The translations under genes were made by a program, and so were the position numbers. Source: Caenimonas aquaedulcis (lineage in GTDB: Bacteria; Pseudomonadota; Gammaproteobacteria; Burkholderiales; Burkholderiaceae_C). From it: a DNA stretch of 64,000 nucleotides. Below the pieces are notes generated by a model, which did no database searches, had not been told where the DNA came from, and worked only from the letters and a program-made list of their open reading frames with translations. Below, in pieces: positions 1 through 64,000 of the stretch (positions within the stretch are counted from its first letter, which is position 1; the number at the start of each line of letters is the position of its first letter). The stretch covers positions 2,756,618 through 2,820,617 of the forward strand of contig NZ_JADWYS010000001.1 of assembly GCF_015831345.1 (NCBI RefSeq), read 5' to 3'.

Positions 1-522
1 GAGCATGCGCAGGTGGACGAGTGCATCGCGCACGGCGTGGATTTCGGCGGAGAACTCGCCGGCGAGCGAGCGGCCCGCGCTGCGCGCCGCGGCTTCTGTG
101 CTCGCGTCGATCAGGTCCGCGATGGCCTCGGCCTGCGCGAGGTCGATCTTGTCGTTGAGGAAGGCGCGCTCGGTGAATTCGCCCGGCTGCGCGACGCGCA
201 GGCCGATGGCGGCGCCCGCTTCGATGCACCGCGCGAGCAGCAGCTGCAGCACCACGGGACCACCGTGCGCCTGCAGTTCCAGCACGTCTTCGCCGGTGTA
301 CGAATGCGGTGAGGGGAAATGGAGCGCAAGCCCCTGGTCGATCGGCGTGCCGTCGGCGGCGCGGAAGGGCAGGTAGGTCGCTTCGCGCGGCTTGAGCTCA
401 CGGCCGCACAGTGCAGCAACGACGGGGGAGATATCGCGGCCCGATACCCGGACGATGCCCACGCCGCCCCGCCCGGGGGCGGTGGCAATGGCGGCGATGG
501 GGTCGCTGTGGCGCGGCAGCAT
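1..522 (-). CDS. mnmE: tRNA modification GTPase MnmE, N-terminal part (runs off the left edge)
   Basis: The first 174 codons of MnmE (TrmE), read leftwards from ATG at 520-522. The protein begins [20 protein letters not shown] and continues through a GIVRVSG stretch, which is the formyl-tetrahydrofolate-binding N-terminal domain. The GTPase domain and the C-terminal Cys lie outside the window. With MnmG, MnmE installs the 5-aminomethyl-type modification on wobble uridine of tRNAs. It closes the rpmH-rnpA-yidD-yidC-mnmE gene order of the origin region, 24 bp after the yidC stop. Partial only because of the window boundary. Confidence 0.93.
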
Positions 523-546
523 GCGCCTATTGTCGTCCGCGCAGGC

Positions 547-2262
547 TTAACTGAACTTGGGCAGGTTGAACTGCGGGGGCACGCCCATGCGCTTGTTGAT
601 GATCCACTGCTGCGCGATCGACAGCACGTTGTTCGTGATCCAGTACAGCACCAGGCCGGACGGGAAGAAGAAGAACATCACCGAGAACGCGAGCGGCATG
701 ATCCACATCATCTTGGCCTGCATCGGGTCCGGCGGCGCGGGGTTCAGCGCGGTCTGCAGCATCGTCGTGAGCGTCATGATGGCCGGCAGGATGAAGTACG
801 GGTCCGGGGCGGCCAGGTCATGGATCCAGCCGATCCACGGCGCGCCACGCATCTCCACCGAGGACAGCAGCACCCAGTACAGCGCGATGAATACGGGGAT
901 CTGGACCATGATGGGGAAGCAGCCGCCCATCGGGTTGACCTTCTCCTCGCGGTAGATGCGCATCATCTCCTGCTGCATCTGCTGCGGGTTGTCCTTGTAG
1001 CGCTCGCGCATCGCCATGACCTTGGGGTTGATGGCCTTCATCTTGGCCATGCTCTCGTAACCCTTGGCCTGCAGCCAGTAGAAGGCGATCTTGATCGTGA
1101 GCACCAGGGCCATGATCGACCAGCCCCAGTTGTGGATGAAGCTGTGCAGCTGCGTGAGCAGCCAGTAGAGCGGCTTGGCCAGGATGGTGAGCCAGCCATA
1201 GTCCTTCACGAGCTCGAGGCCGGGCGTGATCTTCTCGAGCAGGTTCTCTTCCTGCGGGCCGGCGAAGAATTTCGCGTCGACCGTCTTGGTGGCGCCCGGG
1301 GCGATCGGGGCCAGCGGCGCGATCATCCCGACCGCGTAGAGGTTCGAATCGACCTTGCGCACGAAGAGTTCGCGCTTGACGCCATCGGGCAGGATCCACG
1401 CGCTCGCGAAGTAGTGCTGCACCATCGCGACGTAGCCGTTGGTCGACTCCTTGTCGATCTCGGCCTTGCCTTTTTCGATGTCGCTGAAATCGATCTTGTG
1501 GAACTTCTTGGCCTCGGTGTACGCGGCGGGCCCGGTGAAGGTCGAATAGAACGAGGATTCGCCGGGCAGCTTGTCGCCGTCACGAACGAGTTGCATGTAC
1601 AGCTGCGGCGAAACCGGCGCGGCGCCGGTGTTGGTGATCTCGTGCTTGACCGATGCGTCGTACGCGCCGCGATGGAAGGTATAGGTCTTCACCAGCTTCA
1701 GGCCGCCCTTTTCGGGCGACTCGAACTTGACCACGAGCTCGTTGGCGCCGTCCTTGAGCTGGCGGTCGCCGGACATCGTCATCACCGTCTTGTGGTTGGG
1801 ATAGTCGCCGCCGATGAGGCCCGATTCCGCCACGTACTTGCGCGAGCCCGACTGGTCGAGCAGCACGAAGGTGCCCGTCTTCTGGTCGCCCGCGATGTGC
1901 GGGAACTCGACGCGGATCAGCGAGCCGCCTTCGGTGTCGAAAGTCAGGTGCAGCACGTCGGTGCTGACGTCGATTTTCTGGCTCGCCGGGGTGGGCGCGA
2001 TCGCGCCGGCGCTCGGCACGGCCGAAGCCGCCGCGGCGCCCGCGGCCACAGGCGCGCCGGGTACGGTGCTGGCCGTCGCCGTCGTGCCGGGAACGGTCGA
2101 GGGGGGGACGGAGGAGGCCGGTGCGCTCGCGGTCTTCGCGAGTTGCGAGGTCTGCGGGAAGAACGTGGCCTTGTGTCCGTTGTAGACCTGCCACTGGTCC
2201 CAGAGCAGCACCATGGAAAAGCCAAAGATCACCCACAGGATGGTGCGGCGAATGTCGTTCAT
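547..2262 (-). CDS. yidC: Membrane protein insertase YidC
   Basis: 571-residue YidC/Oxa1 insertase of the inner membrane. It inserts Sec-dependent and Sec-independent membrane proteins. MNDIRRTILWVIFGFSMVLLW gives the N-terminal membrane segment. A Pro/Ala/Thr-rich linker (about residues 40-95) leads into the large periplasmic beta-sandwich domain (DVLHLTFDTEGGSL onward). The conserved C-terminal five-helix core contains NPMGGCFPIMVQIPVF and the last helix region WITNNVLSIAQQW. Length is normal for proteobacteria. The start at 2262 overlaps the yidD stop by 4 bp, so the two are probably translationally coupled. Confidence 0.97.
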   Translation of the reverse strand: MNDIRRTILWVIFGFSMVLLWDQWQVYNGHKATFFPQTSQLAKTASAPASSVPPSTVPGTTATASTVPGAPVAAGAAAASAVPSAGAIAPTPASQKIDVSTDVLHLTFDTEGGSLIRVEFPHIAGDQKTGTFVLLDQSGSRKYVAESGLIGGDYPNHKTVMTMSGDRQLKDGANELVVKFESPEKGGLKLVKTYTFHRGAYDASVKHEITNTGAAPVSPQLYMQLVRDGDKLPGESSFYSTFTGPAAYTEAKKFHKIDFSDIEKGKAEIDKESTNGYVAMVQHYFASAWILPDGVKRELFVRKVDSNLYAVGMIAPLAPIAPGATKTVDAKFFAGPQEENLLEKITPGLELVKDYGWLTILAKPLYWLLTQLHSFIHNWGWSIMALVLTIKIAFYWLQAKGYESMAKMKAINPKVMAMRERYKDNPQQMQQEMMRIYREEKVNPMGGCFPIMVQIPVFIALYWVLLSSVEMRGAPWIGWIHDLAAPDPYFILPAIMTLTTMLQTALNPAPPDPMQAKMMWIMPLAFSVMFFFFPSGLVLYWITNNVLSIAQQWIINKRMGVPPQFNLPKFS

Positions 2263-2531
2263 GAAGACTTCTTCTTGGAAAAGGGTGGGAGCAGATGGGA
2301 GAACAGGCGCGGCTTCTCGAGCGGCACGGGGTCGTGGCCGCCGTTGCACCAAGGGTTGCATCGCGCGATGCGGTTCAACGTGAGGTAGCTTCCCGCCGCG
2401 GCGCCGTGCATGTCCAGCGCCTGCAACGAGTAAGCGGAACACGTGGGCGTGAAGCGGCAACTGGAGCCGAGCCAGGGCGACAGGAACAACCGATAGCCCT
2501 TCACCAGGCCGATGAGCGCCGCACGGATCAT
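2259..2531 (-). CDS. yidD: Membrane protein insertion efficiency factor YidD
   Basis: 90-residue YidD (UPF0161). It contains the diagnostic core YRLFLSPWLGSSCRFTPTCS followed by the ARCNPWCNGGHDPVP signature, with conserved Cys residues. It is a small amphipathic membrane-associated protein that helps YidC-dependent insertion. It overlaps rnpA upstream and yidC downstream by 4 bp each, a compact coupled arrangement. Confidence 0.96.
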   Translation of the reverse strand: MIRAALIGLVKGYRLFLSPWLGSSCRFTPTCSAYSLQALDMHGAAAGSYLTLNRIARCNPWCNGGHDPVPLEKPRLFSHLLPPFSKKKSS

Positions 2532-2944
2532 GTGGCCGCCCGTGCGGAAGCGCGCGCGAAGAGCTGCTCGAGTTCGCCCCGGACCGCGAGCTTCAGCGCC
2601 GGGGACGTGGCGCTGACGAACTCCTTGCGGTCGAACCCGGAACGCAGGCGCACCACATGGGCGGCCTGCGGCAGCGGCGGCGAGAGCTGCAGGCTCAAGG
2701 TGTAGATCTGGCGTTTGATCGCGTTGCGGGTCACGGCGCGCTTGGCCCAGCGCTTGGGCACCAGCGCGCCGATCCAGGTGTCGCGCACGGCAAACAGGGC
2801 CTTGGGCTTTTCAGCCTCAGGCCCTGTGGGCAAGGGGGTGGGCGCATCCAGTTCCATGCGGTGCAACGCGAAGTGCGCGGTGCGGGAAACGGTGGAGCCG
2901 GCCATGACGGCCTGGAACTGCGCCCGGTTCTTGAGCCGCTGCAC
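2528..2944 (-). CDS. rnpA: Ribonuclease P protein component
   Basis: 138-residue protein subunit of RNase P, which binds the RNA subunit and helps process tRNA 5' ends. The family signature is seen in the stretch RWAKRAVTRNAIKRQIY (usual RNR motif region, about residues 65-80). It lies 35 bp downstream of rpmH and overlaps yidD. The insert PTPLPTGPEAEKPKA between the first strand and the core makes it slightly longer than the usual 110-120 residues, as is common in Burkholderiales. Confidence 0.95.
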   Translation of the reverse strand: MQRLKNRAQFQAVMAGSTVSRTAHFALHRMELDAPTPLPTGPEAEKPKALFAVRDTWIGALVPKRWAKRAVTRNAIKRQIYTLSLQLSPPLPQAAHVVRLRSGFDRKEFVSATSPALKLAVRGELEQLFARASARAAT

Positions 2945-2979
2945 GGAGTGGCGACAGGCCCGGCCGTTCGCGGCCGGAA

Positions 2980-3114
2980 TCAGACGGCCAGGCGCTTGCG
3001 GCCCTTGGCGCGGCGTGCGTTGATGACGGCGCGGCCGCCACGGGTCTTCATGCGAACGAGAAAGCCGTGGGTGCGGGCGCGGCGCACTTTGGAAGGTTGG
3101 TAGGTGCGTTTCAT
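2980..3114 (-). CDS. rpmH: 50S ribosomal protein L34
   Basis: 44-residue L34, read from ATG at 3112-3114. It starts [18 protein letters not shown] and ends [11 protein letters not shown]. It is basic and full length, with the conserved KRTYQPS start and the GF.VRM.TRGGR core. It is a structural component of the large ribosomal subunit and heads the leftward rpmH-rnpA-yidD-yidC-mnmE operon next to the replication origin. It is too short to appear in a simple long-ORF scan but is unambiguous. Confidence 0.97.
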
Positions 3115-3321
3115 GATCTTCTAATCCGTAAGGTCTTCGGGGAACCCGCGATTATCGCCCAAAAAGCCAATGGCGGCAACGAGATAGGCTTTGTTCTTCC
3201 CCAGGTTTGTCATGCCCCGGGCACTTCATCATGCCCAAATCGTCTTTGTGGATAAGGCTTTGATAATCTAGAATCCGCCGCTTCGCATACGAATCATATC
3301 CACAAGAGGCGACAGCCAATA
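3115..3321. promoter_or_regulatory. rpmH-dnaA divergent regulatory region with DnaA boxes
   Basis: Non-coding region between the divergent rpmH and dnaA genes. A perfect DnaA box (TTATCCACA, on the minus strand) lies at 3247-3255 and a one-mismatch box (ATATCCACA) at 3296-3304. A plausible sigma-70 promoter for dnaA is TTGTGG (3246-3251), a 17-bp spacer, and TAGAAT (3269-3274). The perfect DnaA box overlaps this -35 element, which fits DnaA autorepression (inference). This region and 4735-4988 are the two candidate places for oriC. Confidence 0.6.
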
Positions 3322-4734
3322 ATGAGTGAGGGGCAACACAACAGCCTGGCGGCAAACGCCAGCCTTGGCGCGGGCGACAGCCTGTGGCAGGCCTGCATCG
3401 AGCAGCTTGCCCAGGACCTGCCCGAGCAGCAGTTCAACACCTGGATCAAGCCCCTGGCGGCCCAGGTGTCGGACGACTTTTCCAAGGTCACGGTGTTCGT
3501 CGCCAACCGCTTCAAGCTGGACTGGGTGCGGGCGCAGTACGCGGGGAAAATCTCCAGCCTGCTGGAGAAGCTCTACGGCCAACCGGTGCAGCTTGAGTTA
3601 GCGCTTACCCCTCGGGAAGCGCAGACCAGGACTTTCTCGACGCCCTCGTCCCGGGAAATGGGCGCGCCGCCCGAGCCGGCTGAAATCAGCGACGACGCGA
3701 GCGCCGCCGCGTTCAAGAACCGCCTGAACACGGCCCTGACCTTCGATACCCTGGTCGAGGGCACGGCCAACCGCATGGCGCGCGCCGCGGCGATGCATGT
3801 GTCCGGCACGCCGGGCCAGCTCTACAACCCGCTTTTCATCTATGGCGGCGTCGGCCTGGGCAAGACCCACCTGGTCCACGCTGTGGGCAACAAGCTGCTC
3901 GCGGACAAGCCCGGCAGCAAAGTTCTCTACATCCACGCGGAGCAGTTCGTGTCGGATGTGGTCAAGGCCTACCAGCGCAAGACTTTCGACGAGTTCAAGG
4001 AGCGCTACCACTCGCTGGACCTCCTGCTCATCGATGACGTCCAGTTCTTCGCCAACAAGGACCGCACGCAGGAGGAATTCTTCAACGCCTTCGAGGCCCT
4101 CCTGGCCAAGAAATCCCACATCGTGATGACGTCGGACACCTATCCCAAGGGCCTGACGGACATCCATGAACGCCTGATCTCCCGCTTCGATTCCGGGCTC
4201 ACGGTCGCCATCGAGCCGCCCGAGCTCGAGATGCGCGTGGCCATCCTGATCAACAAGGCGCGCGCCGAAACCTCCGAGATGCCCGAGGAAGTCGCCTTCT
4301 TCGTCGCCAAGAACGTGCGCAGCAACGTACGCGAGCTCGAAGGGGCCCTGCGCAAGATCCTGGCGTACTCCCGCTTCAACCAGAAGGAAATCTCGATCCA
4401 GCTCGCGCGCGAGGCCCTGCGCGACCTCCTGTCGATCCAGAACCGCCAGATCAGCGTCGAGAACATCCAGAAGACCGTGGCCGACTACTACAAGATCAAG
4501 GTCGCGGACATGTACTCCAAGAAGCGCCCCGCCTCGATCGCCCGGCCGCGCCAGATCGCGATGTACCTCGCCAAGGAACTCACGCAAAAGAGCCTGCCCG
4601 AGATCGGCGAGCTCTTTGGCGGGCGGGACCACACCACGGTGCTGCACGCCGTGCGCAAGATCTCCGGGGAGCGGCAGCAGCTCACCGAGTTGAACCAGCA
4701 GCTCCACGTGCTGGAACAGACGCTGAAAGGGTGA
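3322..4734 (+). CDS. dnaA: Chromosomal replication initiator protein DnaA
   Basis: 470-residue DnaA, the AAA+ initiator that binds DnaA boxes at oriC and melts the origin. Domain I is at the N-terminus ([22 protein letters not shown]), followed by a variable domain II to about residue 130. The AAA+ domain has Walker [11 protein letters not shown] and Walker [11 protein letters not shown]. The C-terminal domain IV carries the DNA-binding signature [16 protein letters not shown]. Start is ATG at 3322. The order dnaA-dnaN-gyrB is conserved (recF is absent between dnaN and gyrB, as usual in Burkholderiales). Confidence 0.98.
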
Positions 4735-4988
4735 TGCGATGCGCGCTTTCCACCCCGCCGGCAAACCCTGTGGACCGTTCTCGGACAACTCGGCAGTTGT
4801 CCACACGGCAGGCCGGTTCGCCGAAGTTGTCCCAGCTCCGGGTACATCCCGGAAGCAGGGTCGCGCACAGGGTTCAAAGTGCGGCAAGTGCTTGATGAAA
4901 AAGGGGAAAATGGCGGTTGTCCACAGAGGGGCCGCTCCCTTATCTACTACTGCTATCTTGAATTAAAGAAAAGAGAGAAGAGGAAGAC
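4735..4988. other. dnaA-dnaN intergenic region, candidate oriC
   Basis: 254 bp with no convincing gene. It contains two one-mismatch DnaA boxes TTGTCCACA on the plus strand (4797-4805 and 4917-4925) and a weaker inverted TGTGGA core at 4769-4774. An A/T-rich run with ttatctactactgctatc and a purine tract follows (about 4939-4985) just before dnaN. Clustered DnaA boxes beside an AT-rich stretch are what an origin looks like. GC-skew was not computed. A purine-rich AGAAGAGG tract directly before ATG 4989 serves as the dnaN ribosome binding site. Confidence 0.5.
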
Positions 4989-6095
4989 ATGATCGTCCTG
5001 AAGGAAACACAAGCGAAAGTGCTGGATGTCCTGCAATCGGTAGCGGGCATCGTGGAGAGGCGTCACACGCTACCGATCCTCGCGAACGTGCTGATCCGCA
5101 AGACGGGCGGCTCGGTGCAGCTCACGACGAGCGACCTGGAAATCCAGATCCGCACGACGGCGGACCTCGGAGGGGACTCCGGCAACTTCACGACCACGGT
5201 GGGCGCGCGCAAGCTGATCGACATCCTGCGCACGATGCCGGCCGACCAGACCGTGAGCCTCGAGTCGAGCCAGAACAAGTTGATCCTCAAGGGCGGCAAG
5301 AGCAAGTTCACGCTGCAGACGCTGCCCGCCGAGGACTTCCCGCTGGTGCAGGAAGCCGCGAGCTTCGGGCCCGTGTTCAGCGTGCCGCAAAAGACGCTGA
5401 AGGACCTCCTGAACCAGGTGTCCTTCGCGATGGCCGTGCACGACATCCGCTACTACCTCAACGGCATCCTGTTCGTCGCCGAAGGCAAGCAGCTGTCGCT
5501 CGTCGCGACCGACGGCCACCGCCTCGCCTTCGCCAATGCCACGCTCGACGTCGAAGTGCCGCGGCAAGAGGTGATCCTGCCGCGCAAGACGGTGCTCGAG
5601 ATGCAGCGCCTGCTCTCGGACAAGGAAGGCGCGATCGAGATGCAGTTCGCGAGCAATCAGGCGAAGTTCAGCTTCGACGGCATGGAGTTCGTGACGAAGC
5701 TGGTCGAGGGCAAGTTCCCCGACTACAACCGCGTGATCCCGAAGAACCACAAGAACACCGTGACGCTCGGCCGCGCGCCGCTGCTCGCGAGCCTGCAGCG
5801 CACCGCGATCCTCACGAGCGAGAAGTTCAAGGGCGTGCGCCTGAACATCGAGCCGGGCACGCTGCGCGTGGCGAGCAACAACGCCGAGCAGGAAGAGGCC
5901 GTGGACGAGCTCGACATCGACTACGGTGGCGACGCGATCGAGATCGGCTTCAACGTGACCTACCTGATCGACGCGCTGGCCAACATGGACCAGGACATGG
6001 TGAAGATGGAACTGGCCGACAGCAACAGCTCGGCGCTCTTCACCATTCCGGAAAATTCCACCTTCAAATACGTCGTGATGCCCATGAGGATCTGA
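4989..6095 (+). CDS. dnaN: DNA polymerase III subunit beta (sliding clamp)
   Basis: 368-residue beta clamp with three consecutive clamp folds, normal length. It begins MIVLKETQAKVLDVLQSVAGIVERRHTLPIL and ends with the family-typical YVVMPMRI. It forms the dimeric ring that tethers DNA polymerase III, and binds other repair proteins through the hydrophobic pocket near the C-terminus. It is the second gene of the dnaA-dnaN-gyrB set. Confidence 0.98.
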   Translation: MIVLKETQAKVLDVLQSVAGIVERRHTLPILANVLIRKTGGSVQLTTSDLEIQIRTTADLGGDSGNFTTTVGARKLIDILRTMPADQTVSLESSQNKLILKGGKSKFTLQTLPAEDFPLVQEAASFGPVFSVPQKTLKDLLNQVSFAMAVHDIRYYLNGILFVAEGKQLSLVATDGHRLAFANATLDVEVPRQEVILPRKTVLEMQRLLSDKEGAIEMQFASNQAKFSFDGMEFVTKLVEGKFPDYNRVIPKNHKNTVTLGRAPLLASLQRTAILTSEKFKGVRLNIEPGTLRVASNNAEQEEAVDELDIDYGGDAIEIGFNVTYLIDALANMDQDMVKMELADSNSSALFTIPENSTFKYVVMPMRI

Positions 6096-6125
6096 CCCCC
6101 CTCGGCAGTCGAGCACCGGTTACCG

Positions 6126-6145
6126 ACCCGCCAGAAATGGCGGGT
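6126..6145 (+). terminator. Short hairpin between dnaN and gyrB, possible attenuator
   Basis: Perfect 8-bp stem acccgcca / tggcgggt (6126-6133 and 6138-6145) with a GAAA tetraloop, followed by only a weak T-containing tract (ttggtcctt). It could be a weak intrinsic terminator or an attenuator limiting read-through from dnaA-dnaN into gyrB. The missing U-run makes a strong terminator unlikely. Confidence 0.35.
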
Positions 6146-6165
6146 TTGGTCCTTAAAGAGTTTGA

Positions 6166-8796
<2,631 letters not shown>

Positions 8797-8884
8797 GTGG
8801 GCTGTCGGCGCGCGCAAACATTTGCCGTTATGGATGCAAAGTTTTGCCGCAAATCCAGAGGGAGTGATGTGACTGGCCATGCGC

Positions 8885-11809
8885 TCAGCCTCGACCCACC
8901 AGGTCGTCCTTGCGCGGGCCCATCACGTCGATCGTGGTTCGGCTCTTGATGCGTCGATAAATCGGGTTGTTGACGCCGAGTCCTTGTGTGGCGCGATAGA
9001 TGTCCAAACCCTTACCCAGTTTGAAGACGATGCCGTTGTCGAGCATGAGAAATCGGTCGTGCTCGTTGCGATCACGCTCCCAGTTCAGATCGACACCCTG
9101 CCCAGCAAGCTGCTCGGCAATCAGGCGTAGATGCTGGTCACCCTCCGCGGTCTCCAGGGCATCGCGATGCCCAGTGATGATGCGAATCGACTTAACGGGC
9201 CCAGTGTCGCAAAGCCACTGGACGACCTCTTGCAGGTTGCGCCGCTGATGGGGCAAGTCAAGGTACGGGTCGATCAACAGCGCGTGAGTGGCTCCCCTAA
9301 GGTACTTGGCGCCGAAGATCTTGCCCCAACCCCAGTTGCTCTCCTCCGGCTGCAAGCGAAACTGCTGAAACACAAGCGATGCGGCGGCCTGAATCTGCTC
9401 CCATTCCGACGCCGACGGTGGACCGGCGACCATGACCGGCGCTGGCTCAGCCATCGGGGGCGGCACCGATGCCAAGACCACGGGCGCCGCAATGGCTGAA
9501 GGCACGTCAGGCGGAGTTCTCGTGGGGGTCACATTGGGCACCGTTGGCGCTCGCGCGGCTTCGCTGACGACCTCCGGCTCACTACCGAACAAGATCGCAA
9601 TCTTTTCGGAAGCCTTTTCCAGCGCGCTCGCCAGGTTGCTGGCCAGTCCTTCAAACGCGACCTTCTGCCCGCTGGAAGCGGCTTCGGCCGCTGCAGTGAT
9701 GTCCTTGCCGATTCGCTCCAGTTCGGCTTTAACCTCGCTCAGCGCTTTGTCCGGCAGTTCGCCAGCACGGCCAATCAGAATCTCGCCATGCTCACGGTGC
9801 TTCGCGCGCAAGTGTCCTTCAAGCGCCGTCGCCAGGATGGCACGCACCTGCGCGTAGAAGGCCTTCACCTCCCGCGTCTGACCGATGGTCGTCCCGCTTC
9901 CCCAGACGCCAGAAACGGCCCCGCGGGCAGATGAAATGCGCTCCGACACATCATCGGTCACGAAGTCCTCCAGCAGTTGGATGATCTTCGCCTCCTCAGC
10001 CTCGATCAGGCCCTGAAGCGCTTCGAGCGAGCGCGTCAAGAAGTCCCGAAGGCGAGCCGCCACATCGACCCTGATCTCCGCGCCGACATCCACCTGCTCG
10101 CTGATCCGCGCACTGCGATCAGCCAAGCCAGCAAGGTGGGCATCAAACTTCTCAACGAAGTTCGAGAACTCGGCCTGTTGCTCACCCAGCAGCCCCGCGA
10201 CACGCGGAAATATGGCGTTCGCCACCTTGGTCTGCAGGCCATGCATGTAGCCCCAAGTTCCGCTGCGCCGCGTGCGCCAGTGGCGGCCTGCATCGTCAGA
10301 TTCGAAATCACCCAGCACCTTGTCAGCCGACATAACGATGGCATCAATGCGCGCCTCGGCAAGCTTCACACCCCCGTCGATCGACCGCTTCAATAGCTCC
10401 GCGTCTTCGCTGACTGTTCGCGAAAACGCATCGCCCGCTTCACCAAATAGACGACGAAACTCGCCGAGCTTCTGCTCGGCTACCTCCTTGTCCTTTACGC
10501 TCTGCACGGCAGCGCGGCGCGCCTCGATGACACGCAGCATCTGCTCGATCTCGCTTGCCGCACCCGACCGCAGGGCTCGGGCCACATGGGCCAACCGCGA
10601 CTCCGACGAGAGAATCTGCATCAGCTTTTCTTGCATATCCAGCATGCCGCCAGGGTCGGCCGGATGCAGAGGGAAGTGAACTTCCTCGCCGCCGTTGGCC
10701 TTGCGGTGATTGATGGCCGAGGTGAACACCAGCTCAATCTCTCCCAGCTGCTCGCGGTAGCGTTCGAGCGCGGGTGAATCCTCGGAACCTTGGCCCAGGG
10801 CCATGAGTGTCGAATCGAGCTCTGCACGTAACCGTCGGCGCTCGCGATCAATGCGCATCTGAATCGGCTCGGGCTCCTCATCGTCGCTCTTGGCGGCGTT
10901 CACGTGCTGCTCGTAGGTCTGATCGACCTGTGTCACCACGAAAACAAGCTGCTTAACCGAGCCTCGCCGCAACAACGAAAGCAGAAAATCCTTCTCTGAT
11001 TGGTCGAACGCGGGTCCCGACTTGGTGAGGAACAGAACTGCGTCCACGTCTTTCACGATTTGCTCGGTGAGCGCGACACGGAAGCGTTCGGTGTCGCCCA
11101 GGCCAGGTGTGTCGATCAGGAGGATTCCCTGCTCTAGCAGGGGCGACGGCACAGTGATCTCGATGCGCTCGACCAAGCAGTGGTGCGGGCGCGAACCTGT
11201 GGTGAACTGCTTCAGTTCCTTGCGAAACGCGATGACTGCCTTTCGGTCATTCAGATCGGACACGCCGAGCTCAACAAACTTGCCCCCGTCGCCCAGGTAT
11301 TCGCGCTCAAGCGCCGCGAGCCGTGCGTCGTCAAAGATCTCGGGCTTGTCGGCACCGCCATCCGGCTTGCGGGTCGGAAAGCGCAGCCAGTTGGTGATCC
11401 GATGGGCCTCAAGGTCTTTGGGGTTGTCCGCATGCAGCAGCTTGAGGCCCAGCCACTGCTCACGCGACAGAAAGTTGACGCGCGCCCGCACGTCGGACCC
11501 ATAGCGGAAGGTGGTGACCGCTGCGGTCTCGGGGTTCGTTTCCTCTCCTGCCAGCTTTCGGCCCAGCAGCTCATTCACGAACGACGACTTGCCGGCCTTG
11601 AAACGGCCCACCACCGCAACGCGGTACTCACTGGGCACCGCTTGCTTTTCAAGCAGGTCCTGCAACTGGGTGGCGGTGCGGACGCACTCGTAGCCCAGCG
11701 CGAGGTGGCGCTCTTTCTCGTTAGCCAGCAACAACTGGCGTACCGACTCGATCTCGGCCTTGGCGGCCAGGATGTTTTGGCGCAGTTTGATGGGTGATGT
11801 CGCTGTCAT
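8885..11809 (-). CDS. Dynamin-like GTPase with C-terminal MITD1-type (PLD-fold) domain
   Basis: 974 residues. Seen: an N-terminal helix, then a dynamin-family GTPase domain with G1 GRFKAGKSS (68-76), G3 DTPGLGDT (233-240) and a G4-like TQVD (293-296). A long helical region follows (about 400-750, stalk-like), then a Pro-rich linker (about 765-805) with repeated PPxxP-like segments. The C-terminal domain from about 810 contains HDRFLMLDNG (917-926) and FKLGKGLDIY. That pattern (HDR, NG, K-G-GLDxY) matches the MIT C-terminal domain of human MITD1, a phospholipase-D-like fold that binds membranes. Inference: a membrane-acting defence effector. It is the last gene of the leftward helicase-methyltransferase operon. 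The start at 11809 has an AAAGGCG ribosome site. Confidence 0.85.
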   Translation of the reverse strand: MTATSPIKLRQNILAAKAEIESVRQLLLANEKERHLALGYECVRTATQLQDLLEKQAVPSEYRVAVVGRFKAGKSSFVNELLGRKLAGEETNPETAAVTTFRYGSDVRARVNFLSREQWLGLKLLHADNPKDLEAHRITNWLRFPTRKPDGGADKPEIFDDARLAALEREYLGDGGKFVELGVSDLNDRKAVIAFRKELKQFTTGSRPHHCLVERIEITVPSPLLEQGILLIDTPGLGDTERFRVALTEQIVKDVDAVLFLTKSGPAFDQSEKDFLLSLLRRGSVKQLVFVVTQVDQTYEQHVNAAKSDDEEPEPIQMRIDRERRRLRAELDSTLMALGQGSEDSPALERYREQLGEIELVFTSAINHRKANGGEEVHFPLHPADPGGMLDMQEKLMQILSSESRLAHVARALRSGAASEIEQMLRVIEARRAAVQSVKDKEVAEQKLGEFRRLFGEAGDAFSRTVSEDAELLKRSIDGGVKLAEARIDAIVMSADKVLGDFESDDAGRHWRTRRSGTWGYMHGLQTKVANAIFPRVAGLLGEQQAEFSNFVEKFDAHLAGLADRSARISEQVDVGAEIRVDVAARLRDFLTRSLEALQGLIEAEEAKIIQLLEDFVTDDVSERISSARGAVSGVWGSGTTIGQTREVKAFYAQVRAILATALEGHLRAKHREHGEILIGRAGELPDKALSEVKAELERIGKDITAAAEAASSGQKVAFEGLASNLASALEKASEKIAILFGSEPEVVSEAARAPTVPNVTPTRTPPDVPSAIAAPVVLASVPPPMAEPAPVMVAGPPSASEWEQIQAAASLVFQQFRLQPEESNWGWGKIFGAKYLRGATHALLIDPYLDLPHQRRNLQEVVQWLCDTGPVKSIRIITGHRDALETAEGDQHLRLIAEQLAGQGVDLNWERDRNEHDRFLMLDNGIVFKLGKGLDIYRATQGLGVNNPIYRRIKSRTTIDVMGPRKDDLVGRG

Positions 11810-11844
11810 GTGCTCGCCTTTAACGGTTGTTTATGGTGCCGGCT

Positions 11845-12034
11845 TCATGTGCGTCGTGACGGCAGGCGCCAGACCCATCGCTTCCGGCGCATGCCGAACT
11901 GCTCGGCGACGCTAAGCCCCAGGTCCTTGACCAATTGCCTCTCGGCGCCGGGCCAGAGGACGATCTCGCAGGTCCTTGCGCAGCCGGCGAACGAAGTCAT
12001 CTATGAGATCCTGTTCGGGCGATCTGTTTGCCAT
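11845..12034 (-). pseudogene. Possible small gene, apparently frameshifted, between methyltransferase and dynamin genes
   Basis: Two overlapping short reading frames lie here. The first starts at ATG 12034, only 2 bp after the methyltransferase stop, and runs 40 codons to 11912; it is charged and helical in character (SPEQDLIDDFVRRLRKDL). The second, in another frame, runs from ATG 12000 to 11845 (51 residues) and ends with a protein-like tail (LGLSVAEQFGMRRKRWVWRL). Joined by one frameshift they would make a single basic protein of about 60 residues. Either a decayed gene, a sequencing indel, or two chance frames. No family recognised. Confidence 0.3.
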
Positions 12035-12036
12035 AG

Positions 12037-15000
12037 TCAAGTCTTAGCAACGCGAATGCCGTCGGCAGTCAGTTCGAGCTGACCGCTACGGGCAAGGGAG
12101 CGCAACAGAGACTCGGTGGCCTCGGAGATCTTGGCCCCCGTGCGTGCGTAGCCCAACCACCGGGCCAAGACCTTGGGCACGTCAGCCTTTTCCACCCAAC
12201 CACGTTGCGAACGCAGCGCTGCGAGCAGCTGTGATTTGAGATGATCGCGCTCATAGCGATCGATGTCGCGCACGAGCAGGCCAAGCGCGCCACCCCTGTT
12301 CTCGGCGATGCCACGGCGAACTGCACGTCTAATGGCGTCATCCAGGACAGCGGCGATGGAGTTGCTCATTCGCTGGTGGCCGAGCGCGCGGGCCGCTTGG
12401 CGGATCAACGCATCGCGAGAGAGTGGGTTGCCCGCGTCAGACAGCGCGGCACGCAAGGCGCACATCGCGGCGCCATCCTCCAGGTCTGACTCACCGGCAC
12501 CGCCGTGACTCGCCGGCGGCGATTTCGGCTGTCTTGCAGCGCGCTTCTGTGCGGGCTCGGGCTCTTCGTCGGCGTCCAGGAATGATTGCTGCCCGGGCTG
12601 GGCGGCGCGGCGACGGGCACGCGGGCGCGCCGCTGCCTGAGCGGCCAGCACCTCTGCGCTGGGCGGCCGGTGGTTCAAACTGAAAGCGCCGCCTTCGCCT
12701 GCGCCCTTAGGCCAACCTCCGTGGCGCTCGACCACCGCATCCACCTGGTCCATCAACCCTTGCGTCGCTTGCAGTGAGGCATAGATCCGCCGCCAGTGAG
12801 CGATGTCTTCGTCGCTCAGTGAGCGGCTCGCCTTCCGGCGGTCGTCCAGCCACTTATGGAGAACTTGGTAGCCGCCGACGCTGTGTTGCCAGACTGATTC
12901 AAGCACTCCGTCGAATCCGCTGGTCGTACTAATCCGAACCTTACCAACTGGACCGTCCTTCGTTGCACGAATGTCCGCGAGGCCACGGCTCTTCTCGCCA
13001 ACCTGGTCCAGGGCCCTGGCGTTGCCAAAGAAGCTCGGTAGATCTGTACCTCTTGGCTGCTCGTTTCGCGTAATCGCCAGCGCAACGGGATGCGTTAGCG
13101 AATGCCATTCAAGCAATTGTTTTCCCAATCGCGACAGATCATCAAATGCGGTACGCGAAGCCGGAATCGGAATGCGCGGGAAGTCACCCTTCAAGAACTG
13201 ACCGTAGCGCTGTCGATAGCTTGGGCTGTGCAGAACGGCATAGAGATACTGAAAGACCTTTTCTGCGTTCAACGCGGCGCCTTGCTTTTCAGCATGCCAG
13301 TCAAAATCAGTCAAACCCATCGCATCGCGAAGCGAGCGGATGAACCGGACGTCAAGGTTTGGTGAGCGGTTCGGAAGGGCGGAAACGAGATCAGTCTCGT
13401 GTAAGTCCCGTCGGTCACCGTCTGGGTGATACAGCCAGAGCGGGAATATGTAGTTCACTTCCTTGAGTGAGACGGTGTGATGCTGCGTAATCTTTGTGGA
13501 ACAGAAAACGTGCTGGTAGATCCCGGGAATTTCAGTCGCCCGGGGGACGGAGATTCCCACGTTCGGCCCGGCCAAGAAGTGAGCGGTGGCGCGCTCACGG
13601 CGGTGTACAGCCACGTTGCTGTCATAGATAGTGACCCGGTCATCAAACGGGCGATATAGCACAGGGACTATGCGGCGCTTCCATGCCCCGGTTGCAAGTT
13701 CTCGCTTCGCCCGGTCATAGCTCCATTGGCTCTGTGTGCAAAGCTGAAAGAGCTGCCTAGCCTCATCTTCAGATCGCGTTGCGAGCAAGGCTTCAACTTT
13801 TTGGCGGGCGTTTTTGGCATCCCAAGAGATTGCAAACTCGTCGTGTGTCGTAACGATTCCAGGAGCAGGATCACCGTTCGGACTGAAGATTGTCGGTAGT
13901 CCCCAACCCGCTTCGTATTCCGCGCGGCCCACCTGCGCTTGGGGCTTGAATAGCCAGAACGGTGCGTTCGGTTCGAGAGTCTCGGGCTTTTCCCCATGGA
14001 GCGACATTGTGGCTAGGCGCTCGTACTTGCTGCTGCGCATACCCAGCACATCCAGGCTACGAACTGCCGATGCGAGCCCAGAGCAACGCGCGTATAACGC
14101 CACCGCGGCGCCTTGAGTGATGTCGAAGACGTTCTCATCTTTGGAACCGTCCTCCGCCTTCTCCTTCTTCTTGCTATTACCGTGCAAGTCAACAACCCAA
14201 ATTGCACCGAAGGTGTCCATTAAGTGCCGGCGCATGCCCTTGAAGGTCGGGTTATCGAGATACGAGTGGTCAGTGATGAAGCCCAGCACCCCCGCGCGTG
14301 CCTGAACAACTCGCTGCTCTGCGAAGCGAATGAACTTCACGTAATCGTTTTGCAGCCACTTCGCCTGCCCTGGCTTCTGAAGGTCAGGGTAGCCGCGTCT
14401 GTAGTCATGGACAGCCTCGACAGCCTCAGCCACGTTGTTGTTCACCGAGTGCCCAGAATACGGAGGATTCCCAATCACCACGGTCGTCGCTAGATGCTGC
14501 TTTACCGCATTAGCCGCCCGTGCCTCATGTGCCAGCATTGGCGCCATCAACTCAAACTGCGGCTGAACGTCAGTGGCAGGCTGCAGCGAGTTGGTCAAGA
14601 AAACCCGCACACGGGGACCACCTTCAGGGAAGCGATAGCCAGTGTCCGCCAGCTTGAGCCCAAGCTTCATGTGCGCGATTGCGTAAGGGGCCATCATCAA
14701 TTCGAAGCCGTGCATGCGGGTCAGTAGATGGTCACGAACGTACGTGTTCCATAACTCCAGTTGCTGCGCCTTGCTTTGCCCCGCTTTCTGCCACTTGACC
14801 AACATGTGGCGATGGATCAGGTCGATGAACTCAACGAGGAAGGTGGCGGTGCCCACCGCCGGGTCCAGTATTTGGACGAAGGCGCTCTCCGCCAACGTGC
14901 CGGCTGGTAGTTCCAAGCCAGGTTTGCGGCGCAGCATCTCGCCCCAAGTGATGGTGCTGGCCAGCCCGTCTTCGATGCCGAACTCGTTCTGCAGCACCTC

Positions 15001-16200
15001 GTGCACGCTGCGCACGATGAACTGCACGACAGGCTTTGGGGTATAGAAGACCCCGCGCTCCACGCGCATGGCGTTGTCATAAGCCGTCAGAAAGTCTTCG
15101 TAGAAATGGATGACGGGGTCGTCACCGGGGCGGGCGTTGTTGAAGCTGACCAGCACGGCATCCATCGGCGCCTGCCGCAGTTGTTCCACCACGGCATTGA
15201 CACCGAGTTCATCGAAGTCGATGCCCGTTCCGCGCGCGCGCCCTTTCATGCGGCTGCGGCCGGATGCGGCCAGGAAGTCCTGGAGCAGGTCCTGCAGGAA
15301 GGGGTTGGTGCTAGGAATCATCAGCGCCGCGTCGTCGGCCACCAGCCCCCCGCTGCTGCGCGAGACGCGTGCTGCAAACAGGCCATAGGTGATGGTCTGG
15401 GCGTACATGTCCGCGAAGCGGTCGTGCGTCAGGTCGGCCATCAGGTTGGCCTTGAACGCCTGGTACAGCGCTGTCAACGGCCCGGACGGGCCCTCGACTG
15501 CGAGAACCTCATTAGCGCGGGTTCGGATCGCCCGGGCCAGGTAAGCCAGGGCCAGTGCCAAGTCCTTTGCCGTGGTGACAGCCTCTCGGTAGCGCAGGCG
15601 AAAGGCCGAAGACCACCGCTGGCGCCAGCGTTGCTGACCCTGCGGGGTGTCGCCGTCTGGCGGCCAGCGCAGGTGATCGCGCATCGTGTTGGCAACACCT
15701 GCTAAGGCCAGGTTGGTGTCGGCGCCGTCCCAGCCCAGCACACGCAGTGTGGGCAGGTCACCTCGGTCCGACTCATCGGTGAAGTGCGCCAGCGCGATTT
15801 CGCGGTCGTTGGCGGGGCCGAAGCTAGAGATGAACAGCAGGTCTTGGGCATGCCAACGCTGGCGGCCCTTGTCCTTCTCGCGATTGCGCAGAGACAGGCC
15901 TTGCAGGACACGCCGCAGCACCACCATAGGCAGGCGTTGCTTGTCGAACTCGACGAAGAAGATGCCCCAGGGCTGTCCACTGGTGAGCGGACGCAACTGC
16001 TTGATGGTCTTGATGGCCACCTGGTGCTCGGGCTTGATGCCCAGTTCCTCGGGCTCGTAGTCGTAGAACGCATCGTCGATTGCTTCCAGGTCCACCGGCC
16101 AGTTCAGCTCGTCATGCAGGTAGCGCACCAACGACGTAATGCTGGTGGCGCTACGAAGACGTTCGATCAGCGGGTCTTGCGGTGCGACGCGGGTTGCCAT
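12037..16200 (-). CDS. Large ISP-type restriction-modification N6-adenine DNA methyltransferase
   Basis: 1387 residues. The methyltransferase core is preceded by RGVFYTPKPVVQFIV, has SAM-binding motif I DPAVGTATFLVEF (D446) and catalytic motif IV NPPYSGHS (578-585), typical of gamma-class N6-adenine enzymes. About 400 N-terminal residues precede it. The stretch to about 1140 corresponds to the target-recognition part of type ISP enzymes. Then a disordered basic/acidic linker rich in A, R, P and E and a C-terminal winged-helix-like region (from about 1215). Unlike classical single-chain ISP enzymes (LlaGI type), no nuclease or helicase motif is in this chain; those are on the adjacent gene at 16253-19381. 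A ribosome site AGGGA precedes ATG 16200. Probably host-marking and recognition component of the defence locus. Confidence 0.85.
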   Translation of the reverse strand: MATRVAPQDPLIERLRSATSITSLVRYLHDELNWPVDLEAIDDAFYDYEPEELGIKPEHQVAIKTIKQLRPLTSGQPWGIFFVEFDKQRLPMVVLRRVLQGLSLRNREKDKGRQRWHAQDLLFISSFGPANDREIALAHFTDESDRGDLPTLRVLGWDGADTNLALAGVANTMRDHLRWPPDGDTPQGQQRWRQRWSSAFRLRYREAVTTAKDLALALAYLARAIRTRANEVLAVEGPSGPLTALYQAFKANLMADLTHDRFADMYAQTITYGLFAARVSRSSGGLVADDAALMIPSTNPFLQDLLQDFLAASGRSRMKGRARGTGIDFDELGVNAVVEQLRQAPMDAVLVSFNNARPGDDPVIHFYEDFLTAYDNAMRVERGVFYTPKPVVQFIVRSVHEVLQNEFGIEDGLASTITWGEMLRRKPGLELPAGTLAESAFVQILDPAVGTATFLVEFIDLIHRHMLVKWQKAGQSKAQQLELWNTYVRDHLLTRMHGFELMMAPYAIAHMKLGLKLADTGYRFPEGGPRVRVFLTNSLQPATDVQPQFELMAPMLAHEARAANAVKQHLATTVVIGNPPYSGHSVNNNVAEAVEAVHDYRRGYPDLQKPGQAKWLQNDYVKFIRFAEQRVVQARAGVLGFITDHSYLDNPTFKGMRRHLMDTFGAIWVVDLHGNSKKKEKAEDGSKDENVFDITQGAAVALYARCSGLASAVRSLDVLGMRSSKYERLATMSLHGEKPETLEPNAPFWLFKPQAQVGRAEYEAGWGLPTIFSPNGDPAPGIVTTHDEFAISWDAKNARQKVEALLATRSEDEARQLFQLCTQSQWSYDRAKRELATGAWKRRIVPVLYRPFDDRVTIYDSNVAVHRRERATAHFLAGPNVGISVPRATEIPGIYQHVFCSTKITQHHTVSLKEVNYIFPLWLYHPDGDRRDLHETDLVSALPNRSPNLDVRFIRSLRDAMGLTDFDWHAEKQGAALNAEKVFQYLYAVLHSPSYRQRYGQFLKGDFPRIPIPASRTAFDDLSRLGKQLLEWHSLTHPVALAITRNEQPRGTDLPSFFGNARALDQVGEKSRGLADIRATKDGPVGKVRISTTSGFDGVLESVWQHSVGGYQVLHKWLDDRRKASRSLSDEDIAHWRRIYASLQATQGLMDQVDAVVERHGGWPKGAGEGGAFSLNHRPPSAEVLAAQAAARPRARRRAAQPGQQSFLDADEEPEPAQKRAARQPKSPPASHGGAGESDLEDGAAMCALRAALSDAGNPLSRDALIRQAARALGHQRMSNSIAAVLDDAIRRAVRRGIAENRGGALGLLVRDIDRYERDHLKSQLLAALRSQRGWVEKADVPKVLARWLGYARTGAKISEATESLLRSLARSGQLELTADGIRVAKT

Positions 16201-16252
16201 GTGGTGAGTCCCTGTGTGTTGATGATTCTTGTTGTGCGGAGAGAGACGAATC

Positions 16253-19200
16253 TCAGTTCAGCTCCATCCATGCGATGAGGCTGGGGCCGACGCCGGCAGG
16301 TGCTTGCACTTGACGGAAGTGGCCATTCTTCAAATACTTCTCGGCCTTGACCCGAACCTCAGACAACGTTGTCTGAGTGATCACGGTGTGCCGTGGTGTC
16401 TCTGGCGTGCAGGCGATCGCTCGGTCAATGGCCGATGCATCAGTGTCGGGTTTGTCGGCCTCAACGTCGTACATCAGCCATTGATTCGTACCGGCTTCTA
16501 ACGTCCAGGCGTCCGCGTCGAGTTCAGCATCTGTCTTGGCGGGGTCGCGTCCGGGTAGGCCGAAGCAGAAGAACACAGCGCGGGTACCAGGTTTGAGGTG
16601 CTGCTTCCCGGAGAACACTCGACCGGGAAGCGCTTGCAAGCGCTCCGGTAAGTCTGGATGCGCTCGCAGCAATGCCTGGTACGCCAGGTGCATGTTCTCT
16701 AGCGGGCTTGGAGCGCCTTCGTACTGGTGGTTGAAGTCCTTCAAGGCTTCGTAGTCGTCATCCGGCGTCAATAGCTTCTTGCCCTCAATGCCCAGAGCCT
16801 TGGAGATGACCAAGGTCTTGTGCGACACTTTGCTATACAACGCTAGCAGGCTGTCGAGCTCGTCCGGAGGCAGGAAGTTCCAGTACGCTACCGTGCCGCG
16901 CAGTTCCTTTACTTCTGGGTGATCTTTCACGATCTGCTTTTCGATCTCCGGATTCAAGCGTCGGTCGACCCGGCCGATGCGTTGCATCAGGCGTACCGGA
17001 TTCCAGTGCAGGTCATAGTTGATCAAGCGTGTAGCGTCTTGGAGGTTCAGGCCTTCGGACAGCACGTCCGTGGCAATCAGAACTCTCGTCTCTCGCCTTC
17101 CTTGTTTCGCGAGTTCGGGACTGCTCATGCCGTTGTAGTAGGGCGCGAACTGGCGGATCACGTCGCTGCGGCTGGTCTTGGTGGCCGAGTCGATCTGGTC
17201 GATACCCTGGATGCCCGCGGCCTCCAGCTCTTTCGCTAGATAGCGAGCCGTTGCCATGAACTCGCTGAAGATCATCACCTTGTGCTTTTTGAGGACCGAA
17301 TCCTTCTTCAGCAGGTCGATCAAGGCGCGAAGCTTGTCGTCGTGCTTGGGCTCGAACTGGCGCAACTCGGTGAGAAAGTCGGCAAGCTGGTCCAAGTCTT
17401 GAAGCGATTCCGCGAGCATTTGAGGAACGTCGTACTCATCGCGATCCAGTTCCGCGGCAGCTTCCAGCAGCTCGTCGGGCACGACATCCTCATCGACATC
17501 CTCATCGTCGATCACGCCGAAGAGCGCCTTTTGACGGGTATCGACCAGGCCAAGAAGTTCATCGTGACGACGTTTCCAGCGTTCGTAGGTGTCCTTCTCG
17601 TGCTTGGTGGTGCTGTTCTTCTGTACGAAGGCCATCACCTTCAACATCAGTTGCTGGCATGACATCTCGAATGCACGCGCTGAACTCTCGAAACGCTTGA
17701 GGAACAGCGTGCGGATTAGAGCTACCACCTGCTTCTGGCGGTTCGATGCGAAGGGGTCGATGTCCTTCTGATTCTTTAGGTAACCCAGCGGGTAGTACAT
17801 CGGCAGCACGAACAGCGGTTCCTTCTTGTTAAATGCTTTTTCAAGCTTTTTCAGCAGGTTGCCGTATGTCTTCTTCACCGAGTACGCAGCCACCTGCGGG
17901 TCGGTTCGACTCGGAAAGCTTGCCGAATTCTTGGAGCCTTGGGCTTCCTGGCTACGCTTGACGTAGGCCCGGCTACGCTGGACCACGAGTTCGCGAAACA
18001 AGTCATCGTGAGCCAAAAGGTCGGCAGCCTCGAACTCGGGCAGCTCGGCTTGCGTGGACATGTCACCGCCGACGCGCTTGCTGAGGTCCTTTTCAAGTTT
18101 TCGGAAGTGGCCAGGCAGCGAGTGGATGCCGAGCGTTTCCTTGAAATGGTCGGCCCGACGGCGCGAGAACAACTCTATCAAATGCTGCAGATCGATCAGC
18201 CGATTGTTGATCGGGGTTGCGGTCAGCAGGAACAGCTGCTTGTCTTCGGCCAGATCGAAGAGCTTCCAGTGGCGGGACGGAGCCGTTTCACCCTCACCTT
18301 TGACGCCGATGTTGCGAAAGTGGTGAGCCTCATCGACGATCACCACATCGGCTTTGCTTTTCAGGACCGCCAGCTTTTCGGGCCAGTCGCCCCCGCGCTG
18401 TAGATCCGTGTGATTGATGATGACGAGATTGGAGAAGTCGCCGAAGAGGTGCGGCAAATATCGCTTGAGCGTGAACTCCCAAACCGGTTCGCGGCCTGAC
18501 TTCGGCACCACTAGCAAGACACGCTTGCGGTCGTGCTCGATGAGGCGCTCGATCAACATCAAACCGACGAATGTCTTGCCCAAGCCGACGCCATCGCAAA
18601 GGAAAGCGCCGCCATGCTTGCCGGCAATTTTCAGCAGTGAACCGTAGCCGTCGCGCTGGTATTGGTCGAGCTTGCCGTACATGGCCGACTTGCCCTGCTC
18701 CCATTCGCCCGCGGTTGCTTGGTGGTTGCGAAAGTAGGCTTCCAACGCTTTGGCATACACCTCGAACGGCAGATATTGCCGCGTATGGCGCTCAATGACT
18801 TGCAGCACCTCGTCGGAGATGTCGACGGCGTCTTCCCAGTGCCTATCGAACCACTCTTGCAGCAGGTCCACTTCGCGACGAAGCTGCACGTTCAACTCGA
18901 CATTGGCAGTCAGGCCCTGAGCGGTGAAATTGCTCGAGCCGACGAGAGCAGAGGAGCCGACGACCGCGAGTTTGGAGTGGGTGATATAGGCCTTGGCGTG
19001 GAACTTCTTCTTGGCATAGACCCGGCACTTGATCTTGCCGCTCTTGATCGCTTCGACGATCCCAGACACGCCAGTCAGAAAGTCGTTCTTCAGCTTTTCG
19101 TTCTCGATACTGCCGTCTAACAGGCGCTGCACCCTCGACGACCCTTCGACAAGCGCCTTGTGCGTTCGCTTGGTCACCTCGTCACCCATCAGGATGCGGA

Positions 19201-19381
19201 TCTCTTCAAGGGATTGCCACTGTCCGTCAAGCGCGAGCAATGACCCGATTTCGAAGTAGCCTGTGGCGATGTCAAATCGCGAAGAGATTGAGCACCACTC
19301 GCGAAGGTAGTTGACAACCTTCCAGTCGTCCTCGCTGTTGTCGACGATGAATAACTCGCTTCCTGATTTTTGTTGGGTCAT
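16253..19381 (-). CDS. PLD-nuclease / SNF2-type helicase fusion
   Basis: 1042 residues from ATG 19381. This start was chosen because the PLD domain follows directly; an in-frame start at 19510 would add 43 residues that do not look conserved. The N-terminal phospholipase D-like nuclease domain has FHAKAYITH (H128) followed by GSSNFTAQGL and NVELNV. Superfamily 2 (SNF2-like) helicase motifs follow: CDGVGLGKTF (K269), VDEAHHFRN (D350), LTATPINN, and in the second RecA lobe VLIATDVLSEGLNLQ and LMQRIGRVDRR. Likely an ATP-driven DNA translocase with nuclease activity, first gene of the leftward operon with the methyltransferase 52 bp downstream. It most resembles the helicase part of ISP-like and DISARM-like defence systems. 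Confidence 0.88.
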   Translation of the reverse strand: MTQQKSGSELFIVDNSEDDWKVVNYLREWCSISSRFDIATGYFEIGSLLALDGQWQSLEEIRILMGDEVTKRTHKALVEGSSRVQRLLDGSIENEKLKNDFLTGVSGIVEAIKSGKIKCRVYAKKKFHAKAYITHSKLAVVGSSALVGSSNFTAQGLTANVELNVQLRREVDLLQEWFDRHWEDAVDISDEVLQVIERHTRQYLPFEVYAKALEAYFRNHQATAGEWEQGKSAMYGKLDQYQRDGYGSLLKIAGKHGGAFLCDGVGLGKTFVGLMLIERLIEHDRKRVLLVVPKSGREPVWEFTLKRYLPHLFGDFSNLVIINHTDLQRGGDWPEKLAVLKSKADVVIVDEAHHFRNIGVKGEGETAPSRHWKLFDLAEDKQLFLLTATPINNRLIDLQHLIELFSRRRADHFKETLGIHSLPGHFRKLEKDLSKRVGGDMSTQAELPEFEAADLLAHDDLFRELVVQRSRAYVKRSQEAQGSKNSASFPSRTDPQVAAYSVKKTYGNLLKKLEKAFNKKEPLFVLPMYYPLGYLKNQKDIDPFASNRQKQVVALIRTLFLKRFESSARAFEMSCQQLMLKVMAFVQKNSTTKHEKDTYERWKRRHDELLGLVDTRQKALFGVIDDEDVDEDVVPDELLEAAAELDRDEYDVPQMLAESLQDLDQLADFLTELRQFEPKHDDKLRALIDLLKKDSVLKKHKVMIFSEFMATARYLAKELEAAGIQGIDQIDSATKTSRSDVIRQFAPYYNGMSSPELAKQGRRETRVLIATDVLSEGLNLQDATRLINYDLHWNPVRLMQRIGRVDRRLNPEIEKQIVKDHPEVKELRGTVAYWNFLPPDELDSLLALYSKVSHKTLVISKALGIEGKKLLTPDDDYEALKDFNHQYEGAPSPLENMHLAYQALLRAHPDLPERLQALPGRVFSGKQHLKPGTRAVFFCFGLPGRDPAKTDAELDADAWTLEAGTNQWLMYDVEADKPDTDASAIDRAIACTPETPRHTVITQTTLSEVRVKAEKYLKNGHFRQVQAPAGVGPSLIAWMELN

Positions 19382-19869
19382 TTCTTTTTGAGGTAAGTCT
19401 GGTGATCTGGTTGCCGAATCACATGTGCGCAGTGTTGGCCGCTCGACTTTCAGCACATGGGTCTTGGCGCAAGTATCTAAGACTTTCGATCTCGTCCCAA
19501 CAGTGAGCACGACTGTTCACCGTGTAATTCTTTAGTGCGTCGCTAGCAGCGACATCGTTTCCCCGTCGCATTCTGTCTTTAAAAGCTTCTGTTAACAAGC
19601 CGAGCGCACTTTATGAGGGATAACCGAGTCCTCACATGACGCTGGTACAAATTTTCCAAAAGGAGTGGGCAGTTATGGCGGTTGATCAAAGGTCTGGCCG
19701 TTTGACCAACCCAAAATGGACCAGCCTTGAGGAGAGACGCCGTTAGATCGGGGGTATGCAGCGCGTGTGCGTTGCGCTCTACGGTTTGGACAAAAGGGGA
19801 TCTGGCAATTCATTGAGCTTGCCTGGCGCGTCCGGCGAATTGAGAATGGCCTAGTAGTTGGAGAAGTTT
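19382..19869. other. Divergent intergenic region between helicase and HNH genes, with a 23-residue ORF
   Basis: 488 bp, noticeably more AT-rich than the flanking chromosome, and therefore a likely site for the promoters of both divergent defence transcripts. A small ORF at 19675-19746 (plus strand; MAVDQRSGRLTNPKWTSLEE then RRR and stop) has an AAAAGGAG tract 9 bp before its ATG. It could be a leader peptide or a chance frame. No repeat, tRNA or attachment site was recognised. Confidence 0.4.
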
Positions 19870-20604
19870 ATGGCAGTAACCAGCGGTCCCGGGAACGGGT
19901 TTTGGACAAGAGATGAGACCATCCTCGCGTTAGACCTGTATTTGCGCGCAGGTCATTCGTTGGATGCGGGTGATTCGCGGGTTGAGGAGCTGTCGGCGTT
20001 TTTGCGCAGCTTGCCTTTGCATCCGCCCGAGAAGCGCAAAGGTTCGTTCCGAAATCCCGCTGGTGTCGCATTCAAGATTGGAAACCTGCGCTCTGTTCAG
20101 ACAGGGAAAGGCCTCAAGAACGTTTCGGCAATTGACAGGGAAGTTTGGGCAGAGCTGGGGGACCAGCCGGCAAGGGTGAACGAATTGGCTGCGCAGATTC
20201 GCCAAGCTGGTACTCAGTTGACTCTCCTGCCTCCGAATCACAGCGCCGAACTAGCCGACATCGAGGACGAGCACTTCGCTGAGGGCGGAGCCACCGTTGT
20301 TTTGCATCGTCGGCTGGAGCGGGCGAAGAACATGCGTTTCAAGCTACTTGGTAAGAGGCAGAAATTGGGGCCGCTCAGGTGCGATGCTTGCACGACTGCC
20401 TCGCTTCTACCGGATGTGAGTATGGCGCCGGCCGCATTTGAGGCACACCACATCCGACCACTTGGAGTGTCTGGAGAAACGCAAACTAGCGTCAAGGATC
20501 TGGCTCTCTTGTGCGCAACATGCCACCGGCTCATTCATCGAGCAATGGTTGTAGGGAAGCGATGGATATCGCTGCCAGAATTCAAATCGCTCATTGGACA
20601 TTGA
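19870..20604 (+). CDS. HNH endonuclease, restriction-type
   Basis: 244 residues from ATG 19870, preferred over TTG 19858 because a GGAG ribosome site at 19860-19863 sits 6 bp upstream. The N-terminal domain (FWTRDETILALDLYLR ... SFRNPAGVAFKIGNL, about residues 12-80) recurs in front of HNH domains in restriction-like proteins and may read DNA. The C-terminal HNH domain has two CxxC zinc pairs (CDAC, CATC) and FEAHHIRPL with H193-H194, then LLCATCHRLIHR. Codon use looks less GC-biased than in flanking genes. Divergent from the helicase-methyltransferase-dynamin operon. It could be a stand-alone type IV/II nuclease or the cleaving component of that locus. Confidence 0.82.
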   Translation: MAVTSGPGNGFWTRDETILALDLYLRAGHSLDAGDSRVEELSAFLRSLPLHPPEKRKGSFRNPAGVAFKIGNLRSVQTGKGLKNVSAIDREVWAELGDQPARVNELAAQIRQAGTQLTLLPPNHSAELADIEDEHFAEGGATVVLHRRLERAKNMRFKLLGKRQKLGPLRCDACTTASLLPDVSMAPAAFEAHHIRPLGVSGETQTSVKDLALLCATCHRLIHRAMVVGKRWISLPEFKSLIGH

Positions 20605-20665
20605 TTGCAAAGACGGCAATCGTTAAGCACCGGAATGCTGGCCACAACCACCTACACTCCGCGCT

Positions 20666-21340
20666 ATGCCCACCGCCATCCTCGACTTCGAAACCACCGG
20701 CCTCTCCCCCGCCATGGGTGACCGCGCCACCGAGGTCGCCATCGTCCTCATGGACGACAGCGGCCGGGTCGTCGATCGCTTCCAGTCCCTCATGAATGCG
20801 GGCGTCCGCATCCCGGCCTTCATCGAGTCCTTCACCGGCATCACCAACGAGATGATCGAGGACGCGCCGCCGGCCGCGGACGTGATGGCGCAGGCCAGCC
20901 GCTTCGTGGGCGACGCGCCGATGGTGGCGCACAACGCCTCCTTCGACAGGCGCTTCTGGGCGGCGGAGCTCGAGCGCCTGGGCTGCGACGCCGCGCCCGC
21001 CAACCGGCACGCGCGCTTCGCCTGCACCATGCTGCTCTCGCGGCGGCTCTACCCCGAGGCGCGCAGCTTCCGGCTCGGCTCGCTGGCGGCGTTTCATGAC
21101 TTGCCCTCTGCCGGCCGCGCCCACCGCGCGATGGCGGACGCCGAGGTGGCCGCCGCCCTGCTCGCGCGCATCCAGCGCGACCTGGAGCGCCGCTTCGACG
21201 TGTTCGACTGCCGGCACGAGCTGCTGGTCAAGCTGCAGAAGGCGCCCAAGGGAAAGATGCCGGATGCGATCCGCGCGTTCTTCGCATCGCTGCCTACGCC
21301 AACCCCTCCCCCGCATACCGCGCATACCGGAAATCCCTGA
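20666..21340 (+). CDS. DnaQ-like 3'-5' exonuclease (DEDDh)
   Basis: 224 residues with DEDDh exonuclease motifs: ILDFETTG at the N-terminus (Exo I), VAHNASFDRRF (Exo II) and HRAMADAEVAAAL (Exo III, with His). It resembles the proofreading epsilon subunit and other PolIII-associated exonucleases but lacks the clamp-binding C-terminal extension expected of the main DnaQ, so a secondary exonuclease is more likely. Its 3' end overlaps the convergent sigma factor gene by 47 bp. Confidence 0.88.
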   Translation: MPTAILDFETTGLSPAMGDRATEVAIVLMDDSGRVVDRFQSLMNAGVRIPAFIESFTGITNEMIEDAPPAADVMAQASRFVGDAPMVAHNASFDRRFWAAELERLGCDAAPANRHARFACTMLLSRRLYPEARSFRLGSLAAFHDLPSAGRAHRAMADAEVAAALLARIQRDLERRFDVFDCRHELLVKLQKAPKGKMPDAIRAFFASLPTPTPPPHTAHTGNP

Positions 21341-22184
21341 TCCCCGTCACCTTCCCGCCCTGCCACGCCAGCACCACCGCATACCCCGGCGCACCCGCGC
21401 CTTCCTCGGCCTGCGTGTCCACCCACAGCCCGGGCCGGCCCTCCACGTTCATCGGCGTCACGCGCAGCCCCTGCGTCATCGCATAGCGGCTGAAGTACTC
21501 GCCGTCGCGCATCTGCATCGGCTTCCTGCGCGCCACGAGGTCCAGCCGCACTTCTTCCGCGAGCATCTCGCGCAGCCCGTCGAAGTCCCTCGCGTTGAAG
21601 CGTTCCGCATACGCCGCCAGCAACGCCTGGTCCTGCGCGGTCAAGGGCGGAGGCGCGGCCGCGTCCTCTGGCTGTTGCGAGAGCTCCTTCAAGCGCGTGC
21701 GTCCGCGGTGCAGCGCCGCCTTCACGGCCGGCACCGTCGTGGCCATCACGTCGGCCGTCTCCTCCAGCGCGTAGCCCAGCACGTCCGCCAGGATCACCGC
21801 GCTGCGCTGCGCGGGCGGCAGGCGCATGAAGGTGCGCAGCGCCGCCGTCGCCACATGGCGGCGGTCGGCCTCCTCGCCCGCGCCGGGCAGGCCCTCCACG
21901 TCCTTACCCCAGGCCAGCACCGCCTGGTCGCGAGTGCGCTGCCGCAGGAAGTCCATGGACGCGTTGTGCGCGATGCGAAAGAGCCAGCCTTCCACGTTCT
22001 GCACCGCCGCCGCGTCGTAGCGTTCATTGGCCTTGATGAGCGTGTCCTGCACCACGTCCTCGCCGTCCAGCGTGGAGCCCGTCATGCGCGCGCAGTAGCG
22101 GTGCAGCCGCGCACGCAGCTGGGCCATGAGCTGCGGGAAGTCCGGGTCGGGCAGGGTCGGGTCGGGGGTTTTCATGCGGTCCAT
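21294..22184 (-). CDS. ECF RNA polymerase sigma factor with SnoaL-like C-terminal domain
   Basis: About 296 residues from ATG 22184 (ATG 22175 is equally possible; neither has a strong ribosome site). Sigma region 2 is seen as LDGEDVVQDTLIKANERY ... NVEGWLFRIAHNASMDFLR. Region 4 is LPPAQRSAVILADVLGYALEETADVMATTVPAVKAALHRGRTRLK. The C-terminal ~110 residues (LTAQDQALLAAYAERFNARDFDGLREML...) look like a SnoaL/NTF2-type domain, as in the ECF41/SigJ-like groups where it modulates activity without a classical anti-sigma factor. It is divergent from the small gene at 22313, a candidate target. Confidence 0.88.
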   Translation of the reverse strand: MDRMKTPDPTLPDPDFPQLMAQLRARLHRYCARMTGSTLDGEDVVQDTLIKANERYDAAAVQNVEGWLFRIAHNASMDFLRQRTRDQAVLAWGKDVEGLPGAGEEADRRHVATAALRTFMRLPPAQRSAVILADVLGYALEETADVMATTVPAVKAALHRGRTRLKELSQQPEDAAAPPPLTAQDQALLAAYAERFNARDFDGLREMLAEEVRLDLVARRKPMQMRDGEYFSRYAMTQGLRVTPMNVEGRPGLWVDTQAEEGAGAPGYAVVLAWQGGKVTGIRDFRYARYAGEGLA

Positions 22185-22312
22185 GGTAGTAAGACGTTCC
22201 GTGCCGCGCAAAGGATGCGGTGCCTCGCAAAAATATTTCCGGATCGTTTGCGCCTTGCGCATCGTCTTGGCTTGTACGCACGGTCCGTGCGGTTCAACCC
22301 AGGAGTTCGACG

Positions 22313-22612
22313 ATGAGAACAGTGATGGTTCGCTACAAGGTCAAGGCCGAGGCAGTGGCGGAGAACGAGCGGCTGATCGCGGCGGTGTTCGCGCAGCTCG
22401 CGCGCGACAAGCCCGCCGGCGTGCGCTACCAGGCGCTCAAGCTGCCGGACGGGCAAGGCTTCGTGCACTTCGCGATGAGCGAAGCCAATGTCAATCCGGT
22501 GACGCAACTCGAGGCCTTCAAGCAATACACAGCCGGCATCAAGGACCGCTGCGAGGAATTGCCGGTGTCGACGGTCGTGCAGCAGGTGGGCCTGTACGAC
22601 GGGCTGGCCTAG
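22313..22612 (+). CDS. Small conserved protein, possible dimeric alpha-beta barrel
   Basis: 99 residues starting MRTVMVRYKVKAEAVAENERLI, with AGGAG 7 bp before ATG 22313. The short beta-alpha-beta pattern and the segment VHFAMSEANVNPVTQLEAFKQY suggest a dimeric ferredoxin-like (ABM monooxygenase-type) fold, but no catalytic motif is evident. Immediately divergent from the ECF sigma factor, an arrangement common for the regulated partner of SnoaL-type ECF sigma factors; that link is inference. Confidence 0.7.
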   Translation: MRTVMVRYKVKAEAVAENERLIAAVFAQLARDKPAGVRYQALKLPDGQGFVHFAMSEANVNPVTQLEAFKQYTAGIKDRCEELPVSTVVQQVGLYDGLA

Positions 22613-22691
22613 GTGTCGCCGGGCGGCTTGACGCGCGGCGCGCGCGGGGTCTCTAATGCCGTCGGCTTCACAACAACACAGAGACAAGCGC

Positions 22692-25097
22692 ATGCGCACC
22701 CACTCCATTCCCTTCTTCGCCCCCACGCTCCTGGCCGCCGCCGCGCTCACCGCGTGCGGCAACATGCCCGCCTCGCCCGGGCGCACCGTGCAGATCGAGC
22801 GCACGGCCTACGGCATCGCGCACATCACCGCGTCCGATTACGAAGGACTCGCCTTCGGTACGGCCTACGCCTACGCGCAGGACAACGTGTGCCAGGTCGC
22901 GGATGCGCTCGTCACGGCGCGTGGCGAGCGTTCGCGGTACTTCGGGGCGAACACGCCGGGCGTGCTGGGGCTGCGGACGATGCCCAACGTGCAGATCGAC
23001 CTGTTCGTGCGCGGGCACATGGACGACGCTGCGCTCGCAAAGGCGCGCGAGAACCAGGGACCGAATGCGAAGGCGGCGTTGAAGGGGTATGTGGCCGGCT
23101 ACAACCGGTTCCTGCGGGATACGCCGGTGGGCAACCTGCCGGGGGATTGCAAGGGGGCGGCCTGGGTCACGCCGATGACGGAAGGGGACCTGGCGCGGGT
23201 GACCGAGAACTCGATGGTGCTCGGTGGGGTCGGGGCGTTGGCGGATGCGATTCTGGCGGCGCAGCCGCCGGGGAAGACCGTGGGGGGTGTGGCGCCCGGT
23301 GCCCTCACCCCAACCCTCTCCCAAAGGGAGAGGGAGCAAGTCAAGGAGGTGCTGGCGGAATACAGCATCGGGGATCGCGGGGCGTTGGGCGGGGAGCTCG
23401 GGTCCAACGGCTGGGCGTTCGGGCGCAACGCCACGCCGGACGGCGCGGGGGTGCTGCTGGGCAATCCGCACTTCCCGTGGGTGGGCAACAACCGCTTCTG
23501 GCAGATGCACCTCACCATCCCCGGCGAGCTCGACGTGATGGGCGCGACGACCGGCGCGAGCCCGGTGGTGACGATCGGCTTCAACCGCGACGTCGCGTGG
23601 ACGCACACCGTCTCCACCGGCAAGCGCTTCACGCTGTACGAGCTGACGCTCGACCCGGCGGACCCGACCACCTACATCGTCGACGGCCAGAAAAAGAAGA
23701 TGGTGTCCCGCGTCGTCTCGCTGCCCGTGCCTGCCGGCGCGCCGCCGGTGCAGAGCACACAGTGGCTCACCGACTGGGGCCCGGTGCTGGTGATCCCGCG
23801 CGCGGGCCTCACGTGGAGCGCCGCGCGCGCGTATGCGATCAAGGATGCGAACACGCTCAACGCGCGCTCCGTGGAAAGCTGGCAGCGCATGGCCAAGGCG
23901 AAGTCCGTCGCCGAGCTGCGCGCGGCCATGGGCAACCAGGGCATCCCGTGGGTCAACACCATCGCGGCGGATCGCGCGGGCAATGCGATGTACGCGGACT
24001 TGTCCGTGGTCCCCGATGTTTCCGCCGACATGCTCAAGCGCTGCGCGCCGTCGCCGCAGGCCGCTGCACTCTTCAACGCGGCGGGCCTGCCTGTGCTCAA
24101 CGGCTCGCGCAGCGACTGCGCGTGGAACCGCGATTCGGCGGCGGCCATGCCCGGTATCGCGCCTGATGCGCGCATGCCCGTGCTCGTCACGCCGGACTGG
24201 GTGCAGAACAGCAACGACAGTTTCTGGCTGAGCAATCCGTCCATCGCCGCGTATCCCGCCGTGTCGCCGATGGTGGGGCTGGTGGGCACGGTGCAGCGGC
24301 TGCGCACGCGCAGCGCGTTGATGGAGATCCCGGCGCGGCTCTCGGGCACCGATGGTTTGCCGGGCAACAAGATGGGCGTGAACGAAGTGCGCAGCGTGCT
24401 GTTTCGCGACAGGAACCTCGCGGGCATGCTGGTGATGGACGACCTGCTGGCGGCATGCCGGTCGTCGGACGCGAGCTTGAACGCGCAGCAGCGTGAGGGA
24501 TGCGCTGTATTGGCCAAGTGGGATCGCACGAGCAATGCCGCTTCCGCGGGCGCGCCGCTCTTCCGCGAGTTCTGGCGCAAGGCGAAGGACTTGCCGAATG
24601 TCTGGCGCGTGCCCTTCGATCCGGCGAACCCGGTGACGACGCCCGCTGGTTTGAAGATGTCCGATGCGACGGTAAGTGCCGCGGTGTTGAAGGCGCTCGA
24701 CGAAGCGGTGGGCATCGTGAAGGCGGCGGGCTATCCCGCGGACGTGACGCTCGGCCAGGCGCAGTACCGCGACGTGCGCGGCACGCGCGTGGCGATCCAC
24801 GGCGGCGACGAGTTCGAAGGCGTGTTGAACAAGGTGGAGTCTCAGGGCCAGGCGACGCTCACGGCAGGCGGCTATCGCATCAACTACGGCAGCAGCTACA
24901 TCCAGGCGGTGACATTCGATGCGCGCGGTCCGGTCGCATACGGCCTGCTCACGTACGGTCAGGGCAGCAGCGCGGATTCCCCGCATGCCTACGACCAGTT
25001 GCCGCTGTTCTCGAAGAAGGAGTGGGTGCGCCTGCCGTACCAGCGCGAAGAGGTGCAGGCCCAGCGCGTCGGCCCGGCGATGGTGCTGCCGTACTGA
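22692..25097 (+). CDS. Penicillin/acyl-homoserine-lactone acylase family protein (Ntn-hydrolase), lipoprotein
   Basis: 801 residues from ATG 22692. The N-terminus MRTHSIPFFAPTLLAAAALTAC is a lipoprotein-type signal (lipobox LTAC), so it is probably anchored in the envelope. The family forms alpha and beta subunits by autocleavage before a catalytic Ser; the motif GSNGWAFG around residue 240 fits, with downstream GNPHFPW and conserved substrate-pocket regions (TIGFNRDVAWTHTVSTGKR). Likely hydrolyses an acyl-amide, which could include quorum signals (PvdQ/QuiP-like), but the substrate cannot be told. A dispersed palindromic repeat is inserted in frame just before the cleavage site. The next gene begins 8 bp after its stop. 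Confidence 0.88.
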   Translation: MRTHSIPFFAPTLLAAAALTACGNMPASPGRTVQIERTAYGIAHITASDYEGLAFGTAYAYAQDNVCQVADALVTARGERSRYFGANTPGVLGLRTMPNVQIDLFVRGHMDDAALAKARENQGPNAKAALKGYVAGYNRFLRDTPVGNLPGDCKGAAWVTPMTEGDLARVTENSMVLGGVGALADAILAAQPPGKTVGGVAPGALTPTLSQREREQVKEVLAEYSIGDRGALGGELGSNGWAFGRNATPDGAGVLLGNPHFPWVGNNRFWQMHLTIPGELDVMGATTGASPVVTIGFNRDVAWTHTVSTGKRFTLYELTLDPADPTTYIVDGQKKKMVSRVVSLPVPAGAPPVQSTQWLTDWGPVLVIPRAGLTWSAARAYAIKDANTLNARSVESWQRMAKAKSVAELRAAMGNQGIPWVNTIAADRAGNAMYADLSVVPDVSADMLKRCAPSPQAAALFNAAGLPVLNGSRSDCAWNRDSAAAMPGIAPDARMPVLVTPDWVQNSNDSFWLSNPSIAAYPAVSPMVGLVGTVQRLRTRSALMEIPARLSGTDGLPGNKMGVNEVRSVLFRDRNLAGMLVMDDLLAACRSSDASLNAQQREGCAVLAKWDRTSNAASAGAPLFREFWRKAKDLPNVWRVPFDPANPVTTPAGLKMSDATVSAAVLKALDEAVGIVKAAGYPADVTLGQAQYRDVRGTRVAIHGGDEFEGVLNKVESQGQATLTAGGYRINYGSSYIQAVTFDARGPVAYGLLTYGQGSSADSPHAYDQLPLFSKKEWVRLPYQREEVQAQRVGPAMVLPY
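23302..23340 (+). repeat. Dispersed palindromic repeat, copy A (inside acylase gene)
   Basis: Nine-base arms CCCTCTCCC (23314-23322) and GGGAGAGGG (23326-23334) around a 3-nt loop, preceded by ccctcacccc and followed by agcaag. Same element as at 27021 and 32193. Here it is translated in frame as LTPTLSQREREQ within the acylase. A REP/MITE-like element; no protein encoded. Confidence 0.85.
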
Positions 25098-25105
25098 GGA
25101 TGTTC

Positions 25106-25996
25106 ATGAGGACCGTTCTCGTCGCGGCCGTGCTGGCCGTCTTCACCCTGTCCGTGCAAGCCCAATGCCCGCCATCGGGCGAGACCGCCGCCTCGCTGCA
25201 GGCGCACAAGTCCCGTGGGTGGAAGGGCGGCAAGCTCGATGACGCGGCGTCGCGCAATGCCCTCGCGCTGGGCCTGCTCGATTGCCTGCGCAGCCCCGAC
25301 CCGCTGCTGCGCGACGAGCTCGCCTTCGACGGCTTGCAGACGATGATGCGCGCGGGCCAGGTCGAGCCGCCGGCGATGCAGCAGATGCGCGTGCGCCTGC
25401 TGGCGGAGCTCGCGCAGCCCGACGCCTCGGGCTTCGGCCAGCCCTTCTCCGCGCTGGTGCTCGCGGAAGTCGTGCGGGCCGACCGGATGCGGCCCTTCCT
25501 GTTTCCCGCGGAGCGCGAGGAGATCGTCGAGCGTGCGAGCGCGTGGCTGGCCGGCGTGCGCGACTACCGCGGCTTCGATGCGAAGGAGGGCTGGCGGCAC
25601 GGGGTGGCGCACGGCGCGGACCTCATGGTGCAGCTGGCCGTGCATCCGCTCCTGCAGCGCGCCCAGGCCGAAACGATGCTGGGCGCGATCGCGTCCCAGG
25701 CCGTGCCGCCGGGCGAGCATTTCTATCGCTACGGGGAGGGCGAGAGGCTGATGGCGCCCGTGTTCTACCTGGCGCGTCGCGGCTGGTTCAGCGCGGAGGA
25801 TTGGGAGCGCTGGCTGGCGAGCGTGGTCGGTCGCGTGCCGCAGGTGGAATCGCCCACGCAGGCCAGTTTGGCCGCGCGCCACAACGCATCAGCCTTCCTG
25901 CAGGCGCTGTACGTGTCGGTGATGGAGAGCGGCAACGAGGACGTGATGCGCGCGTTGATGCCGGGGCTCAAGCAGGCGATCAAGACGCTGGGCTGA
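25106..25996 (+). CDS. Exported DUF2785-type protein of unknown function
   Basis: 296 residues from ATG 25106 (GAGGA ribosome site at 25096-25100; ATG 25100 is a less likely start). The signal peptide MRTVLVAAVLAVFTLSVQAQ has an AxA-type cleavage site. The rest is alpha-helical with DRMRPFLFP, DYRGFDAKEGWRHGVAHGADL and a conserved-looking His/Asp-rich pattern typical of DUF2785 proteins. Function unknown. The start lies 8 bp after the acylase stop, so probably co-transcribed with it. Confidence 0.78.
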   Translation: MRTVLVAAVLAVFTLSVQAQCPPSGETAASLQAHKSRGWKGGKLDDAASRNALALGLLDCLRSPDPLLRDELAFDGLQTMMRAGQVEPPAMQQMRVRLLAELAQPDASGFGQPFSALVLAEVVRADRMRPFLFPAEREEIVERASAWLAGVRDYRGFDAKEGWRHGVAHGADLMVQLAVHPLLQRAQAETMLGAIASQAVPPGEHFYRYGEGERLMAPVFYLARRGWFSAEDWERWLASVVGRVPQVESPTQASLAARHNASAFLQALYVSVMESGNEDVMRALMPGLKQAIKTLG

Positions 25997-26004
25997 CGCC
26001 CTTC

Positions 26005-26247
26005 TTACTTGTTCGTGTGCTGCCGGTCGTGGTGCGTCGTGTCGTGCTGGCCGCTCGGGCCGGCTGCCGTCGTATCGCCCGGCTTCTCCACGCGGCGGCC
26101 CATGCGGGTGTTGCGCCCGGTGGTCGGCCGCTGGAAGAACCCCTGCACGTCCGTCTTCAGCTTGTCCAGGCGTGTGACGTCCTTGGGCGGGTTGGTCTGG
26201 GCCCAGGCTTGCGCGTAAGCGCGGTCGAAAACGGCGGTGCAGGACAT
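26005..26247 (-). CDS. Hypothetical small hydrophilic protein
   Basis: 80 residues, starting MSCTAVFDRAYAQAWAQTNPP, rich in T, R, D, H and Q towards the C-terminus. The AGGAG ribosome site 7 bp before ATG 26247 supports expression. No family recognised. It ends 8 bp from the convergent DUF2785 gene and is divergent from nnrU. Confidence 0.6.
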   Translation of the reverse strand: MSCTAVFDRAYAQAWAQTNPPKDVTRLDKLKTDVQGFFQRPTTGRNTRMGRRVEKPGDTTAAGPSGQHDTTHHDRQHTNK

Positions 26248-26389
26248 GTAGTGCTCCTAGTTCAGCCGAGTGTGAATGTCCGATCCTGGCGCGGCTGTAG
26301 GCCAACTTCCTGTCCAGTCGTCGGTGCGCGGCTGGCTCTGCCGTTTACGCCCATAATCCGCACCAATTCGAGTCACGAGGGGCGAAGCG

Positions 26390-26971
26390 ATGGCAATCCT
26401 GATCCTGGGCTTGGTGATCTTCCTGGGCATCCATTCCACCCGCATCTTCGCGGACGGCTGGCGCACCTCCATGGTCGCGCGCATGGGGCTGTGGCCCTGG
26501 AAAGGCCTCTACACCGCCATCTCCATCCTCGGCTTCATCGTGCTGGTGATCGGCTTCCGGATGGCGCGGCGCGACACGATGGTGCTCTATTCGACGCCCT
26601 CCTGGATGCCGCACGTCACGGCGCTGCTGATGGTGTTCTCGATGATCCTCTTCGTCGCCGCGTACATCCCGAAGAACTGGTTCAAGGCGAAGTTCCACCA
26701 TCCGCAGGTGTTGAGCGTGAAGACCTGGGCCGTGGCGCACCTGCTGTCCAACGGCGTCGCCGCCGACGTGGTGCTGTTCGGCGCCTTCCTGCTGTGGGCC
26801 GTCCTGAGCTTCAGCGCCGCGCGCCGGCGCGATCGGGCGAACGGCACGGTCTATGCGCCGGGCAATGTCATCGGCACGTCGATCACCATCGCGGCCGGTC
26901 TGGTCGCCTGGTCGGTGTTCGCGCTGCTGCTCCACGGGCCGCTGATCGGCGTGCGGCCGCTGGGGTATTGA
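26390..26971 (+). CDS. NnrU family membrane protein
   Basis: 193 residues, five to six hydrophobic segments. It contains MAILILGLVIFLGIHSTRIF and WPWKGLYTAISILGF near the N-terminus and the C-terminal LHGPLIGVRPLGY, matching the NnrU family, an integral inner-membrane protein. NnrU is linked to nitric-oxide/nitrite metabolism in rhizobia, but many betaproteobacterial copies, like this one, have no denitrification neighbours, so the role is unclear. Confidence 0.88.
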   Translation: MAILILGLVIFLGIHSTRIFADGWRTSMVARMGLWPWKGLYTAISILGFIVLVIGFRMARRDTMVLYSTPSWMPHVTALLMVFSMILFVAAYIPKNWFKAKFHHPQVLSVKTWAVAHLLSNGVAADVVLFGAFLLWAVLSFSAARRRDRANGTVYAPGNVIGTSITIAAGLVAWSVFALLLHGPLIGVRPLGY

Positions 26972-27020
26972 AAGGACGACGGCGGGCCCGGGACCGGCTT
27001 GAGGGTTGCGGGGCACGACG

Positions 27021-27056
27021 CCCCCACCCCGGCCCTCTCCCAGGGGGAGAGGGAGT
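27021..27056 (+). repeat. Dispersed palindromic repeat, copy B (intergenic)
   Basis: Arms CCCTCTCCC (27033-27041) and GGGAGAGGG (27045-27053) around AGG, flanked on the left by cccccacccc, as in copies A and C. It lies downstream of the NnrU gene, where it could act as a 3' hairpin. The only one of the three copies outside a gene. Confidence 0.85.
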
Positions 27057-27135
27057 AATCGGGGCCACGTCTGACAACCGCTCGCCGCAAGCCGCTCCAA
27101 GAATGGTCGATCGCCATTCATCCAGGAGCACACCC

Positions 27136-27336
27136 ATGAGCAAGAAATCCACGCCTGTCGAGTCCAGCGACGATGCACAGGCCCCGCAGTCCGGCAAGGT
27201 CGAGAACGACCACAACCAGCAGGGCGGCCAGGCGGCCACGCAGAAGAACGAGGGTCGCCGGACGCCCGAAAGCCGCCATGACCGGGAGTCCCAGGTCGGC
27301 GGCAACAACCAGTCGAAACAGCGCCAGGGGCGCTGA
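27136..27336 (+). CDS. Hypothetical small hydrophilic, probably disordered protein
   Basis: 66 residues, starting MSKKSTPVESSDDAQAPQSG and made almost entirely of S, N, Q, K, R, E and G with no hydrophobic core. The AGGAG site 7 bp before ATG 27136 supports expression. It resembles small stress-related disordered proteins of betaproteobacteria in composition only; no family assigned. Confidence 0.6.
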   Translation: MSKKSTPVESSDDAQAPQSGKVENDHNQQGGQAATQKNEGRRTPESRHDRESQVGGNNQSKQRQGR

Positions 27337-27353
27337 GTCGGCGGCTGGCAGGC

Positions 27354-27719
27354 TTACTGCGCGTTGGTCGGCGTGCCGGCCAGCTGCGTGCCGCGGTTGA
27401 AGCCGCGGCCGGTGGCTTGGGCGAAGTAGGCCGAGCCGCTGTCTTCGCTGTTCAGGGCGGCGACTTCATCGCGCGAGGCGACGTATTGCGCCACCACTTG
27501 CTGGCGGGTCAGGCCGCTCTTGAAGGTCTTGAGCGGGTTGTATTGCGTGGACCAGACGTTCACGCCGTTGGTCTTGTACTGCGCGAGTTCCGCCTGCACT
27601 TCCGCGCGGGTGCGCGTGCTGTTGAAGGGCGTGTGGTCGATGGTGATGTCGTCGGCGAAAGCGGTGCCCGCGAAGGCGGCGGTGGCGATGACGAGTGCGG
27701 ATGCGATGTTGCGGTTCAT
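27354..27719 (-). CDS. DUF4148 family exported protein
   Basis: 121 residues from ATG 27719 with a GAGGAAA ribosome site. The signal peptide MNRNIASALVIATAAFAGTAFA is followed by a short periplasmic protein with the pattern TRAEVQAELAQYKTNGVNVW ... LTRQQVVAQYVASRDEVAALNSEDSGS, typical of DUF4148 proteins that are expanded in Burkholderiales. Function unknown. Confidence 0.85.
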   Translation of the reverse strand: MNRNIASALVIATAAFAGTAFADDITIDHTPFNSTRTRAEVQAELAQYKTNGVNVWSTQYNPLKTFKSGLTRQQVVAQYVASRDEVAALNSEDSGSAYFAQATGRGFNRGTQLAGTPTNAQ

Positions 27720-27956
27720 GATTGAAAGTTTCCTCGAGCGTGATGTGAATCCGGGCATGGCGGCTTCGCTCAGCGCCGTCTGTCCAGCCTCGGTGAGTCT
27801 TGTTGTCTGGCCCATCGATGTTTCGCAGATGGCCCCATCCCGCCCACCCACAAGACGAGGTTTCGTGCACACGGCGTTTCGGAAATGGAAACAGTGGGGG
27901 GGCGCGCGCCGCGCCCTCCGGTTGCGCAATCAAAGTCGCAAAAGTATCGGCAAGAT

Positions 27957-27985
27957 TTGAATAAATCCTTTGAATATCATATAGT
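27957..27985 (+). promoter_or_regulatory. Putative sigma-70 promoter of the fic gene
   Basis: TTGAAT (27957-27962), a 17-bp spacer and TATAGT (27980-27985) in an unusually AT-rich stretch. Transcription would start at about 27991-27992, which is the GTG start codon itself, implying a leaderless message. No good ribosome site precedes that GTG, which is consistent. Confidence 0.5.
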
Positions 27986-27990
27986 TAGGC

Positions 27991-29208
27991 GTGCCTGCCA
28001 AGTCGCAAAAATTCGAGCTGTACGATCATCCCTCGCAGATGGAGCCGCTCCTGTCGGGAGAGGCTTCGCGCGGCCCCCTGCTGGAGCGCGCGCACGACCT
28101 GCAGCGTGCCGCGGACCGTTTGTCCGGCCTGTGCCAGCCCGACGCCCTGATCGATTTGCGGGCCCTGCTGCGCGCGATGAATTCGTACTACAGCAACAAG
28201 ATCGAAGGGCAACACACCTTGCCGCTCGAAATCGAGCAGGCCTTGCACAACGATTTCTCGCAGGACCAGGACAAGGCGAGGCGCCAGCGCTTGGCCTTGG
28301 CGCACATGGCGACGGAAGAGCGGATCGAAGCGCAATGGCACGCCTGGTCGGATGACGATGTGTGGTCTGCCCGCATGGTGCGGGACATCCACCAGGATCT
28401 CTTCGCGCGGTTGCCCCCCGGAGATCGGCTCTTGCCGGAAGGTGCCGCGCTGGCTCCCGGCGCCCTCAGGGACCGCGAAGTTGCCGTGGGCAATCATGCT
28501 GCGCCGTCCTGCGCGGCCGTGCCCGCGATGCTCGATCGTTGGGGCGACTTTTATCGCGGCGTGCGGCGCGGGGAACTGCGCATCGTGGCGGCGTGCGCGT
28601 CCCATCAGCGCCTGGCCTGGATTCATCCGTTCAGGGACGGAAACGGCCGGGTGGCTCGCCTGCATAGCCATCTCGCGTTGGGCAAGTTGGGCCTTACCAA
28701 TGGTTTCTGGTCCCCGTTGAGGGGCTTCGCCCGGACGCACGATGCCTACTACGCGAGGCTGGCTGCCGCGGATCACCCGCGAGCGGGCGACCTCGATGGC
28801 CGAGGCAACCTGTCGGAGCGTGCGCTGGTCGAATGGATTGCCTACATGCTGGATCTCTGTCTCGACCAGGTGCGCTTCATGACCGGCCTGCTGGACCTCG
28901 AGGGGATGAAGGCGCGCATCGCGGCGTGCCTGGCGTATGAGCACAAAGTCGTTGGCCAGGGCGTTCGCACGGAATCCCTGCGCGGGCTGCATTACCTGTT
29001 CGCGACGCAGTCGCAGCTGGAGCGCAGCGACTTCAAAGCTATGCTGGGCCTGGGCGACCGTTTGGCCACCGCGCAGGTCTCGGCCCTGCTCAAACGCGGG
29101 TTGCTCGCCACCGATTCCCCGCATGGGAAGCTCCGGTTCGGTGTCCCGCAGCATGCCTTGCGCTTCTACTTCCCGAATCTCTGGCCGGAAGCGGAGGGGA
29201 GCGCCTGA
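27991..29208 (+). CDS. Fic family protein (class II, N-terminal inhibitory motif)
   Basis: 405 residues from GTG 27991. The Fic active-site motif HPFRDGNGRVAR is at 212-223, so AMP (or another nucleotide) transfer to a target hydroxyl is expected. An inhibitory helix motif SNKIEG (68-73, S-x-x-x-E-G) lies N-terminal to the Fic domain, defining class II, where Glu blocks ATP gamma-phosphate binding until relieved. The C-terminal ~110 residues resemble the winged-helix domain common in this class. An alternative start is ATG 28039. The stop overlaps the next gene's ATG by one base (TGATG). The target is unknown; no antitoxin gene is adjacent, as the inhibitory motif is built in. Confidence 0.9.
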   Translation: MPAKSQKFELYDHPSQMEPLLSGEASRGPLLERAHDLQRAADRLSGLCQPDALIDLRALLRAMNSYYSNKIEGQHTLPLEIEQALHNDFSQDQDKARRQRLALAHMATEERIEAQWHAWSDDDVWSARMVRDIHQDLFARLPPGDRLLPEGAALAPGALRDREVAVGNHAAPSCAAVPAMLDRWGDFYRGVRRGELRIVAACASHQRLAWIHPFRDGNGRVARLHSHLALGKLGLTNGFWSPLRGFARTHDAYYARLAAADHPRAGDLDGRGNLSERALVEWIAYMLDLCLDQVRFMTGLLDLEGMKARIAACLAYEHKVVGQGVRTESLRGLHYLFATQSQLERSDFKAMLGLGDRLATAQVSALLKRGLLATDSPHGKLRFGVPQHALRFYFPNLWPEAEGSA

Positions 29209-30167
29209 TGAAGAATTTCCTGCTGCGTTGTCTGTTGCTCCTTCTAGGCGGCGCGTTCTTCTTCGGCCTCATCGGCCTCGTCCTCACCTGGGCGCCCGAC
29301 GTCCCGGTGGAGCAGCTCACCGCCCGCTGGGCGAGGCCGCCCTCGCAGTTCATCGACATCAACGGGATGCAGGCGCACCTGCGCGACGAGGGACCGCACG
29401 ACGACCCCGCGCCCATCGTGCTGCTGCACGGCACTTCCGCGAGCCTGCACACCTGGGAGGGCTGGGCGCAGGCGTTGCGCGAGAAGCGCCGCGTGATCCG
29501 CCTGGACCTGCCGGGCTTCGCGCTGACCGGCCCCAACCGCCAGGACGACTACTCCACCGCCACCTACGTCACCTTCGTGCGCGCCCTCGTGGACAAACTG
29601 GGCGTGCAGCGTTTCGTCATCGGCGGCAACTCATTGGGCGGGCAGGTGGCGTGGTCGGTGGCCGCGCAGATGCCCGATCGCATCGCGGGCCTGATCCTCG
29701 TGGATGCCAGCGGCTACCCACCCGAGTCCTTTGCCGGGCAGCGCTCGGTGCCGCTGGGCTTTCGCATCGCGACGACGCCGGGCCTGCGCACCGTCATGCA
29801 GTACACCCTGCCGCGCGGCGTGGTGGAGCGCAGCGTGCGCAACGTCTACGGCGACCCATCGAAGGTGACGCCTGAACTCGTGGACCTGTACATGGACATG
29901 ACGCGGCGCGAAGGCAACCGCCGCGCGCTCGGCCGGCGCTTCGAGCAGGGCTACACGGCCGACGTGTCGCAGTTGAAGAAGATCACCGCCCCGACGCTGA
30001 TCCTCTGGGGCGGCAAGGACAGGCTGGTGCCGGTGGAGGCGGGCCGGCGCTTCGCGAAGGACATCGCGGGCGCGAAGCTGGTGGTCTACGAGGACCTGGG
30101 CCACGTGCCGCAGGAGGAAGACCCCGCGCGCACCGTCGCGGACGTCAGGCGCTTCCTGGCGCCTTGA
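29208..30167 (+). CDS. Alpha/beta hydrolase, membrane-anchored
   Basis: 319 residues with an N-terminal hydrophobic anchor (residues 4-28). Alpha/beta-hydrolase signatures: oxyanion VLLHGTSASLHTW, nucleophile elbow GGNSLGGQ (Ser), acid region LWGGKDRLVP and catalytic His in EDLGHVPQEEDP. Substrate unknown. Its ATG shares one base with the Fic stop, so translation is probably coupled. The 3' end overlaps the convergent SRPBCC gene by 23 bp. Confidence 0.9.
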   Translation: MKNFLLRCLLLLLGGAFFFGLIGLVLTWAPDVPVEQLTARWARPPSQFIDINGMQAHLRDEGPHDDPAPIVLLHGTSASLHTWEGWAQALREKRRVIRLDLPGFALTGPNRQDDYSTATYVTFVRALVDKLGVQRFVIGGNSLGGQVAWSVAAQMPDRIAGLILVDASGYPPESFAGQRSVPLGFRIATTPGLRTVMQYTLPRGVVERSVRNVYGDPSKVTPELVDLYMDMTRREGNRRALGRRFEQGYTADVSQLKKITAPTLILWGGKDRLVPVEAGRRFAKDIAGAKLVVYEDLGHVPQEEDPARTVADVRRFLAP

Positions 30168-30642
30168 AGCCCCAGCTGCGGGTGTTGAGCACCTTGTCCA
30201 GCTGGGCGAGCATGTTGGTCCAGCCCTGCTTCGTGCGGTCGGCCATCACCTTCGCGGTTTCGTCGTCCCCCAGCTGGTGGGTCAGCACGAGGTCGCACAT
30301 GGACGTGCCGAGCTGCACGATGTCGATGGTGACGCGCGTCGCCTGGTCCGCGTAGGGCTCGACACTGAAGTCGAACGCGATGCGGTGCGGCCGCTCCAGC
30401 TCCACGTAGACGCCGCGGTGCTGCGCGTCGAAGAAGCTCTCCTCGCCGTCCGCGGTGGGGCGACGATCGGTGACGGTGAATTCCCCGCCCACCACCGGGT
30501 TGATCTCGCAGTGCAGCACGTTGCCCGTGCGGGTCGCGAAGAGGAAACGGCCCGCCATCGCGGGGTTGACCCACGCATCGAAGACCTTGTCGGCGGCCAC
30601 GTTGTAACGATGCGTGACACGCACGGTAATCGGTTCGGACAT
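30145..30642 (-). CDS. SRPBCC (AHSA1/START-like) family protein
   Basis: 165 residues from ATG 30642 (MSEPITVRVTHRYNV; an in-frame ATG at 30696 adds 18 non-conserved residues). It has the AHSA1-type pattern VFDAWVNPAMAGRFLF ... VVGGEFTVTDRR ... GVYVELERPHRIAFDFSV and a C-terminal helix GWTNMLAQLDKVL. Members bind hydrophobic ligands or act as cochaperone-like or toxin-resistance proteins; the specific role is unknown. Confidence 0.85.
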   Translation of the reverse strand: MSEPITVRVTHRYNVAADKVFDAWVNPAMAGRFLFATRTGNVLHCEINPVVGGEFTVTDRRPTADGEESFFDAQHRGVYVELERPHRIAFDFSVEPYADQATRVTIDIVQLGTSMCDLVLTHQLGDDETAKVMADRTKQGWTNMLAQLDKVLNTRSWGFKAPGSA

Positions 30643-30717
30643 CTGCCGTTTATCGTGTGAGCGCTCGCCTCTGTCAAGACGAGCTTTGGTTGTCATGCTA
30701 ACCGCGAGGCCATGGGG

Positions 30718-30981
30718 TCAGCGGGCGTCCGGCAGCTCGATCTTCACCTCCAGCACCTCCAGGTTGTCCTGGCGCTCCAGCTGGACCTTGATGTCCTTCG
30801 GGTCGATCTTGATGTACTTGCTGATGACGGCCACCAGGTCGCGCTGCAGCGCCGGCAGGTAGTCCGGCTCGGCGGCGTTGCGGCCGCTGCGCTCGTGCGC
30901 GAGGATGATCTGCAGCCGCTCCTTGGCGACGCTGGCCGTCTTCTTCTTTTCGCCGAGCAGGAAGGAAAGGAAGGAGCCCAT
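30718..30981 (-). CDS. minE: Cell division topological specificity factor MinE
   Basis: 87 residues, [24 protein letters not shown] at the start: the membrane-targeting amphipathic segment, then the anti-MinCD region ([11 protein letters not shown]) and the topological-specificity domain ([20 protein letters not shown]). It stimulates the MinD ATPase, producing pole-to-pole oscillation. Start at 30981, 2 bp after the minD stop. Confidence 0.96.
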
Positions 30982-30983
30982 CG

Positions 30984-31799
30984 TCACTTGCCTCCGAACA
31001 GGCGCTTCAGGAAGCCGGCCTTCTGCGCGTCCACGAAGCGCATCGGGACATCCTTGCCCAGGAAGCGCTCGATCACGTCCTTGTAGGCTTCCGACACGTC
31101 GCTGCCCTTCATGTGCACGGCGGGCGTGCCCTGGTTGGACGCCTGCAGCACCGTTTCGCTCTCGGGGATGACGCCGATCAGCTTGATGCGCAGGATGTCC
31201 TGGATGTCCTCCAGCGACAGCATCTGCCCCTGGTCCACGCGGTTCGGGTTGTAGCGGGTGATGAGCAGGTGCTCCTTGACGGGCTCCTTGCCCTCGATCG
31301 CGCGTTGCGTCTTGCTCGCGAGCATGCCCAGGATGCGGTCGGAATCGCGCACCGACGAGACTTCCGGGTTGGTCACGACCAGCGCCTCGTCGGCGAAGTG
31401 CATCGCCATCAGCGCCCCGGTCTCGATGCCCGCAGGCGAATCGCACACGATGTACTCGAAGCCCATCTCGCCCAGGTCCTTCAGCACCTTCTCGACGCCT
31501 TCTTTCGACAGCGCTTCCTTGTCGCGCGTCTGGGAGGCCGCCAGCACGAACAGGTTGTCGCACTGCTTGTCCTTGATGAGCGCCTGGTTCAGGTTGGCCT
31601 CGCCCTGGATCACGTTGATGAGGTCATACACCACGCGCCGTTCGCAGCCCATGATGAGGTCGAGGTTGCGCAGGCCCACGTCGAAGTCGATGACGGCCGT
31701 CTTGTGGCCCGCGAGCGCGAGGCCGGAGGCGAAGCTGGCGCTGGTGGTGGTCTTGCCGACCCCGCCTTTGCCGGAGGTGACGACGATGATTCGGGTCAT
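30984..31799 (-). CDS. minD: Septum site-determining ATPase MinD
   Basis: 271 residues, ParA/MinD-type deviant Walker A KGGVGKTT at the N-terminus, [10 protein letters not shown] and the switch II region [13 protein letters not shown]. The C-terminus [27 protein letters not shown] forms the amphipathic membrane-targeting helix. It recruits MinC to the membrane and is controlled by MinE. Middle gene of minC-minD-minE. Confidence 0.97.
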
Positions 31800-31824
31800 A
31801 TGGGGGATGTCCTTGTTGGAGGGT

Positions 31825-32580
31825 TCAAAGCGGGGTCATCACCAGCTTGCCGTCGCTGCCGCCGTCCAGCCGCACCTGCGTCGGCCTGGACCGCACGCTC
31901 TCGGGCAGCGGCACTTCGCTCGTGCGGTACACGCCGGCGATGGAGATGAGTTCGGGTTCGAGGCAGGTCGAGAAGATCCGCGCCTCGGTGTTGCCGCGCG
32001 CGCCGGCGATCGCCTTGCCGCGCAGCGGTGCGTAAACATGGATGTGCCCGTCGGCGATGATCTCCGCGCCGGCATTCACCATGGAGAGCACGACGACGTC
32101 GCGCCCGCGCGCGTAGACCTGCTGGCCGGAGCGCAGCGGCTTGTCGATGACGAGCGCGGAAAGCGCCACGGGCGGCGCGTCCGGCACTTTGTCTTGCTCC
32201 CTCTCCCCCTGGGAGAGGGCCGGGGTGAGGGCATCGGGTGTCGCGAGCATCACCACGTCATTGGCCACTGCCAGCCCCTGCGCCGCCGCGTCACGCATCT
32301 GCCCTTCACTCCCGCCCTTCACCGCCACCGGCATCACGCGATATCCCTTGAGCAGCTTCACCAGCTCCGCGAAGTCGACGTCCCCCTTGCCGCCCAGCGG
32401 CGCCAGGTCGACCACCAGCGGGTCCTGTTCGAAGAAGTCGGGGATGTCGCCGAAGCGCGCCGCGAGCTCGGTGGCCAGGGCGGCGAGGTCGTGGGACTTC
32501 AGCAGGAGGGATACCAGGGGAAGGTTCGCGCTCTTGATCTCGAAAGTGGCAGGGGCGCGTCCTGCGAGGGCAACGGTCAT
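31825..32580 (-). CDS. minC: Septum site-determining protein MinC
   Basis: 251 residues. The N-terminal FtsZ-antagonist domain (FEIKSANLPLVSLLLKSHD to about 105) and the C-terminal beta-helix MinD-binding domain (LRSGQQVYARGRDVVVLSMVNAGAEI..DGHIHVYAPLRGKAIAGARG) are both intact. The interdomain linker contains the in-frame repeat-encoded peptide LTPALSQGEREQ. First gene of the min operon. Confidence 0.96.
   Translation of the reverse strand: MTVALAGRAPATFEIKSANLPLVSLLLKSHDLAALATELAARFGDIPDFFEQDPLVVDLAPLGGKGDVDFAELVKLLKGYRVMPVAVKGGSEGQMRDAAAQGLAVANDVVMLATPDALTPALSQGEREQDKVPDAPPVALSALVIDKPLRSGQQVYARGRDVVVLSMVNAGAEIIADGHIHVYAPLRGKAIAGARGNTEARIFSTCLEPELISIAGVYRTSEVPLPESVRSRPTQVRLDGGSDGKLVMTPL
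32193..32232 (-). repeat. Dispersed palindromic repeat, copy C (inside minC)
   Basis: Same element as copies A and B but in the opposite orientation on the plus strand: arms at 32199-32207 and 32211-32219, with ccggggtgaggg on the right. On the minus strand it reads in the same frame as copy A and encodes LTPALSQGEREQ in the MinC linker. Confidence 0.85.
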
Positions 32581-32650
32581 TGAATCGGCAAGGCTCGCAC
32601 GGGGGAAGACGGGAGAAGGCGGCGCATCTTAACAGCCGCTCGCAGGCGGC

Positions 32651-32658
32651 GTCCTACA
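32651..32658 (+). promoter_or_regulatory. Recurrent octamer GTCCTACA upstream of the gene at 32739
   Basis: Octamer GTCCTACA, ending 81 bp before the ATG at 32739. It is one of five intergenic copies in this window. Possibly part of an alternative-sigma or regulator binding site; no known factor assigned. Confidence 0.35.
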
Positions 32659-32738
32659 GATTCTGTTGCCAAATGCACCTGCCGCCGCGCTTCGTCGCGC
32701 CCACACTGGACATTCGCAACACATCCAAAGGAGTTGCC

Positions 32739-33194
32739 ATGAAAGTCCATCACACGCCCGCCCATTGGGTCCTGGTCGCCCTGACGCTGGCCGCCCTGCT
32801 GCTCGTCCTGCGCGATGCGCATGGGCAGGGCGGTTCCGCCGCGGTCTTCGAGGGACGTCCCGCCCAGGCCGGCGCCAACGGCGGTCTGGGCGCGCAGGCG
32901 GGCATGCCGCAAGGCGGCATCGGCGTGCAGGGCACGGACGCCGCGCAGCGCAGCCTGCGGCTGGGCAAGCCCACGGGACTCGATGAAATGCGGCAGGCCA
33001 AACGCGAAGGCCTGGACATGGTGGAAGCCGCCGACAAGGACACCTCGATCCGCAAGGACATCGCCCCGGCACGCGATCGCAGCGTGGCGAAGGAAGAGCG
33101 CAGCAGCACGAAGAAGGTGGCCAAGTCCGCGAAGAAGACCTGGCGCCAGGCGCGCCACGGCACGATGCAGATCGACGCCACCGCCGAACGGTAA
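32739..33194 (+). CDS. Hypothetical exported Gly/Lys-rich protein
   Basis: 151 residues from ATG 32739 with AAGGAG ribosome site. A hydrophobic signal (residues 9-28, WVLVALTLAALLLVL) is followed by a Gly/Gln/Ala-rich segment (GGLGAQAGMPQGGIGVQG) and a strongly basic C-terminal part rich in K, R, S and E. No family recognised. Convergent with udgX (4 bp between stops). Confidence 0.6.
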   Translation: MKVHHTPAHWVLVALTLAALLLVLRDAHGQGGSAAVFEGRPAQAGANGGLGAQAGMPQGGIGVQGTDAAQRSLRLGKPTGLDEMRQAKREGLDMVEAADKDTSIRKDIAPARDRSVAKEERSSTKKVAKSAKKTWRQARHGTMQIDATAER

Positions 33195-33198
33195 GGCC

Positions 33199-33780
33199 CT
33201 ACGCCGCCTTCGACAGGTCCGCGACGAAAGCCGCGAACGCCGCTTCCCTGTCCTGCGGCGGGCCGCGCAGCAGCGCGGAAGGATGCAGCGTGATCAATAC
33301 GCGGCGGCCGTCCTCCCTGTCCAGCCACTGGCCTCGGTTCGCAAGGACCGGCACCGCGCGCCCCATCAGGGAGCGCACGGCCGTCGCACCGAGCGCCACC
33401 AGCGCGCCGGGTTGCACGATGGCGATCTCGTCCTCCAGCCAGTGATGGCACGCCGCCGCCTCGCGTTGCGTGGGCGTCTTGTGGATGCGGCGCTTGCCGC
33501 GCAGTTCGAACTTGAAGTGCTTCACCGCGTTGGAGACGAAGCACTCGCCCCGGTCGATCCCCGCCTGCGCGAGCGCCCGGTCGAGCAATTTGCCCGCGGG
33601 CCCGACGAAGGGGTGCCCCTGCACGTCCTCCTGGTCGCCGGGCTGCTCGCCGACGAGCATGAGGCGGGGACGCGCCGCGCCTTCGCCGATGACGGATTGC
33701 GTCGCGTATTCGCCGATCGGGCATTCGCGGCACGCCATGGTGCGCGCCTTCAGGACCTTCAGCGACCCGGCCGCGCGCAT
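33199..33780 (-). CDS. udgX: UdgX-type uracil-DNA glycosylase
   Basis: 193 residues. The family 4-like UDG core is seen as LMLVGEQPGDQEDVQGHPFVGPAGKLLD and the C-terminal LITLHPSALLRG. The insertion KRRIHKTP with H100 is the hallmark of UdgX, in which this His forms a covalent adduct with the abasic sugar after uracil removal, so the protein stays bound. Cys pairs (CRECPIG near residue 17) fit the 4Fe-4S cluster. The start ATG overlaps the stop of the DUF4130 gene (ATGA). Confidence 0.92.
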   Translation of the reverse strand: MRAAGSLKVLKARTMACRECPIGEYATQSVIGEGAARPRLMLVGEQPGDQEDVQGHPFVGPAGKLLDRALAQAGIDRGECFVSNAVKHFKFELRGKRRIHKTPTQREAAACHHWLEDEIAIVQPGALVALGATAVRSLMGRAVPVLANRGQWLDREDGRRVLITLHPSALLRGPPQDREAAFAAFVADLSKAA

Positions 33781-34457
33781 CACACCGCCACGCGAGCCCT
33801 GTCCTTGTCGAACACGGCGCGGTAGCGGGCGAGCCACGCGTCCGGCGGTCCGTCGTACGAAGGCGCCGCGGTGCGCGCCACGCCCGGCGCCCAGTGCAGG
33901 CGCTCGCCATCCCATTCGACCGAACGCTCGGGAGAGAAGATGGCGAAGCGCACTTCCGGGGAACGCTTGGCGAACCACGCGGCGACGGTCTGGAGGATGT
34001 GATGTGTGGGCTCGTACCAGGCCAGCTGCAGGCCGCTGCCATCGGGCGCGGGAAGCAGGCGCAGCGTCGCCTTCATTTTGTGGATGTCGCGGCGCACCGA
34101 TTGGGCCATCTGGTGCGCGTGCGACATGTCCGCATCCACCGGGTCGTGGCGCAGGCCGGGCTCGTGCACCAGCCGCCAGAGCAGGCGGTACAGCAGCGCG
34201 AAGCGCTCGGGGTCGTGGTGCAGCACCACCACCTCGCACAGCCGGAGGAAGGACGCGGGCACGATGGCGGAGGCCGCCTTGGGCACTCCCTGCGGCCGGC
34301 TGTCGGCGGCCGACACGGGGTCCGCGAAGAGGTCGCTGTTCTCCGCGCGGGCGGTGTGCCACACCACCGATTCGGGCGGCACCTGGTGCGCGAGCAGCAC
34401 CTGGGACTCGTGGCGGAACCCCGCAAGGTCGGTTTCGCTGGCGAGCAGGGCTTCCAT
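33780..34457 (-). CDS. DUF4130 family (TIGR03915-type) putative DNA-repair protein
   Basis: 225 residues from ATG 34457. Signatures: LRLCEVVVLHHDPERFALLYRLLWRLV and MSHAHQMAQSVRRDIHKMKATLRL, then HHILQTVAAWFAKRSPEVRFAIFSPERSVEWDG. This is the DUF4130 'probable DNA metabolism' family, normally fused to or beside UdgX and beside a radical-SAM protein. Here it is a separate gene whose stop overlaps udgX. The radical-SAM partner is not in the window. Exact reaction unknown. Confidence 0.88.
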   Translation of the reverse strand: MEALLASETDLAGFRHESQVLLAHQVPPESVVWHTARAENSDLFADPVSAADSRPQGVPKAASAIVPASFLRLCEVVVLHHDPERFALLYRLLWRLVHEPGLRHDPVDADMSHAHQMAQSVRRDIHKMKATLRLLPAPDGSGLQLAWYEPTHHILQTVAAWFAKRSPEVRFAIFSPERSVEWDGERLHWAPGVARTAAPSYDGPPDAWLARYRAVFDKDRARVAV

Positions 34458-34458
34458 G

Positions 34459-35469
34459 TCAGGCGTCCTTGCGCCGCGCCGCGACGTAGCGCGGGTGGCG
34501 TTTTGCATGGATTTCCATGGCGAGGTACAGCAGCGACGCCGCCGCCAGCGGGATGATGTAGTAGATCGCGCGGTAGCCGAGCAGGGCGGCGATGAGCCGG
34601 CCCTCGGAGACCTGGTGCGACAGCAGCGCGATGAACACGAACTCGAACACGCCCAGGCCCGCCGGCACGTGCGCGATGACGCCGGCGATCGCGCCGACCA
34701 GCAGCACGGTGAGCACGTCGGTGTAGGCCACGCGCTGCTGCAGCAGCACATAGATGATGCCCGCCATCAGGCTCCAGTTGACGCAGGAGATGAACATCTG
34801 CAGCACGGCCATGCGCCACGGCGGCAGGTAGAACTCGTGGCCGCGCACGGTCCAGGTGTGGTCGCCCAGGCGCACGCACGCGATGATGTACGCGAGCGAG
34901 ATCGCGACGAGCGCGGCGCCGGCCCACTGCAACCCGTGGTTGCCCATGTGCCAGCTCGGCGGCAGCGCGAGCGGGTGGATCAGGAACAGCAGGCCCGCGA
35001 GCAGCTTGTAGCCGAGCCAGTTGGTGAGCATGCTCATCGACACGATGCGCGTGATGACGCCCTTGCTCAGGCCGAGCCGCGAGTAGAGCCGGTAGCGAAA
35101 GCCCACGCCGCCCACGAGCGAGCCGATGCACAGGTTGAACGCGTAGCTCACGAAGTTCACGGCCATCACCGTGAGCGTGGGCAGGTCGTGTCCCGTGTAG
35201 CGCTTGCCGATCAGGTCGAAGCAGCTGTAGAGCAGGTGGCTCGCGACGGCGAGCCCGCACGCGATGAGCAGCGCGGGCACCGGCGTGCCGCGCAGCGAGT
35301 CCAGGATGTCGTCCCAGTCGAGGTTCTGCGCGTAGTGGTACATCAGCACGCCCACCGCGATGAAGAACGCGAGCGTCATCACGCGCTTGGCCCAGGTCCA
35401 CCACGAGGTCGGGCGGGCCGGCTCGGTGTCGATCAGGCCGTTGCGGGGCAAGATGCGTGCGGCAGTCAC
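34459..35469 (-). CDS. ybhN: YbhN-type (UPF0104) lysylphosphatidylglycerol synthetase-like membrane protein
   Basis: 336 residues with about eight membrane segments and the TIGR00374/UPF0104 pattern: FVSYAFNLCIGSLVGGVGFRYRL and VIAHVPAGLGVFEFVFIAL. It lacks the soluble aminoacyl-transferase domain of MprF. In E. coli the same order ybhP-clsB-ybhN is found, supporting a role in envelope lipid handling with ClsB. It starts near 35469, 4 bp after the clsB stop, and ends 1 bp before the DUF4130 start. Confidence 0.9.
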   Translation of the reverse strand: MTAARILPRNGLIDTEPARPTSWWTWAKRVMTLAFFIAVGVLMYHYAQNLDWDDILDSLRGTPVPALLIACGLAVASHLLYSCFDLIGKRYTGHDLPTLTVMAVNFVSYAFNLCIGSLVGGVGFRYRLYSRLGLSKGVITRIVSMSMLTNWLGYKLLAGLLFLIHPLALPPSWHMGNHGLQWAGAALVAISLAYIIACVRLGDHTWTVRGHEFYLPPWRMAVLQMFISCVNWSLMAGIIYVLLQQRVAYTDVLTVLLVGAIAGVIAHVPAGLGVFEFVFIALLSHQVSEGRLIAALLGYRAIYYIIPLAAASLLYLAMEIHAKRHPRYVAARRKDA

Positions 35470-35473
35470 GGCA

Positions 35474-36712
35474 TCAGTCCTTCGGCCCGTGCGCGTAGGC
35501 GTGCTGCAGCCGGTCGCCGAGCGCCGGCAGCAGGCGCGGCACGTGCCGCGGCAGCCACGAGGCCCAGCCCGGATACAGGCGGGTGAAGTGGTAGGCGACG
35601 AAGCTCTGCACCATCTTCCAGCCCCTGAGCGGGCCGAGCTGCTCGCGGCTCACGCAGTTGCAGCTGTTGCGCATGAGGTGGTGCAGCCGCTCGTACAGGG
35701 TGCGGTTGAATTGGCGGTCGCGGATGATCACGTTCGCCTCGAGGTTGAGCGCGAGGCTGAGCGGGTCCAGATTGCTGGAGCCGACGGTGGCCCATTCGTC
35801 ATCCATCAGCGCGACCTTGCCGTGCAGCGGCCGGTCGCAGTATTCGTGCACGTGCACGCCCGCGGCGAGCAGGCGGTGGTACAGCATCTCGGCGGCGGTT
35901 TTCACGATGGGCATGTCGGGCTGCCCTTGCAGGATGAGGTGCACCTCCACGCCGCGGCGCGCGGCGCGCCGCAGCTCGCGCATGAGCCGGTAGCCGGGGA
36001 AGAAGTAGGCGTTGGCGATGACCACGCGGCGCTTGGCCGCGCGGATGGCGATGCGGTAGTGGCGCTCGATGTCGCTCGCATGCTCGCCGTTGTCGCGCAC
36101 CACGAGCATCGCGGCGGCCGTGCCTTCGGGCGGCACGTCGTTCGCGTTCGCGCGCAGCCCGCGCCGGTGCCGCCACCAGTGGCGCATGCGCTGGTAGCGC
36201 TGGCCCTGCGTGAGGGCCGTGTGGGCGAAGCGGTGGATCTCCGCGACCAGCGGCCCGCGGATCTCCACCGAGTAGTCCTGCTTCGCCTCGGGGCCGAAAT
36301 CGCCGAGATGGTCGGCCGAGTAGTTGATGCCGCCGACGAAGGCCACCGCGCCGTCGACGACCACGATCTTGCGGTGCATGCGGCGGATCATGTTGAAGCG
36401 CCAGCCGAACAGGCGCTTGCCCGGATCGAACACGTGGATGCGCACGCCCGCTTCGGCGAGCGTGGAGAGGAATCGCTCGGACAGGTCGGGCGAGCCGAAG
36501 CCGTCGATCGTGATGTCGACCTGCACGCCGCGCCTCGCGGCCGCCACGAGCGCCTCGTGCAGCTGCAGGCCGACCTTGTCCTCGAACAGGATGAAGGTTT
36601 CGAGCAGCACTTCCTTTTGCGCATTCGCGATGCACGCGAAGACGCGGGGGAAGAACTCCTCGCCGTTCTCCAGCAGCTGGATGTCGTTGCCCGGGATCCA
36701 TTTCGGGCTCAT
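35474..36712 (-). CDS. clsB: Cardiolipin synthase ClsB
   Basis: 412 residues from ATG 36712. Two phospholipase D HKD motifs are present: HRKIVVVDG (residue 113 on) and HGKVALMDD (297 on), each followed by a GGxN/GSSN motif (VGGINYS, VGSSNLD). It synthesises cardiolipin by transesterification of phosphatidylglycerol or PE+PG in the membrane. It has no N-terminal membrane helices, as expected of ClsB rather than ClsA. Partner of the endonuclease-like gene upstream and of ybhN downstream, as in E. coli ybhP-clsB-ybhN. Confidence 0.94.
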   Translation of the reverse strand: MSPKWIPGNDIQLLENGEEFFPRVFACIANAQKEVLLETFILFEDKVGLQLHEALVAAARRGVQVDITIDGFGSPDLSERFLSTLAEAGVRIHVFDPGKRLFGWRFNMIRRMHRKIVVVDGAVAFVGGINYSADHLGDFGPEAKQDYSVEIRGPLVAEIHRFAHTALTQGQRYQRMRHWWRHRRGLRANANDVPPEGTAAAMLVVRDNGEHASDIERHYRIAIRAAKRRVVIANAYFFPGYRLMRELRRAARRGVEVHLILQGQPDMPIVKTAAEMLYHRLLAAGVHVHEYCDRPLHGKVALMDDEWATVGSSNLDPLSLALNLEANVIIRDRQFNRTLYERLHHLMRNSCNCVSREQLGPLRGWKMVQSFVAYHFTRLYPGWASWLPRHVPRLLPALGDRLQHAYAHGPKD

Positions 36713-36735
36713 GGTCTCGCCGTTCACGTGGTGCC

Positions 36736-37503
36736 TCACAGGTGGATCTCCGCGACGAGGGGCGCATGGTCCGACAGGTGCGACCACGGGTTGCGCGGCA
36801 GCACGACGGGCAGGTGCACCGAGGCGTTGCGGACGTAGATGCGGTCCAGCGCGAGCAGGGGAAAGCGCGCCGGGAAGGTCTTGGCCGGCTCGCCGTAGGC
36901 GGTCACGAACACTTCCTTCAACCCGGCATCGCGCCAGAGGACGTCGTGCGCGCGGCGGCGCCAGTCGTTGAAGTCGCCCGCCACGATCAGCGGCGCGCCT
37001 TCGGGGATTTCGGTCTTGATGATCTCGCACAGGAGCTGAAGCTGCTGCTGCCGGTGCGATTCCGCCAGGCCCAGGTGGACGCAGATCGCGTGCACGTTCT
37101 GCTGCGCGCCGGGCATCTCGAGTTCGCAATGCAGCATGCCGCGCTTCTCGGGGCCGAGGATGGACACGTCGTGGTTCTGGTGGTGCACGATCGGGTACTT
37201 GGACATGATCGCGTTGCCGTGGTGTCCCTTGGGATACACCATGTTGCGGCCGTACGCGAACTGCGGCCAGATGCTGTCCGCGAGGAATTCGTATTGCGGC
37301 GCGTCGGGCCAGTTCTCGACACGGCTGCCGTGTTCCTCGTGCGTGCCGAGCACCTCCTGCAGGAAGACCACGTCGGCCCCGACCTTGCGCACCGCTTCGC
37401 GCAGTTCGGGCAGGATGAACTTGCGGTTGAAGGTCGTGAACCCCTTGTGCGTGTTGACCGTCATCACGGTCAGCGGGGGCGTGCTCGCCGCTGTGTCTGT
37501 CAT
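36736..37503 (-). CDS. ybhP: Endonuclease/exonuclease/phosphatase family protein (YbhP-like)
   Basis: 255 residues from ATG 37503. EEP-fold motifs: [10 protein letters not shown] at the N-terminus, VVFLQEVLG (metal-binding Glu), [15 protein letters not shown] and [11 protein letters not shown] (catalytic Asp-His). Substrate unknown: could be a nucleic acid or phosphodiester lipid. Its place before clsB mirrors E. coli ybhP-clsB. No strong Shine-Dalgarno precedes the start; a GTCCTACA octamer lies 63 bp upstream. Confidence 0.9.
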
Positions 37504-37565
37504 GGCAGTGTTGTCTCTTCTCGGTGAGGTGAAATCTGTTTGTACTGACGGGCAGGAAAGCGAGG

Positions 37566-37573
37566 TGTAGGAC
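37566..37573 (-). promoter_or_regulatory. Recurrent octamer GTCCTACA upstream of ybhP
   Basis: Octamer GTCCTACA on the minus strand, 63 bp upstream of the ybhP-like start at 37503 and oriented towards it. One of five intergenic copies. Confidence 0.35.
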
Positions 37574-37644
37574 GGCGCGCCCAGTTCCGGTCCCCGTGCG
37601 CTGATGCGGGCGCCCTTCGCATGCGCCGCATTTCCGGGCGCGGA

Positions 37645-37652
37645 TGTAGGAC
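37645..37652 (-). promoter_or_regulatory. Second GTCCTACA octamer in the ybhP-pagL intergenic region
   Basis: Minus-strand GTCCTACA, 142 bp from the ybhP-like start and on the opposite strand to pagL, which starts 67 bp to its right. With 37566 it makes two same-orientation copies 79 bp apart. Confidence 0.3.
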
Positions 37653-37718
37653 CTGCGCTGCGCGCAACGCAGGCGGCTGCCGACACGGCTTGTCGCATCC
37701 GTGCGTAAACTGTGGCTC

Positions 37719-38267
37719 ATGAATATCGCCAAATCGCTGTTGCTCGCGGTAGGGATGTCCGGCCTGCCCTTCCTCGCGAACGCCGAACCGAGTGCGCCCA
37801 AGGGTGTGTTCGTCGAAGGCGCCGGGGCCGAACACGGTACCTACAGCGCGACGGTCGGCGCCTTGTGGCTGTGGGGCTGGACGCGCGACACCTGGGCAGG
37901 CGAGGTCTCGGGCATCTCCGAGGTGTGGGTGAGCCACTGGAGCGCGCGGGCACCTGCGGGGGGACGCGACAGCTTTTCGCAGATCGGCATCCAGCCGCTG
38001 CTGCGCCTGCGCTTCGACGGCGGCAATTCGCTGTGGTTCATGGAAGGCGGCGTGGGTCTGTCGTACACCGACGTGATGTACCGCACGCAGGGCAAGCAGT
38101 TCAGCACGAAGTTCAACTTCATCGACAGCATCGGCGTCGGCCGCAGCTTCGGTCCCGACCGCAAGCGCGAGGTGAGCCTGCGCATCACGCACTTCTCCAA
38201 CGCGAGCATCAAGCGGCCGAACCCCGGCGAGAACTTCCTGCAGCTGCGCTACGCGATCCGGTTCTGA
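37719..38267 (+). CDS. pagL: Lipid A 3-O-deacylase (PagL-type acyloxyacyl hydrolase)
   Basis: 182 residues from ATG 37719. The signal peptide MNIAKSLLLAVGMSGLPFLANA is followed by an outer-membrane beta-barrel. Catalytic triad residues fit PagL: ITHFSNASIKRPNPGEN gives H158, S160 and E171, with the conserved NPG. It removes the 3-O-linked acyl chain of lipid A in the outer membrane. It ends with an aromatic residue (IRF), typical for outer-membrane barrels. Convergent with the gene at 38275. Confidence 0.9.
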   Translation: MNIAKSLLLAVGMSGLPFLANAEPSAPKGVFVEGAGAEHGTYSATVGALWLWGWTRDTWAGEVSGISEVWVSHWSARAPAGGRDSFSQIGIQPLLRLRFDGGNSLWFMEGGVGLSYTDVMYRTQGKQFSTKFNFIDSIGVGRSFGPDRKREVSLRITHFSNASIKRPNPGENFLQLRYAIRF

Positions 38268-38274
38268 CCCCCGG

Positions 38275-39345
38275 TCACTTCGGGCGCGGGTTCTTCAACT
38301 GCGCACCGGGCTGGCTGAGCTTGCCGGCACGCAGGTCCTGCACGGCAACCGACACACTGCGCGCCACATTGCGCACTTCCTCCTGCATCGCCTCGTTCGC
38401 ATCCAGTGCGTCGTGGCTGGTCGCGTAGGGCTCGAAGTAGCCGATGTACCGGTCCAGCCGCGCATAGTGGCCCGCGTCGACCAGCCCCATCCAGTCCAGC
38501 CAGTCGCAGATCGCGCGGCGCACCGAGTCGATCCCCGCGACGTCGCCGTGCACCACGACACCGTAGGTCCTGCCCGCAAGGTGCTTGGGGTAGTCCCATC
38601 CCTTCAGTTCGATGTCCTTCGCCTCCTGCGCCTTCTTGCCGTGCGTGGAGCTCGGGTCCGGGTTGCCGCCGTCCGCGCAGACGAGGCGGTCGATCATCAG
38701 CTTGAGCGGGCTGGCGGCCTGGTACCAGTACACCGGCGTCATCAGGATCACGCCGTGCGCCTTCACCCACATCTCGTAGATGTCGTTCATCCAGTCGCCG
38801 GTCTGCCGCAGCGAATGGTTGGGGTAGCAGCTGCACGGCCAGTGGCACAGCGGCATTGCGGTGGAGACGCAGCCCTTGCAGGGGTGGATGTGGCGGTCGT
38901 AATCCGAAGTGATGCGGCTGAGGTCGAGTACTTCCACCTCGATGCCGTCGGCCTCCAGGATCTCGCGTGCCAGCTGGACCAGGCGGAAGGTCTTGGAGAT
39001 CTCGCCGGGGCAGGTCCCGTCGTTGCGCGACGACCCGCATACCAGCAGCACGCGCGAAGGGGTGGAGGGCCGCGACCAGGCGTCCTGCGCGGCGACCAGC
39101 TTGTCGCGCGCGGCACGCCAGTCGATGGAAAGGTCGTAGTCGGGGTCCGCGAAACCAGGACCCGCCTTCTGCGTGACGGGCGCCTTGCGGCCGTCTTCGT
39201 ACGCGTCCCACGCCAGCTGCTCGAGCCGCGCGATCGCATCTTTCTCCTGCCGGTAGACCGGGTCGAAGAAGGCCTGCATGAAGAGCTCGTGGAACGCGTC
39301 GCGCGCCACATGGCCGGGCGCCTGGCCTGTTCGGATCGTGGTCAT
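38275..39345 (-). CDS. NAD(P)H-dependent flavodoxin-like oxidoreductase with N-terminal extension
   Basis: 356 residues. The flavodoxin-like core begins at about residue 97 (RVLLVCGSSRNDGTCPGEIS) and contains GVILMTPVYWYQAASPLKLMIDRL, the FMN-binding pattern of NADPH-dependent FMN reductases. About 95 residues precede it, far longer than the usual ~180-residue enzyme. A Cys-rich segment (CKGCVSTAMPLCHWPCSC) sits where simpler relatives have only CxxC. Substrate unknown; may be a quinone/metal reductase. Confidence 0.8.
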   Translation of the reverse strand: MTTIRTGQAPGHVARDAFHELFMQAFFDPVYRQEKDAIARLEQLAWDAYEDGRKAPVTQKAGPGFADPDYDLSIDWRAARDKLVAAQDAWSRPSTPSRVLLVCGSSRNDGTCPGEISKTFRLVQLAREILEADGIEVEVLDLSRITSDYDRHIHPCKGCVSTAMPLCHWPCSCYPNHSLRQTGDWMNDIYEMWVKAHGVILMTPVYWYQAASPLKLMIDRLVCADGGNPDPSSTHGKKAQEAKDIELKGWDYPKHLAGRTYGVVVHGDVAGIDSVRRAICDWLDWMGLVDAGHYARLDRYIGYFEPYATSHDALDANEAMQEEVRNVARSVSVAVQDLRAGKLSQPGAQLKNPRPK

Positions 39346-39403
39346 GCGGCCAGTCTAGGTCTTCGCGCGCGTTCCGTGTGCGCGTGCATGGCTGAGCATC
39401 GAG

Positions 39404-39411
39404 GTCCTACA
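39404..39411 (+). promoter_or_regulatory. Recurrent octamer GTCCTACA upstream of the gene at 39494
   Basis: Octamer GTCCTACA on the plus strand, ending 83 bp before ATG 39494. One of five intergenic copies. Confidence 0.35.
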
Positions 39412-39493
39412 GGGGCAGGCGCGGCTGTCCGATGCGGCAGGCGATGCGGGCGGCCTAAGGTGATTTCACTCCAAGCAAAGCAAAGGAATCCAC

Positions 39494-39949
39494 ATGACAA
39501 GCAACAAGACCCCCGTTTATCTCTCCGTCCTGATGGCCGGCCTGCTGGCCGCGGGCGCGCACGCCCAGAGCACCAGCGCCGCGGGCAACTCCGACCTGCC
39601 CCCGAAGGCCGGCGAGGCGAGCACGCAGACCATGGGCGCGCCGAACGCCAAGACCACCAATGAAACCGCGAGCGAAGCGCCCGCGATGTCCAAGGATTCG
39701 ATCCGCCAGGACGCTCAGGGCCGCGACTCCGCATCGGCCACGACGCGCGTGCCGGGCAAGGCCGGCGAAGCCAGCACGATGGTCCAGGGCAAGCCCAACG
39801 CCAACAAGCAGGTCGCGGCCAAGACCCGTGACGAAGTGCGCGGCCAGCTGCTGGCCAGCCGCCAGACCTACCAGGACAACCTGCGCGCCATGCGCAGTGC
39901 CGGCGTGAAGACCGACACGGAGCTGATGGCGACCACGACGACGCGCTGA
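39494..39949 (+). CDS. Hypothetical exported protein with internal repeat
   Basis: 151 residues. Signal peptide at residues 7-25 (PVYLSVLMAGLLAAGAHAQ). Two related segments, KAGEASTQTMGAPNAK and KAGEASTMVQGKPNANK, indicate an internal duplication. The C-terminal part (TRDEVRGQLLASRQTYQDNLRAM) is amphipathic helix. No named family. Upstream octamer suggests shared regulation with 32739, 37503 and 49821. Followed by a bidirectional terminator. Confidence 0.6.
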   Translation: MTSNKTPVYLSVLMAGLLAAGAHAQSTSAAGNSDLPPKAGEASTQTMGAPNAKTTNETASEAPAMSKDSIRQDAQGRDSASATTRVPGKAGEASTMVQGKPNANKQVAAKTRDEVRGQLLASRQTYQDNLRAMRSAGVKTDTELMATTTTR

Positions 39950-39971
39950 CCGCGTCCGCCGGGCCGGGCAT

Positions 39972-40010
39972 AAAAAAAGCCTGCGCCCCGAAAGGGGTGC
40001 AGGCTTTGCC
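39972..40010. terminator. Bidirectional intrinsic terminator between 39949 and 40046
   Basis: Stem gcctgcgcccc (39979-39989) / ggggtgcaggc (39994-40004) with one G.U pair and a 4-nt loop. An A-run (39972-39978) lies to the left and a short T-run (40005-40007) to the right. Read leftwards it is a strong terminator (seven U) for the Spy-like gene; read rightwards it is moderate for the gene at 39494. Confidence 0.85.
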
Positions 40011-40045
40011 TTGGGCGGCGACAAAGGGGCGCGAGCCCCGCGGAC

Positions 40046-40540
40046 TCAACCCTTGTGGTGGCGCTCGCCGTGGCGACGGCCGCGCGCGGTCTCCGCATCG
40101 AAGACCTTTTTCTGTTCCGGCGACAGGGTCGCATAGAACGCCTTGGTGGCGTCGGCGCGCTTGTCCATCTCCGCCATGCGGGCGCTGCGCATCGCGCGCA
40201 TGCGGTCGATGCGCTCGGGCGTCGTGAGCTTCTGGAACTCCTCGCGGTTCGGGCGCTGCATGTTCGCCGGCGGCTTCATCGCCGTGGTGAAGGCGGTCCA
40301 GGCGCTCTCCTGCGCGGGGGTGATCTGCAGCTTCTGCTTCAGCGCAGCCTGGCGGCGCGCCATGCGTTCCTGCATCTTCGCCGGATCGAAGCGGCCGTGG
40401 TGCTCGCGCATCCCGCGGTGTTCGCCTTGCATCTGGCCGGGCCCGCCCTGGGGCGCCGGGGCGGCGGGCGTTTGTGCGGCGGCAGCGAAGCCGAGCGCCA
40501 TCAGGCTGGCGGCGATGAGGTGCTTGGGGGCGTATTTCAT
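40046..40540 (-). CDS. Spy/CpxP-like exported protein
   Basis: 164 residues from ATG 40540 with an AGGAAGGAAG ribosome tract. Signal peptide MKYAPKHLIAASLMALGFAAAAQ. The remainder is alpha-helical, rich in Met, Arg, His and Gln, with QMQGEHRGMREHHGRFDPAKMQERMARRQ and two LTP-type turns (LQITPAQESAW, LSPEQKKVF), like the LTxxQ motifs of Spy/CpxP chaperone-like proteins. The His/Met-rich ends might bind metal, and the copper operon is close by; both are inference. Confidence 0.8.
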   Translation of the reverse strand: MKYAPKHLIAASLMALGFAAAAQTPAAPAPQGGPGQMQGEHRGMREHHGRFDPAKMQERMARRQAALKQKLQITPAQESAWTAFTTAMKPPANMQRPNREEFQKLTTPERIDRMRAMRSARMAEMDKRADATKAFYATLSPEQKKVFDAETARGRRHGERHHKG

Positions 40541-40764
40541 ATCGGTGGCTTCCTTCCTGTGAGGGCCGGCAGGCCGGTATGGCTTGCAGGTTGGGAGCCA
40601 GTGTGGCTCGGCCATGTAACCCCGCCATGGACCCTGCGTCACGGCTGTGTAAAGGTGAGCCGCCAATGTGGGAGACCACCTACCGGAAATCCGCCTCCCG
40701 GGCCACAGCCGCGCTTCCCCCGTTCGCCGACCATGCGGGCAGCACATTCGGCAAGGAGCCCGCC

Positions 40765-41112
40765 ATGAAGTACCCCACGACCGTCCCCACCCTGCGCCTC
40801 GCGGTGGCGGCCGCCGCGTTCGCAGCCGTCGGCGCATTCGCCCAGCAGGCCACGCCGCCGGTGATGTCCGATGCCGAGCCGCTGCCCGCCAACGACCGCG
40901 GCAGCGTGGGCGCCATCGTCCTCGACAAGGCGCCCGTCCGCGCCCAGCGTGACCGCGATTTCGAGCAGGCGGCGGAAAAGTCGCCCGACCGGCGCAGCGG
41001 CCTGCTGCGCGCGACGCTGCGCGACAGGACGAAAACGGATCTCGACCAGGACCGGCAGGACGCGGAGGTGAACCTGCAGCGCCGCGGCGTGGGCAGCATC
41101 ACGCCGAAGTGA
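40765..41112 (+). CDS. Hypothetical exported protein
   Basis: 115 residues from ATG 40765 with an AAGGAG ribosome site. Signal peptide MKYPTTVPTLRLAVAAAAF then AAVGAFAQ. The mature part is short, polar and mostly helical, with many Arg and Asp. No family recognised. Divergent from the Spy-like gene and convergent with cueR. Confidence 0.6.
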   Translation: MKYPTTVPTLRLAVAAAAFAAVGAFAQQATPPVMSDAEPLPANDRGSVGAIVLDKAPVRAQRDRDFEQAAEKSPDRRSGLLRATLRDRTKTDLDQDRQDAEVNLQRRGVGSITPK

Positions 41113-41137
41113 GCCGGCGCCGGCGGCCCGGGGCAGC

Positions 41138-41557
41138 TCAGCCCGTGTGCAGCCCCGACAGGTCGTCGAGGATCGGGCAATCCGGCCGGTCGTCCCCATG
41201 GCAGCAATGGATCAGGTGCTGCAGCGTTCGCTGCATCGCCTGCATGGCCTCGATGCGCTGCGTCAACTCGTCGGCGTGGCGCTGCGCCACCTTGCGCACG
41301 CTGCTGCTCGCGCGGCGGCGGTTGTGCCAGAGGCTCGCGAGCTCCCCGATGTCGTGCATGGAAAAGCCCAGGTCGCGCGCGCGGCGGATGAAGCGCAAGG
41401 TGTGCACTTCGGCTTCCGTGTACTGCCGATAACCGGCTTCGGTCCGGCCCACCTCCGGCAGCAGCCCGAGGGATTCGTAGTGCCGGACCATCTTGGCCGA
41501 CACGCCCGACATCTGGGACGCCGTGCCGATGTTGACCGGCCAGGCGGTCGTGCTCAT
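41138..41557 (-). CDS. cueR: Copper-responsive MerR-family regulator CueR
   Basis: 139 residues from ATG 41557. MerR helix-turn-helix region (NIGTASQMSGVSAKMVRHYESLGLLPE), dimerisation helix, and a C-terminal metal-binding loop CCHGDDRPDCPIL whose two Cys separated by seven residues match CueR copper sensing. It activates copper-efflux promoters by distorting an over-long spacer. The start overlaps the copZ stop by 4 bp (ATGA). Confidence 0.92.
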   Translation of the reverse strand: MSTTAWPVNIGTASQMSGVSAKMVRHYESLGLLPEVGRTEAGYRQYTEAEVHTLRFIRRARDLGFSMHDIGELASLWHNRRRASSSVRKVAQRHADELTQRIEAMQAMQRTLQHLIHCCHGDDRPDCPILDDLSGLHTG

Positions 41558-41754
41558 GCCGCCGCCACCTGGTAGCCCTCCTGCGCGATGGCGCGGGCGA
41601 CGGCCTCGCGCGGCTGGTCCGTCTCCACCTGCACCTTGCCCGTCGCGAGGTCGACCCGCACCCTGGCCGCGGCGTCGAGCGCCTTGACGGCCTGGGTGAC
41701 GGCACGCTCGCAATGGCCGCAGCTCATGCCTTGCACGTCGAATGTCTGGTTCAT
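41554..41754 (-). CDS. copZ: Heavy-metal-associated domain copper chaperone CopZ
   Basis: 66 residues, one HMA domain with GMSCGHCERAV (CxxC at residues 12 and 15) and a C-terminal AIAQEGYQVA. A cytoplasmic copper chaperone that can deliver Cu(I) to CopA. Translationally coupled to cueR, which lies downstream of it on the same strand. Transcribed from its own CueR-type operator at 41795-41813. Confidence 0.9.
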   Translation of the reverse strand: MNQTFDVQGMSCGHCERAVTQAVKALDAAARVRVDLATGKVQVETDQPREAVARAIAQEGYQVAAA

Positions 41755-41794
41755 GTCGGTTCTCCGGGTTGCGTTGAAACAAGGATAGTCTGAT

Positions 41795-41813
41795 CCTTGA
41801 CACCATGGGAAGG
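41795..41813 (-). promoter_or_regulatory. CueR operator controlling copZ-cueR
   Basis: CCTTGACACCATGGGAAGG, the CueR-type inverted repeat. On the minus strand a TTGACC -35 (41812-41817) is followed by a 19-bp spacer holding the operator and a poor -10 (CAGACT). This over-long spacer is the hallmark of MerR/CueR-activated promoters. It implies cueR autoregulation through the copZ promoter. Confidence 0.8.
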
Positions 41814-41837
41814 TCAAGCCGTCAACCCTGCCGTTGA

Positions 41838-41856
41838 CCTTGACATCATGGGAAGG
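41838..41856 (+). promoter_or_regulatory. CueR operator controlling copA
   Basis: CCTTGACATCATGGGAAGG, 17 of 19 bases identical to the copZ-side box or better. -35 TTGACC (41834-41839), 19-bp spacer, -10 CATGCT (41859-41864). Transcription would start near 41871, the first base of the copA ATG, so the message may be leaderless. Confidence 0.8.
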
Positions 41857-41870
41857 CGCATGCTTCGCAC

Positions 41871-44063
41871 ATGGACACTTCAACTGCCTCCACCCTGGAC
41901 CTCGGCATCGGCGGGATGACCTGCGCTTCCTGCGTCACGCGCGTGGAACGCGCGCTCAGGAAGGTGCCCGGCGTGCAGGACGCGAGCGTCAACCTGGCGA
42001 CCGAAACCGCGCGCGTCGTCTACGCCGGCGATGCGAGCGAAGCACGCCTGCGCCGGGCCGTGCGCGACGCCGGCTACGAGCCGCGCGAACAGGACGCGCT
42101 GGACGAAGCGCCGGCGTCGCCCTGGGCGGGCTTCCTGCCGGTGGGGACGGGCCTGCTGCTGTCGCTGCCGCTCGTCGTTCCCATGGGCGGCGAGCTCCTG
42201 GGCCTGCACTGGATGATGCTGCCGGCGTGGCTGCAGTTCGCGCTGGCGACGCCGGTGCAGTTCGTGCTCGGCGCGCGTTTCTATCGCGCGGGCTGGCATG
42301 CGCTCAAGGCGGGCACGGGCAACATGGACCTGCTGGTCGCGCTCGGCACCACGGCCGGCTGGGCCCTGTCCGTCTGGCTGTGGCTGGCGGGCGCGGGCGA
42401 GCACCTGTACTTCGAGGCGTCCGCCGTCGTCATCACGCTCGTGCTGCTGGGCAAGTGGCTGGAGACGCGGGCGAAGCGCCAGACCACCGCCGCGATTCGT
42501 GCGCTGCACGCGCTGCGCCCCGAGAAGGCGCATGTGATCGCCGCCGACGGCAGCGAGAGCGACCTGCCCGCCTCCGAAGTGCTGGCCGGCGACCGGTTGG
42601 CGGTGCGCCCAGGCGAACGCATCCCGGCGGACGGCCTGGTGCTGGAGGGCCGGACGCAGGTCGACGAATCCATGCTCACCGGGGAGCCGCTGCCGCAATC
42701 GCGCGGCGTGGGCGCGAAGCTCACGGGCGGCACGATCAACGGCGACGGCCGGGTCGTGCTGCAGGTGACGGCGGTCGGCGCCGAAACCGTGCTCGCGCAC
42801 ATCATCCGCCTGGTGGAGGACGCGCAGGCGGCGAAGGCGCCGATCCAGCGGCTGGTGGACCAGGTGTCTGCGGTCTTCGTGCCGGTCGTGATCGCCATTG
42901 CGCTCGCGACGCTGGCGGGCTGGCTCGCGATGGGCGCGCCGCTGGAAACGGCGCTGATCCGCGCCGTCGCGGTGCTGGTGATCGCCTGCCCCTGCGCGCT
43001 GGGCCTCGCCACACCCGCCGCGATCATGGCCGGCACGGGCGTCGCCGCGCGCCACGGCATCCTCATCAAGGACGCCCAGGCGCTCGAGCTCGCGCATCGC
43101 GTGGACACCGTCGCTTTCGACAAGACGGGCACCTTGACCGTCGGGCGCCCGCGCCTCGTGGGATTCGCCGCCGCGCCCGGCGTCGACGAGGCGCAGGCGC
43201 TGTCCGCCGCCGCGAGCCTGCAGGGCGGCAGCGAGCACCCGCTGGCCCGCGCGGTGGTGGCGCTCGCGCAGGAGCGCGGCGTGCCGATGACGCCCGCCAC
43301 GGACGTGAGCGCGGTGGCCGGCCGCGGGACGCAAGGCGACGTCGCGGGCAGGCATGTGCTGATCGCCAGCCTGCGCTGGATGGAAGAACTCGGCGTGCCG
43401 CCGGGCCCGCTGGAAGCGCAGGCGCAGGCCTGGCGCGGCGCCGGCTCCACCCTGTCCGCGTTGCTCGTGCAGCGTGCCGAAGGCCTGGCCCTGGAGGCGC
43501 TCATGGCCTTCGCGGATGAACCCAAGCCGGAGGCCGCGCAGGCGCTGGCGGGGTTGCGGGCGCGGGGCCTGCGCCTCGCGATGATCTCCGGCGACAACCG
43601 GCCCGCCGCGCTCGCCATGGCGCATCGCCTCGGGCTGCGCGACGACGAGGTGATGGCCGAAGTGCTGCCTGGCGACAAGGCCGCGCGCGTCGCGCAACTG
43701 CGCGCCGATGGACACGTGGTCGCGATGGTCGGGGACGGCGTCAACGATGCGCCCGCGCTCGCCGCCGCCGATGTGGGCCTGGCGATGGGCACGGGCACCG
43801 ACGTCGCGATGCACGCGGCGGGCATCACCCTGATGCGGGGCGACGTGGGCCTGGTCGGCGCCGCGCTGGACATCTCGCGCCGCACCGTGGGCAAGATCCG
43901 CCAGAACCTCTTCTGGGCCTTCGCATACAACGTCGCCGGCATCCCCCTGGCCGCGCTCGGCTACCTGAACCCGGTGCTGGCGGGCGCGGCCATGGCGCTG
44001 TCCAGCGTGAGCGTGATGACGAATGCACTCCTGCTGCGGCGGTGGCGGGCGGGGAGTTCTTAG
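41871..44063 (+). CDS. copA: Copper-translocating P1B-type ATPase CopA
   Basis: 730 residues. One N-terminal HMA domain with MTCASC (C18, C21), then the P-type ATPase core: membrane CPC motif (C373-P-C375, in [14 protein letters not shown]), phosphorylation site DKTGT (D417), TGEPLP actuator region and [10 protein letters not shown] hinge. Exports Cu(I) from the cytoplasm. The start at 41871 is required by the HMA domain, which begins within ten residues; no ribosome site precedes it. Divergent from copZ-cueR, under the CueR operator. Confidence 0.95.
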
Positions 44064-44094
44064 GCGAGTCGGTGGGGTGTGATGGAGACGCGCT

Positions 44095-44475
44095 GGGTCG
44101 CGTCAGGCGGTACCCGGTGGAGGCTCATGCTGTGGCGGTTTTGCTTCGCAAAACTCCCCTGGGATTTGCGGGCTGGGGGCGGGCCGCAAAAACTCGCTTC
44201 GCTGCGCTCTCGCTCAAACACTTGCGGCCAGTCAGTTCACGAAGCGCGCAAGCGCGCCCGCCCCCAGCCCGCAAATCCCAGGCGCCACAGAAGTCGCCCC
44301 CACCGGGTACCGCCTGACGCGACCCGGAGAGTGGCATTCGGGGGTTCAAAGCATGCGGGCACGCCACCCCTCGGGTCGTGGCAGGCCATGGGCGCAGGAG
44401 CGAAACCCAGCGGTGTTTTTGCGAAGCAGAAACCGCCACAGCATGAGTGCCTGTCGGCTACCGCCTGGCGCGACC
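44095..44475. repeat. Nested inverted-repeat structure (copA to response-regulator gap)
   Basis: A gene-free stretch of about 480 bp (44064-44547) holds a large imperfect palindrome. Pair 1: 44095-44120 with 44300-44325 (26 bp, perfect). Pair 2: 44159-44184 with 44256-44281 (26 bp, perfect). Pair 3: 44125-44153 with 44416-44445 (about 29 of 30). A further partial copy of the pair-1 arm is at 44459-44475. A short hairpin gttttgc-ttc-gcaaaac (44138-44154) sits in the left arm. No transposase. Looks like a mobile palindromic or BIME-like element made of repeated modules. Confidence 0.85.
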
Positions 44476-44547
44476 AGCGCGCGCAACGAACCCCGCGCAA
44501 CCAGCAATTTAAGCTTCGCCAAAGAAATCGCGGCGTATGCTTCGCCG

Positions 44548-45237
44548 ATGCGAATCCTGCTCGTGGAAGATGACGCCGTCCTGCGGGACGTGATGCTGCG
44601 CAGCCTTGCCGATGCGGGGCACCGGGTCGACCAGGCCGGCTCGATGGAGGAGGCCGCGCACTGGTGGCGCGTCCAGCCCTTCGATGCCGTGTTGCTCGAC
44701 CTGAACCTGCCCCTCTCGTCCAACCCGCGCAGCGGCCTGGGCAACGGCCTCGTGCTGCTGCGGGACGCCCGGGCGCGCGGCGACCGCACCCCGGTGCTGG
44801 TGCTCACCGCCCGCGACCGCACCGAGGAGCGCATCGCCGGCCTGGACGCCGGCGCGGACGATTACCTCGGAAAACCCTTCGACCTCGCCGAAGTCGAGGC
44901 ACGACTGCGCGCCCTCGTGCGCCGCACCCAGGGCACCGAAGACCGCGTGGAGCTCGGGCAGCTCACGCTGGACCGCAAGGCCCGCCGCTTCTTCCTCGGC
45001 GGCCAGCCCTGGGACCTGCCCGCGCGCGAGTTCGAGGTGCTGTGGGAACTCATGACGCCCCCCGGCCACGTGGTGAGCAAGAAGGTGCTCTCGGACAAGC
45101 TCTCGCAGGCCGACGCGGCCCTGGGCGACAACGCGCTCGAAGCCTTCGTCTCGCGCCTGCGCAAGAAGCTCGCGGACAGCAGTGTCGGCATCCGCACGCT
45201 GCGCGGCCTCGGGTATGTCATCGAGGAAAATGGATGA
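44548..45237 (+). CDS. OmpR-family response regulator (TctD/QseB-like)
   Basis: 229 residues from ATG 44548. Receiver domain with D51 in LLDLNLP and conserved EDD, VLTARD and K in GKPFD. The C-terminal winged helix has the OmpR pattern (LPAREFEVLWELM and a terminal LRGLGYVIEE). The LSSNPRSGLG segment after the receiver's phospho-site is an insertion. Target genes unknown. Its stop overlaps the histidine kinase start by 4 bp. Confidence 0.93.
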   Translation: MRILLVEDDAVLRDVMLRSLADAGHRVDQAGSMEEAAHWWRVQPFDAVLLDLNLPLSSNPRSGLGNGLVLLRDARARGDRTPVLVLTARDRTEERIAGLDAGADDYLGKPFDLAEVEARLRALVRRTQGTEDRVELGQLTLDRKARRFFLGGQPWDLPAREFEVLWELMTPPGHVVSKKVLSDKLSQADAALGDNALEAFVSRLRKKLADSSVGIRTLRGLGYVIEENG

Positions 45238-46652
45238 TCCTGGCGCCCGGCGGCAAGCCGTCGCTGCGCAGCCGCCTCATGCGGCGCGTGGTCGTGCCGC
45301 TGGTGGTCACCTGGGCGCTCGGGTCGGGCATCGCCCTGGCCGTCGCCAACTACTTCGCCGGGGAAGCCTTCGATCGCGCGTTGCTGGATGACGCGCACGC
45401 GGTCGCCGCGCACGTGCGGCGCGCGCAAGGCGCGCTGGAACTCGCGCTCTCGCCCGCGGAGATGCGCACCCTGCTGTTCGACCAGACCGAGTCCGTCTAC
45501 TACGCCGTATTCGCCGCCGATGGCCGGCTGATCGCCGGGCAGGCCGACCTGCGACCGCCGCCGCTGCCCGAGGGCGTGCCCTGGCAATACGCCGACTTCG
45601 ACCTGCGTGGACGCGAGCTGCGCGGGGTGAGCCTGCGCCGCACCGACCCCGGCCCGTTCACCATCGTGATGGCGCAGACCTCCGCGAGCCGCACGCAGCT
45701 GCTGCATCGCATGCTCGTGTTCTCGGCGGTGCCGCAGGTGCTGCTGCTGATGACGCTGGTGCTCTTCCTGCGCCGCGTGATCCACCGCGACCTGCAGCCG
45801 CTCGCGCAACTGCAGCAGACGGTGGATGCGCGCAGCGCGAGCGACCTCGCGCCGGTGCCGCGCAGCGTGACCGCGGGCGCCACCACGCGCGACGTCGAGC
45901 GCCTCGGGGTCGCGCTCAATTCGCTGCTGGAGCGCCTTGCGCGCAGCATCGAGGCGCAGCGCGAATTCGCGGGCAACGTCGCGCACGAATTGCGCACGCC
46001 CCTGGCCGGCATCCGCGCGCAGGCGTCCTACGCGCTCAAGCAGGAGTCGCCCGCGGTGTGGCGCGAGCAGCTGCAGGGCATCGCCCAGGGCGAGCAGCGC
46101 GCGAGCCACCTGGTCGACCAGCTGCTCGCGCTCGCGCGGGCGGACGAAGCGAGCGCGGCGCTTTCGATGGAAGACGTGCCGCTGCACGACGTCGTACGGC
46201 GTGTGCTGCTGCGCTACCTCGCGCAGGCCGACGCAGCCGGCATCGACCTGGGCGCCGAAGGCCTCGACGAGCCCGCGCACGTGCACGCCGACGCCGCGCT
46301 GATCGAAGGCATCCTGGGCAACCTGCTGGACAACGCGTTTCGCTATGGCCGCTCGGCGCAGCCGCGGGTGACCGTCTCGGTCGCGCGCGACGGCGCGGAC
46401 ACCGTGTTGTGCGTCACCGACAACGGGCCGGGGATGAGCCCCGACGAAGCGGACCAGCTGCTGCGCCGGTGGTCGCAGGGCGCGAGCGGGCAAAAGCTCG
46501 GCGCGGGCGCCGGCCTGGGCCTGGCCATCGTGCAGCGCTACGCGCAGCTGATGGGCGCGACCTTCAGCCTGCTGCCCGGGCCGCAGGGCGCCGGGTTGAG
46601 CGCGGCGGTGCGCTTCTCGCCGCCGCCCCCCGGTCAGGCCAGCGCCGGATAG
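45234..46652 (+). CDS. Sensor histidine kinase (TctE/QseC-like)
   Basis: 472 residues. Two membrane segments (residues 18-40 and about 160-180) enclose a sensor domain. DHp helix H-box NVAHELRTPLAG with phosphorylatable H251, then the ATP-binding domain with N-box LGNLLDNAFRYG, G1 TDNGPGM and G2 GAGLGLAIV. Input signal unknown; family members respond to tricarboxylates or stress, but no transporter gene is adjacent. Co-translated with the response regulator (ATGA). The 3' end overlaps the convergent OYE gene by 19 bp. Confidence 0.92.
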   Translation: MILAPGGKPSLRSRLMRRVVVPLVVTWALGSGIALAVANYFAGEAFDRALLDDAHAVAAHVRRAQGALELALSPAEMRTLLFDQTESVYYAVFAADGRLIAGQADLRPPPLPEGVPWQYADFDLRGRELRGVSLRRTDPGPFTIVMAQTSASRTQLLHRMLVFSAVPQVLLLMTLVLFLRRVIHRDLQPLAQLQQTVDARSASDLAPVPRSVTAGATTRDVERLGVALNSLLERLARSIEAQREFAGNVAHELRTPLAGIRAQASYALKQESPAVWREQLQGIAQGEQRASHLVDQLLALARADEASAALSMEDVPLHDVVRRVLLRYLAQADAAGIDLGAEGLDEPAHVHADAALIEGILGNLLDNAFRYGRSAQPRVTVSVARDGADTVLCVTDNGPGMSPDEADQLLRRWSQGASGQKLGAGAGLGLAIVQRYAQLMGATFSLLPGPQGAGLSAAVRFSPPPPGQASAG

Positions 46653-47737
46653 TCCGTGTAGCCGTGCGCGCCGCCGCCGTAGAAGGTGGCCTTGTCCGGC
46701 TCGTTCAGCGGCGCATTGCGGCGCAGGCGCTCCACGAGGTCGGGGTTCGCGATGTAGGGCCTGCCGAAGGCCACGAGGTCCGCGCCCTTCGCGAGCGAAG
46801 CCTCCGCGAGCGCCTTGTCGTAGCCGTTGTTCACCATCCACGCGCCCTTGCCGCCGGCGGTGCGATAGGTCTCGCGCAGCTTCGCGTAGTCGAAGGGCCG
46901 CTCCTCGATCACGCGCGGCCCGCCGGTGGCGCCTTCGATGATGTGGATGTAGGCCAGATGCAGCGGGGCGAGCTCGCGCATCAAGTACTCGAAGAGCGGC
47001 TGCGGGTCCGCGTCGTTCACGTCGTTGGCCGGCGTGACGGGCGACAGGCGCAGGCCCGTGCGGCCGCCGCCCACTTCGCCCGCGACGGCGCGCACGACTT
47101 CCAGCATCAGGCGCGCGCGGTTCTCGATGGAGCCGCCGTAATCGTCGCGGCGATGGTTGGAGCCCGTCTTCATGAACTGGTCGAGCAGGTAGCCGTTGGC
47201 CCCGTGGATCTCCACGCCGTCGAAGCCGGCGGTCGTGACGGCATGGCGGGCCGCATGGCGAAAGTCGTGCACGATGCCGGGCAGTTCGGAGGCGTCGAGC
47301 GCGCGCGGCTCGGAGGTCGGCGCGAACGAGCCCACGCCGTCCTGGATCAGGTAGGTCTTGGTCCTGGCCGTGATCGCGGACGGCGCGACGGGCTTCTGCC
47401 CGTCGGGTTGCAGCGCCGTGTGCGACACGCGGCCCACGTGCCACAGCTGCACGACGATGCGACCCTTGCGCTCGTGTACCGCATCGGTCACGCGTTTCCA
47501 GCCGTCGAGCTGGTCGGTGCCGTACAGGCCGGGCACGTCCGCATAGCCCTGGCCCTGCGCGCTGATCGCGGTGGCTTCGGTGATGAGCAGGCCCGCGCTC
47601 GCGCGCTGCGCGTAGTACTCGGCCATGAGGGGCGTGGGCACCGCGTTCGGCGCGCGGTTGCGCGTGAGCGGCGCCATGACGATGCGGTTGGGCAGGCGCA
47701 GGCTGCCGACGCTGACGGCGTCGAAGAGGCTGGTCAT
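46634..47737 (-). CDS. Old Yellow Enzyme family alkene reductase (NemA-like)
   Basis: 367 residues. FMN-binding TIM barrel with MAPLTRNRAPN, VQLWHVGRVSH, the catalytic H/N pair region FDGVEIHGANGYLLDQFMK and the C-terminal GRPYIANPDLVERLR. NADPH-dependent reduction of activated alkenes and related electrophiles. Length as expected for OYE. Followed 5 bp later on the same strand by a GST, so together they suggest electrophile detoxification. Confidence 0.93.
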   Translation of the reverse strand: MTSLFDAVSVGSLRLPNRIVMAPLTRNRAPNAVPTPLMAEYYAQRASAGLLITEATAISAQGQGYADVPGLYGTDQLDGWKRVTDAVHERKGRIVVQLWHVGRVSHTALQPDGQKPVAPSAITARTKTYLIQDGVGSFAPTSEPRALDASELPGIVHDFRHAARHAVTTAGFDGVEIHGANGYLLDQFMKTGSNHRRDDYGGSIENRARLMLEVVRAVAGEVGGGRTGLRLSPVTPANDVNDADPQPLFEYLMRELAPLHLAYIHIIEGATGGPRVIEERPFDYAKLRETYRTAGGKGAWMVNNGYDKALAEASLAKGADLVAFGRPYIANPDLVERLRRNAPLNEPDKATFYGGGAHGYTDYPALA

Positions 47738-47741
47738 CGTG

Positions 47742-48353
47742 TCATTTCCCCTGCAGGCCTTCGACCTTCAACGCTTCCTGGACCGCGGGCCTCTCGGCGA
47801 CGCGCGCGTGGTGCGCCGCGAGGTTCGGGTAGGGCGTCATGTCGATGTTCATCGGCTTGGCCCAGCGCGTGACGGCGAACAGGTACGCGTCCGCGACCGA
47901 GAAGTGTTCGCCCATCACGTAGTCCTTGCCCGCGAGCTGCGCGTCGACCCACTTGAAGCGCTTGGCGAGCTTGTCGCGCATGAGCTGCTTGCCCTCCTCC
48001 GGCATGGCGGCCACGAAAAGGGGGCCGAAGGACTTGTGGACTTCCGTGCCGGTGAACGCCAGCCATTCCTGCAGGCGGTATCGCGGCAGCGTGCCGTTCG
48101 CCGGCGCGAGGTTCTTCACGGGCACGAGGTCCGCGATGTATTGGAGGATGACGGGCACTTCATGCAGGCGCGTTCCGTCGTCGAGCTCGAGCAGCGGCAC
48201 GTAGCCGAGGGGGTTGATGGTGTAGTAGTCGGTGCCGTCTTCCAGCTTGTGCGTCTTGGTGCTCGCGAGGACCGGCTCGAAGGCGAGGCCGGCTTCGCGC
48301 AGGCTGATGTGGGCCGACAGCGAGCAGGCGCCGGGCGAATAGTAGAGCTTCAT
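47742..48353 (-). CDS. Glutathione S-transferase
   Basis: 203 residues. Thioredoxin-fold N-terminal domain begins MKLYYSPGACSLSAHISLREAGL, with the SPGACS pattern of beta-type GSTs (Cys near residue 10) and INPLGYVPLLELDDG (cis-Pro). C-terminal helical domain ends EALKVEGLQGK. Conjugates glutathione to electrophiles. It precedes the OYE gene on the same strand with 4 bp between coding regions, so probably co-transcribed. Confidence 0.9.
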   Translation of the reverse strand: MKLYYSPGACSLSAHISLREAGLAFEPVLASTKTHKLEDGTDYYTINPLGYVPLLELDDGTRLHEVPVILQYIADLVPVKNLAPANGTLPRYRLQEWLAFTGTEVHKSFGPLFVAAMPEEGKQLMRDKLAKRFKWVDAQLAGKDYVMGEHFSVADAYLFAVTRWAKPMNIDMTPYPNLAAHHARVAERPAVQEALKVEGLQGK

Positions 48354-48442
48354 GGTATGGCGGAGGAGTTGCGGGGATGCGTCGATGCTAGCGGCAGCGC
48401 GCGATTCGTGCAGGCCCCGCAGCGTCCCGCCGACGCGCCACA

Positions 48443-49717
48443 ATGGCATTCATGAACCGCTTCGTGAAATGGGCGCTGATCGCGCTGGCCGTGGTGCTCG
48501 TCGTGCTGGGCGGCGTCGCCTTCGCACTGCAGCGCTGGGTGGGCAGCGACGATTTTCGCGCGCGCATCGCGCAGCAGGTCTCCGCCGCGGCCGGCGTGCC
48601 CGTGCAGCTCGGCGGTATCTCCGTGGCCCTGTGGCCGCTGCCCGCGGTCGCGCTGGACCAGGTGCAGGTGCAGAGCAAACCGCCTTTGACCCTCGAGCGC
48701 ATCGAGGCGCGTCCCGTGTGGGCGGGGTTGCTGCGCGGACGGCTGGAGATTTCCACGCTCATCGTGCGCAACGCCGTCGTGCCCGAGCTGGCCGTCACCG
48801 CGATCGGCGCGGCGTTCCAGAAGAAGAACGCAGGAAAGAAGCCCGAGGCGGGCCGTGGATCGATGAGCTTCCTGCCCCGCCGCACCGTGCTCGACCATGT
48901 CACCTGGGTGCAGGCCAAGGGTGGGCGCGACACCGTCGATGCCCAGGCGACCCTGGACGACGACGGGCTGCCCGCGTCCGCGCGCATTGCCGTGACCGAA
49001 GGCAAGTTCGCGGGCGCCAGGGCCGCGGTGGACCGCGACGGCGACCACTGGGCAGTGAAGATCGACGTGGCGGGCGGCACCATCGCCGGAAAGGTGCGCC
49101 TGGCGACGGCGGGCAAGGGCGCCGCGCTGCTCGACGGCCAGCTGGACACCGCGAACGTCGAGATCTCCACGCTCACCGCGCCCAGCCGAACCTTGACCGG
49201 GCGCCTGGAGGCGCACACCACGCTGCGCGCGGAATTCAAGGATGCGGGTGCGCTGGCCGACGCCCTGCAGACGCAGACGAAATTCACCGTGCACAAGGCG
49301 GTGGTGCACGGCATCGACCTGGAGAAGGCGGTGAAGTCCGTGGGCATGAACCGCAGCGGCGAGACGCACCTGGACACGCTCGCCGGCAACGTGGCCACGC
49401 AGGGACGCACGGTGCACGTGACGAACCTCGTGGCGACCTCGGGCGTGCTGTCGGCCAACGGCAACGTCACGATGTCCCCAGACAAGGCGCTGAAGGGCCG
49501 CGTGACGGTGGACCTGGCCTCGGCGGCCGTCGGCGGCGCTATCGGCGTGCCGCTGGAAGTGGGCGGCACGCTCGACTCCCCGAGCGTCTCGCTGTCGCGC
49601 GGCGCGCTGCTGGGCGCAGCCGTCGGCACCGTCCTCGCGCCGGGCGTGGGCACGGGCGCGGGTGCGTCGCTCGGCGACAAGCTCGGCGCCGGCCTGAAGG
49701 GCCTGTTCGGCAAATAG
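48443..49717 (+). CDS. AsmA family protein
   Basis: 424 residues. An N-terminal membrane anchor (residues 9-28, ALIALAVVLVVLGGVAF) is followed by an AsmA-type repeat region with GVPVQLGGISVALWPLPAVALDQV, and a C-terminal Gly/Ala-rich region ending GLKGLFGK. AsmA proteins bridge the periplasm and may move phospholipid to the outer membrane. Start may be at 48452 (MNRF) instead. Shorter than the long E. coli AsmA (617). Confidence 0.88.
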   Translation: MAFMNRFVKWALIALAVVLVVLGGVAFALQRWVGSDDFRARIAQQVSAAAGVPVQLGGISVALWPLPAVALDQVQVQSKPPLTLERIEARPVWAGLLRGRLEISTLIVRNAVVPELAVTAIGAAFQKKNAGKKPEAGRGSMSFLPRRTVLDHVTWVQAKGGRDTVDAQATLDDDGLPASARIAVTEGKFAGARAAVDRDGDHWAVKIDVAGGTIAGKVRLATAGKGAALLDGQLDTANVEISTLTAPSRTLTGRLEAHTTLRAEFKDAGALADALQTQTKFTVHKAVVHGIDLEKAVKSVGMNRSGETHLDTLAGNVATQGRTVHVTNLVATSGVLSANGNVTMSPDKALKGRVTVDLASAAVGGAIGVPLEVGGTLDSPSVSLSRGALLGAAVGTVLAPGVGTGAGASLGDKLGAGLKGLFGK

Positions 49718-49722
49718 CGCCC

Positions 49723-49730
49723 GTCCTACA
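49723..49730 (+). promoter_or_regulatory. Recurrent octamer GTCCTACA upstream of the transglutaminase gene
   Basis: Octamer GTCCTACA, plus strand, ending 91 bp before ATG 49821 and just after the asmA-type gene stop. One of five intergenic copies. Confidence 0.35.
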
Positions 49731-49820
49731 CCTGAGTCCGCCCGCTGCTGATCGCCCGGGCGCGCGCGCCCCCTAGCATGGAGCGTCAGGCATGTGCCTG
49801 GCTCTCACCCGGTCTCCCCC

Positions 49821-50669
49821 ATGCACGTCTCCACGGTCGAAACCGTCCTCGAATACGAAATCAAGGCGCCCGCACATTTCTGCTTCAACCTCGAAGCGGC
49901 GAACTGCCCGACGCAGAAGATCCTGAGCGAACGCCTGGCGGTGTCCTCCGGCGTGAAGGTCCGCAGCTTCACCGACGAGGGCAGCGGCAACCGCTTCTTC
50001 CGCTTCGATGCGTCCCCCGGCGTGCTGCTCGTCGACTACAAGGCCGACGTCGAGGTCTATTCGGAGCCGGTGGACGAGCACCTGCCGGAATCGCCGGTCA
50101 GCGAGATTCCCGATTCGGTCTTCCACTACCTCATGCCCACGCGCTACTGCGAGTCGGATGTGCTGGCGTGCGCCGCGCAACAGATCTTCGGCCGGGAGGA
50201 GCCCGGCATCGGGCGCGTGCGCAAGATCGTGAAGTGGATCCACGACTCGATCCGCTACCAGCCGGGCAGCACCGATTCGACCACCACGGCGCAGGACGTC
50301 TTCGTGCGCCGGGTCGGCGTGTGCCGCGACTTCGCGCACCTGGGCATCACGATGTGCCGCGCCCTCAACATCCCCGCGCGGCTCGTCGTGGGCTACGTGT
50401 GGTTCGACGAGCCTCCGCAGGATTTCCACGCGATCTTCGAGGCGTGGATCGGCGGCCGCTGGGTGCTGTTCGACGCGACCGGCATGGCGCCGGTGGACCG
50501 CCTCGTGCGCATCGGCACCGGTCGCGATGCGAAGGACGTCGCGTTCAGCACCTTCTACGGCGCCGTCACCATGACCCGCAAGGAGATCATGGTGACCGAG
50601 CACGAGCCGCGCGTCACGCCCGACAGCGGGCCGGAGATCGTGGAGCTCGCCGCCGTCGGCGCGGTCTGA
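49821..50669 (+). CDS. Transglutaminase-like (BTA-type) protease-fold protein
   Basis: 282 residues from ATG 49821. N-terminal beta domain, then a transglutaminase core with catalytic triad: C168 (GVCRDFAHL), H203 (DFHAIFEAW) and D218 (LFDATGM). Members include proteases, amidases and peptide-binding proteins; the substrate is unknown. GTCCTACA octamer upstream. The convergent aldolase gene starts its 3' end 1 bp away. Confidence 0.9.
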   Translation: MHVSTVETVLEYEIKAPAHFCFNLEAANCPTQKILSERLAVSSGVKVRSFTDEGSGNRFFRFDASPGVLLVDYKADVEVYSEPVDEHLPESPVSEIPDSVFHYLMPTRYCESDVLACAAQQIFGREEPGIGRVRKIVKWIHDSIRYQPGSTDSTTTAQDVFVRRVGVCRDFAHLGITMCRALNIPARLVVGYVWFDEPPQDFHAIFEAWIGGRWVLFDATGMAPVDRLVRIGTGRDAKDVAFSTFYGAVTMTRKEIMVTEHEPRVTPDSGPEIVELAAVGAV

Positions 50670-50670
50670 A

Positions 50671-51429
50671 TCAGTCCTGGTAGCCGGGGGCGAGCCGGTC
50701 GAGCTTGCGGATCAGCGCGGGCCAGGCGATGTTCGCGCCCTGCCCCGCGGTGACGGTCTTCAGGACCTGCGCCATGCCATCGAGGATCTTCGGGTTCACC
50801 GTGGTGAGCTCGCCGCCGCCGGCGAGCGCGTCCACCTGGATGCGGCAGGTGTTCTCGAAGGTGTACATGTTCAGGAACGCATCGGGAATCGTCCGGCCCG
50901 TCACGAGCAGGCCGTGGTTGCGCAGCATGAGGAAGGTCTTGTCGCCGAGCGCCGCCTGCAGCCGCGGGCGCTCTTCGTCGCGCAATGCCACGCCTTCGTA
51001 GTCGTGGTAGGCCAGCGAACCCAGCACGAAGGTGCTTTGCTGGCTGATCGGAAGCACGCCTTTTTTCTGGGCGCTGACGGCGATGCCCGCGCGCGTGTGC
51101 GTATGCAGCACGCACGCGGCGTCCTCGCGCGCCTGGTGGATGCAGCTGTGGATGGTGAAGCCCGCCGGGTTGACCGGGAAGGGCGAGTCGATCACCTTGT
51201 TGCACGCCTGGTCGACCTTCACGAGCGACGACGCCGTGATCTCGTCGAACATCAGCCCGTAGGGGTTGATGAGGAAGTGGTGCTCCGGCCCCGGGATGCG
51301 CGCGCTGATGTGCGTGAACACGAGGTCGCTCCAGCCGTAGAGCGCGGCGAGGCGATAGCACGCGGCGAGCTGCACGCGCAGCGCCCACTCCTGTTCGCTG
51401 ACCACCTGGCGAAGCGATGCGATTTCCAT
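50671..51429 (-). CDS. Class II aldolase/adducin family protein
   Basis: 252 residues from ATG 51429 with an AGGAGC ribosome site. Zn-binding pattern: HTHTRAGIAV (H-x-H) and RNHGLLVTG (third His) fit class II sugar-phosphate aldolases. Preceded by VFTHISARIPG and HHFLINPYGLMFDEITAS, the usual N-terminal signature. The substrate is unknown; many such genes in betaproteobacteria have uncertain roles. Confidence 0.9.
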   Translation of the reverse strand: MEIASLRQVVSEQEWALRVQLAACYRLAALYGWSDLVFTHISARIPGPEHHFLINPYGLMFDEITASSLVKVDQACNKVIDSPFPVNPAGFTIHSCIHQAREDAACVLHTHTRAGIAVSAQKKGVLPISQQSTFVLGSLAYHDYEGVALRDEERPRLQAALGDKTFLMLRNHGLLVTGRTIPDAFLNMYTFENTCRIQVDALAGGGELTTVNPKILDGMAQVLKTVTAGQGANIAWPALIRKLDRLAPGYQD

Positions 51430-51481
51430 GGGGAGCTCCTGTAGTCCGGGATTCGGCGTGATGCCGATTTTCGCGCCGTGG

Positions 51482-52204
51482 TCAGCCCGCGCTGTCGCCC
51501 GGGTGACGGGCGGTAAGTTCGTATTGGCCATCGCTCGCCCCGTCCCTGCGCAGGTCGAGCCGGTAGCCCATGTCCTGCAGGGCCGCCCGGCACGCCTCGT
51601 GCTGCTTCCAGCCATGCGTGGAGAGGAAGAGCAGGGGCCGGTGCGCCTGGAGCAGGCTTCGCGCGCCCGCGAGTGCCTCCGACTCCGCGCCTTCGATGTC
51701 CATCTTGATCACGGTGGGTGCGGGCGCGCGGCCCGCCGCGAGGAATGCATCCAGCGCCGTGACCGGGACCTCCACGTCGCCCTCGCGGCTCAGCCGCCCC
51801 ATGGATGCCGATGCGCCGCTCTTGAAGCGCGCCATGCCCTCGTGCCGCCCGACCGCGCAGCGCACGAGCGTCGCGCTGGCGATGCGGTTCAGCTGGAGGT
51901 TGCGATCAAACAGGTCCGCGTTGCGGGCCAGCGGTTCGAACGCGATCACGCGCGCGCCGCGGCTGGCAGCGAGCAGCGAAAAGAAGCCGACGTTGGCGCC
52001 GACGTCGTAGAACACGTCGTGCGGATTCAGCACGGCTGCGAGCTGTCGCTGCAAGTCGGCTTCGTACGTCCCCAGCCAGCAGCCATGCGTGCCCGACCTG
52101 GAGCGCCACCGCTTGCCGGCGAGCGGGCCGGACAAAATGGGCACCGTCATGTCCGGCACGAGTTTCAGCGGGAGCCGCACCAGCCGGGAGGCAGGGTTCC
52201 ACAT
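51482..52204 (-). CDS. FkbM family methyltransferase
   Basis: 240 residues. SAM motif I VFYDVGANVGFFSLL and the FkbM signature IKMDIEGAESEALAGA, ending LFLSTHGWKQHEAC. Likely O-methylation of a sugar in the neighbouring polysaccharide cluster (inference). Start 52204, 7 bp from the FMN reductase gene. Last recognised gene of the long leftward EPS operon. Confidence 0.9.
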   Translation of the reverse strand: MWNPASRLVRLPLKLVPDMTVPILSGPLAGKRWRSRSGTHGCWLGTYEADLQRQLAAVLNPHDVFYDVGANVGFFSLLAASRGARVIAFEPLARNADLFDRNLQLNRIASATLVRCAVGRHEGMARFKSGASASMGRLSREGDVEVPVTALDAFLAAGRAPAPTVIKMDIEGAESEALAGARSLLQAHRPLLFLSTHGWKQHEACRAALQDMGYRLDLRRDGASDGQYELTARHPGDSAG

Positions 52205-52211
52205 CGGCGTC

Positions 52212-52787
52212 CTAAGCGAGGCGATCCGCCGCCCACAGGACCTGGTCGATCACGGCCTGCACCTTGTGCCGCGACGCATCGGCCACGAGTTGGCCCTGCG
52301 CGTCGAACGCGTCCGCGGCGCGGCCCAGCGCGTAATTCGTCGGCGCGACCCAGAAGTGCAGGTTGAGCAGCAGCGGGACGAGGTGGCTTTGCGAGCGCAG
52401 CCCGCCGAGCGCGCCGGGCGATGCACTCAGCACGCCGACCACCTTGCCCCGCGTGGCGCGGAAGTCGTCGTTCCACACCGGGTCGGATGTCACCGGGCTG
52501 GAAATCCAGTCCAGCGTGTTCTTGAGCAGGGCCGGATAGCTCGCGTTGTATTCGGGCGTGCAGATGATCCACGCGGGATGCTCGTGGCCGAGCTGCTTCA
52601 GGCGCATCACGTCGGGCGGCGTGCCGCGCGCTTCGAGGTCGGCGTTGTACAGCGGCACGTCGAAGTCGGCGAGTTCGATGTGCGTGACCTGCGCGCCGCT
52701 CGCGCGGGCCATCGATGCGGTGACGGCCGCGAGCTTGCGGTTCCAGGAGTGCTGGCGGGTGCTGCCCGCGAAGACGAGGAGTTTCAT
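52212..52787 (-). CDS. NADPH-dependent FMN reductase
   Basis: 191 residues beginning MKLLVFAGSTRQHSWNRKLA, the flavodoxin-like GST/S-x-R phosphate loop, with IICTPEYNASYPALLKN and VVGVLSASPGALGG. Reduces flavins or quinones with NAD(P)H. Placed between the tyrosine phosphatase CpsB and FkbM; its role in the EPS operon is unclear. Confidence 0.9.
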   Translation of the reverse strand: MKLLVFAGSTRQHSWNRKLAAVTASMARASGAQVTHIELADFDVPLYNADLEARGTPPDVMRLKQLGHEHPAWIICTPEYNASYPALLKNTLDWISSPVTSDPVWNDDFRATRGKVVGVLSASPGALGGLRSQSHLVPLLLNLHFWVAPTNYALGRAADAFDAQGQLVADASRHKVQAVIDQVLWAADRLA

Positions 52788-52796
52788 GGCTTCGTT

Positions 52797-53588
52797 TCAG
52801 CGCCGGCGGCGAAACAGCTCCCGCCAGCCGTGCCAGCGCGGGCGCTTCGGCTCGGGCAGCGGCGCGACGCGCGAGGGCAGCGTGTTGGACATCAGTGCGC
52901 GGGGGCGGCCCTCGACGAGCAGCGCGGCCTCCTGCGCGCCGACGATCTTCTCGGCGGCGGCGCGGCCTTCGGACAGGACCGGCACGCGTCGCGTCGACGC
53001 GTGCGCGTCGGTCGCCAGCACGTGCACGAGGCCCTCTCCGAGCAGGCGCTCGGCCCAGTACTTCGGCCGCGGCCCGAACTGGCCGGTGAGCGCGCCCGCC
53101 GTCACTTGCAGCCACGCGCCCTGCGTGGTGAGTTGCGCGATCACCTCGTAGCTGTCCTCGATCCAGGTGAGGCGCTCGGGATGCGTGATGACGGGCACAT
53201 AGCCGCAGGAGACGAGCTGGAACACCGACTGCGTGAAGTTCGGCGGCGCGACGTGGTGCGAGGGCTCCAGCAGCACGTAGCGCGTTCCGTTCAAGGTCGG
53301 GATCCCGCCCGCGCGCAGGCCATCGAGGATGCCGGGCACCAGGTGCACGTCGGCTCCGGTGGTGAGCTTCAGCGCGATGCCGCGTTCGTCCAGCTCGGCC
53401 TGCAGTGCGTCGCGCGCGGCGGCGATGCCCGCGCTGTCGTTCATGTAGAGGCCCGGATAGATGTGCGGCGTGCACGCCATCTCGCCGATGCCGTCGGCGA
53501 CCGCGATACGCGCCATCTCCAGCGACATCTCGAGGCTCCTGGAGCCGTCGTCAATCGCCGGGAGGATGTGGCTGTGAAGGTCGATCAT
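52797..53588 (-). CDS. Tyrosine-protein phosphatase, CpsB/CapC family (PHP)
   Basis: 263 residues. PHP-fold metal motif DLHSHILPAIDDGS (H-x-H) at the N-terminus and CTPHIYPG, then PVITHPERLTWI and VLATDAHAS (further metal-ligand His and Asp). Dephosphorylates the BY-kinase, encoded here at 58127-60463. The reading frame of the gene upstream on this strand (Wzy, 53551-55017) extends 38 bp into it. Confidence 0.92.
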   Translation of the reverse strand: MIDLHSHILPAIDDGSRSLEMSLEMARIAVADGIGEMACTPHIYPGLYMNDSAGIAAARDALQAELDERGIALKLTTGADVHLVPGILDGLRAGGIPTLNGTRYVLLEPSHHVAPPNFTQSVFQLVSCGYVPVITHPERLTWIEDSYEVIAQLTTQGAWLQVTAGALTGQFGPRPKYWAERLLGEGLVHVLATDAHASTRRVPVLSEGRAAAEKIVGAQEAALLVEGRPRALMSNTLPSRVAPLPEPKRPRWHGWRELFRRRR

Positions 53589-55017
53589 GTGTGCGCGGGC
53601 GCCGGGGCAGCGGCCGCAGGTAAATGCCCGCCAGCAGGGCGCCGAGGATGGCGTTGGCCGGAATGCGCAGGTTGAACTCTACCAGCGAGTGCGCGAGCAG
53701 CCCCAAAAGCCCCAGCCCGCACAAGGTGGCGGCCATCGCCTCGTCGTCCAGCGTTCGCTCGCGCAGCGCGGTGCGCGCGAGCAGCATGGCGCGTTGCGCG
53801 GCGAGCCACGCGAACGCGGCTGCCAGCAGCACGAAGACGAGTCCGCCTTCGAACAGCATCTCGACGTAGTCGTGGTGCGCATGGTTCGGGTAGCCGGCGA
53901 TCGACTCGGGCAGGAAGCGCTGGAACGCGAGGTCATAGGTGCCCCAGCCCGCGCCCCAGGGCCAGAAGGCCATCGCGCCGTCGAAGCTGCGCTTCGCGAG
54001 CAGCCCGCGAAAGTCGGCGGAAGCGGCGAGTTGCGAGCCCGACATGCGCGAGAGCACGTTGTCGAAGCCGATCATCGCGCCCGCCGCGGCGACCAGCACG
54101 GCGGCGACGGGCAGCGCGAAGCGCAGCCCCCGGGACCAGCCGTTGATGCGCAGGGACGCGGCCGCCAGGGCCGCGGCAGCCGCCGGCAGGCCGAAGGCGG
54201 CGGCTCCGCGCGAGCGCGACAGCAGGATGCCCAGCACGAGCACGAGGCCGCCGGCGATCCACAGCGCGGTGGCGTGGCCGCTGGAAAAAGCGGTCGGCTT
54301 GCGCGTGGCGCCGGACTTTCGCTTGTGGCCGTGCGCGGATTCGAACCCGAGCCAGGTGTAGGCCGCCAGGGCCATGGCCAGGTAGTTGGCGAAGTGGTTG
54401 CGGTTGCCGAAGGTTCCGACGGGCGGGCCGTAGGTGTTGATGCCGAAGAAGAACGGGGAATGCACGCCGCCCGATACCTGCAGCAGCGCCAGCGCGACTT
54501 CGCAGAAGGCGACCGCGACGACGACGCGCAGCAGCATGCGCAGGCGTTGGCGCGAACCGGTGCAGGCGAGGAGGAACACCGCGACCAGGGGAAGCGCGGC
54601 CAGCAGCGATGCGGCCGTGGCACCGGGGCTCACCGACAGCGGCCGCCACCGGTCGTTCGCGACGCCGGCCCACGCGAGGGTGTCGGCGTAGATCTCGTGT
54701 CCGGGCAGGCGCGACCACAGGGCGGGCGGAAGGGGCGTGAGCTGCACCGCCGCCAGCAGCACCGGCGCAAGGAGCAGCAGCGCCAGCCATCGCGAAGGGG
54801 CCGGTGCTTCGGGATCGTCCGGGGCGCGCGCTTCGAGCAGCCACGCAGCCCACAGCGCCGCAAGCACCAGCAGGGCGATCCATTCGAGCGGGATCAGCGC
54901 GACATGCCGGTTGCCGCCGCGCATGAGGGGGGACAAGAGCAACAGAAGCGCGCCCCCGAAAAAGGCAGCGGGGCGCCAGGGCCCCGCCGTCCACGCGCCG
55001 CGACCGGTCGCGGTCAT
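53551..55017 (-). CDS. O-antigen ligase/polymerase family membrane protein
   Basis: 488 residues with about ten hydrophobic segments and the Wzy_C/O-antigen ligase region: YPNHAHHDYVEMLFEGGLVFVLLAAAF, followed by EFNLRIPANAILGALLAGIYL. Likely polymerises or ligates the polysaccharide repeat unit in the inner membrane. ATG overlaps the stop of the 55014-55535 gene (ATGA). Its 3' end overlaps the CpsB start by 38 bp. Confidence 0.88.
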   Translation of the reverse strand: MTATGRGAWTAGPWRPAAFFGGALLLLLSPLMRGGNRHVALIPLEWIALLVLAALWAAWLLEARAPDDPEAPAPSRWLALLLLAPVLLAAVQLTPLPPALWSRLPGHEIYADTLAWAGVANDRWRPLSVSPGATAASLLAALPLVAVFLLACTGSRQRLRMLLRVVVAVAFCEVALALLQVSGGVHSPFFFGINTYGPPVGTFGNRNHFANYLAMALAAYTWLGFESAHGHKRKSGATRKPTAFSSGHATALWIAGGLVLVLGILLSRSRGAAAFGLPAAAAALAAASLRINGWSRGLRFALPVAAVLVAAAGAMIGFDNVLSRMSGSQLAASADFRGLLAKRSFDGAMAFWPWGAGWGTYDLAFQRFLPESIAGYPNHAHHDYVEMLFEGGLVFVLLAAAFAWLAAQRAMLLARTALRERTLDDEAMAATLCGLGLLGLLAHSLVEFNLRIPANAILGALLAGIYLRPLPRRPRTHDRPSQPHPPGD

Positions 55018-55535
55018 TGGCCGCTGATGTCGGGATCGGGAATGCCGCCGGTTCCGCCGTCGTTCGGGCCGCCCGGCTTCCCGCCGCCGCCGGTCGGGCC
55101 CGTGCGGATCGTGCTGTCGATGAGCGCGATCCCCGCGACGTATGCGAGGCCTGCCAGGGGCACATAGCTCGCGCCGCCTGCCGCCGCCACCGTGCCGCCG
55201 GTGAGCCAGAGGACCGCGGCCTTGCGGTCGTCGCAGGTGGCGGCGCTGTCCACCGTCAAGGTCTGGTTCGGCACGAGCGCGACGATGCAGCCGCTGCCGA
55301 AATCGAGTTCGGCCGATCCGGTGGAGCCGGTGACGAAGCGGCTGCCTTCGTAGACGGGCGCGTCGTTCACGACACTGCTGACGGAAGTGCCGAGGCTCAC
55401 GGTGACCAGGCCTTGCACCTTGGCGGTCTTGCCGACGATCCTCGCGTTGGCCACGGCTGCCGGGCCGCTGGCCTGTGCCACGGCGGCGCCGGCGATGAGG
55501 ACGGCGCCGAGCAGGGGGAGGTGACGGGTGAACAT
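55014..55535 (-). CDS. Exported protein with FecR-like segment in EPS cluster
   Basis: 173 residues from ATG 55535. Signal peptide MFTRHLPLLGAVLIAGAAVAQA. The body has VQGLVTVSLGTSVSSVVNDAPVYEGSRFVTG then SGCIVALVPNQTLTV, a FecR-like beta-strand pattern found in EPS clusters of Betaproteobacteria. A hydrophobic stretch (VLWLTGGTVAAAGGASYVPLAGLAYVAGIAL) and a Gly/Pro-rich tail follow. Possibly envelope-associated. Function unknown. Confidence 0.7.
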   Translation of the reverse strand: MFTRHLPLLGAVLIAGAAVAQASGPAAVANARIVGKTAKVQGLVTVSLGTSVSSVVNDAPVYEGSRFVTGSTGSAELDFGSGCIVALVPNQTLTVDSAATCDDRKAAVLWLTGGTVAAAGGASYVPLAGLAYVAGIALIDSTIRTGPTGGGGKPGGPNDGGTGGIPDPDISGQ

Positions 55536-55617
55536 GGTGGGTGTGAAAGCGCGGCGTCGCGCAAGGTGCTGGTGGACTATAGGGGAAGGGGGGGTGAGGG
55601 TCAATCGAACGGCGGGC

Positions 55618-56790
55618 TCACCGGCCCAGCTTCTCCAGTGAAAACGCGTCAAATGCCACACGTCCGCGTGCGCCGAGCACGGCTTCCTGCGCGGCGAAGG
55701 TCTCGAGCTGCAGCACGGCCGCCATCCCGCAAGCGGGCGTCACCGTGAAATCGAACTGGAAGGCGCGCCACGCGCCGCCGGTGTCGCCGAGCGGTTCGGA
55801 CCGCCCGGCCGGCGCGGCGGAAGCAGTGCATTGCACGACCCACGCGAGCCCCTGTTCGGCGCGGAACTGCCGCGCGAGGTAGTCGCCCTTGAGCCGCCAG
55901 CGCCCCTCCCCGATGAAGAGGGGCTGGCGCGCCATCGGCAGTGCGATCGGCCGGCCGGTGAAGCGGATGTCGAGGACGGCGCCGCGCTCTTCCGCGCCTT
56001 TGCGCTCCACGATGGCCCCGGCGCGGCCGGCGCTCCCCGCCGCGGGAATCTCCCAGTCGAAACCGTCGGGCTGGAAGGGGTTGTCGAATCCCGCGTTGAA
56101 GAGAATGGGCAGCGAGCGACCTTGCAGGGCCAGCCACAGGCTGTAGGCGTCCGCCCAGGACCCCGCCGCCTTGAGTTGCCGCGTGTACGAGCGGATCGCA
56201 TCCGGCTCCAGGATGCCGGCCTGCAGCGCCTGCACGATCAGCGGCAGCGCGACGGAAATGTTCGCGCGCGCCTGCGGCAACTGCGCGAGGACGCGCGGCA
56301 GCCAGTGCGTGCCGGGCTTGAGGTACGGCGACATGAGCGCGCCCTGGCCGCCCGCGATGAGGCGCGCGAGTACCAGCGCGGCCTGCGGCGTGTCCCGGTG
56401 TTCGACGAGCTGCACGAGCGGCGCGATCGCGTGCGTCCAATCCTCCTTTTCCAGCGCGGCGACTGCCTGCAGCATCAGCACGCTCGGCTGCATCGGCGCC
56501 ACTTGCGAGGCCGCCGCGACGGCCGGCGCGCTGCGCTGCGCCAGCGCGAGCTCGACGTAGGCATTGGCGTCGCCCGGGTTCGAGTCGAGCCGCGCGCGCA
56601 GCGCAGCGATCGCGCCTTCGCTGCCGCGCGCCGGCGCGCCGCAGAGGGACAGGTAGGGCGTGTCCTGCACGACGCAGGCGCGATCGAGGTTCACGCGCCA
56701 GGCACACCAGCCCGCCAGCGCCGCGAGCGCGAAGCCCGCCGCCGCGAGGGCGCGAGCGCGGGACGGGGTGAGCGTTGGCGGCCCGCTCAT
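55618..56790 (-). CDS. Hypothetical membrane-anchored protein, helical-repeat region and beta C-terminus
   Basis: 390 residues from ATG 56790. One N-terminal membrane helix (ALAAAGFALAALAGWCAWRV), then an Ala/Leu-rich helical region resembling TPR-type repeats (LDSNPGDANAYVELALAQ, LQAVAALEKEDWTHAI). A beta-rich C-terminal half has FDNPFQPDGFDWEIPA and LETFAAQEAVLGARG, resembling a carbohydrate-binding module. Typical companion in EPS clusters; no exact family. Start overlaps the J-domain gene stop (ATGA). Confidence 0.65.
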   Translation of the reverse strand: MSGPPTLTPSRARALAAAGFALAALAGWCAWRVNLDRACVVQDTPYLSLCGAPARGSEGAIAALRARLDSNPGDANAYVELALAQRSAPAVAAASQVAPMQPSVLMLQAVAALEKEDWTHAIAPLVQLVEHRDTPQAALVLARLIAGGQGALMSPYLKPGTHWLPRVLAQLPQARANISVALPLIVQALQAGILEPDAIRSYTRQLKAAGSWADAYSLWLALQGRSLPILFNAGFDNPFQPDGFDWEIPAAGSAGRAGAIVERKGAEERGAVLDIRFTGRPIALPMARQPLFIGEGRWRLKGDYLARQFRAEQGLAWVVQCTASAAPAGRSEPLGDTGGAWRAFQFDFTVTPACGMAAVLQLETFAAQEAVLGARGRVAFDAFSLEKLGR

Positions 56791-58109
56791 TCCGGCGCCC
56801 GCGCGAGGCGCGTCATCACCACCCCGCCCTCGCGCGAGGCGAATTCGGCCTGCACGGAGAAATCGCGCGGGGCGATGGGTTCGCCGCGCGACTGCACCGT
56901 GAGCCGGCCGGTGACGAGCAGGCGGCCATCGCGGGGCTGCGCATCGAACTGCACATTCGAGACCTTGAGCGGGCGCATGCCGTCGACCAGGTGGTTGTAG
57001 TGCTGCAGCAGCGCCTGCGCCGCCGGTGCGTTGCGCGCATCGCGGTCCACCAGCCCCATCATCCGCTCGCCCCGCCCGGACTCGATTTCCTGCAGGAGCC
57101 GGGAGAGCAAGGGGTGCACGTCCGTGAGCGTGGGCCCGGTGTAGGGCGGCGCTGCGATCGCGACGGCCACTTCCACCGCGGCGGACGCGGCCGTCCTCGC
57201 TGCGGATGGAGCGGTTGCGGGACTTTCGCGTTCGGCGGCCGGGGGTGGGGGCGGGGCAGATGGGGACGGGAGCGCTGCAAGGGGCGCCGCGCCTGCCGTC
57301 GGCGGCGCAGGCGGCGTGACGGCCGAGAGCTGCAACGCGGGGGCCGCGGGCGCCGCCGTTTCGGCGCCGGCACCCTCGGCCGGCACCGTCAGCGAGGCCT
57401 GGAGCACGTTCGATGCGCGGCTGCGGACGGAAGCGGCCGCGCGCTGCACCAGGCTTTCCTTGTCGGGCTGCAGGTTCGCGACCGCCGCCACGATGAGCGC
57501 CGCGCCGCCCGCGGTGCCGAATACGGCGGACAGGCGCCGCAGGTCGCGCCGGTTGTCCTCGGCGCGCCGCCTGCGGGGGGCGTTGCCGGGCGCCGGCCGG
57601 AGGCGGCCCGGCGAGGTCGGCGCGTCGAGCCCCGCGGGCTTCGTTGCCGGAAACGGTTCGATGGTGTCGTCGTAAGCCGCCCTTTCGACCGGCGAAGACA
57701 GGACCTCGTACGCGCGGTTGACGCGCGTGGCCGCATCGTGCGGCCACGCCGCACCGCCCACGTCCGACGCGAAGTCAGGATGCGTGAGCCGCATCATGAG
57801 GCGGTAATGGTCCTTGACCTGCTCGGGCGACGCGTCGTGCTCGAGCCCGAGCAGCGTGTAATGGTCGGCGTCGGGATAGAGCATCGCGCAGCGCACGAAG
57901 AAGCAGGCGGCTTGCCGCAGCGGCAGCGCCGGCGGGGCCGCCGCGGCGCTGGCGGGCGACCGGCCCGCGGCGAGCTGCAGCACGTCGTGGATGGCGGCGT
58001 ACAGCAGCGAGGGCTGCCGCCGCGCCAGCGAGTACTTGCCCGGGGAGCGGTGGTAGTCGAGCAGCGCCGTCCGGATCGCGTCGAGCCGTGCCGAGGGGTC
58101 GGGCCTCAT
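56787..58109 (-). CDS. J-domain protein with membrane segment
   Basis: 440 residues. A J-domain (DHYTLLGLEHDASPEQVKDHYRLMMRLTHPD, about residues 82-112) with the HPD motif needed to stimulate DnaK. About 80 residues precede it. Then a basic linker, a hydrophobic helix (AVFGTAGGAALIVAAVANL, near residue 200), and a long Ala/Pro-rich linker to a C-terminal domain of about 120 residues (YTGPTLTDVHPLLSRLLQEIES ...). The DnaK-recruiting J-domain would face the cytoplasm. An unusual EPS-operon member; its client is unknown. Confidence 0.85.
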   Translation of the reverse strand: MRPDPSARLDAIRTALLDYHRSPGKYSLARRQPSLLYAAIHDVLQLAAGRSPASAAAAPPALPLRQAACFFVRCAMLYPDADHYTLLGLEHDASPEQVKDHYRLMMRLTHPDFASDVGGAAWPHDAATRVNRAYEVLSSPVERAAYDDTIEPFPATKPAGLDAPTSPGRLRPAPGNAPRRRRAEDNRRDLRRLSAVFGTAGGAALIVAAVANLQPDKESLVQRAAASVRSRASNVLQASLTVPAEGAGAETAAPAAPALQLSAVTPPAPPTAGAAPLAALPSPSAPPPPPAAERESPATAPSAARTAASAAVEVAVAIAAPPYTGPTLTDVHPLLSRLLQEIESGRGERMMGLVDRDARNAPAAQALLQHYNHLVDGMRPLKVSNVQFDAQPRDGRLLVTGRLTVQSRGEPIAPRDFSVQAEFASREGGVVMTRLARAPE

Positions 58110-58126
58110 GCCGCCGGGCCCGGGGT

Positions 58127-60463
58127 TCAGGACCGCCGGTTGGTCAGCGCTGCGGCGGCCTCGGCGTGCTCGCCGTAGCCGTAGTAGGCGCCGTAACCCT
58201 GGAGCGTGCGCGCCTGGGCGAAGGTCAGCACCGCGCCGCGCGGCGACAGCCCTGACAGGCGCAGGCGCCGGAGTGCATCGCGGATGCTCGCCTTGCGCGT
58301 GCTGCCGGCGCGCACGATGAACAGCATGTCCTGGATCTGGTTGCCCAGCACGATCGAATCGGCGATGCCGAGCACCGGCGGGCCGTCGACGATGACGTGG
58401 GTGATGCCCACGGCAGACGCCTTGTCCAGCAGGGCGAGGAGCTTGGGGCCCATCAGCAGGTCGACCGGGTTCGGCGGCGAGGGGCCGGCGGTCAGCACGG
58501 ACATGTTGGGCACCACCGTGGGCTGGATGAGCGATTCGCCGCGCGCGTCGTCGGACAGCAGATTGGACAGGCCCGTTTCGTTGGGGATGCCCAGCATCTT
58601 GTGGATGGACGGGTTGCGCATGTCGCCGTCCACCAGCAGCACGTGGTGGCCCATCTGCGCGAAGTTGATCGACAGGGCCAGGGCCGTGGTGCTCTTGCCT
58701 TCGTCGCGCGTCGTGCTCGTGACGAGCAGGCGGCGCGGCGCGCCGTGCGAAGTGGAAAACTGCAGCGCCGTGCGCACCGAGCGGTAGGCTTCGGCCATGC
58801 TCGAGCGCGGATCGGTGTGCACGTCGATCGCGATGGAGCCGGCGTCGCTGCGCTTCTTGTCGCCCACCGGCACGACGCCCATGAGGGGGACGCCCAGGAC
58901 CCGTTCGACCATGTCGGGGAAGCGGATCGAGTCGTCGAGGTATTCGAGCAGGAACACGAGGCACAGGCCGAGGAAGAGCCCGATGCCCAGGCCGGCGAGC
59001 AGGTTGGACTGCAGGTTGGGTTTGTAGGGAAAGAGCGGCACCGCGGCCGCATCCACGATGGACAGGTTGTTCGTGGTGAGGTTGCTCGAGATGTTGACCT
59101 GCTTCAGGCGCTCGAGCAGGCTGTCGTAGAGCTGGCGGTTGGTGTCGACTTCGCGCTTGAGCAGGTTCAGGTCGATGCTGTTGTCCTGGGTGGACAGCAC
59201 CTGCTTGCGCGTGCTGCCCAGGCGTTCGCGCAGCAGCGCCTCCTGGGCCTTCGCGGTTTCGTACTGGGCCTTGATGACGGCGCCCACGGCGAGCATCTCC
59301 GTCTTGATCTGCGCATCCACCTCGGCGATCTGCGCGCGGATCTGCTGCATCTTCGGGAAGTCGGGTTTGAAGATGCGCAGGTTCTGCTGGTATTCCAGTT
59401 CGAGCTTGGCCTTCTGCTCCTTGTAGGTCTGGACGGTCTTGTTGTCCAGCGACTGCGTGGCCCGCTCCGGGTTGGCCTTCACCTCGTTGTACAGCGCTTC
59501 GGTGCGGATGCGCTCCTGCTCCGCGCGCGCCAGTGCGGCCGCGTAGTCGATGTAGGTCTGGTTGATCGCGCTGGTCTTGTCGTCGAGCGTCAGGATTTCC
59601 TTCTTCTGCGCGTACTGGTTCAGCTTGCGCTCGGACTCCTCGAGCTTGACCTTCATCTGCTTGATCTGGTCTTCCAGGAAGGTCTTCGCATACCCCGAGG
59701 ATTCGATGCGCCTTTCCTGGCCGAGCGAGACGAAGGTCTGGGCCGTGGTGTTGGCGATCCGCGCCGCGAGCGCCGGGTCCACGTTGTCCACGGACAGTCG
59801 CACCAGGCGCGAGTTCTGCACCGGCTCGACGGCGAGCGCGCCGAGGAAGGCGCCGACCACGGCTTCGCGGCCCAGGATGTCCGGGTCCGCGGTGGAAGGC
59901 GTCGAGAGCTTGCGGTAGCCCGAGACGATCCGGCCGATGTAGCCCTCGGGCGGCGGCGCGGATGCGGCGGACTCCTGCCCCGCGGCCGGGCCCTTGGGCA
60001 TCGCCCCGGGGACGGCGTTGGCCGGGCGCGTGCGGTCCAGTTGCAATTCGTCGATCACGCGTTCCGCGAGGGAGCGGCTGCGCAGGAGCTCGTATTGCGT
60101 TTTCAGGCCCAGGTACTCGTCGACGGACGCCTGCTCCAGGTCCACGTTGCCGCGGTTGAAGTCCACCACGCGGGCAGGGGCGCGTTCGATCTGCAGCACG
60201 GTGGTCGCGCGGTAGGTCGGGCGCAACAGGAAGGTGTTGATCCCGGCGATGCCGGTGGAGACCAGCACGACCAGCAGCAGCGTCCACTTGTGCTTGAGGA
60301 TCATCCCCAGCAGGTCGGTGAGCGTGAGGGCGCTGGCGTCGTCTTCCTCCTCTGCCTGGCGCTCCATGGGGGACTGCAGCATGTAGGGATGCCGCAGCGC
60401 CAGCTCGGTCGGCCGGTGCGTGAGGGGTGAGGGGATGGTCTCGTGAGCCATGGTGTCAGTCAT
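58127..60463 (-). CDS. Polysaccharide co-polymerase/tyrosine autokinase (Wzc-like BY-kinase)
   Basis: 778 residues. Wzz-type membrane segments flank a large periplasmic coiled-coil domain: first near LKHKWTLLLVVLVSTGIAGINTF, second near NLQSNLLAGLGIGLFLGLCLVFLL. Cytoplasmic BY-kinase with Walker A RDEGKSTTALALS (K590), A' LLVDGDMRNP, then VIVDGPPVLG. The C-terminal Tyr cluster GYGAYYGYGEHAE is autophosphorylated. Controls chain length and export with Wza, and is dephosphorylated by CpsB (52797-53588). Confidence 0.95.
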   Translation of the reverse strand: MTDTMAHETIPSPLTHRPTELALRHPYMLQSPMERQAEEEDDASALTLTDLLGMILKHKWTLLLVVLVSTGIAGINTFLLRPTYRATTVLQIERAPARVVDFNRGNVDLEQASVDEYLGLKTQYELLRSRSLAERVIDELQLDRTRPANAVPGAMPKGPAAGQESAASAPPPEGYIGRIVSGYRKLSTPSTADPDILGREAVVGAFLGALAVEPVQNSRLVRLSVDNVDPALAARIANTTAQTFVSLGQERRIESSGYAKTFLEDQIKQMKVKLEESERKLNQYAQKKEILTLDDKTSAINQTYIDYAAALARAEQERIRTEALYNEVKANPERATQSLDNKTVQTYKEQKAKLELEYQQNLRIFKPDFPKMQQIRAQIAEVDAQIKTEMLAVGAVIKAQYETAKAQEALLRERLGSTRKQVLSTQDNSIDLNLLKREVDTNRQLYDSLLERLKQVNISSNLTTNNLSIVDAAAVPLFPYKPNLQSNLLAGLGIGLFLGLCLVFLLEYLDDSIRFPDMVERVLGVPLMGVVPVGDKKRSDAGSIAIDVHTDPRSSMAEAYRSVRTALQFSTSHGAPRRLLVTSTTRDEGKSTTALALSINFAQMGHHVLLVDGDMRNPSIHKMLGIPNETGLSNLLSDDARGESLIQPTVVPNMSVLTAGPSPPNPVDLLMGPKLLALLDKASAVGITHVIVDGPPVLGIADSIVLGNQIQDMLFIVRAGSTRKASIRDALRRLRLSGLSPRGAVLTFAQARTLQGYGAYYGYGEHAEAAAALTNRRS

Positions 60464-60505
60464 TGGGCGGCGCGCAGCTGTGGCATGGTGCGCCTGCGGC
60501 CGTCA

Positions 60506-61270
60506 CTATCGGGTGCCCAGCACGGAGAAGGGGTTGATCGAGTCGATGATGTCGCGGAACAGCGAGTCCTTGAGCATCACGCGTGTGCTGTCCCGCTGCA
60601 CGACGATCAGGTCGTCTCCACGGATCGGCGGGTCGTCGTTCTTGCCGGCGCGGATCTTCTCGATGTCGTACACGGCGACTTCGCGCACGCGCTGGTCGTT
60701 GACGCGATAGAGCATGACCTGCGAGGAATTGGCGATGGGCGCGAAGCCGCCGGCCAGCGCGAGCGCGCGCAGCAGGGTGATCTGGCCGGTGAGCGGGAAG
60801 ATGCCGGGCCGGTTGACCGCGCCTTCCACCGTGATGCGCTCGGTGGTGAATTCCTTGATGAAGATGGAGACCTGCGGGTTCTGCAGGTACTTCTCGCGGT
60901 AGCGGTCCGCGATGAGTTGCTCCACTTCCTGCGAGCTGAGGCCCGCGACGACCACCTGCCCGATGAGGGGCATCGAAATCGCGCCCGCGGCATTCACGCG
61001 CACCGTCCGCTTCAGGTTGTCGAGGTCCAGCACTTCGATGTCGATCAGGTCGTTGGGGCCGACGCGGTAGTCCTTGCCCAGGCTCACGAGCGGAACGGAC
61101 ATCGACTGCGGCACCGGCGCGCGGCGCGCGCCCGGGTCGGCAGGCGTGGCGCCGGCCTCGGACGGCTGGGCGACACCGACGCGCATGTCCATGGCTTGCG
61201 CCGCGCACAGGCCGTGGAAAGCCAGCGCGATCACCATGAGACAGGCACTCATTCTGATGGGTGACAACAT
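60506..61270 (-). CDS. Polysaccharide export protein Wza-like (OPX family)
   Basis: 254 residues from ATG 61270, preceded by an AGAAGG tract (ATG 61252 is the alternative). N-terminal signal sequence ending near AAQA. The Poly_export domain begins YRVGPNDLIDIEVLDLDNLKRTVRV and is followed by an SLBB domain (ERITVEGAVNRPGIFPLTGQITLLRALALAGGF). Forms the outer-membrane export channel with the Wzc-like kinase. No lipobox Cys is obvious, unlike classical Wza. Confidence 0.92.
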   Translation of the reverse strand: MLSPIRMSACLMVIALAFHGLCAAQAMDMRVGVAQPSEAGATPADPGARRAPVPQSMSVPLVSLGKDYRVGPNDLIDIEVLDLDNLKRTVRVNAAGAISMPLIGQVVVAGLSSQEVEQLIADRYREKYLQNPQVSIFIKEFTTERITVEGAVNRPGIFPLTGQITLLRALALAGGFAPIANSSQVMLYRVNDQRVREVAVYDIEKIRAGKNDDPPIRGDDLIVVQRDSTRVMLKDSLFRDIIDSINPFSVLGTR

Positions 61271-61319
61271 AACCCCTTCTTAGGACAACCGGCCATGCTA
61301 TGCCGGCGCCGTCTGCAGC

Positions 61320-62087
61320 TCAATGGGCGGCTGCGACCCTCACCACCAACTGTGGGAGCTTCGTGACATTTTTCAGCAGCAGCGTCTGCAGGCCGCCGAT
61401 TCCATTTTGCCGCAGCGCGGTGTAGTCCTCGCGCGACTTGGTAAGGATGTTCAACAGCGACCGGTTGCTCGCGCCGCCGGTGCGCATGCGCACCAGGACC
61501 TCGGGCACATAGGCCGCCTTCACACGCCCGCGCCAGAGGAGGCGCAGCATGTTGTCGTAATCGGCTGCGATACGGAAGCGCGTGTCGAAGTTCCCGAGGC
61601 GCGAATACACCTCGCGGCGCACGTAGAACGTGGGATGCGGCGGCATCCAGCCCAGGGCCAGCAGGCCGCGGTGGTAGCGGCCGGCCTGCCAGTAACGCAC
61701 GACGCGCGAAGGCTCCTTGCGGCTGACGTAAACCAGGTCGCCGTAGACGGCGTCCACCGAGGGATCCTCGAAGGCGGCGGCAACGCGCTCCAGGGTGTAG
61801 GGGGACGCGTATTCGTCGTCGGCATGCATGAAGCCGATCACATCGCCGGTGGCAGCCGCGATGCCCTTGTTCAATGCGTCGTAGAGGCCGCTGTCCGGCT
61901 CGGAGACCAATGTCGCAATCCCCGCGCGGTGTTGCCGCACCACGTCCAGGGTGCCGTCGGTGGAGCCCCCGTCGATCACCACATGCTCGACACCCGCCCA
62001 GCTCTGCCCATGCACGCTGCGCAGCGCATCCCCGAGCGTATCGGCCCGGTTCATGACGGCGGTGATGACAGATATCTGTAAGGACAT
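61320..62087 (-). CDS. Glycosyltransferase family 2
   Basis: 255 residues. GT-A fold: ISVITAVMNRADTLGDALRS, VIDGGSTDGTLDVV, VSEPDSGLYDALNKGI and the DxD-like HADDEY metal motif. Transfers a sugar to a lipid-linked or acceptor glycan in the cytoplasmic membrane face. Member of the EPS operon. Confidence 0.93.
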   Translation of the reverse strand: MSLQISVITAVMNRADTLGDALRSVHGQSWAGVEHVVIDGGSTDGTLDVVRQHRAGIATLVSEPDSGLYDALNKGIAAATGDVIGFMHADDEYASPYTLERVAAAFEDPSVDAVYGDLVYVSRKEPSRVVRYWQAGRYHRGLLALGWMPPHPTFYVRREVYSRLGNFDTRFRIAADYDNMLRLLWRGRVKAAYVPEVLVRMRTGGASNRSLLNILTKSREDYTALRQNGIGGLQTLLLKNVTKLPQLVVRVAAAH

Positions 62088-62109
62088 GTGACAAAGACTT
62101 CAGGGTGTG

Positions 62110-62889
62110 TCAATGCATGATAGCCAAACCCCACATTCCTGCAATCTCCTTTAGCGCTTTGGTTACACCTAAGAGCGATTCCAGTGACGGAAGCCACACT
62201 TTTAGCGATTGCGTTGAAGCCGGAACTTGTATATCGGTCGGATAGGCAATCAGTTCCACAGGTTCCTGGGCCCAGACCATTTCGAACGTCTTGACCGCCC
62301 GGGGCATATGCAGCGCGGAGGTGACGAACAGGATCCGCTTCGCGCCGACGGCCCGCAGGACGGACCGCACATTCGCCGCGTTTTCCCAGGTGTTGCGGCT
62401 CGCAGTCTCCCGGCGGATCGCCTGCGCGGGCACGCCGAGCACCGTGAGCATCTGCGCGATTGCATCCCCTTCGGCCTGCTGGGCCTCGGTGCCGGGCTGG
62501 TTGCCGCCGGAAATCACGACCCACGGCGCCTTGCCGGCCCTGTATAGCGCTGCTGCCTCCCAGACGCGGCCGGCCGAGGGTCCCAGGGTGAAGGTCGGCT
62601 GGAGGGGCGGCCAGGCGCCGCCGAGCGCGCCGCCCAGCACGAGGATGGCGTCGGCGCGGGGCATGGACGCCGCCGGCCGCGCGGGATAGCGCGATTCGAT
62701 GGAGGCGACGAGCGCTTCGGCGACGATGGGCAGCGACGCGACCCACAGCAGCGCGAGCGCCGCCGCGCCGCAAACCAGCGCGCGCCGCGCCTTGCGCCGC
62801 GCCGCGAAGACCATCGCCAGCAGACCGAGGGCCAGCACGACCGTGAGCGGGGACAGCAGGTAGCCCGCGACCTTCGCGATTTCGAACAT
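62110..62889 (-). CDS. YdcF family (DUF218) membrane protein
   Basis: 259 residues from ATG 62889. Two N-terminal membrane segments (about residues 8-30 and 38-58) are followed by the DUF218 fold: AILVLGGALGG, VVISGGNQPGTEAQQAEG, ETASRNTWENAANV and LFVTSALHMPRA. The ElyC/SanA/YdcF group acts in envelope metabolism; a role in lipid-carrier handling has been suggested for ElyC. Overlaps the carbamoyltransferase stop (ATGA). Confidence 0.9.
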   Translation of the reverse strand: MFEIAKVAGYLLSPLTVVLALGLLAMVFAARRKARRALVCGAAALALLWVASLPIVAEALVASIESRYPARPAASMPRADAILVLGGALGGAWPPLQPTFTLGPSAGRVWEAAALYRAGKAPWVVISGGNQPGTEAQQAEGDAIAQMLTVLGVPAQAIRRETASRNTWENAANVRSVLRAVGAKRILFVTSALHMPRAVKTFEMVWAQEPVELIAYPTDIQVPASTQSLKVWLPSLESLLGVTKALKEIAGMWGLAIMH

Positions 62890-64000
62890 CAGGCGGCCTG
62901 GGCGCGCCGCAGCACGCGCGTGCCGAGCACCAGCATGTCCATCTTCGTGCGCAGGAAGCAGTCCAGCGCCTCGGCCGGCGTGCACACGACCGGCTCGTTT
63001 TCGTTGAACGAGGTGTTCAGCACCATGGGCACGCCGGTCTGCGCGTGGAACGCGGAGATGAGCGCGTGGTAGCGCGGGTTCACCGCGGCCGTCACGGTCT
63101 GCAGCCGGCCGGAGCCGTCCACGTGCGTCACCGCCGGGATCAGCGCACGCTTTCCTTCGCGGATCGGGAAGACCTGCATCATGAAAGGCACGTCGGCGTC
63201 CTGCTCGAACCACTCGTGCACCGCCTCGCGCAGGACCGACGGCGCGAAGGGGCGGAACGACTCGCGCCGCTTGATCTTGAGGTTGAGGATGTCCTTCATG
63301 TCGGCGCGCCGGGGGTCGCCCAGGATGGAGCGGTTGCCCAGCGCGCGCGGCCCCCACTCCATGCGGCCCTGGAACCAGCCGACGACCTCCCCGCGCGCGA
63401 TCGCCGCGGCGGTGTCGTGCGCGAGTCGGGATTCGCCGGCCGCGTACGAGACGGTGCAGCCCTGCGATTCGATGCGCGGGGCGTGGTCGCGCAGGACCTC
63501 GTCCACTGCGGCGTCGTCGAAGCCCGGGCCCCAGTAGGCGTGGTCGTGCACGGGACCGCGCTCGCCGCCCAGCGCGTGCCACACCGAAAACGCCGCGCCG
63601 ACGCACCCGCCCGCGTCGCCCGCCGCGGACTGCACGTAGACCTGCCTGAAGGGCGTGCGCGCGGTCACCTTGCCGTTGGCGACCGAATTCATCGCGCAGC
63701 CGCCCGCGATCGCGACGGCATCGAGCCGGTGGCGCGCATGCAGCGTGGCGAGCAGGTGGAAGAAGGCTTCCTCGTACATCGCCTGCGCCGAGCGCGCGAG
63801 ATCCTTGTGGCGCTGCGTGAGCGGCTCGTCCGGCGCGCGGGCGGGCCCCAGCAGGTCCACCAGGCCATCGCTGAACAGCGTGCCCACCGCGGGGCTGCCG
63901 CCTTCCCACTGGTAGTCGACCTTCTCGCGGTGATGGCGAAAGCAATCGAGCTCGAGCCGGTAGGAGCCGTCCGGCTGCAGCAGCACGATCCTGCGCATCG
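62889..64000 (-). CDS. Carbamoyltransferase (NodU/CmcH family), C-terminal part, runs off the right edge
   Basis: At least 370 residues are visible and the reading frame continues past the right edge. The ATG at 63998 is probably internal, because the family is normally about 580-600 residues. Seen: AIAGGCAMNSVANGK (nucleotide-binding core), the YrdC-like C-terminal domain with WFQGRMEWGPRALGNRSILGDPR, and VLNTSFNENEPVVCTPAEAL. It transfers a carbamoyl group from carbamoyl phosphate to a sugar hydroxyl, so probably decorates the exopolysaccharide. First visible gene of the EPS operon. Confidence 0.93.
   Translation of the reverse strand, partial: MRRIVLLQPDGSYRLELDCFRHHREKVDYQWEGGSPAVGTLFSDGLVDLLGPARAPDEPLTQRHKDLARSAQAMYEEAFFHLLATLHARHRLDAVAIAGGCAMNSVANGKVTARTPFRQVYVQSAAGDAGGCVGAAFSVWHALGGERGPVHDHAYWGPGFDDAAVDEVLRDHAPRIESQGCTVSYAAGESRLAHDTAAAIARGEVVGWFQGRMEWGPRALGNRSILGDPRRADMKDILNLKIKRRESFRPFAPSVLREAVHEWFEQDADVPFMMQVFPIREGKRALIPAVTHVDGSGRLQTVTAAVNPRYHALISAFHAQTGVPMVLNTSFNENEPVVCTPAEALDCFLRTKMDMLVLGTRVLRRAQAA

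What the first reader, a model, noticed from the sequence alone, without database searches (positions are those of the whole stretch)
8885..20604. Candidate anti-phage defence locus next to gyrB combining PLD-helicase, ISP-type methyltransferase, dynamin-MITD1 fusion and HNH nuclease
Four large, non-housekeeping genes sit between gyrB and a DnaQ-like gene, with visibly lower GC than the neighbours. Three are co-oriented: a PLD-nuclease/SNF2 helicase, a 1387-residue adenine methyltransferase of the ISP type without its own helicase, and a dynamin-like GTPase with a C-terminal MITD1-type domain. A divergent HNH nuclease completes the block. The methyltransferase could mark self, the helicase could recognise and cut unmarked DNA, and the dynamin could attack membranes or block lysis. 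I do not recall a named system with exactly this gene set; relatives are ISP/LlaGI-type systems, DISARM and LeoA/Eleos-type dynamin systems.
Basis: partly seen in the sequence, partly recalled or inferred. Interest (0 to 1): 0.85.

Follow-up and report, generated by a model that had tools for sequence, protein, structure and literature searches.

The report
Portable dynamin beside a restriction-modification pair
The stretch holds a two-gene DNA-cutting and DNA-marking defence pair and, next to it, a membrane-type motor protein (a dynamin with a domain like that of human MITD1) whose relatives turn up as an add-on beside several quite different anti-virus systems.

Summary
The four genes are real and correctly described, but they are not one four-gene system. 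(1) The PLD-SNF2 helicase (16253-19381) and the ISP-type methyltransferase (12037-16200) form a pair: helicase directly upstream of methyltransferase in 7 of 7 loci examined. It looks like an ATP-dependent, methylation-gated restriction system, type ISP-like but split into two proteins. (2) The dynamin with a MITD1-type domain (8885-11809) is a portable accessory. Of 18 loci with this gene family, 12 sit in or beside DNA-modification systems of five kinds: BREX-1, BREX-3-like, DUF499/Hma-like, type III R-M, and this ISP core; 6 do not. In two loci 10.3 kb, starting at the dynamin start codon, is 86% identical while nothing aligns upstream. (3) The HNH gene was not found in the other six pair loci and probably belongs to the site. 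The MITD1-type domain is also the C-terminus of BrxL proteins and shares an HDR motif with human MITD1, a membrane-binding protein. I infer that the pair destroys unmarked DNA and the dynamin is a second, membrane-level layer; no activity was tested. My paper searches listed no report of this association.

The parts
16253..19381 (-). PLD-nuclease / SNF2 helicase (1042 aa from ATG 19381; mechanical ORF to GTG 19510)
   Evidence: PLDc_2 79-225, SNF2-rel_dom, ResIII, Helicase_C 726-850 (numbering of the 1085-aa ORF). GLGKT, DEAH and QRIGR in 7 of 7 relatives.
18836..19276 (-). PLD-like nuclease domain of the helicase
   Evidence: PLDc_2; H127, K129, N150, E161 invariant in 3 of 3 aligned proteins; the string HAKAY seen in 6 of 7, not in L066.
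12037..16200 (-). ISP-type N6-adenine methyltransferase, 1387 aa, no helicase domain
   Evidence: Type_ISP_C E 7e-66, N6_Mtase; PADLOC REase_MTase_IIG PDLC03610 590 bits; profile of three relatives matches LlaBIII 1.2e-42 and LlaGI 3.7e-41 in PDB; NPPY and DPAxGTATFLVE conserved in 3 of 3.
12748..13863 (-). Type ISP C-terminal specificity domain of the methyltransferase
   Evidence: Pfam PF18135, residues 780-1151.
12040..12600 (-). C-terminal extension of the methyltransferase (residues ~1201-1387), weak PDC-S37 / DUF3320 / ProA-like
   Evidence: PADLOC PDC-S37 1.5e-5; hmmsearch over ORFs of 27 sources (window plus 26 loci) finds it only in the window and L006; the C-termini of L065 and L068 are not in view.
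8885..11809 (-). dynamin-like GTPase with C-terminal MIT_C (MITD1-type, PLD-fold) domain, 974 aa
   Evidence: Dynamin_N 6.7e-22, MIT_C 6.8e-21; 17 relatives; AlphaFold model mean pLDDT 73.1.
10928..11620 (-). dynamin GTPase core (residues 64-294)
   Evidence: Pfam Dynamin_N; GRFK(A/T)GKS, DTPGL and TQxD kept in 14 of 14 proteins.
8924..9322 (-). MIT_C (MITD1-type, PLD-fold) domain (residues 830-962)
   Evidence: Pfam MIT_C 75.1 bits against cut-off 25; human MITD1 2ymb E 1.2e-23 and HDR motif; Foldseek to 4a5z TM 0.81 by target length, rmsd 2.3.
19858..20604 (+). HNH endonuclease gene: neighbour, judged not part of the system
   Evidence: HNH 2.3e-5, above cut-off; no tblastn match at the 6 other pair loci; a distant HNH relative lies beside DnaQ in sister genome L084.

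Best explanation
The locus is a two-protein restriction-modification core with a portable membrane-type accessory. Inferred core mechanism: the ISP-type methyltransferase marks an adenine in its recognition site on host DNA; on unmarked incoming DNA the partner SNF2 motor is loaded, moves along DNA, and its PLD domain cuts. Shown: families, motifs and pairing. Inferred: site recognition, complex formation, translocation, cutting. Accessory: a dynamin-like GTPase without an evident transmembrane helix (GTPase head, long helical stalk, flexible linker, MIT_C domain) encoded downstream. The gene family has repeatedly been placed inside or beside methylation-based systems of different design. Inferred: it acts at the inner membrane, with MIT_C as a lipid- or protein-binding module, as a second layer (membrane stabilisation or remodelling, or delay of lysis) when DNA restriction is overwhelmed. 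The HNH gene is not part of it.
For: Pair: helicase directly upstream of methyltransferase in 7 of 7 loci with a helicase at least 53% identical (window; L036, L037; L065-L068). Four of these (L065-L068) were found by the helicase alone. From the methyltransferase side, 3 of 3 with the same N-terminus have the helicase and 0 of 3 with another N-terminus do. Dynamin: 12 of 18 loci lie in or beside modification systems of five kinds. Five type III loci carry it between Mod and Res or beside Res and form one clade. L008 and L010: 10,333 bp at 86% from position 9996, i.e. the dynamin start; no match at E 1e-10 upstream. Control: of 23 ORFs flanking 7 loci that match only in the GTPase region, none matches a methyltransferase, restriction-enzyme, BrxC or PglX model. 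MIT_C is also the C-terminus of BrxL and of human MITD1. Precedent: B. subtilis DynA delays phage lysis (PMC8844932, abstract).
Against: Six of 18 dynamin loci have no modification system in view, so it does not need one in cis. The association may partly reflect defence islands, although insertion between mod and res argues against that. In the control, one ORF of L029 matches an HmaC model (3.7e-19) and one of L020 is a kinase that matches models including PglW, so the control is not empty of defence-like matches. No activity was measured. The dynamin is 227 bp from the methyltransferase; no promoter-like site was found in the gap, so co-transcription is open. Dynamin plus this core is seen in only two loci, which are sister sequences. 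DynA did not co-localise with viral DNA entry sites (section heading of PMC8844932).
Confidence: 0.6

Rival explanations
1. MIT_C is an active PLD-type nuclease, so the dynamin is a GTP-driven DNA-cutting effector like the proposed BrxL-HKD.
For: Rakesh and Krishnan (PMC12839542, sections 19 and part 1 of 35 read) call the BrxL C-terminus an HKD endoDNase with Lys to Arg. The dynamin has an invariant H-D-R in 14 of 14.
Against: The same H-D-R motif is in human MITD1, described in a cited title as a PLD fold that binds membranes. The motif's Asp position varies (D, N, S or G) among the dynamins, and only one such motif is kept per chain.
Confidence: 0.15
2. The dynamin tethers the restriction complex to the membrane at DNA entry; MIT_C or the methyltransferase C-terminal extension is the docking surface.
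For: Among methyltransferases whose C-terminus is in view, the extension occurs only in the two next to a dynamin.
Against: Two sister sequences only. The same search found no such extension in other partner systems, and dynamins without a partner exist.
Confidence: 0.15
3. The dynamin is an independent defence gene that lands in defence islands; its proximity to modification systems has no functional meaning.
For: Six of 18 loci are without a modification system. The core differs next to a near-constant dynamin in L008/L010.
Against: It lies inside gene runs (between mod and res; between brxC and pglX), and the type III association persists over a clade whose compared members are 59-72% identical.
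Confidence: 0.25
4. All four genes form one new defence system, as first read.
For: Contiguity in the window; methyltransferase, then an HNH gene, then dynamin also in L006, though that HNH is a different protein.
Against: Dynamin absent from 5 of 5 other pair loci where its place is in view; window-type HNH not found in 6 of 6.
Confidence: 0.05

Closest known systems
Type ISP restriction-modification (LlaGI, LlaBIII)
   Same: Methyltransferase core and Type_ISP_C specificity domain; ATP-dependent motor and nuclease expected.
   Different: Motor and nuclease are on a second protein, and the nuclease is of PLD type fused to a SNF2-like helicase.
CglI / NgoAVII (ATP-dependent PLD restriction enzymes)
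   Same: Endonuclease plus SF2 motor acting by ATP-driven movement on DNA (CglI: PMC5737866, abstract start and passages). That the nuclease is of PLD type with a B3 domain, and NgoAVII altogether, are recalled.
   Different: Nuclease and motor are one chain here; no B3 domain in the Pfam scan; specificity is expected to sit in an N6-adenine ISP methyltransferase.
BREX-related type 2 (HKD-SNF2 helicase, DUF499, N6-MTase, DUF3780)
   Same: HKD nuclease fused N-terminally to a SNF2 helicase, with an N6-MTase (PMC12839542 section 30).
   Different: No DUF499 or DUF3780 among the block's four proteins; the methyltransferase is ISP type.
BrxL with C-terminal HKD/MIT_C (BREX-1)
   Same: Same C-terminal domain as the dynamin (four BrxL proteins, E 3e-28 to 6e-33; BrxL model 845-974 bits).
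   Different: Attached to an MCM-like AAA+ ATPase (PMC12839542 section 19) rather than a dynamin.
Eleos/LeoA-type and DynA bacterial dynamins
   Same: Dynamin-like GTPase with helical stalk (Foldseek: BDLP, IniA, SynDLP, Campylobacter dynamin pair, LeoA).
   Different: C-terminal MIT_C; the LeoA model is far below cut-off (11.6 v 325 bits); found with DNA-modification systems.

Membership tests
Type ISP R-M | Methyltransferase with ISP specificity domain | tested here: met
   Type_ISP_C 223 bits; LlaBIII and LlaGI matches.
Type ISP R-M | Single chain also holding nuclease and SF2 motor | tested here: not met
   No helicase domain in the 1387-aa chain; motor on a separate protein. A nuclease in residues 1-230 is not excluded (model pLDDT 49.2).
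DISARM | DrmA, DrmB (DUF1998) and DrmC with an MTase | tested here: not met
   No DUF1998 in any of the four proteins; helicase below NCBIfam DrmD cut-offs (137.8 v 610 and 108.4 v 950).
BREX | PglZ and BrxC | tested here: not met
   Neither is among the families found in the four proteins.
BREX-related / Hma | DUF499 (HmaC) ATPase | tested here: not met
   No DUF499 in the four proteins; it is present beside the dynamin of L010.
Eleos / LeoA | LeoA-family dynamin over model cut-off | tested here: not met
   NF041922 11.6 v 325 bits.
MITD1-type (MIT_C) domain | Sequence and fold match to the MITD1 C-terminus | tested here: met
   Pfam 75.1 v 25 bits; 2ymb 1.2e-23; TM 0.81 to 4a5z.
MITD1-type (MIT_C) domain | Binds membrane lipid | not testable with these tools
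   Known for MITD1 from a cited title only.
Active PLD nuclease (helicase domain) | HxK ... N ... E set as in BfiI (set recalled) | tested here: met
   Invariant in 3 of 3 aligned.

The most novel reading that the evidence does not exclude
A dynamin-MIT_C protein is a general, exchangeable membrane-level effector for DNA-modification defence systems, and MIT_C is a shared output or docking module of BREX BrxL and of this dynamin. In that case it is a membrane- or protein-binding domain rather than a nuclease, and human MITD1, an ESCRT-III partner in cell division, carries a domain that also works in bacterial antiviral systems.
Probability: 0.3. Interest if true: 0.85.

Novelty: new variant of a known kind. 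Interest (0 to 1): 0.62.

Why it matters
If right, restriction-type systems of unrelated design share a plug-in that works at the membrane, which would link DNA-level and membrane-level immunity. It also questions the reading of the BrxL C-terminus as an HKD nuclease, because the same motif is kept in human MITD1, and makes that directly testable with purified domains. The helicase-methyltransferase pair is a compact, split ISP-like system that can be tested on its own.

Tried and rejected
Rejected: a single four-gene system (neighbourhoods). Rejected: exact match to a named system in PADLOC 2.0.0 or NCBIfam. Rejected: the 227-bp gap hides a remnant of the L006 HNH gene (no tblastn match there at E 10). 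Inconclusive: the fold of the methyltransferase N-terminus (AlphaFold mean pLDDT 49.2); I ran no fold search on it. A viral-contig scan found no dynamin relative at the patterns used. Rarity limited the counts: full-length dynamin in 1 of 300 genomes of the order, the own one (its three other matches are BrxL proteins), 2 of 199, 2 of 349 and 2 of 147, each including the genome used as centre; of the second ones, G628 was already known as L016 and G1229 has the coordinates of L002. Helicase in 1 of 321 genomes of the class at E 1e-60, the own one. More distant helicases in plasmids (510 records, nearly all under 60% identity) were not examined for their neighbours.

Counting notes. The 18 dynamin loci are: window, L002, L006, L007, L008, L009, L010, L011, L012, L013, L014, L015, L016, L017, L018, L019, L054, L060. 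L014 and L016 lack the MIT_C end, L015 is frameshifted near its end and L018 is a fragment (91 residues matched); all four are counted in the 18, L018 is not in the tree. In L010 and L054 the modification genes are on the opposite strand, divergent from the dynamin. L012 shows Res only and L016 only the first 80 residues of Mod. L006 and L054 are cut by a contig or region end. In L008 no DUF499 gene was seen; it is classed by HmaA- and HmaB-type matches. Dynamin absence at the pair: L036 and L037 judged from 18.0 and 19.5 kb regions, L066-L068 from whole records of 119, 53 and 75 kb (a search without its own positive control); L065 ends at a shortened methyltransferase and cannot be judged. 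HNH absence rests on about 2-8 kb upstream.

Control. Ten loci match only in the GTPase region (L020-L029); that they lack MIT_C was not tested. L023 and L027 had no host ORF in my ORF list; L028 and one ORF of L025 were dropped; 7 loci and 23 ORFs remain. PADLOC matches at E 1e-10: a kinase in L020 (PD-T4-6, mad6, PglW and other kinase models), a LeoA match in L022 and an HmaC match that by elimination is L029:8342-9544, whose start reads like a sugar dehydratase (recalled). So the contrast is 12 of 18 against none of 7 with a methyltransferase or restriction gene, and one of 7 with a doubtful HmaC match. The control loci come from other phyla than most test loci. On checking the draft I corrected three statements: the control was said to hold no BREX or Hma match, the dynamin was said to be absent from all six other pair loci, and the C-terminal extension was said to be absent where it cannot be seen.
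Full report
What is there. The block between gyrB and a DnaQ-like gene holds four large ORFs at the reported places. Pfam gives Dynamin_N plus MIT_C for the first, Type_ISP_C plus N6_Mtase for the second, PLDc_2 plus SNF2/Helicase_C for the third and HNH for the fourth. PADLOC and NCBIfam name no exact system: the helicase is far below the cut-offs of its nearest NCBIfam models (148 v 1100 bits for the PLD anti-phage protein, 138 v 610 for DrmD), and the dynamin scores 11.6 v 325 for LeoA. GC is lower than downstream but only slightly lower than around gyrB.

The helicase and methyltransferase are a pair. Searching 300 genomes of the order with the methyltransferase gave 6 with strong matches, the own genome included. 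In the two others whose match begins near the N-terminus (L036, L037) a helicase 53-56% identical to the window's lies directly upstream; in the three whose match begins at residue 200 or later (L038-L040) tblastn finds none. Searching viral contigs with the helicase gave four loci (L065-L068, 53-60% identity), and all four have the methyltransferase directly downstream (38-49% identity; in L065 it is cut short at the contig end). With the window this is 7 of 7. The PLD residues H127, K129, N150 and E161 and the methyltransferase NPPY motif are invariant in the three aligned proteins; the helicase motifs are in 7 of 7. PDB relatives of the methyltransferase are 7lo5 (DrdV, name recalled), LlaBIII and LlaGI. 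I read this as a type ISP-like system whose motor and nuclease are on a separate PLD-SNF2 protein. The nearest described designs are CglI (PMC5737866; abstract start and passages) and BREX-related type 2 (PMC12839542; section 30).

The dynamin is not part of a fixed set. It is absent from L036 and L037 as fetched and from the whole records of L066-L068; L065 ends before its place. Its own relatives were sought by two peptide patterns in a collection of 84,980 species genomes, in plasmids and in further genomes. Eighteen loci were examined, window included. Twelve lie in or beside DNA-modification systems: the ISP core (window; L006, methyltransferase 41% and dynamin 63% identical); BREX-1 (L009, BrxC 1564 bits; L019, PglX 1506 bits; each also has the other's gene); a BREX-3-like locus with BrxC and BrxF (L054); DUF499/Hma-like loci (L008 with HmaA- and HmaB-type matches, L010 with DUF499/HmaC and BrxF); and type III R-M (L011-L014, L016). 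Six do not: L002, L007, L015, L017, L018 and L060. L060 instead has a module with an Hsp70-like protein, also present in L019 and L054.

Two results speak for a portable but meaningful accessory. First, L008 and L010 share one DNA alignment of 10,333 bp at 86% identity that begins at position 9996 in both, one base into the dynamin gene as I set its start (9995); upstream nothing aligns at E 1e-10, and the two methyltransferases share only 23% over 260 residues. The core seems to have been exchanged right at the dynamin start. Second, on a tree of 17 dynamins the partner types, labelled by me, need 6 changes, the least possible for 7 labels, against a shuffled mean of 11.0 (as low in 0 of 200); the five type III rows form one clade at 100/100. 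The two ISP rows and the two DUF499 rows pair up as well, which 22 and 23 of 500 shuffles also reach; the two BREX-1 rows are apart and the solo rows need 3 changes; L015 has a long branch. For the three pairs among L011, L012 and L013 the dynamin is 59-72% identical and Res 83-84%, so the dynamin changes faster than its neighbour.

Control. Seven loci from the same scan that match only in the GTPase region have 23 flanking ORFs; none matches a methyltransferase, restriction-enzyme, BrxC or PglX model in PADLOC at E 1e-10. Three do match something: a kinase in L020 (33 models, the best 25 seen, PglW among them), a LeoA match in L022 and a doubtful HmaC match in L029.

The protein. Fourteen full-length sequences keep the GTPase motifs. 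The AlphaFold model (mean pLDDT 73.1, pTM 0.47, so domain placement is not reliable) shows a GTPase head, a long helical stretch to residue 741, a weakly predicted linker and a C-terminal domain. Foldseek places head and stalk with bacterial dynamins (BDLP, IniA, SynDLP, Campylobacter pair) and the C-terminus with human MITD1 (TM 0.81 by target length, 27% identity). No transmembrane segment was seen by hydropathy in five sequences. A loop around residues 510-524 (HWRTRRSGTWGYM) at the predicted stalk tip is well conserved and could touch membrane; this is inference.

The MIT_C domain. It is also the C-terminus of BrxL proteins (four examined, E 3e-28 to 6e-33, all BrxL by PADLOC). A 2026 survey calls this BrxL part an HKD endoDNase with Lys replaced by Arg, in 1030 of 2913 type-1 BREX taxa (PMC12839542, section 19); the words dynamin and MIT were not found in that paper's main text. 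But human MITD1 has the same H-D-R motif in the same place, and MITD1 is described as a PLD fold that binds membranes (title seen in the reference list of PMC9477494; the paper itself was not held). In the dynamins H, D and R are invariant while the motif's Asp position varies. I therefore favour a binding role over a nuclease role, without proof.

The HNH gene. It was not found at the other six pair loci. The HNH gene between methyltransferase and dynamin in L006 is another protein. In sister genome L084 the interval between gyrB and DnaQ holds different genes and a distant HNH relative (32% over 131 residues) beside DnaQ; L085 holds yet other genes. Only these two of six fetched sister regions had gyrB in view. 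The interval looks like a variable site.

Most likely mechanism. Pair: mark self by adenine methylation, move along and cut unmarked DNA (inferred from families and pairing). Dynamin: a second layer at the membrane, by analogy with B. subtilis DynA, which forms clusters on the cell membrane after infection and delays lysis (PMC8844932, abstract). Alternatives are nuclease, tether, or mere neighbour. The solo loci show that it can exist without a modification system in cis.

Novelty. Searches with dynamin plus BREX or phage defence terms, MITD1 with PLD or with BREX and ISP with PLD terms listed no paper that describes this dynamin association; most listings were capped at 10-15 titles and I judged by title and abstract start, opening five papers in part (PMC12839542, PMC9477494, PMC12003011, PMC8844932, PMC5737866). 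The single paper holding both MITD1 and BREX is a review on gastrointestinal cancer. Only open-licence papers are held, so absence there is not proof.

Noticed in passing
L019:11588-15945, L054:10731-14881, L060:12907-17046: A three-gene module (a protein starting MGFWHTGY with a possible zinc finger, a second unnamed protein, and an Hsp70-like protein) follows the dynamin, or in L019 the PglX gene after it, in a BREX-1, a BREX-3-like and an otherwise partnerless locus.
   Followed up: partly
L003, L004, L005, L042 C-termini: BrxL proteins end in a MIT_C domain with a motif (HDREIRxxNGWxxKIGRGLDFY) nearly the same as in human MITD1; this questions its reading as an HKD nuclease.
   Followed up: partly
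L008:9996-20309 and L010:9996-20297: A contig binned as Vicinamibacteria is 86% identical over 10.3 kb to Cognatazoarcus halotolerans; either recent transfer or a mis-binned contig.
   Followed up: partly
L054:3040-6518: A PsyrTA-like pair (PADLOC 464 and 920 bits) lies inside a BREX-3-like locus.
   Followed up: no
window 8797-20665; L084; L085: The gyrB to DnaQ interval is variable in two sister species of the same genus and may be an insertion hotspot.
   Followed up: partly
L014:9995-13218, L016:9663-12259: Type III loci with decayed genes: the L014 dynamin runs into a shortened Res; the L016 dynamin lacks MIT_C and its Mod is a fragment.
   Followed up: no
L036:4127-5452: An AAA_21/AbiEii-type ATPase gene follows the helicase-methyltransferase pair, so that pair may carry other accessories.
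   Followed up: no
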